Assembly (NCBI GenBank): GCA_963681505.1
Contig: OY811972.1
Coordinates: 3,703,332 to 3,767,331 of the forward strand
DNA from: Eunapius fragilis
Taxonomy: Eukaryota; Porifera; Demospongiae; Spongillida; Spongillidae
Reading direction: 5' to 3'
DNA length: 64,000 nucleotides
Shown: positions 1 to 64,000 of the stretch, piece after piece
Position numbering within the stretch: position 1 is the first letter of the stretch
How the letters are laid out: each line of letters starts with the position of its first letter
Notes under the pieces: generated by a model
Database searches by the model: none
Told to the model about the DNA's origin: nothing
The model's input: only the letters and a program-made list of their open reading frames with translations
Program-made: the position numbers and the translations under genes

Positions 1-745
1 GCTCTTTTGCAAAGACCCTGTATAAAAACGTGACTGAATCATTACAACTCATGGAGAAGGGCCAGTGGAGGGGTTTTTAATGTGGGACAAATTTATTCCT
101 CTGGTATTATTCAGTTCAGAACCTAATCATTGGTAAACATATATGAATGGCTATTGAGAGCTCAGCTAATCACACCAAAGAGCTACAATGAATAGACCAC
201 GACCTTCACAGCTGTGAGGGTCTGACCTAATCCTTTAAGTGGAGGCAGAGGTGGGGTGAAGTGTGTCCTGCTGTAATATGCCACTTCACAGCTTCACAAT
301 GAGATTATTATAGTGGCCCAATCAATATGCATGTGGCAGTGCACACATGTGAATGTGTGGACGTGTATTACGAGTATGAGTGTGTGAGTGTGTGCATAGG
401 GGAGGTGGGATGGAGGGTGACTTATAATTGCTTCGTCATGCTGCAAGAAATATACACTACTGCAGCAAGGTACATGTATGTGTAACATTGTGATTAATGG
501 TTTGGATGACATATGGTGTGTACTAATAAGGGTATTATAGTTGAACGCGACCAGGGGCATGTGCGGGATATAACACCTAAGCTACATGGGAGGCACCCCT
601 GGTAATACGGGGCATACCCGACTGTCCGGCATCAAACGGCAACATTACATATGTGTGCATGGTGTACATGTACATGTTGGATACTGGAGTTCCATTTCTT
701 GCATACACTTGTCCACACACATACACACACTACCTATCAGAAGTC

Positions 746-782
<37 letters not shown>

Positions 783-1508
783 ACACACACCTATGTCATT
801 CAGTACCATGAAGGCATACATGGGGAGGGATAGTGTACTACACATCTCACATTTTTGTGAGGTCATTCGACCCCACAGCCACCTATATAGTGACATAACC
901 ACACCCTCCCTCCTCCCACCTTGAAATACCTTCCTATGTGCACACCAATCCCCAGCCACCCCTCAGAGATCTGATGAAACCTATGGGTAGCGTTGAATGC
1001 ATGGTTTCGTGGTCAACAGAAGTACAATGTATTTTATATACTTTAGCCTGATGTGTCATATGTGTACATGTAACAGAACCGTTGTGAAAAGTCATTAATG
1101 CCATGGGCTTTCAGACCATTTCTATCTAGCTCAAGTTCTTTATACCTCTAACCACAAGAGCTGGTTGGGTCTTAGCATAAGGTATGCACAAGTTGGTATG
1201 AAACATCAGAATGTGGTAACCATGGGAGGAATTTGGTGGAGATGACTCTTTCCTGCTCTGTGAAGGTATTCAACTACATGAGAAATTCTAGTCACTTCAG
1301 GCCTATATTCATGTAGTATTACGAATGGTTAGCAGAGGACACTGCTTCACAGTAAGGTCACTGATGGGGCAAGCATGCGATAGTTGGGGTTAAAAGGAAG
1401 AAGTAGCTAAGCTGGTAAATCACCCTGAGGCCTTATGGGCAGGTGGGGAGGAATATGTGGATGATGAGCTCATGTAAGGTTGTGATGATAAGAAAATGAT
1501 GCAAAAGA
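1..1508. repeat. Leftmost copy of the recurrent intron module
   Basis: The first 20 bases are the right end of the TA-flanked 750-bp MITE that is complete at 38014-38765. The rest follows the same order as 15200-17930 and 38766-40840: a CA microsatellite near 750-790, a stretch containing GTCATTCAGTACCATGAAGG, a stretch with AGCTGGTTGGGTCTTAGCAT, and the plus-strand HPEALWAGGEEYVDDEL segment ending near 1477. No ankyrin exon is present in this copy. It lies left of the ankyrin gene's 3' end, so copies probably continue beyond the window. Confidence 0.8.
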
Positions 1509-1800
1509 ACACAGCACTGCGCGAAGGCATACCGTATGCGGTGTTGTATATTGCATTGATATTACACAAAACTGGTCTGCAATCGTCGCGTATGCAGTTT
1601 TAGGTACGACTGGAATGCAGACTCCCGATAACTCCGGATACGGATACATTGTATATACGTATGATATCAGGTCTGCATACGACCTCTGTATATCAATCAG
1701 TATACGTTTCATGACCGTATACTGACCCTTGTAACGTTTCAGCATACGTTTGATGTCTGTATGCAGAGTTTCGGTATACGAGTGGTTATCGTAGCATATC
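1509..1800. mobile_element. Possible CACTG-type transposon left end (partner not found)
   Basis: The module breaks off after GAACACAG and the new sequence begins CACTGCGCGAAGG. It then carries dispersed copies of GTATACG/CGTATGCAG-like words, which resembles the ends of the complete element at 44914-50830 (CACTGTGC, GTATAC-rich). I could not find a matching GCGCAGTG right end with a repeated target in the window, so this may be a truncated end or coincidence. Confidence 0.3.
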
Positions 1801-4402
1801 CCGATCTGCATTCGGCTACTATATCCATTCCCAATAACCAACAATAACATGAGTTGCAAACTTTATATAATGAAATCACAACGACATGAATAAGCAGTAC
1901 GAAATTCTGCTTTCTATACTTCTTTCCTCCATCATCAATGCAGCTTAGCATCCATTCGGTCCTGAAGTTGAGATAAAGTGCGCGTCAAGTCAGTAGCCGC
2001 GGTATAAACATCCATGACTTACTGGGAGCAACTGAAGCGCTGTGAACATAGAGTGCGCATAGCAAGTTCTTCAGCGGGTAGTACTTGCCATTTCTAGGGC
2101 AGGTTTGATCCTTTGTTTAGTAGTGGACCAGTGGTTTTATGCTGTGCTTGCTGTCGGCTTTCTGTATTAAAGAACACGCTACGGTAAATGTCAAAACGGT
2201 ACACATTTTCCAACGTACTTGAGTTTACTTGCCAAGCGTACGCTCGATTTCTGTCTTCAGCGGTGTATCTATTGTATTGTAAAGAACACGGCATTGTAAA
2301 GACTCTACCTTTTTATGTTTTCTTCGTAAATCGATTTGCCTGGTTTGAGTTTAAAAGAACATTCACACACGTTCAACACTTACTACGATCCCTGCACAAG
2401 TGATTAGTGAATTCCACCGTAGAATTACCACGCAGCAGCGTGTTCTTTTTTTTTGACACGCAAATAACTACGGAAGATGAAACGCATGGCCAAATTGAGC
2501 ATCATTAAGACCGCTTACCTTCGTTGATCTCTCTGCCTACCTATAAGAGAGACATAATACTTACCTACTTTTCATACAGCCATTTTTAAGCGCCAAGAAA
2601 CACGTGACCACGCGACTAAAGATTATTTGTCAATAACCTCCAATCGAAGCCCAGCGCAGCTGAGGTACTATAAAGCCCTGTGGATATGAAATTGTTTCTG
2701 CCTAATGCATGATCAGATCATTGCTGTATGTGTGTATGTGCTTTGTTTAGCGGCCTACAAACAATTTCAATAGGCTTGGAACTTTGTTTTACACCAGGGC
2801 ATCAATACAACTGGCTGTCACGGTCATGCAGTATTAAGCTGTGATTGGTTTTACTCCGTCGATGAACGCACCACGTATGTCACACCCACGTTGAGAGCTG
2901 TGCTGATGATGTGCATGGTCGGAGAGCATCAGTGTACAGGGGCTGATATCGAAAAGGAGGATTGCACTGCAGCAGGTCAGACCCGCGATATGGAAAGCAG
3001 GGGGGAGGGTGCTGTACACTTCAGGCCAGATACTCTAAGAGGGGGGGGGGGGGGGTGCTGCCTAGCGGAAGGGGGGGAGGAAACGTATATGAAATGGGGA
3101 GGGGGGGGGGGGGGGGGGGGGGGGGGTTGCAACCCCACCCCGCTGTATCAGCCCATGGTGTACTGTACTCCCCACAATAATGTATGTCACTGATTTGTGA
3201 CTGCAGCTGCTTCTTCTAACATAGCACATGCTGTCCATACTTTAACTAAATTGTCACCGTATGTCTCCTGGCCTAGCCGGCCTCAGTTAAACCGTTTAAC
3301 GTAATGCCCCCCCCCCCTCCCTGCCCCAAATCTGCACTCCATTTTCTATTGTATGTGTGTGTGTGTGCCCTTAGGTATAATACATGTTTCTGTTGGTTGA
3401 GCACAACAAATTTGACAGAAATTTAGCTCCCTCCCAAATGCAAGGGCGTAGACTAGTTTTTAAGGGTGGGGGGGTTATTTGTGGTTACTTTTGCGTGCAC
3501 ATGGGTTTTGTTTGTGAATACGATGTCGTTGCTCTCCTGGCTTGCTACACAGAAACCAAAGAGCTGTACACTTCCAACTCAATCAGCAATTACAAGTGTG
3601 TGACGCAATTGTAATACGTGCGTGTGGCATGTCACATACAACTCTATTGAATAGCGTGCACTTTACAATTGATTATTAACAACTTCAGAAATTTTTATAA
3701 CTCAACTGCAAAAATCTGGGGGGGGGGGGCTAAAGTCCCCCCTGGGTCATTCTATGGCAGATCACCCGATGGACATGCTATTTTTCCACCACACCCCCTC
3801 AGATTTGAATTATAGTTTGCACATCTGTTTAGTATATTAGGGAAAGTAAGGTCACCAATTATCACATCTGTGTCTTTATCATATCTTGAGAATCTTGATT
3901 ATTAATTATTCATTTGTTTTTTTACTCTTTCATCTTAAAAATTCATATCCCTTGAGCCATTGGTCACAGAGTACAGTGCAAGGTATCATTGAGAAGCCAA
4001 AACCATGGCAAATTATACTACTGAGTTGTATTAATTATTTCATGAAGTTTATTAGCCATTAAATTGTAACACAAAGTTTGGCAGCTCATGGCTATGAAGG
4101 GACAAGCTTTTATTAAAATGTTTTATTTTTCCAGTAAAGCTTTATCATCATAGAGTATAAAATGTTATAAATTGGACTGGCTAATCATATTTACAAAAAA
4201 CTATAAATGTTTAAAGTACAAGCATTTCGTTTTGTATGCACCTTGGTATGGTGCATTATCAAAACTAATGTTTCAAATTTGGTTTCCCAGCCAAAAATAA
4301 TCAGTTAACGTAAAGGTCTTAACAATGTTACATTCCTAGAACTTATATAAAGGCAAATGTCAGGCCTACATTTAAAAAAGGTACAAGCTGTTTGAACCTT
4401 TG
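1801..4402. other. No gene seen; homopolymer-rich intergenic sequence
   Basis: I see no convincing exon here. The stretch holds two G-runs near 3041-3055 and 3100-3126, a C-run near 3307-3316, a short GT run near 3354-3367 and AT-rich DNA from 3800 to 4380. Open frames across the G-runs are poly-glycine artefacts. Confidence 0.5.
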
Positions 4403-4819
4403 TCAACGATCCATGTGAAATAGTGTATCCTCGGAACTGGTCAAGCTAGGTGGGTCAATGGTGCAAAGAATGTCACTTTCCTCAATCCAGCATGTATCAT
4501 CACTTTCAGGGTAAACAAATTTGTTCATACCACCGCTGGGGTGCATGAACCTGATTAGTAAATCTCCAAACTCTTCAGAGATATCATTGACTATACCATA
4601 CCACACTATTTTATCGTACATACATGCTACATAGTTGCCTTTGACTACATCAGAGATGTCAATTTGCAACACCTCCACAATGCTGACTACTCTGGCCCTT
4701 GGTCCTGAGGAAACTTCATGCACTGCCAAAGTAGTTATGGAGAGTGGAACATATCTATGATAGCTCTGAGTACCCTTGAGAGTGTGGCTTACGATGCGCC
4801 ATTCAAAAAGCAATGTAGA
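4403..4819 (-). CDS. Terminal exon of a hypothetical protein with a Tudor/SH3-like small domain
   Basis: This minus-strand frame is open for about 138 codons and ends at a TGA (4403-4405). A possible acceptor (GCAGTAG before TCTACATTG) lies at its upstream edge, and an in-frame TAG just beyond supports an exon boundary rather than a start. The central part contains KGNYVACMYDKIVWYGIV, then a short hydrophobic/acidic stretch, RFMHPSGG, DDTCWIEESDILC and IDPP. I recall this combination (a YD-x-x-WY-x-G strand, a FMHP motif, then a CW...DILC strand) at the C-terminus of many uncharacterised sponge, cnidarian and fish proteins, some transposon-linked. A beta-barrel fold is inference. No function can be assigned. 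It could be a final exon of the same transcript as 6308-6453, on the same strand. Confidence 0.5.
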   Translation of the reverse strand, partial: STLLFEWRIVSHTLKGTQSYHRYVPLSITTLAVHEVSSGPRARVVSIVEVLQIDISDVVKGNYVACMYDKIVWYGIVNDISEEFGDLLIRFMHPSGGMNKFVYPESDDTCWIEESDILCTIDPPSLTSSEDTLFHMDR

Positions 4820-5574
4820 CTACTGCCACCAACTAATCACAATATAACTACTCAGGATATAAGCTGTGTATAATGATCACTTCACATAAGAAAGAACACT
4901 CACACAAGACCCCCCCCCCTCCCTTAAATATTTTTCCATTACAAGGAGGTCAGGTCTCATGAATAGGGTTCTTCACCTCACTTCATATGCCTCCATTCAG
5001 TGTAGGGAAAAACCAAGGCATGAACCTAATTCATGGTCTCATGTAAGGCTTCACACTTTATTGTGTTTACATTACAACCACAGCATTTCATTGCTGCCAT
5101 GGAGTGCTCTATGTCAATAACCTTTGTCATTTGAAATACTCAATAACCAAATAATTAGCCACTCCTATTTTGATTTAAAATAACTCTATGATGATACAAC
5201 CTTGTGATGTATTTTATCTTACACTGCGAGACTTTGTCCCTTTTTACTGGGATGTGCCCCAAAAATAGAAATTCATGTTCTGGTTAATTAACCTCCCAAA
5301 TTATTATTTAAAGTATGTGTTCAGATTGTTTGATGCTTCAACTTCTCAAATATACCTTGCATTAAATTATGTGACTAATCATTACAGAGATATTAGCAGT
5401 CAAAGATTTAGGGTAAAGAAATAAATAAAACAATTATCACACCAAATCTTGAAATCTGATAAAGATTATAAGGAGATAATTGATGAGGTTACTTTCCCAG
5501 TCATGGTAAACATATATACCCAATTTCATCCAAACCATTTCAACCTACATGTACCTATAACTTACCCCATCTCA
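4820..5574. other. No gene seen
   Basis: AT-rich sequence with one C-run near 4910-4921. I see no exon, repeat or transposon end. Confidence 0.4.
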
Positions 5575-6287
5575 CAAAAACTCCCCCCTCTCTCCTACCT
5601 TCCCCTCTCTCCTACCCTCCCCTCTCTCCTACCCACCCTCCCTCCTCTCCTACCGTCTCTCTTACCCTCCCCCTCTCTCCTACCCTCCCCCCTCTCTCCT
5701 ACCCTCCCCCTCTCCTACCGTCTCTCTTACCCTCCCCCTCTCTCCTACCCTCCCCCTCTCTCCTACCCACCCTCCCTCCTCTCCTACCATCTCTTACCCT
5801 CCCCCTCTCTCCTACCCTCCCCCTCTCCTACCCTCCCCCCTCTCTCCCACCCTCCCCCTCTCTCCCACCCTCCCCCTCTCTCCTACCCCCCTCTCACCTA
5901 CCCCCCTCTCTCCTACCCCCCTCTCTCCTACCCTCCCCCTACCCTCCCCCCTCTCTCCTACCCTCCCCCTCTCTCCTACCCTCCCCCTCTCTTCTACCCT
6001 CCCCCCTCTCTCCTACCCTCCCCCTCTCGCCTACTCCCCTCTCTCCTATCCTCCCCATCTCCCCTACCCTCCCCCTCTCCCCTACCCTCTCTCCTACCCT
6101 CCCCCCTCTCTTACCTTCCCCTCTCTCCTACCCTCCCCCTCTCTCCTACCCCCCATCTCTCCTACCCTCCCCCCTCTCTCCTACCCCCCATCTCTCCTAC
6201 CCTCCCTCTCTCCTACCCTCCCCTGTCTCTCCTCCCCCCCTCTCTTCTACCCTTCCTCTCTCCTACCTCCTACCCTCCCACCAATTC
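5575..6287. repeat. Long polypyrimidine tract, CTCTCTCCTACCCTCC-type minisatellite
   Basis: About 700 bases are almost purely C and T on the plus strand. They are built from irregular units of the type CCCTCTCTCCTACCCTCC, 14-22 bp each, with only isolated A and G bases. The open frame through it (runs of Pro, Leu, Ser, Tyr) is a composition artefact. It lies directly downstream, in minus-strand sense, of the splice donor of the exon at 6308-6453, so that intron would begin with a long GA-rich RNA stretch. Such homopurine-homopyrimidine tracts can form triplex DNA. Confidence 0.9.
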
Positions 6288-6307
6288 CTCCCTCCATCCT
6301 CTCTCAC

Positions 6308-6453
6308 CATCAGCTTCCACTTGCCCATACGTTGGGCTATGCCCATCAGCTGGGTGTTACTGTGGTCAACGGTGGTCCTCAGTACATTCTCCAGGTCTGT
6401 GATGTGATGCTGCACGTCACCTTGCATCCTGAGCCTGTCCACTGCTGTCCTGG
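6308..6453 (-). CDS. Predicted internal exon, unidentified helical protein
   Basis: A 146-bp minus-strand stretch is bounded by a good acceptor (CCTTCCCAG) and a good donor (ATG|GTGAGA). It is open in one frame, reading RTAVDRLRMQGDVQHHITDL, then ENVLRTTVDHSNTQLMG, then IAQRMGKWKLM. The composition is amphipathic-helical and looks like real protein, unlike the surrounding low-complexity DNA. I do not recognise the family. The ankyrin gene ends at 7072, so this exon belongs to a different, downstream gene on the same strand, possibly together with 4403-4819. Confidence 0.45.
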
Positions 6454-7071
6454 CTGGGAAGGTCAGGATCCCCCCGCCCCCTAACCCTCTGTGGGTTGAG
6501 GCACATGGTACACAGATGTACACACTACCCATACATGGGGTTAATGCTATGGCAGCTAGCTATAGTGCTACTGAAGCATGCCAGGTATTCTTGTTGTATC
6601 CACTGCTGACCTGCTGGGACCAAAAGAAATGACCAAACCAAATAATAACAATAAGACTTGCAGATGGCTGTACAGAAGACCTCCATTTACCATCCAATAG
6701 AGTCAACCTGTGTGGTTGTGGCACTAAGTTAAGGGAAGAGTTGGTATGGATGATGCTGTATGGCTGCCAACACTGCTATCATGCTTTGGTTAACTTCTAC
6801 AATGAAGCGATTTCAAGACAAAATGATTTGTCTGATGGTTATGAAACCCCTGATCTTATAAGAGGGCACGAGATTACAAATTTGGGTGCTTATATGGAGG
6901 TTTGCCTGTATATACCTCTGACCTGGCCTGTATTGAAATCTGATTATGAACCCCATGAATTTAAATATGCTAACTGTCTAATAACAGCAAAAAAAAAAAG
7001 ATGATCATAAACCAAGACATACATTAATTATATAGATACTTCAAATAACTTTTAATGTCTATTCTAACTAA
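6454..7071. other. 3' flank of the ankyrin gene; ATTAAA signal near 7050
   Basis: No exon is evident. On the minus strand ATTAAA occurs about 16-22 bases after the stop codon of the ankyrin gene (plus-strand 7051-7056) and could serve as its polyadenylation signal. Candidate only. Confidence 0.3.
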
Positions 7072-7629
7072 TCAGACGTTAAATGCTACTTCCATGGCTT
7101 CAGGATTTGTAAGCCTAAAGTTTTCTGTCTGAGAGATTGGATGTGACTCAACCCTTTGCCTTATGTCTTGGAGTTGTTGTTCAACTTGTTTCTTCTGTTG
7201 CTCTGTCTCTTGGAGAAGTTTCTTAGTGTCAAGAAGTTGTTTTTCAGTTTGCTCCTTCAGTTTCTTAGTGTCCTGAAGTTGTTGTTCTGTTTGTTCCTTC
7301 TGTTTCCTAGTGTCTTGAAGTTGTTGTTCTGTTTCTTCCTTCTGTTTCCTAGTGTCTTGAAGTTGTTGTTCTGCTTGTTCCTTTAGTTTCCTTGTGTCTT
7401 GGAGTAGTTTTTCAGTTTGCTCCTTCTGTTTCCTAGTGTCTTGAAGTTGTTGATCTGTTTGTTCCTTCTGTTTCCTAGTGTCTTGGAGTAGTTTTTCAGT
7501 TTGCTCCTTCTGTTTCCTAGTGTCTTGGAGTAGTTGCTCCTTCTGTTTACTAGTGTCTTGAAATTGTTGCTCGGTGTGACACAGTTTTTTTCTTGTTTCA
7601 CGAAGGTGTTGGCTCATAGTCATGATTAC
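7072..7629 (-). CDS. Terminal exon: coiled coil of 14-residue repeats
   Basis: The exon begins after a CATCAG acceptor with VIMTMSQHLRETRKKLC and ends at TGA (7072-7074). Between them are about nine copies of a 14-residue unit close to LLQDTRKQKEQTEQ, encoded by a 42-bp tandem repeat, which gives a strongly charged heptad pattern. The last part is VESHPISQTENFRLTNPEAM. This exon has no counterpart in S2, which places the duplication breakpoint between here and about 8.06 kb. A 42-bp unit keeps the reading frame when the array expands or contracts. Confidence 0.75.
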   Translation of the reverse strand, partial: VIMTMSQHLRETRKKLCHTEQQFQDTSKQKEQLLQDTRKQKEQTEKLLQDTRKQKEQTDQQLQDTRKQKEQTEKLLQDTRKLKEQAEQQLQDTRKQKEETEQQLQDTRKQKEQTEQQLQDTKKLKEQTEKQLLDTKKLLQETEQQKKQVEQQLQDIRQRVESHPISQTENFRLTNPEAMEVAFNV

Positions 7630-10600
7630 CTGATGATATGGAGACATTAATTATCAATGCATGTTTGGTAGAGGGTAGTAAGAACACATTACTAAATCTT
7701 TATAATTTGATTTGCTTTCATTGTACAGGACTCAAACACTATATACATCTGGAGGCAAGTAATGGCCTGTGAATGCATGCACTAACGAACTACCTACAGA
7801 CCTTCATAAAGGGTACAACATGAAAGGTCACTAGTAATGAGTCAGTACAAAAAACTGTGATGTTCAATAAAGAGATAATATTGTCAGAGAGGAGGTGGAT
7901 GAGCGCTTTTGCTCAATGGTGCGCTTATCTTATGTTGTACGCACCGCTCTTTCCTAACTTAGAAAGCACTACAATTGCTTTGCAATAGTATTTCTGTGCT
8001 GTATACTACGTTGTTGCGATGAATGAACCTGCAGATGCTACATGTATTGCTGCCTGTGAGCGTGTACTGTGGTCACCGGCAAGACAGTACATCAGGCCTA
8101 TTTGTGAATGGGAGCACCAGCTTACACAACACTTTATAATGCTGATAATTGGTAGTGCCCATCATAAGTCTTGTATGCATGTCTTAAGTGGACACACTTC
8201 ACAGAACAGATGTCTCAATTGGCTTTGCTGGTTCGAAACGCTCATGCCATTGCAAAGGCTGGACTTTCACTGACATGGAGTGGATGCTCTTGATGAGAAG
8301 AAGGCCTTGATATGGGAATGTCTTACAGGACTAACAAGAAGTGCTGTTAGTTCACCCAGTGCATTGCAGAATAGCAGCAGGCCAGTCTCCAGGGAAGTGT
8401 TCAGTCTGGAGATGGTACCTATAGAAGCAAACACCTTCATGGCCACCTTCATAGAGCTGCTTTTTTCTATTTACAATTTTTACCATTCCAGTGCATTGAA
8501 CAGAGACAATCTTAAGACATCATGTGCCACAGTAGGGATAAACTCTTTAGTTCCAAGCAGGGTTGGCGGTACTACATGTAGTTGACTGCCTCACACAACC
8601 CCTAAACCACTATCTAGCTTTAAGATAGTTAAGTTAATTATTGTTGATCTAGTTGTTTTGAAATCAGCGCTATATTTAACCCTTTCACCACCCACAAAAA
8701 TGATTTAAATTCCACTTAAGTTTAGCTTCAATTCGATGTCTAAAATGTCTGTATCAGACGTAAGTTATGAGCCTGCCGAGTTGTAGTTTATATGGAAAAA
8801 ATAATTATTCAGGAGAGGATTTTCAAGTTATTAGCATCATACATGGTTAAAGTAACATTCATCCAAAGACAAATACATGTATGAGTAAATGCATCACGAT
8901 CTGAAGATGATGTGAAGCACGCTCCCATACAAAGTCATAGTGGAATGATCCCCATCTACGCCTGCCATGGATACTTACATTTATGCAACCAATAACAGAT
9001 TGTAGCATTACAAGGCAGTTAGTATAAGTCTAAATAGCAACATCAAAGAATATCATTTTATGGTGATTGGTGGAACTCCTGGTACCGTACATGTACATTT
9101 GGTCACACCATACAGTACATATAGTACCTCAACCTATGACTGATCATGACAGACAATACGTGATGTACAGTAAACAGCACATGCAACATACCTCGCTGGG
9201 TGATGTCTTCAATATTTCGACTATTTCCTTCTTCACAGCGTATTGCAGGGCTGAGTTTCCATACTGATAAATGGTAATTCACATTTGTGTGGGGTATTTG
9301 GTGAATTGTCACACATATGTACTGAATGTTGTCCTGCTGATAACAATATGGCAGCTATATACACCCCTGGTGTGTGCACTATTGAAATAATGTCTTACAC
9401 TTCTCTCCATGCATATGCAAACAAGCATTACAGGAGGTGATATAATTGAGGATGATTATTATAACATCATCATGACATATGGAAGACAAAGATGTGTTGA
9501 ATATGGCAATGGACGGTGTGCATCTAAATGAGTAATATAAGAGTGATGTATGCCAACCTTGTTAGTGTGACTGATATTAGCTCCGGCTTCTATGAGTGAT
9601 TTCACCACTTCAACATGTCCCTTCATACTTGCTGCCATCAATGGGCTCCAACCACCCTGTAATACATTAACAGGAAGGGATTTAGTGAACAGATGTGGAC
9701 AAGGAGAGTGTTGGGTACAAAATACAGTTATGGTAGTACAAAATACAGTTATGGTAGTACAAAATACAGTTATGGTAGTACAAAATACAGTTATGGTAAT
9801 ATAATAATATACAGCAAGTTTGCTAAAGAACGCAACGCTTTAAAATCCCTACAATAACTCAGAATTGAAATTAATATTTCTTTAATGTACATGTTGCAGT
9901 AGTTAGGCAAATACATGTACCAATTAGATATAAGCGGTTAAGTAACTGTTCAAATCCAATATTCAAAGAGCTCTATTAACAAGGTTATTCAAGATTACAG
10001 TTTACGATAATTGATTTTAATAACTAATAAGGAACACATGATCTGGATATGAGGTGGAACAGTAATGATTTAGGTTCAACAGTGAGTTATTAATATTTAA
10101 GATTTGCTTTAAGGTAGGAAATCCTATGTTTCAAAAACAAATAGTAATACCATGGTTGGATAGGTGACAATGTGGCGATTTCAAATGTGCTTTTGTTTTT
10201 GTCAAAATGTTAACCGAGGAAAAGTTATGGGGCATCAAAAATTTCGACGCCATATTCCAAATAGTTAGAACATTAGCGTTTCGCAAATAAATTAAGACCG
10301 CCATTTGTTCCGTATATCTAATTATCTGCATTTTTATTATTGGTTATAGGTTAACTGTTAAGGGCTAGGGTGGGCTATATATAATTGGCAGGTAAATTAT
10401 TTTTATGGTGTGTCCGTATTCTGTTGTGAATTTTCATAATGCGTGGTAAATGTGTCTGCGCGCGCGATCGATTGTGTATGCGTTTCAATGTGCGCGCGCG
10501 TGTTGTTTATATGTGCGTGTGTTATGTATGTGCGCTATTTGTGTCTGCGCGTAAGAAGTTGCGTTGCTGACGGACAACAGCTACTGCTTGGCATGTCCGA

Positions 10601-12778
10601 GTTCATTAGATAGTAACCACGATTTTCTACCTCGTGCACTGTAAGGGCTAAGCCCATCTGTAGGCGCTTTCTGGACTATATAATCATGGATTGTATCATA
10701 GATATTAGAGTAGATTGTATATAGTAAGGGGGCGTCTCCAAGGAAAAGATAACGTCATTTTGTCACCATACAATATGCAATAATTATTTTAATAAAAGAT
10801 ACAACTGGTTATAATATAACATGTATACACACACATAGCAAATGCACAAAACGAGCCGCTTGTGACATGACAATGTGCATCTTCCAGGGGGTCTCCTGTG
10901 TAATAAGATAATCATTATGGACTGTCTGAGATACTCTACGGGTATAGGTGTGTGTCCTGGGGTGAGCGTCCAGGGTACTGTAGGGGTACAGGTGTGTGTC
11001 CTGGGGGGAGAGATGTGAGCCGTCAAGAGACGTGAGCCATCCAGGGTACTGTAGGGGAACAAGGTGTGTGTCGTGGGGGAAGAGACGTGAGCCGTCAAGA
11101 GACGTGAGCCATCCGGGGTACTGTAGGGGAACAAGGTGTGTGTCGTGGGGGAAGAGATGTGAGCCGTCAAGAGACGTGAGCCATCCAGGGTACTGTAGGG
11201 TAACAAGGTGTGTGTCCTGGGGGAAGAGACGTGAGCCGTCAAGAGACGTGAGCCATCCGGGGTACTGTAGGGGAACAAGGTGTGTGTCGTGGGGGAAGAG
11301 ACGTGAGCCGTCAAGAGACGTGAGCCATCCGGGGTACTGTAGGGGAACAAGGTGTGTGTCGTGGGGACTGAGGGTTGTCTGGTCAGTCAGTACTTCTAGA
11401 AATGTATGTCTGCAATGACTTGATGCCTGCATGGGGACAGTATACATTTATAGCCTGACAAATATTTCTATGCACACTCAATAGACCCATTGCTAGTAGT
11501 AGGGGTGCATGGATCATGTGTAATGTACATACAAGGCACCCCCCCCCCGCCCACTCACCCCACAACAAGCCTTATCCACACTATTGCTTTCGACACTCAA
11601 AATGGTGGATCAGACAAATAACATCACTTCGCTCCGCCCATTGCACAACCTCTATACATGCTGCTGGGCCCGCTCTTGTTTTATACTTGTCTCCTTGCGT
11701 TAACTCGGAAATGATACATATACCCGGCAGTGTGTAGACCATGGGACCATGTGAGAGTGTGTGGACTACCTTGTTCATACTGTCCAATCATCCTAGGTGG
11801 CACGCTCTTTGCCTCTGGTGTCCGATGTCAACAAAGCAGCTGCTGTTATCATGGCAACTACTGGTGCTGAAGCCATCCCCTGCTTCACCACTACAGCCTT
11901 GTCTGCCTCCACTATGTTTGCTGATCCAGAGGTGTCAGGACAGGGACTCCCGGGGCTGCTGTCTCCATATAGATAACAAGGTCGTCACAGAACGCAGCAC
12001 CACCAACTCATCTGCCACCCCATTGGTGGCCTCGCTCCAGGCTTGTGTGCTGTAGACTGGGGAGAGGGACTGCCGGAGGTCATGAGATTGGGTCCGCTCT
12101 GGGCCTTGATGGTGGAGGTCCTTGGGTCTCCCTCTCCATGTCCTAGGACTTCTGGATGGGGACTGCTGGTGGGGGTCATGGGTAAGGATGCCATTGGCTG
12201 CTATCTGGGGAGTGAGGTTCCAAGCAGATGCCTGGAGGAAGGGACAGAAGGGACATGGAGATCAGAGGGGGATGGAAGGTGAAAGAGGGAGTGAGTGAAA
12301 TGGAGAAAGGGAACAGGAGAGAGAGAGAGAGAGGAGGTGATTCCTCCCTGCCATGCATTGTACACATGACCTCAGCTATAGATGCATCAGGAGGAGAGAT
12401 GTTTAACAACCCGTTTACGACAGATGCAGGGTAACCTGGGGAATAATTCCCTCCTAGTCCTAGTGTTTCCTATATAAAGCCAATAACCACCCCCTCCTCC
12501 CACGTTATGTATCCCTCTTCACACTATGTTTGTCACAAAGAAAATAACACTACAATAACCCCCAAGGCTGATCAAAGGGATAATGAACAGGTAATCCAAG
12601 ACACAGGTATTTTTTATGCATCAACTGAAGGGGACAGTAGCCATCTTGGATGTACGTACGTTGGGCTATTACATTTAATAATCGTACACCCCCACGGAAG
12701 ACACGTTATAAAATACATCTACCCTGGTCAGCTCATGTGAGCACACAACCCTCTGGACAGTACGTTGTACGCACCCCC

Positions 12779-12809
<31 letters not shown>

Positions 12810-15800
12810 CCCAGGACACGACTAACTTCATATGGAGGCACCCTGGACAATTTTCTTGACCTGGCGGATCCAGCATATTTTAGGTTCATTATAACCGGGC
12901 AATTATGGGCCTGTGCCTGCAATTGCCCGGAATAACATACGTTGTATGAAGGCTGTATGATCGTGATGGGTAACCCAGTGATGGTCGGTCATCATCTTCG
13001 GTTCGTCTGTGCGGTTAGTCTCGTACCCAGGCCTTTTGTGGGAGCTAACCGCTAGCTTCGACTTTCTAACCAACTAGACATACTTGGACACAATCAAATC
13101 CCGCCTCTCTATAAGAATTTACAAATAGTTTAATAAATCAAAATGCAAAAGGAATAACTTAGCACAAGTCAATGGTAAATGTGGTTCCATTGATTTTACA
13201 GTTATACATATACATGTCCATACAACATCACTCAGAGATTTGTCCATCAAATTCTTTCAATTGAGCACACAATGAAGATTTTATTTCCAAGACTGTGAAG
13301 TGTCCAGAAAAATCATCCGTCTCCCCATATGCTTAATGAAAACTGGTAAAGTGGTGTCATTACATCCATATGCATATGCAATGCGTATTAGGAAGTATAT
13401 ATCACGAACTTCATCACTATAGTATAGTAGAAAATAAACATTTTATACATTCGCTCTCATGCTATTTTAAATGCTGATCACGTTGTGATTTATGTTGCTA
13501 CGCCATACCAGGCAATGTAATATAACAAAGAGTGATTTGTGTAGTTTTTTTAAAGTAGCTGTAGAATTCATACTAAAGTATCCTCTAGTTAACCATACTC
13601 CATCCCTGCATGTGACTGCATTTCCAGTCTTCATTGTGTATTAAGTAAACAAGTTTACAATAGGTACAAGTTTCTGAATGGTTTTGTAATATGTATTTTT
13701 GCTGACACATGCTGCACAACCCTAATCCATACTTAAGGACACGGGAGTATTTTGCATATGTACATCCAGAAAACTGACAAAAAAGCAGTTTGTAGCATAA
13801 AGCTAACAGTTTTTTTGCTTAGACCAGATATGTTCACTTGAACTAGCAAAAGTAGTAATTCTGTGTTCACAACCATTTTTTATGCACATACACCAATGTT
13901 ATCAAATGAATAAGTAAGCCGTCTACCTGTTACCACTGTGCGCTGTCGTGGGAACGATGTTGGTCAAGTCATATCCACGTATTATAGGGAGCGTCTCCAA
14001 ACTATTTTGGAAAAGTTAACGTCATTGTGAAGTTTCATTCCCCCCCCCCCCCCCCCTCCCCCATAACGTCATTGATATCGGAGTCCGACGCCATTTTTTT
14101 GGTCAAAATGTCACGAGCCTGACTCAATGTCAAAATGACGCTAACTTTTCCATAATAGTTAGGAGACGCCCCCTTTCTTATAAATAGAAATTTCTGGTCT
14201 CGTCATCACTGTAGCGATGACCTAATCAACCCATGGAGGGGCTGGATACGAGTCTAAGTGCTATGAATAAATTACATTGTGTAAACAATCTCTGGGTAGA
14301 TTTTTAATAGGAATATTTCGTATGTTTTGAACGGAATGCAATATCGGAATTCTGTCTCGTACAAAAGATGGATCCAAATGCTAAGATCTCCCTGAATTTT
14401 TAAAACAGAAATTTGCGACATACAAAGTTAGCTATATTTTTTTGTTGTGATTTTCTATCTTTCAGGTATGCTTTAAGATATGTACCTGCTGATTTTATAA
14501 ATTATGCAAAAGTTAATTGTGTATATATGTATACGACATCATTTAAATTCCATAATAATAAGTTGCAAAGATGATACGGAGTCAAGACATAGCAACTGCA
14601 TTTCGAACTTTCATTATTATTTTTCATCCAAAAAAGTTTGGAAAAAAAATCAAACAAATTCAAATTTGACATCACAACGCATACCTCTCCAGTGTAGAAA
14701 AAAATTGAGCGTTTTTGAAACTTCCGGACTTCCTACCTTAAAGTTATTGGTAATTATTTAAAATAACCATCATAAATTATTCCAGTATAAAATGAAGTAC
14801 AAAGCACTATTTGATTTGGTAATGGATTATTTAATGGTGTGTTATTAAAACTCGAAGTTAAAAACGTTGTGGTCATATGGCTTTTTCAAGTTTGATTTGT
14901 TGTTTTGAATATTAACTAGTAAAATGCCAATCAAATATTATAATTCTCATCATTTTTATTCTGCAGTGTATAAATCATGTTACTAATTAAAAGATGTCGT
15001 ACATTGTTTGCCAATTTAGTTAATTGCAGGCTATTTTATTTTATCTTTTGAGCTGCCGCTAAAGTTAAACAAACTGTAACAATGCGGTTCGTATTTGACT
15101 AAACATGGTTATTGTTCATTCATAAATTCATTTAGATTGACAATCCTATTACGAAATTATACTCATTTAAAAGCGTTGCACTCTTTTGCAAAGACCCTGC
15201 ATAAAAACGTGGCTGAAACATTACAACTCAAGGAGAAGGGTCAGTGGAGGGTTTTTTTAATGTGGGACTAACGTACATTACTCCTCTGGTAGTATTCAGT
15301 TCAGAACCTAATCATTGGCAAACATATATGAATTGCTATTGTTAGCTCAGCTAATCACACCAAAGAGCTACAATGATTAGCCCATGACCTTCACAGCAGT
15401 GAGGGTCTGACCTACATGTAATCCTTTAAGTGGAGGCAGAGGTGGGGTGAAGTGTGTCCTGCTGTAATATGCCACGTCACCAGCTTCACAATGAGATTAT
15501 TATAAGAGCCCCTCCCATCACACACCCCCAGTGGCCCAATCAATATGCATGTGGCAGTGCACACATGTGAATGTGTGGACGTGTATTACGAGTATGAGTG
15601 CGTGAGTGTGTGCATAGGGGAGGTGGATGGAAGGTGACTTATAATTGCTTCGTCATGCCGCAAGAAATATACGCTACTGCAGCAAGGTACATGTATGTGT
15701 AACATTGTGATTAATGGTTTGGATGACATATGGTGTGTACTAATAAGAGTATTATAGACAAGAGTTGAACGCAACCAGGGGCACATGCGGGATATAACAC

Positions 15801-16200
15801 CTAAGCTATATTATAGGAGGCATTCCTAGTAATACGGGGCATACCGGACTGTTCGGCATCAAATGGCAATGTTACATATGTGTGCATGGTGTACATGTAC
15901 ATGTTGGGTACTGAGCATAATGGAGTCCCATTTCTCGCACACTCCTGTCCACACACATACACACACTACACTACCTATGAGAAGCCCAAAGAGAATTCTC
16001 TAGTGATATTTGCATGAGCAATTGTGCCAATATGAAATTCACAGCTTGTCTTTGTAATTTTATTATTTTGGAGAGGGGGGGGGGAGGGCGGGCGTTATAA
16101 TATGATAGGTAGAGCCACCAAATATGTTAACTTACGACTGCATTTGTGTTTAGATAAGAACCAATATACAAGACATGCACAATTTATACACACACACAAA

Positions 16201-16237
<37 letters not shown>

Positions 16238-17136
16238 ACCAGGATATACATGTATAAACAGAAAGATAGACACACACATGGTATCACAGGCAGTCACACA
16301 CACACAAAGACAATTATAACCATTAATGACCAAGGCAGGTACATGTAGATGACTGCAGACATTATAATCGTGGTTAGATAATTATAAGAATCACCTAATA
16401 TTGTAAGGTATGGTGGGGAAGGATAGTGACACACACATACACACACACACCTTTGTCATTCAGTACCATGAAGGCATACAGGGGGAGGGATAGTGTGCTA
16501 CACATCTCACATTTAGGTGAGGTCATTCCTCCCCACCTCCACCTATATAGTGACATGACCATTACTTGCACCCTCCCTCCTCCCACCTTCAAATACCTTC
16601 CTATGTGCACACCAATCCCCAGCCACCCCTCAGAGATCTAGTGAAACCTATGGGTAGCGATGAATGCATGGTTTCATGGTCAAAAGAAGTACAATGTGTT
16701 TTACTCGATTATATACTTTAGCCTGATGTGTCATACATGTAACAGAATCGTTGTGAAAAGTTATTAATGCCATGGGTGTACTTTCATTTCTATCTAGCAC
16801 AAGAGCCACCAAATATGTTAACTTACGACTGCATTTGTGGTTAGATAAGAACCAAATAACAAGACATGCACAATTTATACACACACACAAAGACACACAC
16901 ACACAGAGAGACCAGGACATACATGTATACACAGAAGGATAGACACACACATGGTATCACAGACAGTCACACACACAAAGACAATACCCATTAATGACCA
17001 AGGCAGGTACATGTAGATGACTGCAGACATTACAATCGTGGTTAAATAATTATAAGAATGACCTAATATTGTAAGGTTTGTTTCCTCACTTATATAGTCT
17101 AGGATGCACAAGGGGGCGTAGGAAATTGCTCCCCCA

Positions 17137-17186
<50 letters not shown>

Positions 17187-20100
17187 CTGTCATTCAGTAC
17201 CATGAAGGCATACATGGGGAGGGATAGTGTGCTACACATCTCACATTTAGGTGAGGTCATTCCTCCCCACCTCCACCTATATAGTGACATGACCATTACT
17301 TGCACCCTCCCTCCTACCACCTTGAAATACCTTCCTATGTGCACACCAATCCCCAGCCACCCCTCAGAGATCTGGTGAAACCTATGGGTAGCCTTGAATG
17401 CATGGTTTCATGGTCAAAAGAAGTACAATGTATTTTACTCGATAATCTATACTTTATATACTTTAGCCTGATGTGTCATACGTGTAACAGAACCGTTGTG
17501 AAAAGTTATTAATGCCATGGGTGTACTTTCAGACCATTTCTATCTAGCTCGAGTTCTTTATACCTCTAACCACAAGAGCTGGTTGGGTCATAGCATAAGG
17601 TATGCACAAGTTGGTATGAAACATCAGAATGAGGTAACCATGGGAGGTATTTGGTGGAGATGACTCTTTCCTGCTCTGTGAAGGTATTCAACTACATGAG
17701 AAATTGTAGTCACTTCAGGCCTATATTCATGTAGTACTACGAATGGTTAGCAGAGGACACTGTCTTCACAGCAAGGTGATGGGGCAAGCTGGTAGGACCA
17801 TGCAATAGTGGGGTTAAAAGGAAGAAGTAGCTAAGCTGGTAAATCAGCCTGAGGCCTTATGGGCAGGTGGGGAGGAATATGTGGATGATGAGCTCATGTA
17901 AGGTTGTGATGATAAGAGAATGATGCAAAAGAACACAGCCCAATTCAAAGCTGGTGGGACCAGGTGGGTGGATAGAACCACATGACATGGATGTACAGCA
18001 CCTACAGCCCCAAGGAACCAGGAGCTATTGTCTTGATATGTCTTCATACATATACACATGTACCTACTGATACTTGGATGTAAATGTACATAAGTACACA
18101 CCACACAAATGGAGCCTCCCCCACCCCCACTCTTCAACCAGCTGATGATATGATGATGGTGGATCCAGGTGGGTAGGGAAAGTGGGTGCCCATAGAACCA
18201 CTTCTTGATGACCAATTATATTACATACTGACACAATCCTCTCCAATCCAATACCACCCCCAGCCCCATCTCTCAATACATATCCAAGCACATAAGCTTA
18301 ATATGTGCATGTGTACAGAAATGTGACCTGTATACAATACATTTATTAAAAAAGCATGTACCTTGCAATAAGAAGTCAATGTGTACATGTACTTGTATAA
18401 GAACATAACACCATATCACTTACGTCTGATCTTGCTATGTTTACATCAGCACCTGCTCCCACCAAGGTCTGCACTACATCATGATGACCATTATGACTTG
18501 CCACATACAATGGAGTTGTATTGTTCTGGTGAGGAGTGAAGGAATAGAAGAAATCAAACATACATGTCATGTAACCATCTCCATGCATGTGTACAGCAGT
18601 ATGCATGTTGGGTGAAAGTGAAGAGAAGGGATGAGGGAGGGAGGAAAGATAATGGAGGTCATGAAAAGACATCTCCAAAATGAATAGGTGGGGTCAAGTG
18701 TGGTGTGTATTTTCTTAGGTTGTAAGATGCCACTTCACAGCTTCACAATTATAAGAGCCCCTCCCATCACACACCCTCGGTGGCCCAACCAATATGCATG
18801 TGTCTGTATGTGCATGTGCACATATGTGAGTGTGTGGACGAGTGTGAGTGTGTGAGTGTGTGCATAGGGGAGGTGGGATGGAGGGTGACTTATAATGCAA
18901 GAAACATACACTACTGCAGCAAGGTATGTGTGCATGGTGTACATGTACATGTTGGGTACTGAGCATAATGGAGTCCCATTTCTTGCACACATCTGTCCAC
19001 ACACGTACAAACACCACCTATGAGAAGCCAGAAGAGAAATCTCTAGTCATATGTCATATTTGCATGAGCGATTGTGCCAATATGAAATCCTAACCTTGTG
19101 CTTGTCATTTATTTATTTTAGGGAGGGGGGGGGGGGGGGGGAGTTATAATTTGATAAAGAGAGCAACCAAATATGTTAACTTACGACTGCATTTGTGGTT
19201 AGATAAGAACCAATATACAAGACATGCACAATTTATACACACACAAAGACACACACACACACACACAGAGACCAGGACATACATGTTTACACAGAAGAAT
19301 AGACACACACATGGTATCACAGACAGTCACCCACACAAAGACAATACCCATTAATGACCAAGGCAGGTACATGTAGATGACTGCAAACATTACAATCGTG
19401 GTTAAATAATTATAAGAATGACCTAATATTGTAAGGTTTGTTTCCTCACTTATATAATCTAGGATGCACAAGGGGGCGAGGGAAATTGCTCCCCCACCAC
19501 ACACACACACACACACACACACCTTTGTCATTCAGTACCATGAAGGTATACAGGGGGTGGAATAGTGTGCTACACATCTCACATTTAGATGAGGTCATTC
19601 CTCCCCACCTCCACCTATATAGTGACATGACCATTACTTGCACCCTCCCTCCTCCCACCTTGAAATACCTTCCTATGTGCACACCAATCACCAGCCACCC
19701 CTCAGAGATCTAGTGAAACCTATGGGTAGCCTTGAGTGCATGGCTTCATGGTCAAAAGCATTACAATACCTTTTACACGTCAGCCTGATGTGTCATACAT
19801 GTAGGTGAGGTCATATGTAACGGAGCCGTTGTGAAAAGTTATTAATGCCATGTGTGTACTTTCAGACCATTTCTATCTAGCTCGAGTTCTTTATACCTCT
19901 AACCACAAGAGCTGGTTGGGTCTTAGCATAAGGTATGCACAAGTTGGTATGAAACATCAGAATGAGGTAACCATGGGAGGTATTTGATGGAGATGACTCT
20001 TTCCTGCTCTGTGAAGGCATACAACTACATGTCACTTCAGGCCTATATAAATGTAGTACTACGAATGGTTAGCAGAGGACATTGTCTTCACAGCAAGGTG

Positions 20101-23100
20101 ATGGGGCAAGCTGGTAGGACCATGCGGTAGTTGGGGTAAAAAGGGTTAACTGGGAGCTGAAGGTCAGTCTACTGAAGGAAGAAGTAGCTAAGCTGGTAAA
20201 TCACCCTGAGGCCTTATGGGCAGGTGGGGAGGAATATGTAGATGATGAGCTCATGTAAGGTTGTGATGATAAGAGAATGATGCAAAAGAACACAGCCCAG
20301 TGCAAAGCTGGTGGGACCAGGTGGGTGGATAGAACCACATGACATGGATGTACAGCACCTACAGCCCCAAGGAACCAGGAGCTATTGTCTTGATATGCCT
20401 TCATACATGTACACATGTACCTACTGGTAAATGTACAGGCATATCTGCAGATCCCCCCCCCCCCCCCCCCTCCACCACATTAATTAATTGAATTCAAGAA
20501 ATATTGAAAAATTTTTAGATATTCAATGCGAAGTGAAAACCAGCTGTCATTGTGACCGCCTTTTTTATTACTACGATGGCTACATTACCTGTTCCCACTC
20601 TGGCTCCAAAAACCCATTGCTCTCTACTAGTAACAGTATTCTTTAAAGGGGTTCCCCCCTCCCTTACCCTCCCGTTTTAATTTCATTTCATGGAGTGTTA
20701 GTTACTTAGTAAAAAGTGGGGAGGGTGAGGGAGGGGAACCCCTCCCTCTTACAAAAAATGGTGCACTAAATAATTACGTAAACGCAACGTAGCGGCATCA
20801 CGACGGTCTACTAGCCAACAATTATGGCAAAAAGCTAAGCAAAAACATAAACAGTGATACGGGTCACATAAGGACCTTTTACGCATGTATTTATGTGGAG
20901 ACAAAGATTTGGATATACTTTGTAGCACATGACGTTAGGGCAGTTTATCCAGTGTAGTTTATTCGTATTCATAATACCGTAAATGTGATGGTACCGTAAA
21001 TTGAATAATTAAAGTGGGGGGGGGGGGGAGAAACTGCAGAAGTGCCAATGTACATAAGTACACACCACACAAATGGAGCCTCCCCCACCCCCACTCTTCA
21101 ACCAGCTGATGATATGATGATGGTGGATCCAGGTGGGTAGGGAAAATGGGTGCCCATAGAACCACTTCTTGATGACCAATTATATTGCATACTGACACAA
21201 TCATCTCCAATCCAATACCACCCCCAGTCCCACCTCTCAATACATATCCAAGCACATAAGATATGTGCATGTGTACAGATATGTGAGCTGTACGTATACA
21301 ATACATTTATTAATAAAGCATGTATCTTGCAATAAGAAGTCAATGTGTACATGCACTTGTATAAGAACATAACCCTACTGATGTTGCTATATGTACATCA
21401 GCACCTGCTCCCACCAAGGTCTGCACTACATCATGATGACCATTCCACATTTAGCTGGTTACTGCATATACAGGGCCATCTACATGTCATGTGTCCATGA
21501 TGGGACCTTACAACAGCATGAGCAGGCTGCATGTCAACCATACAGCCACATGACAAGGTGGTCATATCTGTTGTTCACATAGGTGGGCAGAGGTTGCAAA
21601 TATCGAAGCAGGAGTGATGCTTGGGTCTAAGCATTTGGCATGCACAAGTTGCTAAGAGATATCAGAATAATGAGGTAATCATAAGAGGTATTAGCCAGGT
21701 GGGGATGATTCTTCTTGTTCTGTGAATGTATTCAACTACACAAGATATTCTAGTCAACACAGGCCTACTGTGAATGTTACTATGAATGGTTACCAGAGGA
21801 CATTTATGGAAAGGTCTGCAGATTCAACGTCTTTACGATAAGATGACCCCATAGTATGTTACTCACGTGACTACCAACCTTATCACCTTGGTTGACTTTA
21901 GCTCCAGCTCCTATGAGGGAATTCACAATGTTGAGGTGTCCTTTGCTGCTTGCTGTCCACAAAGGTCCTAGATCCAACTAGTGGGAATAAAAAATTTATT
22001 TCATCTCATCACATTTTCAGGTCACTTCTTTCCCAAAATGGATGACCAGAAGTAAACCACGTACCATAGAATACTATAATTTATATATCTTAACCCAGCC
22101 CACACTTAAAAGAAGGGCTCTTTTTAAAATGAGTACACCTACGTAAAGTACATATCCTGAACAACCTTCAAGAAATATACTTTTATTAAAGCTACCCAGA
22201 CATGACCACTGCTATGGAAATGTGCTCATTTTAAATATAAATAAGGTATTTGGTGGAGATGACTCTTTCCTGCTCTGTGAAGGTATTCAACTACATGAGA
22301 AATACTAGTCACCTCAGGTACTAATAATGGTTAATGGTTAATGGATATGGTCTGCATAGGCTTATTCACAGTACCCTGAATAGTGTCCAGAGCATTGGGG
22401 AAAGCTGGTGGGACCATGTGGTAGTTGGGGTTAAAAGGGTTAACTGGAAGCTGAAGGTCAGCCTACTGAAGGAAGAAGTAGCTAAGCTGGTAAATCACCC
22501 TGAGGCCTTATGGGCAGGTGGGGAGGAATATGTGGATGATGAGCTCATGTAAGGTTGTGATGATAAGAGAATGATGCAAAAGAACACAGCCCAGTGCAAA
22601 GCTGGTGGGACCAGGTGGATGGATAGAACCATATGACATGGATGTACAGCACCTACAGCCCCAAGGAACCAGGAGCTATTGTCTTGATATGCCTTCCTAC
22701 ATGTACACATGTACCTACTGGTACTTGGATCTAAATGTACATAAGTACACACCACACAAATGGACACCATCACTCATCAACCAGCTGATGATATGATGAT
22801 GGTGGATCCAGGTGGGTAGGGAAAGTGGGTGCCCATAGAACCCATTCTTGATGACCAATTATATTGCATACTGACACAATCCTCTCCAATCCAATACCAC
22901 CCCCAGCCCCACCTCTCAATACATATCCAAACACATAAGATGTACAGAAATGTGACCTGTTTACAATACAATTATTAATAAAGCATGTACCTTGCAATAA
23001 GAGGTCAATGTGTACATGTACTTGTATAAGAACATAACACCATATCACTTACATCATATGTTGCTATATTTACATCAGCACCTGCTCCCACCAAGGTCTG

Positions 23101-24483
23101 CACTGCATCATGATGACCATTCTCACATGCCCAATACAATGGAGTTTCATTGTCCTGGTAAGGAGTGAAGGAATAGAACAAATCAAACATACATGTCATG
23201 TAACCATCTCCATGCATGTGTACAGCAGTATGCATGTTGGGTGAAAGTGAAGAGAAGGGATGAGGGAGGGAGGAAAGATAATGGAGGTCATGAAAAGACA
23301 TCTCCAAAATGAATAACCTTATATGCAGACACCTGTCCACAAACAATACATGTGACCTCACATGTGTACACATACAATGCATGTACAAGTACATAGCATT
23401 ACAACATCTTACATGGAATGGATCCAAACACAGGATTGACTAACAGCTAGTTATATTAATAACTATTTTCAATGTTTAAGATTATGTTGCAAAGATTCAA
23501 AACATGGAAATGATAACACCTTAATATCTTAGATCAAAGCAAGCTTCTCAGGGTGGTTATTTGCATCAGTACAATGATGTGTGTGGGTGGGTGCTTATAT
23601 ATTGATGTGTGTCTCTGTGTAGTAAAATCAATGTTTGTATGCTTATGTATAAACTGTTGTATTTCTTGTACGTTGTGTATGTATGCAATGATGAGAGCAT
23701 GCACACCAATATCATGTACAAGTTCATACAGTGAGAAATAGGCACAGGGGGGGTGGTTACTAAGAGATGGTGCCCAGCAGCTGAGCAGGACTGAAAGGAT
23801 GTGTGTGCATGCCTAAGGGGTGCCATGGTCAGATGACTGTCTGGATAAGCAGGGCACCAGGGGCAGAGTTGCTTTAGTCCACTGATGTGGTTACACACTA
23901 ATAATAAAATCTGTTTCTACCAAACAGTCCCCAATGTCATGGCAACACAAGTGCTCATGCTGCTGTCAGGCAGCTGCTTATGTCTCAGAAAGTATCACAC
24001 CATGGGGACCTCATTTCATGGGAAATAGTTCGTTCATTTTCTAATGCTTTAATAGAATGTTACATAAATGATGAGCGGTGGTTGCCTGGTCCCCAGACTA
24101 CATGGCCGTTGGCAAGGCCTAATACATGTATTAAATAGTTAGAATCCCCACCCCCTAATAAAAACGCCCCTTACATATGGACGCTACTCTTGTGATTTTT
24201 AAACTCCACATAGAGTGGCCCGAATGTACAGGTATTTAAAATAAAATAGTGCGTGTTGATTTGAGTTTTGATTCATTTCCTACTAGTATCCAGCATGTTA
24301 TATGACTCCAGCTTTATTGTCTACCCTAAGCAAACACACTCCAAGGCAAAGCACACGTCTTGAAAATGTACGGCTCACCTTATCCGTTACGTTTACTAGT
24401 ACCGACACACCGTGTGTAGTCAGCAGTCTCCTCACGGTGGCGACGTCTCCTTTACGTGCAGCAGTCAGCAGCTGTGTTGCAGC
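7072..24483 (-). CDS. Ankyrin-repeat/coiled-coil gene, copy S1 (gene-level entry)
   Basis: I join seven minus-strand exons: 24379-24483, 23053-23154, 21879-21977, 18424-18525, 9558-9656, 9192-9263 and 7072-7629. Every exon starts and ends in phase 0 with GT/AG borders, so the joined frame is open over 378 residues to a TGA. Six ankyrin units (35, 34, 33, 34, 33 and 24 residues) are followed by about 185 residues of heptad-rich coiled coil. The start codon and any upstream exon were not identified. The first unit, AATQLLTAARKGDVATVRRL, has the look of an N-terminal capping repeat. Ankyrin arrays bind other proteins and the coiled coil suggests oligomerisation; no partner is inferable. The 8.8-kb intron between 18424 and 9656 holds two nested transposons. 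A parallel copy, S2, lies at 33812-52102. Confidence 0.7.
8080..8640 (+). pseudogene. hAT-derived (ZNF862-like) fragment, S1
   Basis: Plus-strand reading in shifting frames resembles the N-terminal part of the hAT-like zinc-finger family typified by ZNF862. The diagnostic words (FRNAHAIGKAGL, then DMEWMCALDEKKDLDVG and SYRTNKKC) are clearer in the S2 copy at 31800-31980. Here stops and frameshifts interrupt every frame. It lies antisense in the last ankyrin intron. Compared with S2 it lacks about 900 bp after position 8650. Family assignment is from memory of short motifs. Confidence 0.4.
9192..9263 (-). CDS. Ankyrin exon 6 of S1 (72 bp, half-repeat)
   Basis: Reads YGNSALQYAVKKEIVEILKT and then SPSE, bordered by TTATCAG and GAG|GTATGT. 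At 24 residues it is shorter than a full 33-residue repeat and probably caps the array. It is matched by 33812-33883 in S2, which reads WGKSALQYAV. Confidence 0.7.
9558..9656 (-). CDS. Ankyrin exon 5 of S1 (99 bp)
   Basis: Reads GGWSPLMAASMKGHVEVVKS, then LIEAGANISHTNK. It is a full 33-residue repeat with the xPLMxAS and GH-VEVVKxLIEAGA signatures. Acceptor ATTACAG, donor AAG|GTTGGC. The S2 counterpart is 34187-34285. Confidence 0.85.
9717..9800. repeat. 21-bp tandem array, about four units (seed of the S2 array)
   Basis: Four near-identical units of TACAAAATACAGTTATGGTA plus G lie between the ankyrin exon and the MITE. The same position in S2 (36160-38001) holds nearly ninety units. Confidence 0.9.
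10727..10762. repeat. Solitary end related to the MITE at 13986-14174
   Basis: AGGGGGCGTCTCC followed by an imperfect match to GGAAAAGTTAACGTCATT. It matches the termini of the small element 3.3 kb away and faces it, so the two could be ends of one larger nested element or remnants of two. Confidence 0.5.
10990..11375. repeat. 72-bp tandem repeat, five to six units
   Basis: The word GTAGGGGAAC recurs at 72-bp spacing (11051, 11123, 11195, 11267, 11339). Each unit holds GAGACGTGAGCC twice and a GTGTGTGTC stretch. Because 72 is divisible by three, frames on both strands stay open and spell 24-residue repeats; these are not taken as genes. Confidence 0.9.
11400..13980. other. Interior of the 4.6-kb TTAA element; no gene recognised
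   Basis: Moderately complex sequence with short open stretches on both strands (for example minus strand 11780-12230), a GA repeat near 12318-12333, a C-run at about 12773-12795 followed by CA, and AT-rich DNA after 13080. Nothing matches a family I know. Captured genomic sequence is possible. Confidence 0.4.
13986..14174. mobile_element. Small MITE, about 190 bp
   Basis: The left end AGGGAGCGTCTCC...GGAAAAGTTAACGTCATT and the right end AATGACGCTAACTTTTCC...GGAGACGCCCCCT are inverted repeats of about 42 bp with few mismatches, separated by a C-run (from about 14039). No clear target duplication was found. Confidence 0.65.
15200..18680. repeat. Intron module with ankyrin exon, S1 copy 1
   Basis: Corresponds to 38766-41570 in S2. 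It contains CA microsatellites near 16190-16233 and 17141-17184, a partly duplicated sub-block (16380-16780 and 17095-17520 are near copies), the plus-strand HPEALWAGGEEYVDDEL segment at about 17824-17899, and the ankyrin exon at 18424-18525. Confidence 0.8.
18424..18525 (-). CDS. Ankyrin exon 4 of S1 (102 bp)
   Basis: Reads NNTTPLYVASHNGHHDVVQT, then LVGAGADVNIARSD (34 residues). Acceptor CACCAG, donor GAC|GTAAGT. Classic TPLYxAS and GADVN ankyrin signatures. The flanking intron sequence is almost identical to that of the exons at 23053, 41300 and 44571. Confidence 0.85.
20438..21046. mobile_element. 609-bp non-autonomous DNA transposon with 8-bp target duplication
   Basis: The ends are GGCATATCTGCAGAT plus a long C-run on the left and a long G-run plus CTGCAGAAGTGCC on the right. 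They form imperfect inverted repeats of about 45 bp that reach to TTAATTAATTGAATT and AATTGAATAATTAA. AATGTACA flanks both sides (20430-20437 and 21047-21054). The uninterrupted sequence GTAAATGTACATAAG is present in the sister modules, for example near 40970-40985. An 8-bp duplication fits hAT or P superfamilies. The interior contains a G-rich/C-rich inverted pair near 20650-20750. No coding capacity. Confidence 0.85.
21373..21442 (-). pseudogene. Truncated ankyrin exon remnant
   Basis: About 70 bp match the 3' two-thirds of the 102-bp ankyrin exons (HHDVVQTLVGAGADV-coding). The 5' part and the donor GTAAGT are lost, so it cannot act as an exon of the normal phase. Confidence 0.65.
21879..21977 (-). 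CDS. Ankyrin exon 3 of S1 (99 bp, divergent)
   Basis: Reads LDLGPLWTASSKGHLNIVNS, then LIGAGAKVNQGDK (33 residues). Acceptor CCCACTAG, donor AAG|GTTGGT. Position for position it should pair with S2 43652-43750, but that exon is instead close to the exon 5 type, so one of the two copies has been replaced or converted. Confidence 0.75.
22230..23393. repeat. Intron module, S1 copy 3 (5'-truncated)
   Basis: Begins inside the module at GGTATTTGGTGGAGATGACT and includes the HPEALWAGGEEYVDDEL segment, here in the longest surrounding open frame (22334-22552, plus), then the ankyrin exon at 23053-23154. It ends at TAG (23394-23396), the empty target of the CACTG element in S2. Confidence 0.7.
23053..23154 (-). 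CDS. Ankyrin exon 2 of S1 (102 bp)
   Basis: Reads DNETPLYWACENGHHDAVQT, then LVGAGADVNIATYD. Acceptor TTACCAG, donor GAT|GTAAGT. The S2 counterpart is 44571-44672. Confidence 0.85.
24379..24483 (-). CDS. Ankyrin exon 1 of S1 (105 bp)
   Basis: Reads AATQLLTAARKGDVATVRRL, then LTTHGVSVLVNVTDK (35 residues), two codons longer than the S2 counterpart at 52004-52102. Acceptor CGCACAG, donor AAG|GTGAGC. AARKGD-x-x-TVRRLL is typical of an ankyrin array's first repeat. Any exon carrying the start codon lies upstream and was not found. Confidence 0.75.
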
Positions 24484-24639
24484 CTGTGCGTACAAATCAA
24501 CATTATATACACATTGCATGAAGTTGACCCATAAAACCCAACTGCACCTGTTCCATATTGGTTCCGTATTTCTATTTATCAAGGACGTGAATTGTTACAT
24601 AATAATGGGTCATTGTCTACCTGTAACCAAACTGGGTCC

Positions 24640-24915
24640 TGGGCTGTGGAAGACAGAAGAGGCACCTTCATCCCATTTGTCCTTTCTGTAGATGGACTAC
24701 TTCACATAGAGGCTAGTCACTTCCTAAAGCACATGGCCACTGCTCTGTCCTTCAAGTGGGACAAAGCCTATTCCATCACCAGCAGTTACATCAGATCAAA
24801 GCTCTCTTTTGCAGGGAACTGAGCAGTGAGCCTCCATGTCTTAGAGGATCACACATCAAATGGAGGAGTGGTCTGGGGTTTGATGATGGTACTCCTCTGG
24901 CTCATTCATGGAGTA
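24640..24915 (+). pseudogene. Non-LTR retrotransposon RT C-terminal remnant, S1
   Basis: Plus-strand reading gives VDGLLHIEASHFLKHMATAL, then SFKWDKAYSITSSYIRSKLS, then after a frameshift CLRGSHIKWRSGLGFDDGTP. This matches the last part of the S2 element (53660-53890). I recall this tail at the end of reverse-transcriptase proteins in sponge and coral genomes. The preceding 1.3 kb present in S2 is missing here. It lies antisense between the ankyrin and V-ATPase genes. Confidence 0.6.
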
Positions 24916-24959
24916 AATTTTTTGACTTGACTAAATTTTTCTTCGTGTCTTGTCAATAT

Positions 24960-25242
24960 TAGGTCTTTAAAATGCTAAACAGCGCAATACTTGCTGTGCA
25001 ACAGCAAACAGTACGCAAACAGACTTATAAAAGATTTCCAGCAATTTAAGGTGAATTAATGATCGTCACTTCTAATTGAATAACTTTGTGGGCTTTGATT
25101 TATGAGGGATTTTATAACCGCTTACAATTGATGTATTTGCCTAACTACTGCAACATATGCAAATGAAATCAAGTAGTTAATTAATTTCAATCTTGACTTA
25201 TGCGGAATTTAAAGCGTTGCTTTCTTTCGCAAACACCCTGTA
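24960..25242. mobile_element. Truncated MITE of the 750-bp TA family (S1); empty site of the hAT insertion
   Basis: Only the right part remains. It ends TTTCGCAAACACCCTG followed by TATGAAGGGTGG. The complete S2 copy is at 54211-54964. The uninterrupted CCCTGTATGAAGG here is the pre-insertion target of the S2 hAT complex. Confidence 0.6.
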
Positions 25243-25645
25243 TGAAGGGTGGACAGAAACTCATTGAACAGTCCACATTAAAAATAGCTTTAACTTCCAC
25301 TTCTCTTCAAATAGCTTCCCTGATGAGATCCTTTCCCTGTAAGATAGTCACATGGCAAAGAAGCGGCCATTCCATTGCTGCAAAAATTTGACAAGCCATC
25401 AGGTTGAGGCCACGCCCATCTAGCAACGTTTTAGTTTCATACATGTACATGTACACATGTACATAGCGTTGGTCACTAGTGGTTAATAGAATATATGTAT
25501 ACATGTCTACTTCAACCACACATTTTCAAGCACAAATTTGTCTAGGCCTCCAAATACCACTTACTAAATGCATAATACATAGAGCTGATAAGTTCTCAAT
25601 ACACACAGTCACACATGCGCTCGGATTAAGTCCTCTTCCTTTCTA

Positions 25646-29941
<4,296 letters not shown>

Positions 29942-30019
29942 CTGGTGTTAAAGGGACTGGGAGGGATGGGGAGGAGGTGAAGATCCAAATGACGCGCAAA
30001 TACACACTTAGATATGAAC

Positions 30020-30328
30020 CTAATAATTGAACCCCAGAGGCTGCATGCGTCTTAACCCCGAGATACTTTCCACCCCTCCACTAAACCTAACTACCAATGG
30101 CCCCATCAGTACAACATCGGGGTCTTTCAAACACATCAATGCTTTATCAGAGCATTCCCGAGATATGTGTCCCGGCTTCTTGCAGTTGAAGCACCTTAGC
30201 CTTGCCTTTTCTGATGCAAGTCTTAACCCCAGGTACTGTGCACTGCATAAACTGATAAACTGATTGGCAGAGCAGTGGCTGAGGGATGGGCTAGGGATAT
30301 GGTGAACTGACATGGCGGCCTCAGGCAT
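30020..30328 (-). pseudogene. CCHC zinc-knuckle ORF fragment (Gag-like or host)
   Basis: An open minus-strand frame of about 100 codons contains RLRCFNCKKPGHISREC at 30152-30199, an exact C-x2-C-x4-H-x4-C zinc knuckle. Such knuckles occur in retrotransposon Gag proteins and in some RNA-binding host proteins. No other Gag or pol sequence is seen nearby. It lies in the S1/S2 junction interval. Confidence 0.45.
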
Positions 30329-30384
30329 GAGCCTGTCACAGATGAATCACAACCCAGCTGTGTTCCATGAGGTCCAAGAGTATC

Positions 30385-30965
30385 TGAATAATGATAGGGG
30401 GTGTGCATCGCTTCTGCCAGATGCCACAGATGACCAGCTTCAGGATAGGATTGCTGCTCATGGGTGCACCAACAAGGAATGTGTAGGAATGAAACAGCCG
30501 CCGAGTTTGGGAGGTGGAGGGAGGAGCTGAAATGAGTAGCGAATAAGGGTCACTTGGTGTCTGGTGGATGGTACAGAGGATCATGTCCAGCGCTTTGAAG
30601 AATGAGAGGCATTGACGGATGCCCACCCTGTAAGTAACAGTAGTGGACCCACCCTAATACCTATGAACATGAGATCAGCTAACACTGGAGGAGTGGATGC
30701 TAGCAGACTATCTGAAGAATGATAGGGGGTGTGCATCGCTTCTACAGATGACCAGTATCAGGATAGGATTGCTGCTCACGGGGCATCTGTCTCCACCAAT
30801 GAGGTGTAGGAACGAAACAGCCGATGCCCACCTTGTAAGTAACAGTAGTGGACCCACCCAACGACCTACGAACATGAGATCAGCTAACACTGAAGGAGTG
30901 AATGTTGGTAGACTTATTGATGATGCTTTTCGTAATTGGTTTGAAGATGTCCCCCTCATTGCAGG
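30385..30965. repeat. Pair of diverged direct repeats at the duplication junction
   Basis: GATAGGGGGTGTGCATCGCTTCT occurs at 30393 and 30721 (given here by its shared core GGGGGTGTGCATCGCTTCT). GTAAGTAACAGTAGTGGACC occurs near 30630 and 30835, and ATGAGATCAGCTAACACTG near 30670 and 30873. Each repeat is about 300 bp with small indels. Confidence 0.75.
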
Positions 30966-31689
30966 GTAAACACAGCTCTCTCATTGCATTATATCCTTTG
31001 TGGGTTACATGAGGCATTGTTGTAACCATGTGTTATGACAACCGTTTGTTTGTTTGTTTAGGTAGCCAAGGGTGCTGTCAAAACACTACTATATGATTAT
31101 CATTAATTGCTTTGATTATGGTAGCTTTGTTGTGACAGCATGGCCACTGCCTTAAAGGAACAAACCATTGTAAGGAGGGGAAAAATGGCTACCAACCATT
31201 TTATGAGCTGTCCCAGCCTGGTGAATATGCAGCCCAGAAGGATGTTTAGCTAAACATGTTTGTGGTATGATTAGCTAACTATGGTAAAAGTTTGTATTTT
31301 AATAATTTTGGATACATTATACATCATTACAAATTCATGACCCCATTCATGGTACGTGCTAAGAAGTTATTAAAATGAATCATTTTTGTGTTCTCTTTAT
31401 TGTCAATGTTTTAGTACAAATTGATGTGACGACAATGTTGCAGGCTAAAGTAATGCTAAACCGAAATGAGCGAGGTCACAAAGAAAGTGAAAATTTTAAT
31501 TCCTTGCATTTTAAAAACTGTACACTATAGGGTATACAAATGTACTGTTATTTTGCATGTTCCTATGGGGAGAGCACATAGGGAAAGTAGCATGTCCAAA
31601 CTAGACTATGATGCTAAAAGGGTGGCAAATATATATATATATGGAATTACTCTTTCCATGGTTGTGCTTTGAGGGTGGCAAGATGTTCT
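30966..31689. other. No gene seen; contains the S1/S2 junction interval
   Basis: AT-rich sequence with a TA run near 31629-31641. No exon of the V-ATPase N-terminal half was found here. Confidence 0.5.
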
Positions 31690-31709
31690 TTACTGTATGC
31701 ATGTCACAA

Positions 31710-33080
31710 GACAGTACATCAGGCCTATTTGTGAATGGGAGCACCAGCTTTCACAACACTATATAATGCTGATAATTGGTAGTGCCCATCATAAGTCTTG
31801 TATGCATGTCTTAAGATGACACACTTCACAGAACAGATTTCTCAATTGGCTTTGCTGTTTCGCAACGCTCATGCCATTGGAAAGGCTGGACTTTCATTGA
31901 CATGGAGTGGATGTGTGCTCTTGATGAGAAGAAGGACCTTGATGTTGGAATGTCTTACAGGACTAACAAGAAGTGCTGTTAGTTCACCCAGTGCATTGCA
32001 GAAGAGCTGTGAGTTCACCCTGTGCATTGCAGAAGAGCTGTTAGTTCACCCAGTGCATTGCAGAAGAACAGCAGGCCAGTCTACAGGAAGTGTTCAGTCG
32101 GGAGATGGTACCTATAGAAGCAAACACCTTCATGGCCACCTTCACAGAGCTGCTTTTTTTCTATTTACAATTTTTACCATTCCAGTGCATTGAACAGAGA
32201 CAATCTTAAGACATCATGTGCCGCAGTAGGGATAAACTCTTTAGTTCCAAGCAGGGTTGGCAGTACTACATGTAGTTGACTGCCTCACACAACCCCTAAA
32301 CCACTATCGAGCTTTAAGATAGTTGAAGTTAAATATTGTTATTCTAGTTGTCAATTGCAACAGGCAGTGGAGTGTCTTCAGATGGCAAGGCCAAGGCAAA
32401 GGGCTTCCTAAAAAAGCTTTCATCTAGAAACACCATTTTGCTGGAGTCATTTGTTACTGATGTTATAGACATTCTGCACACCACATCACTAGCCATTCAA
32501 TCTCCAAGTTACTCCACTGGGCACAATATAGAAGCATTGAAGTTGACTGTGAGACATCACACGTGAAATGCATTTTCTTTCCTTAAGTTCTTTACCCCAA
32601 CTGACAGAGGATGCAGGTATAAAAATGAAGTCCTAAAATAAAAAAAATTATTTTCCATAAAGCATTTACAACTGAAGCAGTAACCCTCCTATTTAGGAAT
32701 TTTGCACTTATTCGTGAGAAGTGTGGTGTGAACACCAGTATTAAGAGTCTGAATGGAAACTCCTCAAGGATATAGTGTAGGTTCACTTCTTGTGCTTACA
32801 AAGATCGATGTATCAACCACTGTATATGATTTGCATATATATAGGTACACTTTAAAGGCTACTTTTCATCTAGATGAACCTGGGTGGACAGATGTGTTCA
32901 AGAGTGTCCAGAACTCATGGTGCACAGTTCTGATGTATTGGACTTTAATTCCATGCCAGCTATCCACAGGTGGAAGGGGAAATGCAAGCGTAGGAGATCT
33001 GTTTGCTGATGCTTCAAACTCAGACTCAGATAATGACAGTGAAATGGAAACCTTGAATTTAGCATCACAACGCAATTAGA
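31710..33080 (+). pseudogene. hAT-derived (ZNF862-like) pseudogene, S2
   Basis: Plus strand. QLALLFRNAHAIGKAGL is followed after one frameshift by DMEWMCALDEKKDLDVGMSY and RTNKKC, then stops. Further on, an open stretch reads SSDGKAKAKGFLKKLSSRNT and then ILLESFVTDVIDILHTTSLA, similar in layout to the KARGLLKxL...FVxxLHFMxDxLxxLxxLS stretch of ZNF862-like proteins. A short repeat (CATTGCAGAAGAGCTGT) is triplicated near 31993-32060. Several stops and frame changes make it a pseudogene. Assignment is from memory of family motifs. Confidence 0.45.
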
Positions 33081-33811
33081 TCTTGTACCATAAGAGAAAC
33101 TAGCTAAAAAAATGCACAAAGTACTACTTAACTCTGTGGTTTATAGCTAACAAACTTGCGTGCCACATATGATTACAGGTAACTGTTACGTCGGCCCCTG
33201 GGATATTAGTCTTCGCTTCATGTTTGTATTTTTTTTTAATTCAATATCAATCCAGAAGTCATCTGAATTTTGAAACCAGCGCTTTATTTAATCCTTTCAC
33301 CACCCACAAAAATGTTTTAAATTCCACTAAAGTTTAGCTTCAATTCCATGTCTAAAATGTCTGTATCAGACAAAAGTCATGAGCCTGCCGAGTTGTAGTT
33401 TATCTGGTAAAATTAATTATTCAGGAGAGGATCATTCAAGTTATTAACTTCATAAATGGTTAAAGTAACATTCATCCAAAGACAAACAAATACATGTATG
33501 AGTAAATGCATCATGATCTGAAGATGATGTGAAGCACGCTCCCATACAAAGTCATAGTGGAATGATCCCCCATCTATGCCTGCCATGGATACTTACATTT
33601 ATGCAACCAATAACAGAATGTAGCATTACAAGGCAGTTAGTATAAGTCTAAATAGCAACATCAAAGAATATCATTTTATGGTGATTGGTGGAACTCCTGG
33701 TACCGTACATGTACATTTTGGTCACACCATATGTGTACATATAGTTACTTAACCTATGACTGATCATGACAGACAATACATGATGTACAGTAAACAGCAC
33801 ATACAACACAC

Positions 33812-33883
33812 CTCGCTGGGTGATGTCTTCAATATTTCGACTATTTCCTTCTTCACAGCATATTGCAGGGCTGATTTTCCCCA
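33812..33883 (-). CDS. Ankyrin exon 6 of S2 (72 bp)
   Basis: Reads WGKSALQYAVKKEIVEILKT, then SPSE. Donor GAG|GTGTGT. Two residues differ from S1 (YGN to WGK). Confidence 0.7.
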
Positions 33884-36800
33884 CTGATAAATGGGGTTAA
33901 GATAATTCACATTTATGGGATATTTGGTGAATTGTCACACAGATGTACTGAATGTTGTCCTGCTGATAACAATATGGCAGCTACATACATTCCAGGTGTG
34001 TGCATTATTGAAATAATGTATTCTTACTTTTCTCTCCATGCATATACAAATAAGCATTACAGGAGGTGATATAATTAAGGATGATTATTATAACATCATT
34101 ATGACATATGGAAGACAAAGATGTGAGGAATATGGCAATGGACGGTGTGCATCTAATAGAGTATAATAAGAGTGATGTATGCCAACCTTGTTAGTGTGAC
34201 TGATATTAGCTCCTGCTTCTATGAGTGATTTCACCACTTCAACATGTCCCTTCTCACTTGCTGCCATCAATGGACTCCAACCATCCTGTACAGTGGAAAT
34301 CGTGATACTTGTCGTTAAAATTTTTTGGGTGTGTTTTAATGTTAGCTTGATTTTTTAACATTAACTGTATGCAGTATTGAAAATCTGACAACACAGTGTT
34401 GTTGACCAAACATTTGTAAACAAGTACCGGAAATAAGTAAGTGTCACGTGACTAACACGTCTGTTTGTTTTTTTTTTTAAGTGTCCCAGTCCAAAAAACG
34501 GATTTGTAGCATATTTCTCAGCTCTGAGGCAGCAGATCAACACAAAATTTGGTATATAAGAGAAAAACAAACCTGCCCAACGTTTGGCCGAGTCACATTT
34601 CAAACCCGGGAAATATTTTGTGTGTTTTCATGGGAGACACGTTTGTTTAGGTCGAAAAGCGTTTAGCATGCCGTTTTGCACAGTGGGCGTTATATGCGAC
34701 AGTACATCGATTTGTATATCGAGGGATGGTTATTACACCATAGACACCTATGTTTACAACGTAACAGTTAATTTTACCGTCAAAACTCTGCTTGCAAACG
34801 TTGAAGCTTAGAAAACACGCCATTTTCGAGTGAACTCATTACAAATGTTACGTTATTATAACAATTTCTTAATATTAATTAAAGTTTCGATTTTATGGCT
34901 GGTTCTTAGGTTCTTCTAAGAACCAAACATCAACCAACGCGGCGAGCAAATAAGGAGGCAAATCATGTGTGGGCATCGTTGAAGCGAAGGAAGGCTCCGA
35001 GGGGTAATCCCGAAGCTGCCGCTTTGAAGCGGTGGTCGGTCAGCGAAGCAAGTTCCTCAAAGAGCAGAAGGACGAATGCTACTATCGCAGAGAATGCAGC
35101 CAAGGAATTGGAGTCCCTCGCTGTACACATGCCAAATGTGTCCGATAGTGAGGCAAGAGCGTTTGCATTACGAATGTTCTAGACATAGAGGTGTCCACTC
35201 CCACTGATGCCCAAACAAATGTGAGTCAGATGTTTCATCACTATCGGACACATTTGGCATGTGTACAGCGAGGGACTCCAATTCCTTGGCTGCATTCTCT
35301 GCGATAGTAGCATTCGTCCTTCTGCTCTTTGAGGAACTTGCTTCGCTGACCGACCACCGCTTCAAAGCGGCAGCTTCGGGATTACCCCTCGGAGCCTTCC
35401 TTCGCTTCAACGATGCCCACACATGATTTGCCTCCTTATTTGCTCGCCGCGTTGGTTGATGTTTGGTTCTTAGAAGAACCTAAGAACCAGCCATAAAATC
35501 GAAACTTTAATTAATATTAAGAAATTGTTATAATAACGTAACATTTGTAATGAGATTCACTCGAAAATGGCGTGTTTTCTAAGCTTCAACGTTTGCAAGC
35601 AGAGTTTTGACGGTAAAATTAACTGTTACGTTGTAAACATAGGTGTCTATGGTGCAATAACCATCCCTCGATATACAAATCGATGTACTGTCGCATATAA
35701 CGCCCACTGTGCAAAACGGCATGCTAAACGCTTTTCGACCTAAACAAACGTGTCTCCCATGAAAACACACAAAATATTTCCCGGGTTTGAAATGTGACTC
35801 GGCCAAACGTTGGGCAGGTTTGTTTTTCTCTTATATACCAAATTTTGTGTTGATCTGCTGCCTCAGAGCTGAGAAATATGCTACAAATCCGTTTTTTGGA
35901 CTGGGACACTTAAAAACAAAAACAAACAGACGTGTTAGTCACGTGACACTTACTTATTTCCGGTACTTGTTTACAAATGTTTGGTCAACAACACTGTGTT
36001 GTCAGATTTTCAATACTGCACACAGTTAATGTTAAAAAATCAAGTTAACATTAAAACACACCCAAAAAATTTTAACGACAAGTATCACGATTTCCACTGT
36101 AATACAAATGTGATCATAACAGAAAGGGATTTAGTGATGTGGACAAGGAGAGTGTTGGGTGCAAAATACAGTTATGGTAGTACAAAATACAGTTATGGTA
36201 GTACAAAATACAGTTATGGTAATACAAAATACAGTTATGGTAGTACAAAATACAGTTATGGTAGTACAAAATACAGTTATGGTAGTACAAAATACAGTTA
36301 TGGTAGTACAAAATACAGTTATGGTAATACAAAATACAGTTATGGTGGTACAAAATACAGTTATGGTAGTACAAAATACAGTTATGGTAGTACAAAATAC
36401 AGTTATGGTGGTAGTTATGGTAATACAAAATACAGTTATGGTAGTACAAAATACAGTTATGGTAGTACAAAATACAGTTATGGTGGTACAAAATACAGTT
36501 ATGGTAATACAAAATACAGTTATGGTAGTACAAAATACAGTTATGGTAGTACAAAATACAGTTATGGTAGTACAAAATACAGTTATGGTAGTACAAAATA
36601 CAGTTATGGTAGTACAAAATACAGTTATGGTAGTACAAAATACAGTTATGGTAGTACAAAATACAGTTATGGTAGTACAAAATACAGTTATGGTAGTACA
36701 AAATACAGTTATGGTAATACAAAATACAGTTATGGTAGTACAAAATACTGTTATGGTGGTACAAAATACAGTTATGGTAGTACAAAATACAGTTATGGTA

Positions 36801-39741
36801 GTACAAAATACAGTTATGGTAATACAAAATACAGTTATGGTAGTACAAAATACAGTTATGGTAGTACAAAATACAGTTATGGTAGTACAAAATACAGTTA
36901 TGGTAGTACAAAATACAGTTATGGTAATACAAAATACAGTTATGGTGGTACAAAATACAGTTATGGTAGTACAAAATACAGTTATGGTAGTACAAAATAC
37001 AGTTATGGTGGTAGTTATGGTAATACAAAATACAGTTATGGTAGTACAAAATACAGTTATGGTAGTACAAAATACAGTTATGGTGGTACAAAATACAGTT
37101 ATGGTAGTACAAAATACAGTTATGGTGGTACAAAATACAGTTATGGTGGTACAAAATACAGTTATGGTAGTACAAAATACAGTTATGGTAGTACAAAATA
37201 CAGTTATGGTGGTAGTTATGGTAATACAAAATACAGTTATGGTAGTACAAAATACAGTTATGGTAGTACAAAATACAGTTATGGTGGTACAAAATACAGT
37301 TATGGTAATACAAAATACAGTTATGGTGGTACAAAATACAGTTATGGTAGTACAAAATACAGTTATGGTAATACAAAATACAGTTATGGTAGTACAAAAT
37401 ACAGTTATGGTAATACAAAATACAGTTATGGTAGTACAAAATACAGTTATGGTAGTACAAAATACAGTTATGGTAGTACAAAATACAGTTATGGTAATAC
37501 AAAATACAGTTATGGTAATACAAAATACAGTTATGGTAGTACAAAATACAGTTATGGTAGTACAAAATACAGTTATGGTAGTACAAAATACAGTTATGGT
37601 AGTACAAAATACAGTTATGGTAGTACAAAATACAGTTATGGTAGTACAAAATACAGTTATGGTAATACAAAATACAGTTATGGTAATACAAAATACAGTT
37701 ATGGTAGTACAAAATACAGTTATGGTAGTACAAAATACAGTTATGGTAATACAAAATACAGTTATGGTAATACAAAATACAGTTATGGTAATACAAAATA
37801 CAGTTATGGTAGTACAAAATACAGTTATGGTAGTACAAAATACAGTTATGGTAGTACAAAATACAGTTATGGTAGTACAAAATACAGTTATGGTGGTACA
37901 AAATACAGTTATGGTAGTACAAAATACAGTTATGGTAGTACAAAATACAGTTATGGTAGTACAAAATACAGTTATGGTAGTACAAAATACAGTTATGGTA
38001 ACATAAAAATATACAGCGTTTGCTAAAGAACGCAATGCTTTAAAATCCCTACAGTAACGCAGGATTGAAATTTCTTTAATGTACATGTTGCAGTAGTTAG
38101 GCAAATGCCAATTAGATATAAGCGGTTAAATAACTGCATTAAATCCCAAATATTCAAAGCCCTCTATTAACAAAGTTATTCAAGATTGCAGTTACGATAA
38201 TTGATTTTAATAACTAATAAGGAACACATGATCTGGGTATGAGGTGGAACATTATTGATTTAGGTTCAATAGTGAGTTATTAATATTTAAGATTTGCTTT
38301 AAAGTTATTAAGGTCGAAGCTGTTATGTGGTAATCATTTATAATAACCATCATAAATTATTCCAGTATAAAATGAAGTACAAACCACTATTTGATTTAGT
38401 AATGGATTATTTAATGGTGCGTTATTAAAACTCAAAGTTAAAACGTTGTGGTCATATGAAGTTTGATTTGTTGTTTTGAATATTAGCTAGTAAAATGCCA
38501 ATCAAATTTTATCAAAGTCTCATCAATTTTATTCTGCAGTTTATTTACTGATTAAAAGTTGCCGTAAATTGTTTTGTCAATTTAGTTCATTGCAGGCTAT
38601 TTTATTCTATCTTTTGAACTGCCGCTAAAGATAAACATATTGTAACAATGGGGTTTGTATTTGTCTAAACGTGGTTATTGTAGGTTCATAAATTCATTTA
38701 GATTGACAATCCTATTACGAAATTATATTCATTTAAAAGCGTTGCGCTCTTTCGCAAAGACCCTGTATAATAAAAACGTGGTTGAATCATTACAACTCAT
38801 GGAGAAGGGCCAGTGGAGGGGTTTTTAATGATGGATAAATTTATTCCTCTGGTAATCAATGGCAGACATATATGAATGGCTATTGAGAGCTCAGCTAATC
38901 ACACCAAAGAGCTACAATGATTAGCCCACGACCTTCACAGCAGTGAGGGTCTGACCTAATCCATTTTGTGGAGGCAGAGGTGGGGTGAAGTGTGTCCTGC
39001 TGTAATATGCCACTTCACAACATCACAATGAGATTATTATAAGAGCCCCTCCCATCACACACCCCCTCGAGATGGCCCAGTCAATATGCATGTGGCATGT
39101 GCACACATGTGAATGTGTGGACGTGTATTACGAGTATGAGTGTATGAGTGTGTGCATAGCAAAGGTGGATGGAGGGTGACTTATAATTGTTTGTCATGCT
39201 GCAAGAAATATACGCTACTGCAACAAGGTACATGTATGTGTAACATTGTGATTAATGGTTTGGATGACGTATGGTGTGTACTAATAAGAGTATTATAGAC
39301 CAGAGTTGAACGCGACCAGGGACGCATGCGGGATATAACACCTAGGCTATATTATAGGATGCATCCCTAGTAATACGGGGCATATCCGACTGTCCGGCAT
39401 CAGATGGCAACGTTACATATGTGTGCATGGTGTACATGTACATGTTGGGTACTGAGCATAATGGAGTCCCATTTCTCGCACACACCTGTCCACACACATG
39501 CACACACCACCTATGAGAACCCCAAAGAGAATTCTCTAGTCATATTTGCATGAGCAATTGTGCCAATGTGAAATCCTAACCTTGTCCTTGTAATATTGTT
39601 ATTTTAGGGAGGGAGGGGGGTGTTATACATGTAACTTGATAGGGAGAGCCACCAAATATGTTAAATTACGACCGCATTTGTGAAAGAACCAAAATACAAG
39701 ACATGCACAATTTATACACACACACAAAGACACACACACAT

Positions 39742-39787
<46 letters not shown>

Positions 39788-42700
39788 ACCAGGACATACA
39801 TGTTTACACAGAAGGATAGACACACACATGGTATCAGAGACAGTCACACACACAAAGACAATACCCATTAATGACCAAGGTACATGTAGATGACTGCAGA
39901 CATTACAATCATGGTTAAATAATTATAAGAATGACCTAATATTGTAAGGTTTGTTTCCTCACTTATATAGTCTAGGGTGCACAAGGGGGCGAGGGAAATT
40001 GCTCCCCCACCACACACACACACACCTTTGTCATTCAGTACCATGAAGGCAGACAGGGGGAGGGATAGTGTGCTACACATCTCACATTTAGGTGAGGTCA
40101 TTCCTCCCCACCTCCACCTATATAGTGACATGACCATTACTTGCACCCTCCCTCCTCCCACCATCAAATACCTTCCTATGTGCACACCAATCCCCAGCCA
40201 CCCCTCAAAGATCTGGTGAAACCCATGGGTAGCCTTGAGTGCATGGTTTTATGGTCAACAGAAGTACTATGTATTTTATATACTTTTTATACATGTATAT
40301 GTACAATACCTTTTACACTTCAGCCTGATGTGTCATACATGTATATGTAACGGAGCCGTTGTGAAAACTTATTAATGCCATGGGTGTACTTTCAGACCAT
40401 TTCTATCTAGCTCGAGTTCTTTATACCTCTAATCACAAGAGCTGGTTGGGTCTTAGCATAAGGTATGCACAAGTTGGTATGAAACATCAGAATGAGGTAA
40501 CCATGGGAGGTATTTGGTGGAGATGACTCTTTCCTGCTCTGTGAAGGCATTCAACTACATGAGAAATTCTAGCCACCTCAGGCCTATATTAATGGAGTAC
40601 TACGAATGGTTAGTAGAGGACATTGTCTTCACAGCAAGGTGATGGGGAAAACTGGTGGGACCATGTGGTAGATGGGGCTAAAAGGGTTAACTGGAAGCTG
40701 AAGGTCAGCCTACTGTAGGAAGAAGTAGCTAAGCTGGTAAATCACCCTGAGGCCTTATGGGCAGGTGGGGAGGAATATGTGGATGATGAGCTCATGTAAG
40801 GTTGTGATGATAAGAGAATGATGCAAAAGAACACAGCCCACTGGTGGGAACAGGTGGGTGGATAGAACCACATCACATGGATGTACACCACCTACAGCCC
40901 CAAGGAACCAGGAGCTATTGTCTTGATATGCCTTCATACATGTACACATGTACCTACTGGTACTTGGATGTAAATGTACATACGTACACACCACACAGAT
41001 GGAGCCTCCCCCACCCCCACTCTTCAAAAAGCTGATGATATGATGATGGTGGATCCAGGTGGGTAGGGAAAGTGGGTACCCATAGAACCACTTCTTGATG
41101 ACCAATTATATTGCATACTGACAAAATCCTCTCCAATCCAATACCACCCCCAGCCCCACCTCTCAATACATATCCAAGCACATAAGATAGGTGCATGTGT
41201 ACAAAAATGTGACCTGATTTATTAATAAAGCATGTACCTTGCAATAAGAAGTCAATGTGTACATGTACTTGTATAAGAACATAACACCATATCACTTACG
41301 TCTGAGTCTGCTATATTTACATCAGCACCTGCTCCCACCAAGGTCTGCACTACATCATGATGACCTTTCTGACTTGCCACATACAATGGAGTTACATTGT
41401 ACTGGTAAGCAGTGAAGGAATAGAACAAATGAAACATACATGTCATGTAACCATCTCCATGCATGTGTACAGCAGTATGCATGTTGGGTGAAAGTGAAGA
41501 GAAGGGATGAGGGAGGGAGGAAAGATAATGGAGGTCATGAAAAGACATCTCCAAAATGAATAGGTGGGGTGAAGTGTGGTGTGTATTTTCTCTGGTTGTA
41601 AGATGCCACTTCACAGCTTCACAATTATAAGAGCCCCACCCATCACACACCCTCGGTGGCCCAATCAATATGCATGTGTCTGTATGTGCATGTGCACATA
41701 TGTGAGTGTGTGGATGAGTGTGAGTGTGGCACGTTCCGCCTTACTTAATTTGCGTACGCAGGGTGTTGAGAGACGCACCCTCCCTGCTGTGTGTTGAGCC
41801 TGAAGTGGACAGCACCCCCGCGCCCCCACCCCGCCCCCCTTCTACTTATCATATCGGGCCAGAGGTCGACAGTACCCAGCCACTTTCCGTATATTTTGTA
41901 AGGTCACCTATTAAACAAATTCGACCCCCCCCCCCCCCCCCTTGAAGGCTGCATACGCCCAAATGAATCGACCGTAGCACTAAGACCATATGTTGCCTTA
42001 CATGTAGCTATGCATGGTATGATATCAAACTTGGTATTAGAAGCAGTGCATGTAAAAAGATGCTTCAAAGTAGAGGAGGAAACCTTAGGGTTAATAGTCT
42101 ATCAATTGGGAGAAGGAAATGTTCTATAAACATACACATAGGCCCCATAGTGTGGAAGAGGAGGGTCAAGACTACATGTGTACATGTCCTTCCAAATAAG
42201 GGTTCCAACATAACTCATGTACATGTTGACATCTTGTTTATATCTGCCAGCTGCAAGCATCAACATCTACACTCTACACCTCCTCACACTCACTGACAAC
42301 ACCCATCAACCCTCACTGGGACCTTTACTCATTGGCCACTTAGCAGCAGCATCACAACTCCACATTCACTGGCCACACCCATCAACCTCACTCACTGGCC
42401 ACACCCATTGACCCTCATTCACTGGCCACACCCAGGACCCTTGTGGCAGCATCACAACTCCACACTCACTGGCCACAACCATCAACCCCTCACTCACTGA
42501 CCACACCCATTGACCCTCACTCACTAGCCACACCCAGGACCCTTAGCGGCAGCATCACAACTTCACACTCACTGGCCACACCCAGGACCCTTAGCGGCAG
42601 CATAACAACTCCACACTCACTAGTACTTTAACCCCACAACTTCTCACTCACTGACTACACCCATTAGCCAGATTTACTGCAATACATAACGACCTGGTGG

Positions 42701-45700
42701 GCGTAGCCCGATCTTAGCGTTTTGTTACAGTAGGGTATCAAGCCATATCTGGATTTGTACCCATGTGATAGCAAGTGTGGGCTATTATCACATATAGTAG
42801 CCACATACGCTACCAGATGGATACAAATCAAGGTATGGGCGCTAAGCCCGACTACGCAACGACTTCACACATTGCCTGATCTGCTCTTAGCGAATCCGTA
42901 TTGTGCTGCAGCAACTGTCGCCTTTGCGTTGTGGAAGGTAGCGCTAATTGGGTAGCCCGACATTGTGGAAGGTTAGCGCTAACGGGGCGTGACCCCACCT
43001 ATGCAAAACGCAAAGGTCGGATGTGTGTTGTGTGGGCTATTTGTGATAATAACCCACACTCGATATCGGACATTCCAAAACGTGATTGCGAACAATACCC
43101 AACTATAGGCCAGGCATTGTATACGTTACGCCCGCTCGATGTAATTCACACTTTGGGCAGTACCGTAAATCGTTTTTTCGAGTGAGCGATGTACGCGGAC
43201 TCGCGTGAGCGTTAATGCACTCGAACACGACTCGCACTGCACTCGCGAGCGAGTGCGAACTTGTGGGCGGACGGCGCTGTACATGTCATGTGTCCATGAT
43301 GGGACCTTACAACAGCATGAGCAGGCTGCATGTTATCTATACAGTCACATGACAAGGTGGTCATATCTGTTGTTCCCATAGGTGGACAGAGGTTGCAAAT
43401 ATCTGAGGTAGTTAGCAGGACAGATGATTTGGTCTTAGCATTTGGCATACACAAGTTGCTATGAGATATCAGAATAATGAGGTAACCATGAGAGGTATTT
43501 GCTGGGTGGGGATGATTCTTTTTGTTCTGTGAATGTACACATATTCGACTACACAAGTTATTCTAGTCACCTCAGACCTACCATGAACTACCAGAGGACA
43601 TTGTCTGCATAGCAATGCAGGGTGTGCATCTAATTGTGTGTGCATGCCAACCTTGTTAGTGTGATTGATATTAGCTCCTGCTTGTATGAGTGATTTCACC
43701 ACTTCAACATGTCCCTTCTCACTTGCTATCATCAATGGACTCCAACCACCCTGTAATACAAATGTGATCACACACCCCTGTGGTCCAAACAATACAATGG
43801 ATCTGTATGTGCATGTATATTTCAGTACAAGTGTGTATGTGTGTGTGCATAGGGAAGGTGGGATGGAGGGGGATATACATGTAATTGCTTTGTCATGCTG
43901 CAAGAAGAAATGCATGTCATCTATACAGTCACATGACAAGGGAAAACTGGAAGCTGAAGGTCAGTCTAATGAAGGAAGAAGTAGCTAAGCTGGTAAATCA
44001 CCCTGAGGCCTTATGGGCAGGTGGGGAGGAATATGTGGATGATGAGCTCATGTAAGGTTGTGATGATAAGAGGATGATGCAAAAGAACACAGCCCAGTGC
44101 AAAGCTGGTGGGACCAGGTGGGTGGATAGAACCACATGACATGGATGTACAGCACCTACAGCCCCAAGGAACCAGGAGCTATTGTCTTGATATGCCTTCA
44201 TGCATGTACACATGTACCTACTGGTACTTGGATGTACATGTACATAAGTACACACCACACAAATGGAGCCTCCCCCACCCCCACTCTTCAACCAGGTAAT
44301 GATATGATGATGGTGGATCCAGGTGGGTAGGGAAAGTGGGTGCCCATAGAACCACTTCTTGATGACCAGTTGCATACTGACAAAATCCTCTTCAATCCAA
44401 TACCACCCCCAGCCCCATCTTTCAATACATATCCAAGCACACATGAGATATGTGCATATGTACAGAAATGTGACCTGTATACAATACATTTATTAATAAA
44501 GTATGTACCTTGCAATAAGAAGTCAATGTGTACATGTACTTGTATAAAAGCATAACACCATATCACTTACGCTTGATTCTGCTATATTTACATCAGCACC
44601 TGCTCCCACCAAGGTCTGCACTACATCATGATGACCCTCTTGACTTGACCAATACAATGGAGTCATATTGCCCTGGTGAGGGTGAAGGAATAGAACAAAT
44701 CAAACATACATGTCATGTAACCATCTCCATGCATGTGTACAGCAGTATGCATGTTGGGTGAAAGTGATGAGAAGGGATGAGGGAGGGAGGAAAGATAATG
44801 GAGGTCATGAAAAGACATCTCCAAAATGAATAACCTTATATGCAGACACCTGTCCTCAAACAATACATGTGACCTCACATGTGTACACCTACAATGCATG
44901 TACAAGTACATAGCACTGTGCAAAAAACCTAGTATACGCTAGCGTATATTTTTGCGTATATTTCGCGTATACCATCAATATACCAAGGGTAGTGTATATT
45001 TCGAATATCCACCTGGTATATTTCAAGAATCCCTAGGTGACAATTATTCATTGTGCGTATTCTCGAAATATCACGTATACGCACACCGCAATGAATTATG
45101 CAACGCATTCAAATCTAAATAACTTACATTGAATAATTTGAACCGCAGTATGCCTGCTATGTGAATTCGAACGTAGAGCATTATGGACGTTTACCACTTG
45201 AACTATAAGCGTCGGTACGTATGTAAGATATTAATGATGCATGGCATGGCTTAACAGGTGGGTAAGATAAGTGAGGAGGACAGGAATGGGGGTGTGTATG
45301 CCAGGGTTATGTGTTATCGCATGCGTCACTGTTGACCAGTGGGTACTTTAGGCAACACTAGCTAAGTTAACGAATGCGTAATTGTATGCTGTATACCAGT
45401 GGGTCAATGTGTCTACAGGATGGTAGGAAGCATGGGAGGCCATGTTTGACCGGGAGCAATCTTTGTAACCAGGTAGCCCAGCAGGGTGGTGAATTGGCCG
45501 CCCATGCAACCATATAATTGCAGCTCATCATTTATATCAGCCATTGTTTTAAAGTGTGTGAGGGAGCAGGAGAATGGTCAAGATTCCCAGTGAGAAGGAC
45601 CTAGAGTTGCAGAGGTTAGCTGATATGGTTCCTGACAAATAGGCCAACAGTATGATCACCACTGAAATAGCAGTGAAATAGCAGTGACACCTTGTGGTCT

Positions 45701-48700
45701 TGGCACTTGCACTGTGTAAAAAGGGTTGTTATACTCGCCTGTATAACATTGTTATACAAGTAGTTATACAGCATTTGTTATACACATTGCATATAATTGT
45801 GTATAACTGTGTATAATGGTAGTATGTACTAATTAAAAAACCGCAGTGTAAAAAGGGTTGTTATACTCGCCTGTATATCCGCCTGTATATCATTGTTATA
45901 CAAGTAACTGTTATACACATTGTGTATAACTGTATACATGTGATGCTAATTTTATACCGCATCATAGCGAGGGCGTAATTCGTTGTTAATTGAGCTATTG
46001 GCCATTAATAATGGGCCATTAAATTTAAATTTAAAAAGAAAGATGGCTATACGTGTTCCGAAGTGTCAAATAAAGAAATCGCGGAAGGAAAGCGTATATC
46101 TGGTTGGTCGGAGTTCTGGCTAAAATGTATGTATACACATACTAGCTTAGTTTATGAATTACGCACATTTGAATTTGATTCGTCTACCGGTACTTGTATA
46201 CAGTTTCAGTGATGATATGTGTGAAGCCAAAAAGCCCCAAGTTGTGTAGACGTCGCGTTGGATGGAGTGACCACTGAAAGGTAAGCCAATGTAGTTTTGT
46301 AATATTTCTGGGTTGTACCATGTATATAAATAATTTATGGTTGTCATACATACTATTATAATCAATTTTTAAAAGTCACCTTTTGAAATGGGCTGATTGT
46401 AACTGTGGCAACCAGCTCAGTATACACGCCCAGGGTCAGGCAGGCTACATGCTGCATATGTGTGTGATTGTGTGTGTGTTGTGTGTGTGTGTGTGTGTAT
46501 ACATGTGTATGTAATAGTAACATGTATGATATGTGTGTGCATTTGGTACATGTGTGTGCGTGTGTGTTTGTTGTGTGCATGTATGCGCATACATGTGTAT
46601 GTGAGCATGTATATGTGTACACGTTCAACGTGTGTATATTCACTGATTCAATGTTCCTGTTACATTGGTCATGATGTAATCTGTGCATCAAGCATGCAGG
46701 ATTGGTGCTCTGGGTACATTGCATGTATATGTGTGTTCTGAGTTATTGGTGAGACAAGCGTATGCCGTTTGACAGTCTGATGCACATGAACAATGGCCTC
46801 CTTGATAATAATGTGCTCACCTCATGCTGTCATGTGCTCACCTCATGCTGTCATCATGTGCTCTCCTCATGCTGTCATCATGTGCTCACCTCATACTGTC
46901 ATGTGCTCACCTCATGCTGTCGTCATGTGCTCACCTCATGCTGTCATGTGCTCACCTCATGCTGACATCATGTGCTCACCTCATGCTGTCATCATGTGCT
47001 AACCTCATGCTGTCATGTGCTCACCTCATACTGTCATTATGTGCTAACCTCATGCTGTCATGTGCTCACCTCATACTGTCATCATGTGCTCACCTCATGC
47101 TGTCATCATGTGCTATCCTCATGCTGTCATCATGTGCTAACCTCATGCTGCCATCATGTGCTCACCTCATGCTGTCATGATCTCACCGCATACTGTCATC
47201 ATGTGCTAACCTCATGCTGTCATGTGCTCACCTCGTACTGTCATCATGTGCTCACCTCATGCTGTCATCATGTGCTATCCTCATGCTGTCATCATGTGCT
47301 AACCTCATGCTGCCATCATGTGCTCACCTCATGCTGACATGTGCTACCCTCATGTTGTCATCATGTGCTAACCTCATGCTGTCATGTGCTCACCTCATAC
47401 TGTCATCATGTGCTCACCTCATGCTGTCATGTGCTCACCTCATGCTGTCATCATGTGCTAACCTCATGCTGTCATCATGTGCTCACCTCATGTTGTTATC
47501 ATGTGCTCACCTCATGCTGTCATCATGTGCTAACCTCATGCTGTCATCATGTGCTCACCTCATGTTGTCATCATGTGCTAACCTCATGCTGTCATCATGT
47601 GCTAACCTCATGCTGTCATCATGTGCTCACCTCATGCTGTCATGTGCTCACCTCATGCTGTCATCATGTGCTAACCTCATGCTGTCATCATGTGCTCACC
47701 TCATGTTGTTATCATGTGCTCACCTCATGCTGACATGTGCTACCCTCATGTTGTCATCATGTGCTAACCTCATGCTGTCATCATGTGCTAACCTCATGCT
47801 GTCATGTGCTCACCTCATGCTGTCATGTGCTCACCTCATGCTGTCGTCATGTGCTCACCTCATGTTGTTATCATGTGCTCACCTCATGCTGTCATGTGCT
47901 CACCTCATGCTGTCATCATGTGCTCACCTCATGTTGTTATCATGTGCTAACCTCATGCTGTCATGTGCTCACCTCATACTGTCATCATGTGCTAACCTCA
48001 TGCTGTCATCATGTGCTAACCTCATGCTGTCATGTGCTCACCTCATACTGTCATCATGTGCTAACCTCATGCTGTCATCATGTGCTAACCTCATGCTGTC
48101 ATGTGCTCACCTCATGCTGTCATGTGCTCACCTCATGCTGTCATCATGTGCTAACCTCATGCTGTCATCATGTGCTCACCTCATGCTGTCATGTGCTCAC
48201 CTCATGCTGTCATCATGTGCTCACCTCATGTTGTTATCATGTGCTAACCTCATGCTGTCATGTGCTCACCTCATACTGTCATCATGTGCTAACCTCATGC
48301 TGTCATGTGCTCACCTCATACTGTCATGTGCTCACCTCATACTGTCATGTGTTCACCTCATACTGTCATCAGGTGCCTGATGAAGATGGTTTGGTATTTA
48401 ATGCTAGCATTCCTACTTACCCTAATCACCTAATAATGTCTACTAAACCACATCACATGATCTTAACACTCACCTTGCATGCACACACATGCGCACACAC
48501 ATACACACATACACACATACACACACATACACATACTTGAAGAAGTTGCCAAGGGGTAATACACTCACACAGTTGGTGGGATGGCTGCTTTGCCACACCC
48601 CATGATGAGGCTACCATGATGCATGTAGCCACAGTCTTGATAACTGGGGCACTCCTGCCAAAGGGGAGGGTTGGTGGACTAACTGTGGGCTGTTAGCACT

Positions 48701-51700
48701 GAAGTTTGATTGCTTTGGTGTCACTCTGAAGTTTTTATAGTTCACTGTGTGATGTTTAGTCAGTGCCAAATAGACCCAGGCAGCAATATGTTTTGGTGCC
48801 TAGCTGTGTAGGGCTTTCATTGTTCTGTGACCATTCTTACATGTAGTGGTTGTATTGAAGGACCTTTTGGGAGGATATTGGCATGTGTGCAGCTACATAC
48901 ATAGGGTACGCATGTGTGTGTATCTGTCTGCATGTCACTAGGAGAAGAAAGCACAATTCTGTCAAGATGTGTGTATGCATGTGTCTGCATTTTATACCAG
49001 TATGTGCATGTGCATCCACATATGTTTACAATTGTCTGTACGTGCTTATATCTGTGTGAGTAGGTGAAGATGCTTAGAATGTGGTTTGAAAGAGGCGAAT
49101 GTGATTTTGGAGCATTCAGAATGAAAATGTTTAGCTAGAGGCTTGGCGCTTGGAGGTGGCACCAGTATTACTGCCATTTAGTAGCTGAGTGCACTAAGAA
49201 TCTATCCTTCTCAATAGTCTTCATCCAAATTGTATGTATGGTATGTTTGCATGGTGTGATATCTTTAAATGATATATTTTCACTCTGATAGGATCAAGCC
49301 TTACATCAATTGAATGAATCAAATAAAGTGGCAGTCCCTGGTGTGCATCTAATAGAGTCATGTTCGTAGGTGTGCATCAAATAGAATCATGTTAGTGGCC
49401 AGACCAGGTATTGTAATACAGTCTTGTGTACATCAAATAAGTCATTTCTAAGTTGCTTTTGAAACCCCACTCTGAGCAGAACAAATACAGTGTGTACGAG
49501 GCTTCTTGTCAAATGAATGTAACGCGCATGCGTAGACTCTTCAAAGCCGCATGCATATATGGCGTCATCGTCGGGAAATCTACTGCAACTATAACCGTAC
49601 GTTCCTATCATCCAGAAGAAATATCTTAGGTGGGTCTTCAAGTAAATTGAGGGACTAGTGGCTAATTCCCAAGTCTCTCCTCTAACAGGTCCCCGAGAAA
49701 CGATGAAGTCATGTCGTCACAGCAGAACCTACATGTACATGTATATCGATACTAGTACGATGATGACGAAGAAGACCGCGCCAAACCCTAGGTCCTAGGC
49801 AGCATGGCGATGCTGTTTGCACGGTCCGTTACACTACTGCAGGAGGTTGCGAAACTACAGATCCAAAACTGTCTCAAAGCGATGCTGTAAGACCAACTCG
49901 AGGGAAAAGGACATCACTTTCTGTACAGGTACAGTAACGTTATATCGGCTTTTTTTTTTCCTACTGAGGAGAATCCAGCTGGAAGTCTCGAAGCGTAAGC
50001 AGTGATCATCATCACCTTTTTTTTCTCGATCAAATTTAGAGACGTCATAAAAACTAGCAAAGGCAGAGCGGGTAAGAGATTGCGTTTTCATTCACACTTG
50101 CTGTTTATCAGTGTCTGTTGTCAGAATTGACAAATTATACGAAGAGCGGAGATAGAGAAGTAGCGGATTGCTTTGGAGTATAAGGTAATGGCTTCGTTTG
50201 TTTTAACCCTGTATATTCCCTGCAGCTAGACAAGGAAACTTCAGATTCAGCTGAGCTTGTCAAGCAATCCCGCCGTCAGTGTAGGCCTCTGTTTGCATTT
50301 GTATCGTATGGATGCTCTATTTTGCTGTAGCTATATGGACTATGGTGACAGTACAGGGAAGCAGTTTGAAGCCTACGCTCAACTACTGCCGCGCGTTTCG
50401 TTAGAAGAGGTTGCAATGGATTTCTGAGCAACTCGTGGCAACGGCGGGTTGGAGGGCCACTACTGGAGTATCTCCTTCCTGGATGGCTGGAGAGCTTGAA
50501 CGTTGTCTATTGATTGTATTGCTTTATTTAATATTGATAATAATTTTAATACTAATCAAGCCAGTATACAACGAACATAATCGGGTGGCGTACCCAATAC
50601 AGTATACGGTCAACGTAGGTACAGTGTAGTATCCGGAGACATTAGTTAGAGAATCCTCCATAGCGCACGTGATACATTTGAGGATACTCGAAATATACGC
50701 AGTGCGAAATTGGTTCTATACGCAAAATATACCAGTGGGATATTTCGCGTATACGCACGCGTATATTCGTGCGTATACTCGAAATATACGCAAAATATAC
50801 AATAGCGTATATCCTATTTTTTGCACAGTGTAGCATTACAACATCTTACATGAAATGGATCCAAACACAGGATCCACTAACAGCTAGTTATACTAATAAC
50901 TATTTTCAAAGTTTAAGATTACTGTATGTTGCAGAGATCCAAAACATGGAGATGATAACGCCTATCTTAGATCAAAGCAAGCTTCTTAGGGTGGCTATTT
51001 GCTTCTGGACAATGATGTGTGTGGGTGGGTGCCTATATATGTATTTATGTGTGTCTCTGTGTAGTAAAATCAATGTTTGTATGCTTATGTATAAACTGTT
51101 GTATTTCTTGTACGTTGTGTATGTATGCAATGATGAGAGCATGCACACCAATATCATGTACACGTTCATACAGTGAGAAATAGGCACAGGGGGGAGGGTG
51201 GTTACTAAGAGATGGTGCCCAGCAGCTGAGCAGGATTGAAAGGATGTGTGCGCATGCCTAAGGGGTGCCATGGTCAGATGGACTGTCTGGATAAGCTGTG
51301 CACCAGGGGCAGAGTTGCTTTAGACCACTGATGTGGTTACACACTAATAAATACGTTTCTACCAAACAGTCCCCAATGTCATGGCAACACAAGCATGTTC
51401 ATGCTGCTGTCAGGCAGCTTGTGTCTAAGAAAGTAACACATCATGGGGACCTCAGTTCAAGTAACATAAATGGTTCGTTCATTTTTACCATTGTCTAAAG
51501 CTTTAAAAGGTTGTTACATAGATGATGAGCGGGTCTGATCGATAGTTGGTTGCCTGGTCCCCAGACTACATGACTGTTGGCAGGGTGCTTTTTTTGGAGA
51601 GGGGGGGGGGGGGGGGGGGGGGGATTTAAAACTATTTCATCACTGACTTTGCCTAATACATGTAAAGCCACTAAGTCAGCGATGAATATAGTTAGCCCCC

Positions 51701-52102
51701 CCCCCCCCCCCCCCCCCCCCCTACATGCCCCTGATCTACGGCCTTGACTACGCTACTCTTGTGTTTTTTTTAACTTACGTCCTCCACATAGAGTTGCCCG
51801 AATGTACGTACTGCAGGTATTTAAAATAAAATAGTACGTGTTGATTTGAGTTTAGATTCATTTCTTATCCATTCGTACAACGGTGCGAAGGTTAACGCGT
51901 ATTCATATCACGGTCTAGCGTGTTAAATGACTCCAGCTTTATTGTCTACCCCAAGCAAACACACTCCAAGGCAAAGCACACATCTTCAAATGGTACGGCT
52001 CACCTCATCCGTTACGTTTACCGGCACACCGTGTGTAGTCATCAGTCTCTTCACGGTGGCGATGTCTCCATTACGTGCAGCAGACAGCAGCTGTGTTGCA
52101 GC
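33812..52102 (-). CDS. Ankyrin-repeat gene, 3'-truncated copy S2 (gene-level entry)
   Basis: Six phase-0 minus-strand exons, 52004-52102, 44571-44672, 43652-43750, 41300-41401, 34187-34285 and 33812-33883, splice into 191 residues of ankyrin repeats. The coiled-coil terminal exon of S1 has no counterpart: below 33.8 kb the copy runs only to about 31.69 kb. The transcript must therefore end in new sequence or run into S1. Three large transposons sit in its introns (TA palindrome, MITE, CACTG element), with the 21-bp array. All six exons are intact and their splice sites preserved, so a shortened protein remains possible. Confidence 0.6.
34187..34285 (-). CDS. Ankyrin exon 5 of S2 (99 bp)
   Basis: Reads DGWSPLMAASEKGHVEVVKS, then LIEAGANISHTNK. 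Its acceptor TACAG is the target site of the palindromic element that starts five bases away at 34291, so the polypyrimidine stretch upstream of this exon is now transposon sequence. Confidence 0.8.
34291..36099. mobile_element. 1.8-kb near-perfect palindromic transposon with TA target
   Basis: Two arms of about 860 bp (34291-35152 and about 35238-36099) are inverted copies with only scattered differences, around an 85-bp spacer. The ends are CAGTGGAAATCGTGATACTT and its reverse complement, flanked by TA at 34289-34290 and 36100-36101. The empty site CCACCCTGTAATACAAATG is at 43748-43766, next to a sister ankyrin exon. A TA duplication and CAGTG end suggest a Tc1/mariner-like or related superfamily; there is no transposase. 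Each arm carries a short basic open frame beginning MWASLKRRKAPRGNPEAAAL, facing the centre. Confidence 0.9.
36160..38001. repeat. 21-bp minisatellite, close to ninety units
   Basis: Unit TACAAAATACAGTTATGGTA plus G, with GGTAAT and GGTGGT variants. Three partial units (GGTGGTAGTTATGGTAAT) at about 36408, 37008 and 37206 mark an internal duplication: the text around 36301-36420 equals that around 36901-37020, exactly 600 bp apart. Since 21 is divisible by three and the unit lacks stops in four frames, four overlapping frames of more than 600 codons exist; none is a credible gene. S1 has about four units. Confidence 0.97.
38014..38765. mobile_element. Complete 752-bp TA-flanked MITE
   Basis: Left end CAGCGTTTGCTAAAGAACGC, right end GCGCTCTTTCGCAAAGACCC plus TG, imperfect inverted repeats of about 35 bp; TA on both sides (38012-38013 and 38766-38767). 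AT-rich and non-coding. Related copies: split at 9812-15199, end at 1-20, opposite orientation at 54211-54964, truncated at 24960-25242. Confidence 0.8.
38766..41570. repeat. Intron module with ankyrin exon, S2 copy 1
   Basis: Same order as 15200-18680, with a CA run at 39739-39784, the HPEALWAGGEEYVDDEL segment at about 40716-40797 and the ankyrin exon at 41300-41401. Confidence 0.8.
41300..41401 (-). CDS. Ankyrin exon 4 of S2 (102 bp)
   Basis: Reads YNVTPLYVASQKGHHDVVQT, then LVGAGADVNIADSD. Acceptor TTACCAG, donor GAC|GTAAGT. Confidence 0.85.
41731..43275. other. S2-specific insertion of unknown type
   Basis: The module breaks at GAGTGTGAGTGTG (41729) and resumes at TACATGTCATGTGTCC (43279). 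The inserted DNA has a C-run (41926-41941), a CACTCACTGGCCACACCC-type minisatellite (about 42280-42640), a region rich in TAGCGCTAA/GTAGCCCGA words (42690-43010) and a perfect hairpin GCACTCGC/GCGAGTGC near 43238-43255. No coding sequence and no convincing terminal inverted repeat were found. Confidence 0.5.
42280..42640. repeat. Irregular minisatellite, CACTCACTGGCCACACCC type
   Basis: About nine imperfect units with CACTCACTGGCCACACCC and either CATCAACCCT or CAGGACCCTTAGCGGCAGCA between them. Confidence 0.8.
43652..43750 (-). CDS. Ankyrin exon 3 of S2 (99 bp)
   Basis: Reads GGWSPLMIASEKGHVEVVKS, then LIQAGANINHTNK. It resembles exon 5 (34187-34285), including its intron flanks, more than the exon at the same position in S1 (21879-21977). 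Its upstream flank provides the empty site of the TA palindrome. Confidence 0.85.
43930..44910. repeat. Intron module with ankyrin exon, S2 copy 2
   Basis: Starts within the module at GGAAAACTGGAAGCTGAAGG, with the HPEALWAGGEEYVDDEL segment at about 43976-44053 and the ankyrin exon at 44571-44672. It corresponds to S1 22430-23393 and is cut by the CACTG element. Confidence 0.8.
44571..44672 (-). CDS. Ankyrin exon 2 of S2 (102 bp)
   Basis: Reads GNMTPLYWSSQEGHHDVVQT, then LVGAGADVNIAESS (translated by eye). Acceptor CACCAG, donor AGC|GTAAGT. Confidence 0.8.
45705..45945. repeat. Duplicated GTTATACTCGCCTGTAT block inside the CACTG element
   Basis: GTGTAAAAAGGGTTGTTATA occurs at about 45713 and 45846. 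The first copy is preceded by CACT, so it begins with a CACTG-like end and could mark a smaller nested relative. Confidence 0.55.
46808..48372. repeat. Mixed 24/21-bp minisatellite
   Basis: Units are CTCATGCTGTCATCATGTGC plus TCAC (24 bp) and a 21-bp form lacking one TCA. Variants (TACTGTC, TTGTTATC, GCTAACC) recur in blocks, which shows higher-order amplification. Both lengths are divisible by three, which creates open frames of up to 388 codons (SSCAHLML-type repeats). These are not genes. Confidence 0.97.
48373..50640. other. Right part of the CACTG element; no gene recognised
   Basis: A CA-rich stretch (48481-48536) is followed by sequence of ordinary complexity. Short frames, for example minus 49387-49641, do not resemble any family I know. 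Confidence 0.4.
50834..51580. repeat. S2 counterpart of S1 23397-24100, no gene seen
   Basis: It aligns closely with S1. Plus-strand frames rich in Cys/Val (GGCLYM...) appear in both copies but are GT-rich shadows. Confidence 0.6.
51599..51721. repeat. G-run/C-run hairpin insertion
   Basis: About 24 Gs are followed by AACTATTTCATCACTGACTT, a loop with CCTAATACATGTAAAG, then AAGTCAGCGATGAATATAGT and about 27 Cs. The two halves are inverted repeats, so the block can fold into one long hairpin with a G:C stem. S1 has only the loop-like sequence CCTAATACATGTATTAAATAG (24118 region), so this is an S2 insertion or expansion. Confidence 0.8.
52004..52102 (-). CDS. Ankyrin exon 1 of S2 (99 bp)
   Basis: Reads AATQLLSAARNGDIATVKRL, then MTTHGVPVNVTDE. 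Acceptor CACACAG, donor GAG|GTGAGC. The S1 copy has two extra codons (VSVLVNVTD versus VPVNVTD). Confidence 0.78.
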
Positions 52103-52869
52103 CTGTGTGTACCAATCAACATTATATAATAGAAGGCTGTTCACTGACCCACTGCACCTGTTCCATGTTAGTTCCGTATTTCTATTTATCGAGGACATAA
52201 ATTCTTACATAATAATGGTCCTTGTCGCACAAATAAAGCTACACTCATCCTGCTTACCTTTTGGTTCCAAACTGGGTTCTGGACAACCCAGCAGCTTTCG
52301 ACCTGTCGGTCACATCCACAAAGCACTGTTCAATTGATGCCTAATGTGACGAACTGTCTTGTGTCTTTGGTGGATGAATCTTATGGAGCTTGGAGAAAGG
52401 AGGCTTTTGGAGTCTTATCTGCCAGCTAGCTTCACGTTGAGCCACTTGCTCCTCAAAGGCAAAGACAGTGGTTCTTACTGAACTCTATGGGCGTCTGAGC
52501 CTTCACCTTGTGATGTAGGTATAGCTATCATTTTGTATACTTTGTGAATTCCCTGTAATGTTTACGTTATTTAATACAGTTCTACTTACAAACATATCTA
52601 ATCAACCTAAAGTTCCACTAGTCTACACTTGGACAGCTTCCATTCCCATGATGCATGCATGGCTTTCACAGCAAAAAGATGCATCAAATCAGATAATTGA
52701 TACCTTACGCAATTGTACGTGTATAAACAAAATCAACTATTGCATCAAGAGACTTGATTGAATAGAAAAAAGCATCATGCACGAAAAATCAATGAATGGT
52801 TTGGACATGATTTTATAGAAGAATCCTCCTTAAAATCAATGAAAAATCACTACCCAGCATTGTTTGAAA

Positions 52870-53890
52870 TTTGTCTGATGCTGAATGTACAATGTTTTCA
52901 TTACCGACTCGTTTGGCTGGCTTAGGGATCAAAAATCCTACAGAAACAGCATCATCGTCCTACCATACCTCTACCCACGGGCACCAAAGTTATATGGTAG
53001 AAGCTATTAAGGGATGTGGTGAATTTAGCTCTGCCTGTCACCTGGCACGAGTTGCGAAAAGCACTTGACGAGGTTGCCAAACAGAAACTAGATGCCATTC
53101 TTGCAACTCTTTCACCAGGCAAACAGCGTGCAATCATGAGTGTAGTCGAGGGCAAAACGTCCAGCTGGTTGACGAGACTATCACTTCAAAAGCTGCCACT
53201 TTGATTTGACTCCTGTACAGTTCAGAGATGGCCTAGTTCTGCGCTATTTGCGACATCCATCTAATCTACCAGCCAAATGCGATGGTTGTGGGGCTGATTT
53301 CACTCTCCAACATGCCCTAGACTGTAAGAAAGGGGGACTTGTTATACCGTGCCACAATGAGATTCGTGACTGCATTGGTGATCTTGCCAGTCAGGTGTGG
53401 CCCCAAGTTATAACGGTGAATGAGGCTACTGCCACATTAAGTGATCCAAGGCTAAGGCTTGACCTGGGAATCAGAGGTGTTTGGCAATCACAGGTGGAGG
53501 CGTTGTTTGATGTCTGTGTCATAGACACTGACGTCCCATCACATTGCCATCAAGCTCCTAATGCCATTCTTGAATCAAGCTCACAGTAGAAGACAGTGAA
53601 TGTACAAAAAAGCAGTGGAAGACATGCAGAAGAGGCACCTTCACCCCATTTGTCCTTTCCGTGGATGGACTACGTCACAAAGACGCTAGTCACTTCCTAA
53701 AACACATGGCCACTGCTCTGTCCTTAAAGTGGGACAAAGCCTATTCCACCACCAGCAGTTACATCAGATCACAGCTCTCTTTTGCAGGGGTTCGAGCAGT
53801 GAGCCTCTGTCTTAGAGGATCCCACATCAATTGGAGGAGTGGGCTGGGGTTTGATGATGGTGCTCCTCTGGCCTCATTCTTGGAGTAAAT
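52870..53890 (+). pseudogene. Non-LTR retrotransposon: C-terminal part of reverse transcriptase ORF, broken
   Basis: Plus-strand pieces in order: SLPTRLAGLGIKNPTETA (post-RT LGGLGI-NP motif), a helical stretch to LTRLSLQKLPL, FRDGLVLRYLRHPSNLP, then CDGCGADFTLQHALDCKKGG (a C-x2-C-x8-H-x3-C zinc motif), HNEIRDCIGDLASQVWP, LDLGIRGVWQSQVEALFDVC, and VDGLRHKDASHFLKHMATAL with a final CLRGSHINWRSGLGFDDGAP. At least three frame changes interrupt it. The order matches the end of reverse-transcriptase proteins I recall from coral and sponge genomes. Polymerase motifs are absent, as expected for a 5'-truncated insertion. S1 retains only the last 280 bp. Confidence 0.65.
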
Positions 53891-54210
53891 TTTTTGACTT
53901 GACTAAATTTTTCTTCGCGTCTTGTCAATATTAGATCTTTAAAATGCTATACAGCGCAATACTTGCTGTGCAACAGCAAACAGTACGCAAACAGACTTAT
54001 AAAGACTTCCAGCAATTTAAGGTGAATTAATGATCGTCACTTCTAATTAAAATACATTACAAAAACACCTGCAGGCTGTATCATGCAGCAAATTGTAACT
54101 AATTATATAAGCAGTATGAAAGTATGTCAAATAAAACATCGGATCTAGTGCTCTTTTTAAAAATAACCAGGTTAAATTCTGCTCAGGCAGTTAGTTGGTT
54201 CATACATGTA

Positions 54211-54964
54211 CAGGGTCTTTGCGAAAGAGCACAACGCTTTTTTAAAAATGAATATAATTTCTTAATCGTGAATTTATGGACGTACGATAACCACGTACGT
54301 TTAGTCAGATACGAACCCCATTGTTACAACTCGTTTATCTTTAGCAGTTCAAAAGATAAAATCAAATTGCTTGCAATTAACTAAATTGACAAAACAATGT
54401 ACGACAACTTTTAACTAATATAGCTGATTTATAAACTGCAGAATAAAATTGCTGAGACTTAATTCGAAAAAGTATGAAATTTGATTAGCGTTTTAATCAA
54501 ACTTGAAAAAGTTATATGGCCACATCCAGCGCTTTTAGTAACTTTGAGTTTTAATAACGAGCGATTAAATATAGTGATATCTACTTCATTTTATGCTGGA
54601 ATAATTTATGATGTTTATTAACCACATAACAGCTTTAACCTTAATAACTTAAAAGCAATTATGGTCTTAAATGTTAATAACTCATTATTGAACCTAGGAA
54701 CTTGAAATCAGTACTGTTCCACCGCATATGCAGCTACATATATAATTAGTTATTATTATCGCGATCGTAAACCGCAATCTTGAATAACTTTGTTAATAGA
54801 GGGCTTTGAGTAAATTGATTTAATGAGGGATTTGATAACCGCTTATAAAAATTACTCGTATTTGACTAACTACTGCAACATATGCAAATGAATCAAGTAG
54901 TTAATTAATTTCAATCCTGACTTATGCGGAATTTAAAGCATTGCTTTCTTTAGCAAACACCCTG
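54211..54964. mobile_element. MITE of the 750-bp TA family, opposite orientation
   Basis: Begins CAGGGTCTTTGCGAAAGAGC after TA (54209-54210) and ends TTTAGCAAACACCCTG before TA (54965-54966). The hAT complex has inserted immediately beside its right end. Confidence 0.75.
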
Positions 54965-55639
54965 TAATAAGGGCTGCCGCGATATGGTCTTCTGCCGATA
55001 TCGTCCATATCGCGATATATCGCGATATGAGTAAAATATCGCGATTTGTATCGCGATATATATTTATGGTTATTAAAGTGATGAAATTAATGATCATTGG
55101 TGATATTAAAGTATTCATTGCCATTAATCGTTGTTGAGGCTACGCGTTATGGCGGGATCAAAAGAAGCGACTGATAGACCGTCCTACCATGCTGTAGGGA
55201 AAGATACGGTGGCCCGGTAGGTCGCGGGTACGAGCAGCGGTTTGAGAGCAAAAATGAGTACGAGCAACGGTCTGAGAGCAAAATTGCGTACGGTCCGAGA
55301 GCAAAATTGCGTACGGTCCGAGAGCAAAATTGCGTACGGTCCGAGAGCAAAATTGCGTACGGTCTGAGAGCAAAATTGCGTACGGTCTGAGAGCAAAATT
55401 GCGTATGGTCCGAGAGCAAAAACGCGCAGGAGCTGAGAGCAAAAATGCGTACGAGCTGAGAGCAGTTGTTTACATTGGATTTAGGCATTACGCCATTTGT
55501 TTTTTTTCTTTAAAAAAATGGCTTCCAGATGCATCGCTAGGTCACCCGTTTGTAACTTTTCCAAGGGCTGTTAACATCCTGAGGCAGCGCAAGGCAGCTA
55601 TTCTCGATCCCTGATTGCGCACCGGTGTGTAACTGTTTG

Positions 55640-55661
55640 GTGTGTGTGTGCGCGCGCGCGC

Positions 55662-55704
<43 letters not shown>

Positions 55705-55718
55705 GTGTGTGTGTGTGT

Positions 55719-55784
<66 letters not shown>

Positions 55785-55919
55785 AATTCCTTTACATCGT
55801 GATGTGTATCTCTTTATTTGTCATACACTGGTACAGTTAAGAGCAGTCTTGGGAGATTTACCAAAAGCACGGACAGCTGTGGTCTTATCTTATTTACTGT
55901 GCACTAAGTCGGCTGACTG

Positions 55920-56010
<91 letters not shown>
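55640..56010. repeat. GT/GC microsatellites of the left arm
   Basis: Runs of GT with GCGCGCGC interruptions at 55640-55785 and pure GT at 55922-56010. The mirrored CA runs in the right arm (57076-57127, 57198-57301) differ in length and lack the GCGCGC blocks. Confidence 0.95.
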
Positions 56011-56011
<1 letters not shown>

Positions 56012-57074
56012 TTTGTCTGCATCATGCATGTGTATGTTCTGGGCGTTAAAGAAGGGAAATTTACTTTTAAATCATGCATACTTTCATTTATTGTTTTGTC
56101 CCACTATTAATTGGGCCAAGGATCTTGTAACACTCAAGATTGAGATACTAGTAATCGGCTTCAACCGCCCAGAACTCTCTAAGTTGCTGACATGTTGTCC
56201 CTCTCTCTCTCATTGCGTTGTTGCAGCTTGGATTGCCTCCCTGTCATTCTCAGGCTTGGGCAGTGCTGTTAACAGTAGGCGACGGCAATGTTCAACACCA
56301 AGGTCTCCCTCTCCAATGCCATGTCTGCTCTGGACTCTCCCATTCCCCAGAGGGTCTTGTCAGGAATGATAATGATATAAGCTCAACATTTCCACATCTT
56401 GTTGGAGTCTCCAACAGAACTTACCTTCTGTCAGTAGCAGTTAGCTCCTCATGCTTCCTCTTGGCTACCGGTGGTCCCTTCCCCTTCTGGTGACCAAAAG
56501 GGTTGAGAGCAGTATTGGCACATAGATATCCAACTCAAGCCACCACCAATGGCCATCTGGTACTCATTGGAATCCAGGTACAAACCCAAACCAGGGGAAG
56601 CGACCACCGGTAGCCAAGAGGAAGCATGAGGAGCTAACTGCTACTGACAGAAAGTAAGCTCTGTTGGCTGGGGAGCCGAGGAAGACTCCAACAAGATGTG
56701 GAAATGTTAAGCTTATATCATTATCATTTGACCCTCTGGGAAATGGGAGGGTCCAGAGCAGAGATGGCATTGGAGAGGGAGACCTTGGTGTTGAACACTG
56801 CCGTCGCCTACTGTTAACAGCACTGCCCAAGCCTGAGAATGACAGGGAGGCAATCAAAGCTGCAACAACGCAATGAGAGAGAGAGGGACAACATGTCAGC
56901 AACTTAGAGAGTTCTGGGCAGTTGAAGCCGATTACTAGTATCTCAATCTTGAGTGTTACAAGATCCTTGGCCCAATTAATAGTGGGACAAAACAATAAAT
57001 GAAAGTATGCATGATTTAAAAGTAAATTTCCCTTCTTTAACGCCCAGAACATAGACATGCATGATGCAGACAAA

Positions 57075-57302
<228 letters not shown>

Positions 57303-58038
57303 AAACAGTTACACACCGGTGCGCAATCAGGGATCGAGAATAGCTGCCTTGCGCTGCCTCAGGATGTTAACAGCCCTTGGAAAAGTTACAAACGGGTGAC
57401 GCTAGCTATGCATCTGGAAGCCATTTTTTTAAAGAAAAAAAAAACAAATGGCGTAATGCCTAAATCCAATGTAAACAACTGCTCTCAGCTCGTACGCATT
57501 TTTGCTCTCAGCTCCTGCGCGTTTTTGCTCTCGGACCATACGCAATTTTGCTCTCAGACCGTACGCAATTTTGCTCTCAGACCGTACGCAATTTTGCTCT
57601 CGGACCGTACGCAATTTTGCTCTCGGACCGTACGCAATTTTGCTCTCGGACCGTACGCAATTTTGCTCTCAGACCGTTGCTCGTACTCATTTTTGCTCTC
57701 AAACCGCTGCTCGTACCCGCGACCTACCGGGCCACCGTAGAAAGAGGATATTGTGGCCGTTGATCGAAAAACGTTTAGGAGTGACGTGTGGGAACATTTT
57801 GGGTGGTACAGGAAAGCTCCTGGGTTGTATCAGCCTGGTTGTATGCAACATGAAGTCCACTTCCCTCATGTTGCCAAACTGGCAAGGAAGTACCTATCAA
57901 TTCCAGCCTCCACTGCACCTGCAGAAAGGGTTTTCTCCACAGCCAAAAATATACTCCAGAAGAAACGATGGAGGATTCTGCCAGAACGACTGGGGAAATG
58001 CATATTCCTGAGGCATAATGCTAAATTGTTTTAATTAA

Positions 58039-61000
58039 CACCGCGTCCGTGAAATTCGAGCACCTTTTAAGCCCATTTTGTCGAACTAGTAAAAACAAAA
58101 AATAGTCTCATTAGGTCCCTTACTAAAAAATAATATTAGGTGTTTTGAAACAACTCTCTGCATAGCGTATGGCACAATTTGCAGTATTATATCTATAGCT
58201 GATCGCAGCCTGCATTTATTTGAAGCCGCGAGGTTTAGCCCGTACCGATAAAAGGTACACTTTTTTTGTACTGCTTTTAACACTCCAAAACAAATGCAGT
58301 TTGTTGAATTAGAACTATGAAAGCCTATAGGTTATAAAAACGTATGTTTCCTATGCACGCGCCAACGTTTGCACTCGTGTCTTTTACCAAACGATTGCTC
58401 AACAGCTTTCTTTCTCGTACCCAGTCCTATTTACGTCAATTCATTGCGCACTTGCTCATATTATAACAAACAAATTGGCATGTGTTGTACTATCAGTGTC
58501 TGATTTTATCCATGTGTTCCTTGGTACGAATTATGAGCTCAGGTTTGTTACCAGTTTTTTTCAGACTGTGATGGCAAAGATAGGCTTGAAGCTCAAGCTT
58601 TGTCCACATAGTGAGGTCCTTTTGCAAATCACAATCCTGGTAAGATACCTTAGCCTTCTTGGTTCCATAGTCTGCTACATCATCCGCACGAGGCCTTCCA
58701 CGCTTCTTACATGTACCAGCACATTCTGCCTGTGGTTTGCTACCAATTCTTTGGTACACTGCCCGTATCTTCCCAGGAAGTGGAAGCTCACTTAGTCGAA
58801 TTGCCTTCTGTAGCTGCATTTCATCCAACCTGGCATAAACACCATCAGCTGATATCTTAACATTACCATGTTCTTTATTGTCTCCTGCTTTCCAGCATTC
58901 TTGGATGACATTGGTAACCTTGAAGGAGAGCTCTGGGTGCATTTTTTTTTTTGTATGAGCCCAACCTGCATAAAAGTTTGGCTCAAATGTTGCGTATGTT
59001 GCTTCACCATCACCCAAGAACATACTTGCACTTTGATCAATTGCACCAGCAATGGAGAAGTCCATCCTAGCTAGAAGTTGATCAGCATGTTTCATTGCAA
59101 TGTTAATAGCATCTTGAGATTCTGCATTCTCATTGCACACATGCTGTTCAAGGAGATGTGGTGATCTGAAATGGTACAAACACTTGGCACATTGTGGATA
59201 AATGGCTCGAATTTCATCTAAGGCTTTCTCATTGTTACTTTGCATTTCTTTGCGTAGCTTCTCTCGTTTACTGACATCAGAGATACTCCTTTTGTACCTC
59301 TTTTTGTACTTCTGTGCCTGTGCGCGGTTACTGTTGTCATCACTGTTGAGAAGCACAGTGACACCTGTAAAGTTGATGTTCACAGAGCCCATCCCCTCTG
59401 TCATGGAAACTGCTTGGCATGATGGGATCGATACAGACTTGGATGGTACCATCTGCCCCAGACTGTTGTAAAATCGAATTATTTTCTGATCATCCATGGT
59501 TGTCACATACTGTGCTGCATAGAAATCCGAAATACCCATAATGGTGGGAATAACAGCAAACCGATACGGGGCCTTGAAATCTAACTTAACCAACAACACT
59601 GTTGAATTGCGTACAGGATTCTCCATCAATGCCACAGCAAGCTGCTTAGGTGTTGACACCTTTCTTCCTCCCTCTCCCTGGACAAGGTAGTTATCCACAT
59701 GAGTTTGCTGGTGCGAGAAGTGCGTGTCGCACACATCTTTTCCACTTTGGGCTTCGTTGTGAAAATAGGCCACAAGCTTTAGCCCTGAAGCACTACACAC
59801 ATGTGGCAGGAACAGCTTGGTCTGCCGGCCAGCTAAGTTCTTCGCATTGTCACTTTGAACAATGATCTTCTCAACATGGGGGAACCGTAGCTTCAAGGCA
59901 CGAAAAGCTGCCTCCAAACAAGATAGTACAACATTGGCATCCGCTTTCTGCTCTCCTTCTACGATACAGTCTATGAAATGCAGATTCACTTTATCTTGAG
60001 TGCTATCAGTTTTCTCTTCATCTGTTTCATCGACTTGCTCAGAAGTGATACATCCCTGCTCTTTATCACTGGCATCATCTTCAATCTCATCTTGCAGCAT
60101 ATTTTCACCTCCATTCTGTGTGTTTTCTTCTATCTCATTTTCACCTTGAACATTACGCATGACAAACCCCACCTTACATATAGCCCTCACATCTTGCTCA
60201 CTGTCACAATTTTCACCCTGATTGTCAAGCTGATCTTGCTCACTATTACCCTCAACACACTCTTCACCACTCTTGACATCATCTTCATCACTTTCATCTT
60301 GCTCATCATCCACATTGACCTCATTCACCAGCTGCATAGTATGCTGCTGTGATTGAGATTCATTGGCTGTAAAGTCTATCACCACATGCAGTTTCTCATC
60401 TCGGGACCCATCACCCTCATCATGCACTCCATCTGTATCTGACTTTACATGAACACCAGCACCCCACCACAACATACCCTTCTTTCCATAATAACTGTCA
60501 CCACCTTCACGAAAACCCTTGGCAAGAAACTTTTGCTTGAAGTCAAAGACTAAATATGCAGTTTTGGAGTCCATTTCTGCCATGGCTTGCTTCATCCTGT
60601 GCTCCTGATGGGCAGCCTGCATAACATGAGCCATGTAGCGATAAGACCGGCGCTCGCACTGATGAATGGTCACAAGTGCATCCGAAATTTCAGCCAACCT
60701 ACTGGGGTCTTCATCTAGCTTGGACAGGGCCACATGCCTCAGCTTATCATAAAATAGATAAGGGCCTCGGCAGGCACAGCATTCCAGGCGACCACCGGGT
60801 TTAGGCTCCTTGCTTGGCTTTTTGTCAGGCACAAGATCAAGCGAAAATCCTGGCGAGTGTGTGGTAGCACTTATGCTTTCATTGCGTTCCAACACTACAC
60901 CAACAGCTTTAGCACAGGAACTGAGCTGGCTTCGAACCTGGTTCACAACTTGTTGCTGTATTGAAGACTCTACAAACCTGTCTGGATATTGAACTAACTC

Positions 61001-62792
61001 ATTCAATTTCTGGTAAGCTCTAAACTGTTGAACATCATGTTCCTGAGAATGATGCATTGGAAGGCACACCAATTCCGCATCAAATGCATTGACACCCTCT
61101 CTCACATGGACCCCATAGCAGTAGTTGAGAAATGTATATGCATCAGACCGGAGACTGTACAAAGTGTCACGTAATGAATGGTCTACATCTGCGAGAGGTG
61201 CAAGCACATCGATTACTTTGTCAACAATGACAAAGTTATCTTTATGAAAGTTGACCTTAATATAGTCAACCCCAGCCCGAGCTTCATGATGCTTGCCACC
61301 ACCAGTGATGTGGTTAACAATATCATAGAACAGGGTTCTTCCCACTGGTTTTTTGCCAGGCATCTCCTCAGTGTGCTTGTCCAAGTACACTTTGTACATT
61401 GTAGAGATGTCATGCCTGAGTACCAAGGACTTCATTGCATGTATATTCTTCAGATCCTTCCACCTTAAATCCTTGTTTGGAGCACGCTTTTTGGCTTGCC
61501 ACGCAAGGCGGCATATGTTGTCATTGCTGTACACATAGTTTACAACATAGTGAATGCTATCCTCACTTACACGAGAGTGTGTCTCAGCATAATTCTGAAG
61601 ATTCAAACCATGTGAAAGATACAGTTTGTCTACCTTAGCTTGAAACATAATGTGTTTTACATAGCCAAGATTCAGTGTGAGAAGGGATGCCACGTATTTC
61701 CTTGGTGCATCTGCTAGAGGCACAAGTAGTCGTCTTGCATTCAAAGAGGTGAAACGTTTTTCACATTTCAATGCATCTCTGATATTAGAGGTTATGCTGG
61801 TGAGCATTGTAGTAGCAGATGGCGGGAGATCATCAGAGAGAAAATCTGTTTCAGTGACCTGCAACTGGTCTAATGGAGCCAGAATGGATTTAAGACTGAA
61901 AACCTTCTTCACCTCACAATGGTTCTTCAGATTCCAGTTAGGAACCAACATTCGTGCCCAGGCCAGGATGCCACTAACAAACACTTTCTCTATTCTATTC
62001 ATGGTTGAAATATCAACATCATCATCAGATCGCATATGCTGCCTTATCTCAACACTTGGAAGCCGCCGCACAAAGGTTTCATGTCCCCTAGATCCCATGG
62101 CTTCCAGTACCTTCAATATCTGTGCCTGAGTTGTGGAATCGATAACTGAAATAACTGGGTCATCATCTTCATCGTCCGCGACGGCAGTTTCATCAAGATC
62201 GACTCTAGCTGCTGCGTGCTCCGGGCTGATTGGCACAGCAACCTTCTTCGGCCTACCACGTTTGCGATCGATGCATCTGCAGCACTTGGTACAATGTGTT
62301 CCTGCATCACATTTGTCACAAACTGACTTTCTATGTTTTTCGTAACACGCAAGCCGCGGCATGCCATACAAGTAAGTATATATCGGACGAACAAGTTAAT
62401 TAACCGATGTGGACTGGTATGAATAAATTATATTTCAGTACGAGCTAAACGTTCAGTTTGTACACCTAAAGAAGCTGAATTTAGACGTGATACTGCCTAG
62501 ACTCTCTAGTTAGGCAAAAATAAATGGGCAGGGTGTGCCCAATTCGAACACAACGGTCTACAAAAAAAGTGTACTATGCAACCACTTACCGTTAAGAAAA
62601 TGCGAACCGTGTTACTTTAAATACATACATCGCACGATTGGTTGTAACTATTATAGTGGGGATTTCTTCAAACATATAAGCGAGAGTTGGGCTTTCTTTT
62701 GATGTATTTTACACCTCACATACTAATAGTGAGACTAATTTTCTATTTCACGAGTTCGACAAAACAGGTGCTCGAATTTCACGGACGCGGTG
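58039..62792. mobile_element. Complete 4754-bp TTAA-flanked DNA transposon
   Basis: The perfect 27-bp terminal inverted repeats begin CACCGCGTCCGTGAAATTCG. The element is flanked by TTAA (58035-58038 and 62793-62796). Two internal inverted motifs are placed symmetrically: TTTTGTCGAACT at 58076-58087 against 62753-62764, and a perfect 16-mer GTACACTTTTTTTGTA at 58255-58270 against 62559-62574, 216 and 218 bp from the ends. One intact gene fills the minus strand, with an AATAAA at about 58215-58220 downstream of it. It lies one base after the hAT stop codon. TTAA targets occur in piggyBac, Kolobok and Sola3; the gene does not look like piggyBac to me. Superfamily unassigned. Confidence 0.93.
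58493..62371 (-). CDS. DDE-like transposase with Cys cluster, AT-hooks, zinc finger and SAP domain (1292 aa)
   Basis: A single uninterrupted exon. N-terminus: cysteine cluster (C9, C18, C21, C27, C30, C31, C33), then an AT-hook RKRGRPKK (36-43). Around 540-560 there is a CCACRGPYLFYDK Cys motif. Candidate catalytic residues: D610 in LVFDFKQKFLAKGFREGG (followed by YYGKKGMLWWG), D841 in IIVQSDNAKNLAGR, and D882 in CDTHFSHQQTHVD. An acidic, low-complexity insert (about 680-790) separates the first two. Then a C2HC finger CAKCLYHFRSPHLLEQHVC (about 1059-1077), a second AT-hook KKRGRPRAD (about 1221) and a C-terminal SAP-like helix pair LELQAYLCHHSLKKTGNKPE (about 1260-1285). The FREG...GKKG, QDNA-like and CD...H order matches a transposase-like family I remember from cnidarian and fish genomes. 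Catalytic assignment is inference. Confidence 0.85.
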   Translation of the reverse strand: MYGMPRLACYEKHRKSVCDKCDAGTHCTKCCRCIDRKRGRPKKVAVPISPEHAAARVDLDETAVADDEDDDPVISVIDSTTQAQILKVLEAMGSRGHETFVRRLPSVEIRQHMRSDDDVDISTMNRIEKVFVSGILAWARMLVPNWNLKNHCEVKKVFSLKSILAPLDQLQVTETDFLSDDLPPSATTMLTSITSNIRDALKCEKRFTSLNARRLLVPLADAPRKYVASLLTLNLGYVKHIMFQAKVDKLYLSHGLNLQNYAETHSRVSEDSIHYVVNYVYSNDNICRLAWQAKKRAPNKDLRWKDLKNIHAMKSLVLRHDISTMYKVYLDKHTEEMPGKKPVGRTLFYDIVNHITGGGKHHEARAGVDYIKVNFHKDNFVIVDKVIDVLAPLADVDHSLRDTLYSLRSDAYTFLNYCYGVHVREGVNAFDAELVCLPMHHSQEHDVQQFRAYQKLNELVQYPDRFVESSIQQQVVNQVRSQLSSCAKAVGVVLERNESISATTHSPGFSLDLVPDKKPSKEPKPGGRLECCACRGPYLFYDKLRHVALSKLDEDPSRLAEISDALVTIHQCERRSYRYMAHVMQAAHQEHRMKQAMAEMDSKTAYLVFDFKQKFLAKGFREGGDSYYGKKGMLWWGAGVHVKSDTDGVHDEGDGSRDEKLHVVIDFTANESQSQQHTMQLVNEVNVDDEQDESDEDDVKSGEECVEGNSEQDQLDNQGENCDSEQDVRAICKVGFVMRNVQGENEIEENTQNGGENMLQDEIEDDASDKEQGCITSEQVDETDEEKTDSTQDKVNLHFIDCIVEGEQKADANVVLSCLEAAFRALKLRFPHVEKIIVQSDNAKNLAGRQTKLFLPHVCSASGLKLVAYFHNEAQSGKDVCDTHFSHQQTHVDNYLVQGEGGRKVSTPKQLAVALMENPVRNSTVLLVKLDFKAPYRFAVIPTIMGISDFYAAQYVTTMDDQKIIRFYNSLGQMVPSKSVSIPSCQAVSMTEGMGSVNINFTGVTVLLNSDDNSNRAQAQKYKKRYKRSISDVSKREKLRKEMQSNNEKALDEIRAIYPQCAKCLYHFRSPHLLEQHVCNENAESQDAINIAMKHADQLLARMDFSIAGAIDQSASMFLGDGEATYATFEPNFYAGWAHTKKKMHPELSFKVTNVIQECWKAGDNKEHGNVKISADGVYARLDEMQLQKAIRLSELPLPGKIRAVYQRIGSKPQAECAGTCKKRGRPRADDVADYGTKKAKVSYQDCDLQKDLTMWTKLELQAYLCHHSLKKTGNKPELIIRTKEHMDKIRH

Positions 62793-63042
62793 TTAAATGG
62801 CTTGCATGCACCGAATGCACGCGTACATTTATCGCCATTTCAAATACACATGCTGATATTTCGTTATTACTCTAATTTCTGCCAATCACCGTGATTTTCC
62901 GTCTATTTCCGCGCAAGTTTTTATCATGAAAACCCCCCAAAAATATCGCGAAACGCCAAAAAAAAATATCGCGATATATAAAAAATATCGCGATATATCG
63001 TATATCGCGATATATCGCGGCAGCCCTGCCGGGCGGCCTGTA

Positions 63043-63446
63043 TGAAGGGTGGACAGAAACTCATTGAACAGTCTACATTAAAAATAACTTTAACTTCCAC
63101 TTCTCTTCGAATAGCTTCCCTGATGAGATCCTTTTCCCTATAAGATAGTCACATGGCAAAGAAGCGGCCATTTCATTGTTGCAAAAATTTGACAAGCCAT
63201 CAGGTTGGGGCCACGCCCATCTAACAACGTTTTAGTTTCATACATGTACATGTACACATGTACATAGCGTTGGTCACTAGTGGTTAATAGAATATATGTA
63301 TACATGTCTACTTCAACCACACATTTTCAAGCACAAATTTGTCTAGGCCTCCAAATACCACTTACTAAATGCATAATACATAGAGATGATAAGTTCTCAA
63401 TACACACAGTCACACACGTGCTCGAATTAATTCCTCTTCCTTTCTA
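63043..63446. repeat. S2 counterpart of S1 25240-25645 (V-ATPase 3' flank)
   Basis: Aligns almost base for base with S1, including TACATGTACATGTACACATG. No gene is seen here. It resumes immediately after the hAT right end. Confidence 0.85.
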
Positions 63447-63543
63447 CTAGACGTCCTCTGCCTTACCCGACAGGATATCAGCAAACGAGAACGGCTTGAA
63501 AGGTATACCATCTCCCTCATAGAACTTGTTCTGGAACTCAATC
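63447..63543 (-). CDS. V-ATPase a, last coding exon (S2)
   Basis: Same protein sequence as S1 25646-25742 and the same stop TAG (63447-63449). Its gene continues beyond the window and is the better candidate for the complete V-ATPase locus. Confidence 0.93.
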
Positions 63544-63599
63544 CTAAGTAAAATGGATACGACAATTTTTAAAAAAGGGTCACACAGATATATGGATTA

Positions 63600-63734
<135 letters not shown>

Positions 63735-63803
63735 TTATTAGGATGGTGACAATGGCAAGGTCCTTTGCTTAAGTAAGGAAACGTTGCTGTAGACAACACT
63801 GAC

Positions 63804-63914
63804 CTGCCCAAAATGCCCACAGGCCAGAGACAGCCACCACACCAAAGCCAGCGTCCGCTGCAGCTTTGGATATTGCTCTGTTCAGGACCATGCTCCACAA
63901 TACCTCAGCTAGCT
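63804..63914 (-). CDS. V-ATPase a exon (S2)
   Basis: 111 bp matching S1 26006-26116, reading LAEVLWSMVLNRAISKAADA and on to WAFWA. One visible replacement: GD in S1 is AD here (GCAGGGGACGC versus GCAGCGGACGC). Confidence 0.92.
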
Positions 63915-64000
63915 CTGTGTACGCAGAGAATACACACGTGCATTGCTGAGTTTTTCTGAATCAAGACTTTTACTGTACATGCTAACAGCCTAAGGTTTTA

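Follow-up and report, generated by a model that had tools for sequence, protein, structure and literature searches.

A TTAA-targeting transposon, intact and recently mobile, whose transposase matched none of the profiles searched

The question raised by this locus is whether a 4754-bp stretch framed by inverted repeats (58039-62792 of the window, that is of the whole 64,000-nucleotide stretch of DNA analysed here) is a mobile element moved by a transposase of its own and, if so, to which kind of transposon it belongs. A TTAA lies on either side of it (58035-58038 and 62793-62796). The inverted arms, TTAA included, extend over 34 nt (58035-58068 and 62763-62796) with 97% complementarity, and their outermost 31 nt, consisting of TTAA and 27 bp, form a perfect inverted repeat. 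The perfect 27-bp ends with TTAA on both sides that had been claimed in the original prediction were thus borne out by the sequence, and TTAA at both ends recurs in all six full-length copies described below. The boundaries are as follows.

58035..58038, no strand: TTAA target-site duplication, left (sequence; TTAA at both ends in 6/6 full-length copies; empty sites L056 and L057 each with one TTAA)
58039..58065, + strand: left terminal inverted repeat, 27 bp, perfect, CACCGCGTCCGTGAAATTCGAGCACCT
62766..62792, - strand: right terminal inverted repeat, 27 bp, perfect
62793..62796, no strand: TTAA target-site duplication, right (sequence; full-length copies; empty sites)

The element adjoins the 3' part of a hAT element, the C-terminal dimerisation region of which is encoded at 57753-58034 (Pfam E 3.3e-14). 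Since this hAT element is multicopy, with 41 genome matches, and the insertion sits at its edge, the pre-insertion state could be sought in other hAT copies. Both of those examined, L056 (C14) and L057 (C9), contain the exact empty target and read GCTAAATTGTTTTAATTAAATGGCTTGC, that is the left flank, one TTAA and the right flank; the joined longer flanks align to L056 at 96% (434 columns) and to L057 at 97% (412 columns). Insertion therefore duplicated exactly TTAA. As for the hAT host itself (57753-58034 and the right flank from 62797), the 41 matches are to its 282-bp 3' piece, and 17 of them, the window's own place counted, are full-length at 98-100% identity; it is a second recently active DNA transposon family.

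The genome searched comprises 219 Mb in 24 contigs. It contains 39 matches to the left 256 bp of the element, and six full-length copies of its family, F1, were read on five contigs (L009-L014, L013 being the window copy). All six have TTAA at both ends and different flanks. The other five differ from the window copy in 0.1-1.2% of columns, namely in 4, 11, 57, 19 and 33 of about 4762 columns, with 4, 11, 13, 9 and 16 substitutions, respectively, and at positions 58943 and 61838 the window copy is unlike all of them. A 1300-codon stop-free frame is kept in three of the six copies (window, L009 and L010), the longest stop-free stretches in the remaining three being 983, 1093 and 812 codons; an internally deleted derivative of 2185 bp, L015, also has TTAA at both ends. 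A search for other copies with the same ends and TTAA, proposed as a check of the original prediction, thus recovered six full-length copies in addition to partial and related ones, and the suggestion that the element may still be mobile gains support from the dispersed near-identical copies, the open frames and the two empty sites. In our judgement the element is very probably a TTAA-targeting DNA transposon of the cut-and-paste type, autonomous and recently active, with a 1289-aa transposase of its own. Because dispersed near-identical copies retain open frames, its activity could be tested directly.

The gene lies on the reverse strand. The frame at 58493-62371 has no internal stop and is the only one of more than 300 codons within the element. 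The 1292 codons originally assigned to it hold as a stop-free frame but were counted from a TTG, whereas the first ATG in frame, at 62362, gives 1289 aa; full-length relatives begin near there too. Residue numbers below are those of the original prediction, on the 1292-codon frame starting at TTG, and row counts refer to the alignment of relatives.

58493..62362, - strand: transposase gene, 1289 aa, ATG at 62362 to stop at 58493-58495, single open frame, also open in L009 and L010
62234..62347, - strand: N-terminal Cys/His cluster (C9 H13 C18 C21 C27 C30 C31 C33) and first AT-hook (residues 36-46); column conservation, 19-26 rows
60542..60544, - strand: D610 (DFKQKF), candidate for the first catalytic Asp, within predicted strand b1; 79/82 rows
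59990..60409, - strand: acidic insert of variable length separating predicted strand b2 from b3, residues 655-794 approximately
59849..59851, - strand: D841 (QSDNA), candidate for the second catalytic Asp, immediately following predicted strand b4; 85/90 rows
59726..59728, - strand: D882 (GKDVCDTH), candidate for the third catalytic Asp, where the helix that follows predicted strand b5 begins; 84/92 rows
59135..59191, - strand: C2HC-type finger C1061-x2-C1064-x2-H1067-x9-H1077-x-C1079; 60/61, 60/61, 62/62, 57/60 and 60/60 rows
58982..58984, - strand: E1130 (ATFEPNF), invariant, 46/46 rows; alternative last catalytic Glu
58532..58618, - strand: C-terminal SAP domain, residues 1252-1280; Pfam E 0.0057

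The domain set that had been read from the window protein stood in its Cys cluster, acidic insert and C2HC finger. Its SAP domain is weak in this protein, where E 0.0057 is below the Pfam cut-off, but clear in relatives (14 of the 27 alignment members, best E 7.5e-10), and of its two AT-hooks the first is likewise below the cut-off (Pfam AT_hook, E 0.07) and the second, GRPRA at 1225, was recognised by eye. D610, D841 and D882, the acidic residues put forward as candidates, are all conserved in relatives. D841 and D882 are spaced as DD41D, and D882 is most likely the third catalytic residue. In two AlphaFold models the core is ordered, at low confidence, as an RNase H fold (pLDDT 51 and 45). 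In one relative, P0008 (EukProt Em0155g5a), QQHEDEDGD repeats make up an acidic insert of great length, and at the C-terminus an LSELPIR repeat stands where others have SAP; it illustrates the freedom with which the acidic spacer varies.

A protein search of the genome revealed the related families F2 (60-66% identity), F3 (about 51-60%) and F4 (38%), several members of which have stop-free frames of 1348-1389 codons; as 36 of 845 first-look candidates were scored, the counts for these families are lower bounds. The five two-ended relatives, representing F2 (L049), F3a (L050), F3b (L051) and F4 (L053 and L054), are all bounded by TTAA, which is followed directly by CACCG throughout, save for CATCG in a single F2 terminus, and termini of the form 5'-CA ... 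TG-3' are common to these five and the six F1 copies. The pattern TTAACACCGNNTCCRTGARAA, one mismatch allowed, occurs 516 times in the genome (273 + 243), versus 0 for a backwards control. Among the 100 matches listed, at least 12 facing pairs 4.8-5.3 kb apart and at least 8 pairs 1.15-1.26 kb apart were counted by eye, the latter probably being non-autonomous derivatives. Two F3b copies differ with a dS of 0.0204 and a dN of 0.0055 (17.5 synonymous differences over 868 sites and 17.5 non-synonymous ones over 3194 sites), and the F4 copies L053 and L054 are identical across 4971 bp. We also encountered a class of elements of about 1.24 kb with TTAACACCG ends of two sequences, CGCGTCC at one end and GGATCC at the other (for example C1:18952258-18953511, C2:981739-982993 and C4:639244-640477), which are probably non-autonomous derivatives. 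Three places first read as short MITEs were rejected as such; they adjoin F2 coding sequence and are F2 ends.

These counts also bear on the view that a host gene has been domesticated here and that duplication gave rise to the repeats. Such a gene would be expected to encode a conserved protein under purifying selection, as is the case here, but not to occur as six copies on five contigs that share their ends and TTAA, have different flanks and are matched by empty sites, nor to be accompanied by 516 related termini across the genome, and we regard this explanation as extremely unlikely.

In the interior of the ends, the original prediction had noticed two extra inverted motif pairs at matched distances. 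Both were recovered: the inner pair, 58255-58270 and 62559-62574, is a perfect 16-nt inverted match at offsets 217 and 219, and the other, 58076-58113 and 62727-62764, matches at 82% over 38 nt. Offsets are counted from the first base inside TTAA.

58078..58086, + strand: subterminal motif TTGTCGAAC, offset 40 (F2 and F3b have it at the same offset)
58098..58107, + strand: subterminal motif AAAA(A/T)TAGTC, offset 60 (in F1, F2, F3a and F3b this is the offset at the end that lies past the gene's stop)
58150..58157, + strand: subterminal motif ACAACTCT, offset 112
58255..58270, + strand: inner inverted motif GTACACTTTTTTTGTA, offset 217
62559..62574, - strand: inner inverted motif, right copy, offset 219
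62683..62690, - strand: subterminal motif CCAACTCT, offset 103
62733..62742, - strand: subterminal motif AAAATTAGTC, offset 51
62754..62762, - strand: subterminal motif TTGTCGAAC, offset 31

In F1 the left and right offsets are thus 40/31 for GTCGAAC, 60/51 for AAAATTAGTC, 112/103 for CAACTCT and 217/219 for GTACACTTTTTT. For AAAATTAGTC they are 60/51 or 60/52 in F1, F2, F3a and F3b alike, and in all four the longer offset is found at the end beyond the gene's stop; the F3a gene is oriented oppositely in its locus, and its offsets are exchanged accordingly. Motif spacing at the end beyond the stop is therefore 8-9 bp longer than at the other end. The inner motif occurs at offset 217-220 in all ten ends, with two letters changed in F3a and F4. 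GTCGAAC was found in neither F3a nor F4 ends with up to two mismatches, CAACTCT was not found at one F2 end, at one F3b end or in F4, and AAAATTAGTC was not found in F4. The longest word common to both ends was reached by 0 of 300 dinucleotide shuffles in F1, F2, F3a and F3b; in F4, the most distant family, it is at background (45 of 300). These motifs have the look of binding sites for a protein, arranged in pairs and in phase, by which one end differs inherently from the other.

Which transposase is this? In two protein searches (39 proteins; 120 of 126 matches listed) all relatives with a name are from Ephydatia muelleri, by NCBI name or by EukProt 'Em' identifiers taken as the same species, and most matches are nameless; this suggests that the window comes from a freshwater sponge. 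Distant weak relatives were absent from the 120 of 126 matches listed, the last of which has E 3.8e-38, the 7992 candidates sharing most words having been scored. The Ephydatia muelleri proteins ('hypothetical protein EMCRGX_...' or EukProt 'Em...') are 36-77% identical over the aligned part; the full-length ones have the Cys cluster, the motifs and SAP in common with the window protein, and no source name listed calls them transposase or transposon. No transposase profile was matched in Pfam at E<=1 by the window protein and 27 alignment members, or in NCBIfam by the window protein, in keeping with the earlier remark that the combination of domains fits no named superfamily. Among the 18 Pfam families that the 27 members matched at E<=1 there is no hAT, MULE or P transposase model, nor any KDZ (Kyakuja-Dileera-Zisupton) or CxC model under the names that we take these Pfam entries to bear. 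A PDB sequence search returned 14 rows at E<=10 with no transposase among them, the best two and most others falling on the acidic tract, and Foldseek found nothing in PDB at E<=0.001 with either of two models; RuvC, RSV integrase, Mos1 and IstA appear in one such listing at E 0.17-2. A second look with VIA had no piggyBac, hAT, P or Transib entry among the 50 matches listed, an absence that carries no weight. No relative was found by tblastn in viral contigs (175 pattern-matching stretches) or prokaryote genomes (188), and a literature search, beyond the reach of which lay most subscription papers, found no title describing such an element. A transposase that matches none of the catalogued profiles searched may represent an undescribed or a very divergent superfamily.

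Among known elements, piggyBac works alike in that it targets and duplicates TTAA, has a single transposase gene and uses a DDD-type active site, as is proposed here. An outlying piggyBac transposon would also account for unequal ends with internal repeats common to both; piggyBac ends have shared repeats at different spacing, and their asymmetry is needed in cells (PMC7351741). Nevertheless, this assignment is very unlikely. The window protein and the 27 alignment members have no PF13843 match at E<=1; one relative, P0038, does carry that domain, yet it covers only 19% of the query and thus looks like a fused gene model. The C-terminal cysteine-rich domain of piggyBac is absent, the C-terminus being SAP and the conserved cysteines lying N-terminally and at 1061-1079; D841 and D882 are 41 residues apart, versus 101 for piggyBac D346 and D447; the protein is more than twice as long (1289 versus 594 aa); and the ends start with CACCG, unlike those of piggyBac.

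A divergent Kolobok, with the CDTH at 881-884 as its C/DxxH motif, the C2HC finger as its zinc finger and E1130 as the last catalytic Glu, is somewhat more credible, although still improbable. Kolobok elements duplicate TTAA and have a C/DxxH motif, which in most lineages is separated from the last E by a zinc finger (PMC9587614), and here CDTH, the C1061-C1079 finger and E1130 occur in the same order and are conserved, next to a TTAA duplication. Against this, Kolobok termini are 5'-RR (PMC9587614), those of ten Xenopus elements being AG (PMC6004289), whereas the termini here are 5'-CA; a THAP DNA-binding domain, usual in Kolobok, is not among the Pfam matches at E<=1 of the window protein and the 27 alignment members. 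Moreover, CDTH lies 40-43 residues past D841 and about 10 past predicted strand b5, in contrast to the CGGH of an aligned PF20700-type group, which lies 22-24 past the second Asp. With that group, built from L058 and taken by us as an unconfirmed stand-in for Kolobok on the assumption that PF20700 represents it, there is no profile similarity (Prob 3 and 0.3). L058 and L059 themselves (C1:14751933 and C7:6032886) are 99.7-100% identical over 5.9 kb and more, and have a 966-aa open frame in which PF20700, a Mutator-type domain, is matched at E 6e-14 and the C-terminal part, judged by eye, resembles an OTU protease.

Sola elements have a DDD triad and a 4-bp duplication, which is TTAA in Sola3, and a very divergent Sola lineage, Sola3 in particular, is a possible but rather doubtful identity for the element. 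D610, D841 and D882 would form a DDD triad, and a 4-bp duplication is seen here. For Sola2, 4-bp AT-rich duplications are reported (PMC3627910). The genome also contains an abundant transposase-like group with the motif SDG...HGK..ADG (146 places at E<=1), collected with a motif consensus and read in one member, L064 (C3:7033400-7036400). It has no Pfam transposase match; five places have open frames of 772 codons, and the terminal inverted repeats are about 540 bp long, ending 5'-GGGTAGTTCT. This group may be Sola-like. The SD-x35-GKxxxD spacing is present in 61 of 140 family proteins (many of them fragments) and in L064 but in none of 52 control proteins, and under permissive settings hhalign gives a colinear alignment of 418 columns that brings the first two Asp, though not the third, opposite each other. 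The similarity is, however, not significant (hhalign Prob 0.2-2): its score beats 60 of 60 shuffles, yet equally high scores occur in another transposase group, for 2 of its 52 proteins; 1 of 60 shuffles and 5 of the same 52 proteins attain its summed probability; and HMM, local and ungapped profile scores are at background. In addition, L064 ends with 5'-GGGTAG and has no TTAA beside its right end. The likeness is thus a lead, consisting of one suggestive spacing match and otherwise no significant statistic.

Taken together, the original observation as a whole was confirmed and its interpretation supported: this is a real, intact, recently mobile TTAA transposon whose transposase lies outside the profiles searched, most likely an autonomous DDE/D transposon working like piggyBac or Kolobok. 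Whether it belongs to an undescribed superfamily or to a very divergent Sola or Kolobok lineage is about evenly balanced. We would give a little short of an even chance to the fuller proposal that it founds an undescribed eukaryotic DDE/D superfamily, so far seen only in sponge-like genomes, characterised by TTAA specificity, 5'-CACCG ends, up to four phased subterminal motifs, an 8-9-bp end asymmetry and a DD41D transposase of about 1300 aa with an acidic spacer in its core and SAP, and represented within a single genome by several lineages of recent activity whose proteins are as little as 38% identical.

We infer the following about catalysis, the third acidic residue, the pairing of domains with sites and strand chemistry. 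The single gene, read inwards from the right end, would produce the 1289-aa transposase, the DNA-binding parts of which (N-terminal Cys cluster and AT-hook, C2HC finger, C-terminal AT-hook and SAP) may recognise the 27-bp ends and the phased subterminal sites. The two ends would be synapsed in one complex, which could tell them apart by the 8-9-bp difference in the spacing of their sites. Cleavage at the TTAA borders would fall to an active site of RNase H type comprising D610, D841 and most likely D882, and the TTAA duplication would arise when the ends are joined, 4 nt staggered, to a new TTAA. By analogy, strand chemistry could involve a piggyBac-like hairpin on the transposon and seamless repair; as with piggyBac, the vacated site may plausibly be restored precisely, with one TTAA left.

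If confirmed, the element would be a further independent solution to TTAA-specific transposition and perhaps a gene-delivery tool in sponges. Its end asymmetry is kept across families with 55-66% protein identity and invites comparison with piggyBac, which needs unequal ends in cells (PMC7351741). As to the surroundings of the insertion, a 23-bp tandem repeat, TGCTCTCAGACCGTACGCAATTT, is present in 8.6 copies at 57480-57677, just left of the hAT piece, CA repeats lie at 57076-57128 and 57197-57301, and the right flank contains a short palindromic ATATCGCGATAT array at 62961-63017.
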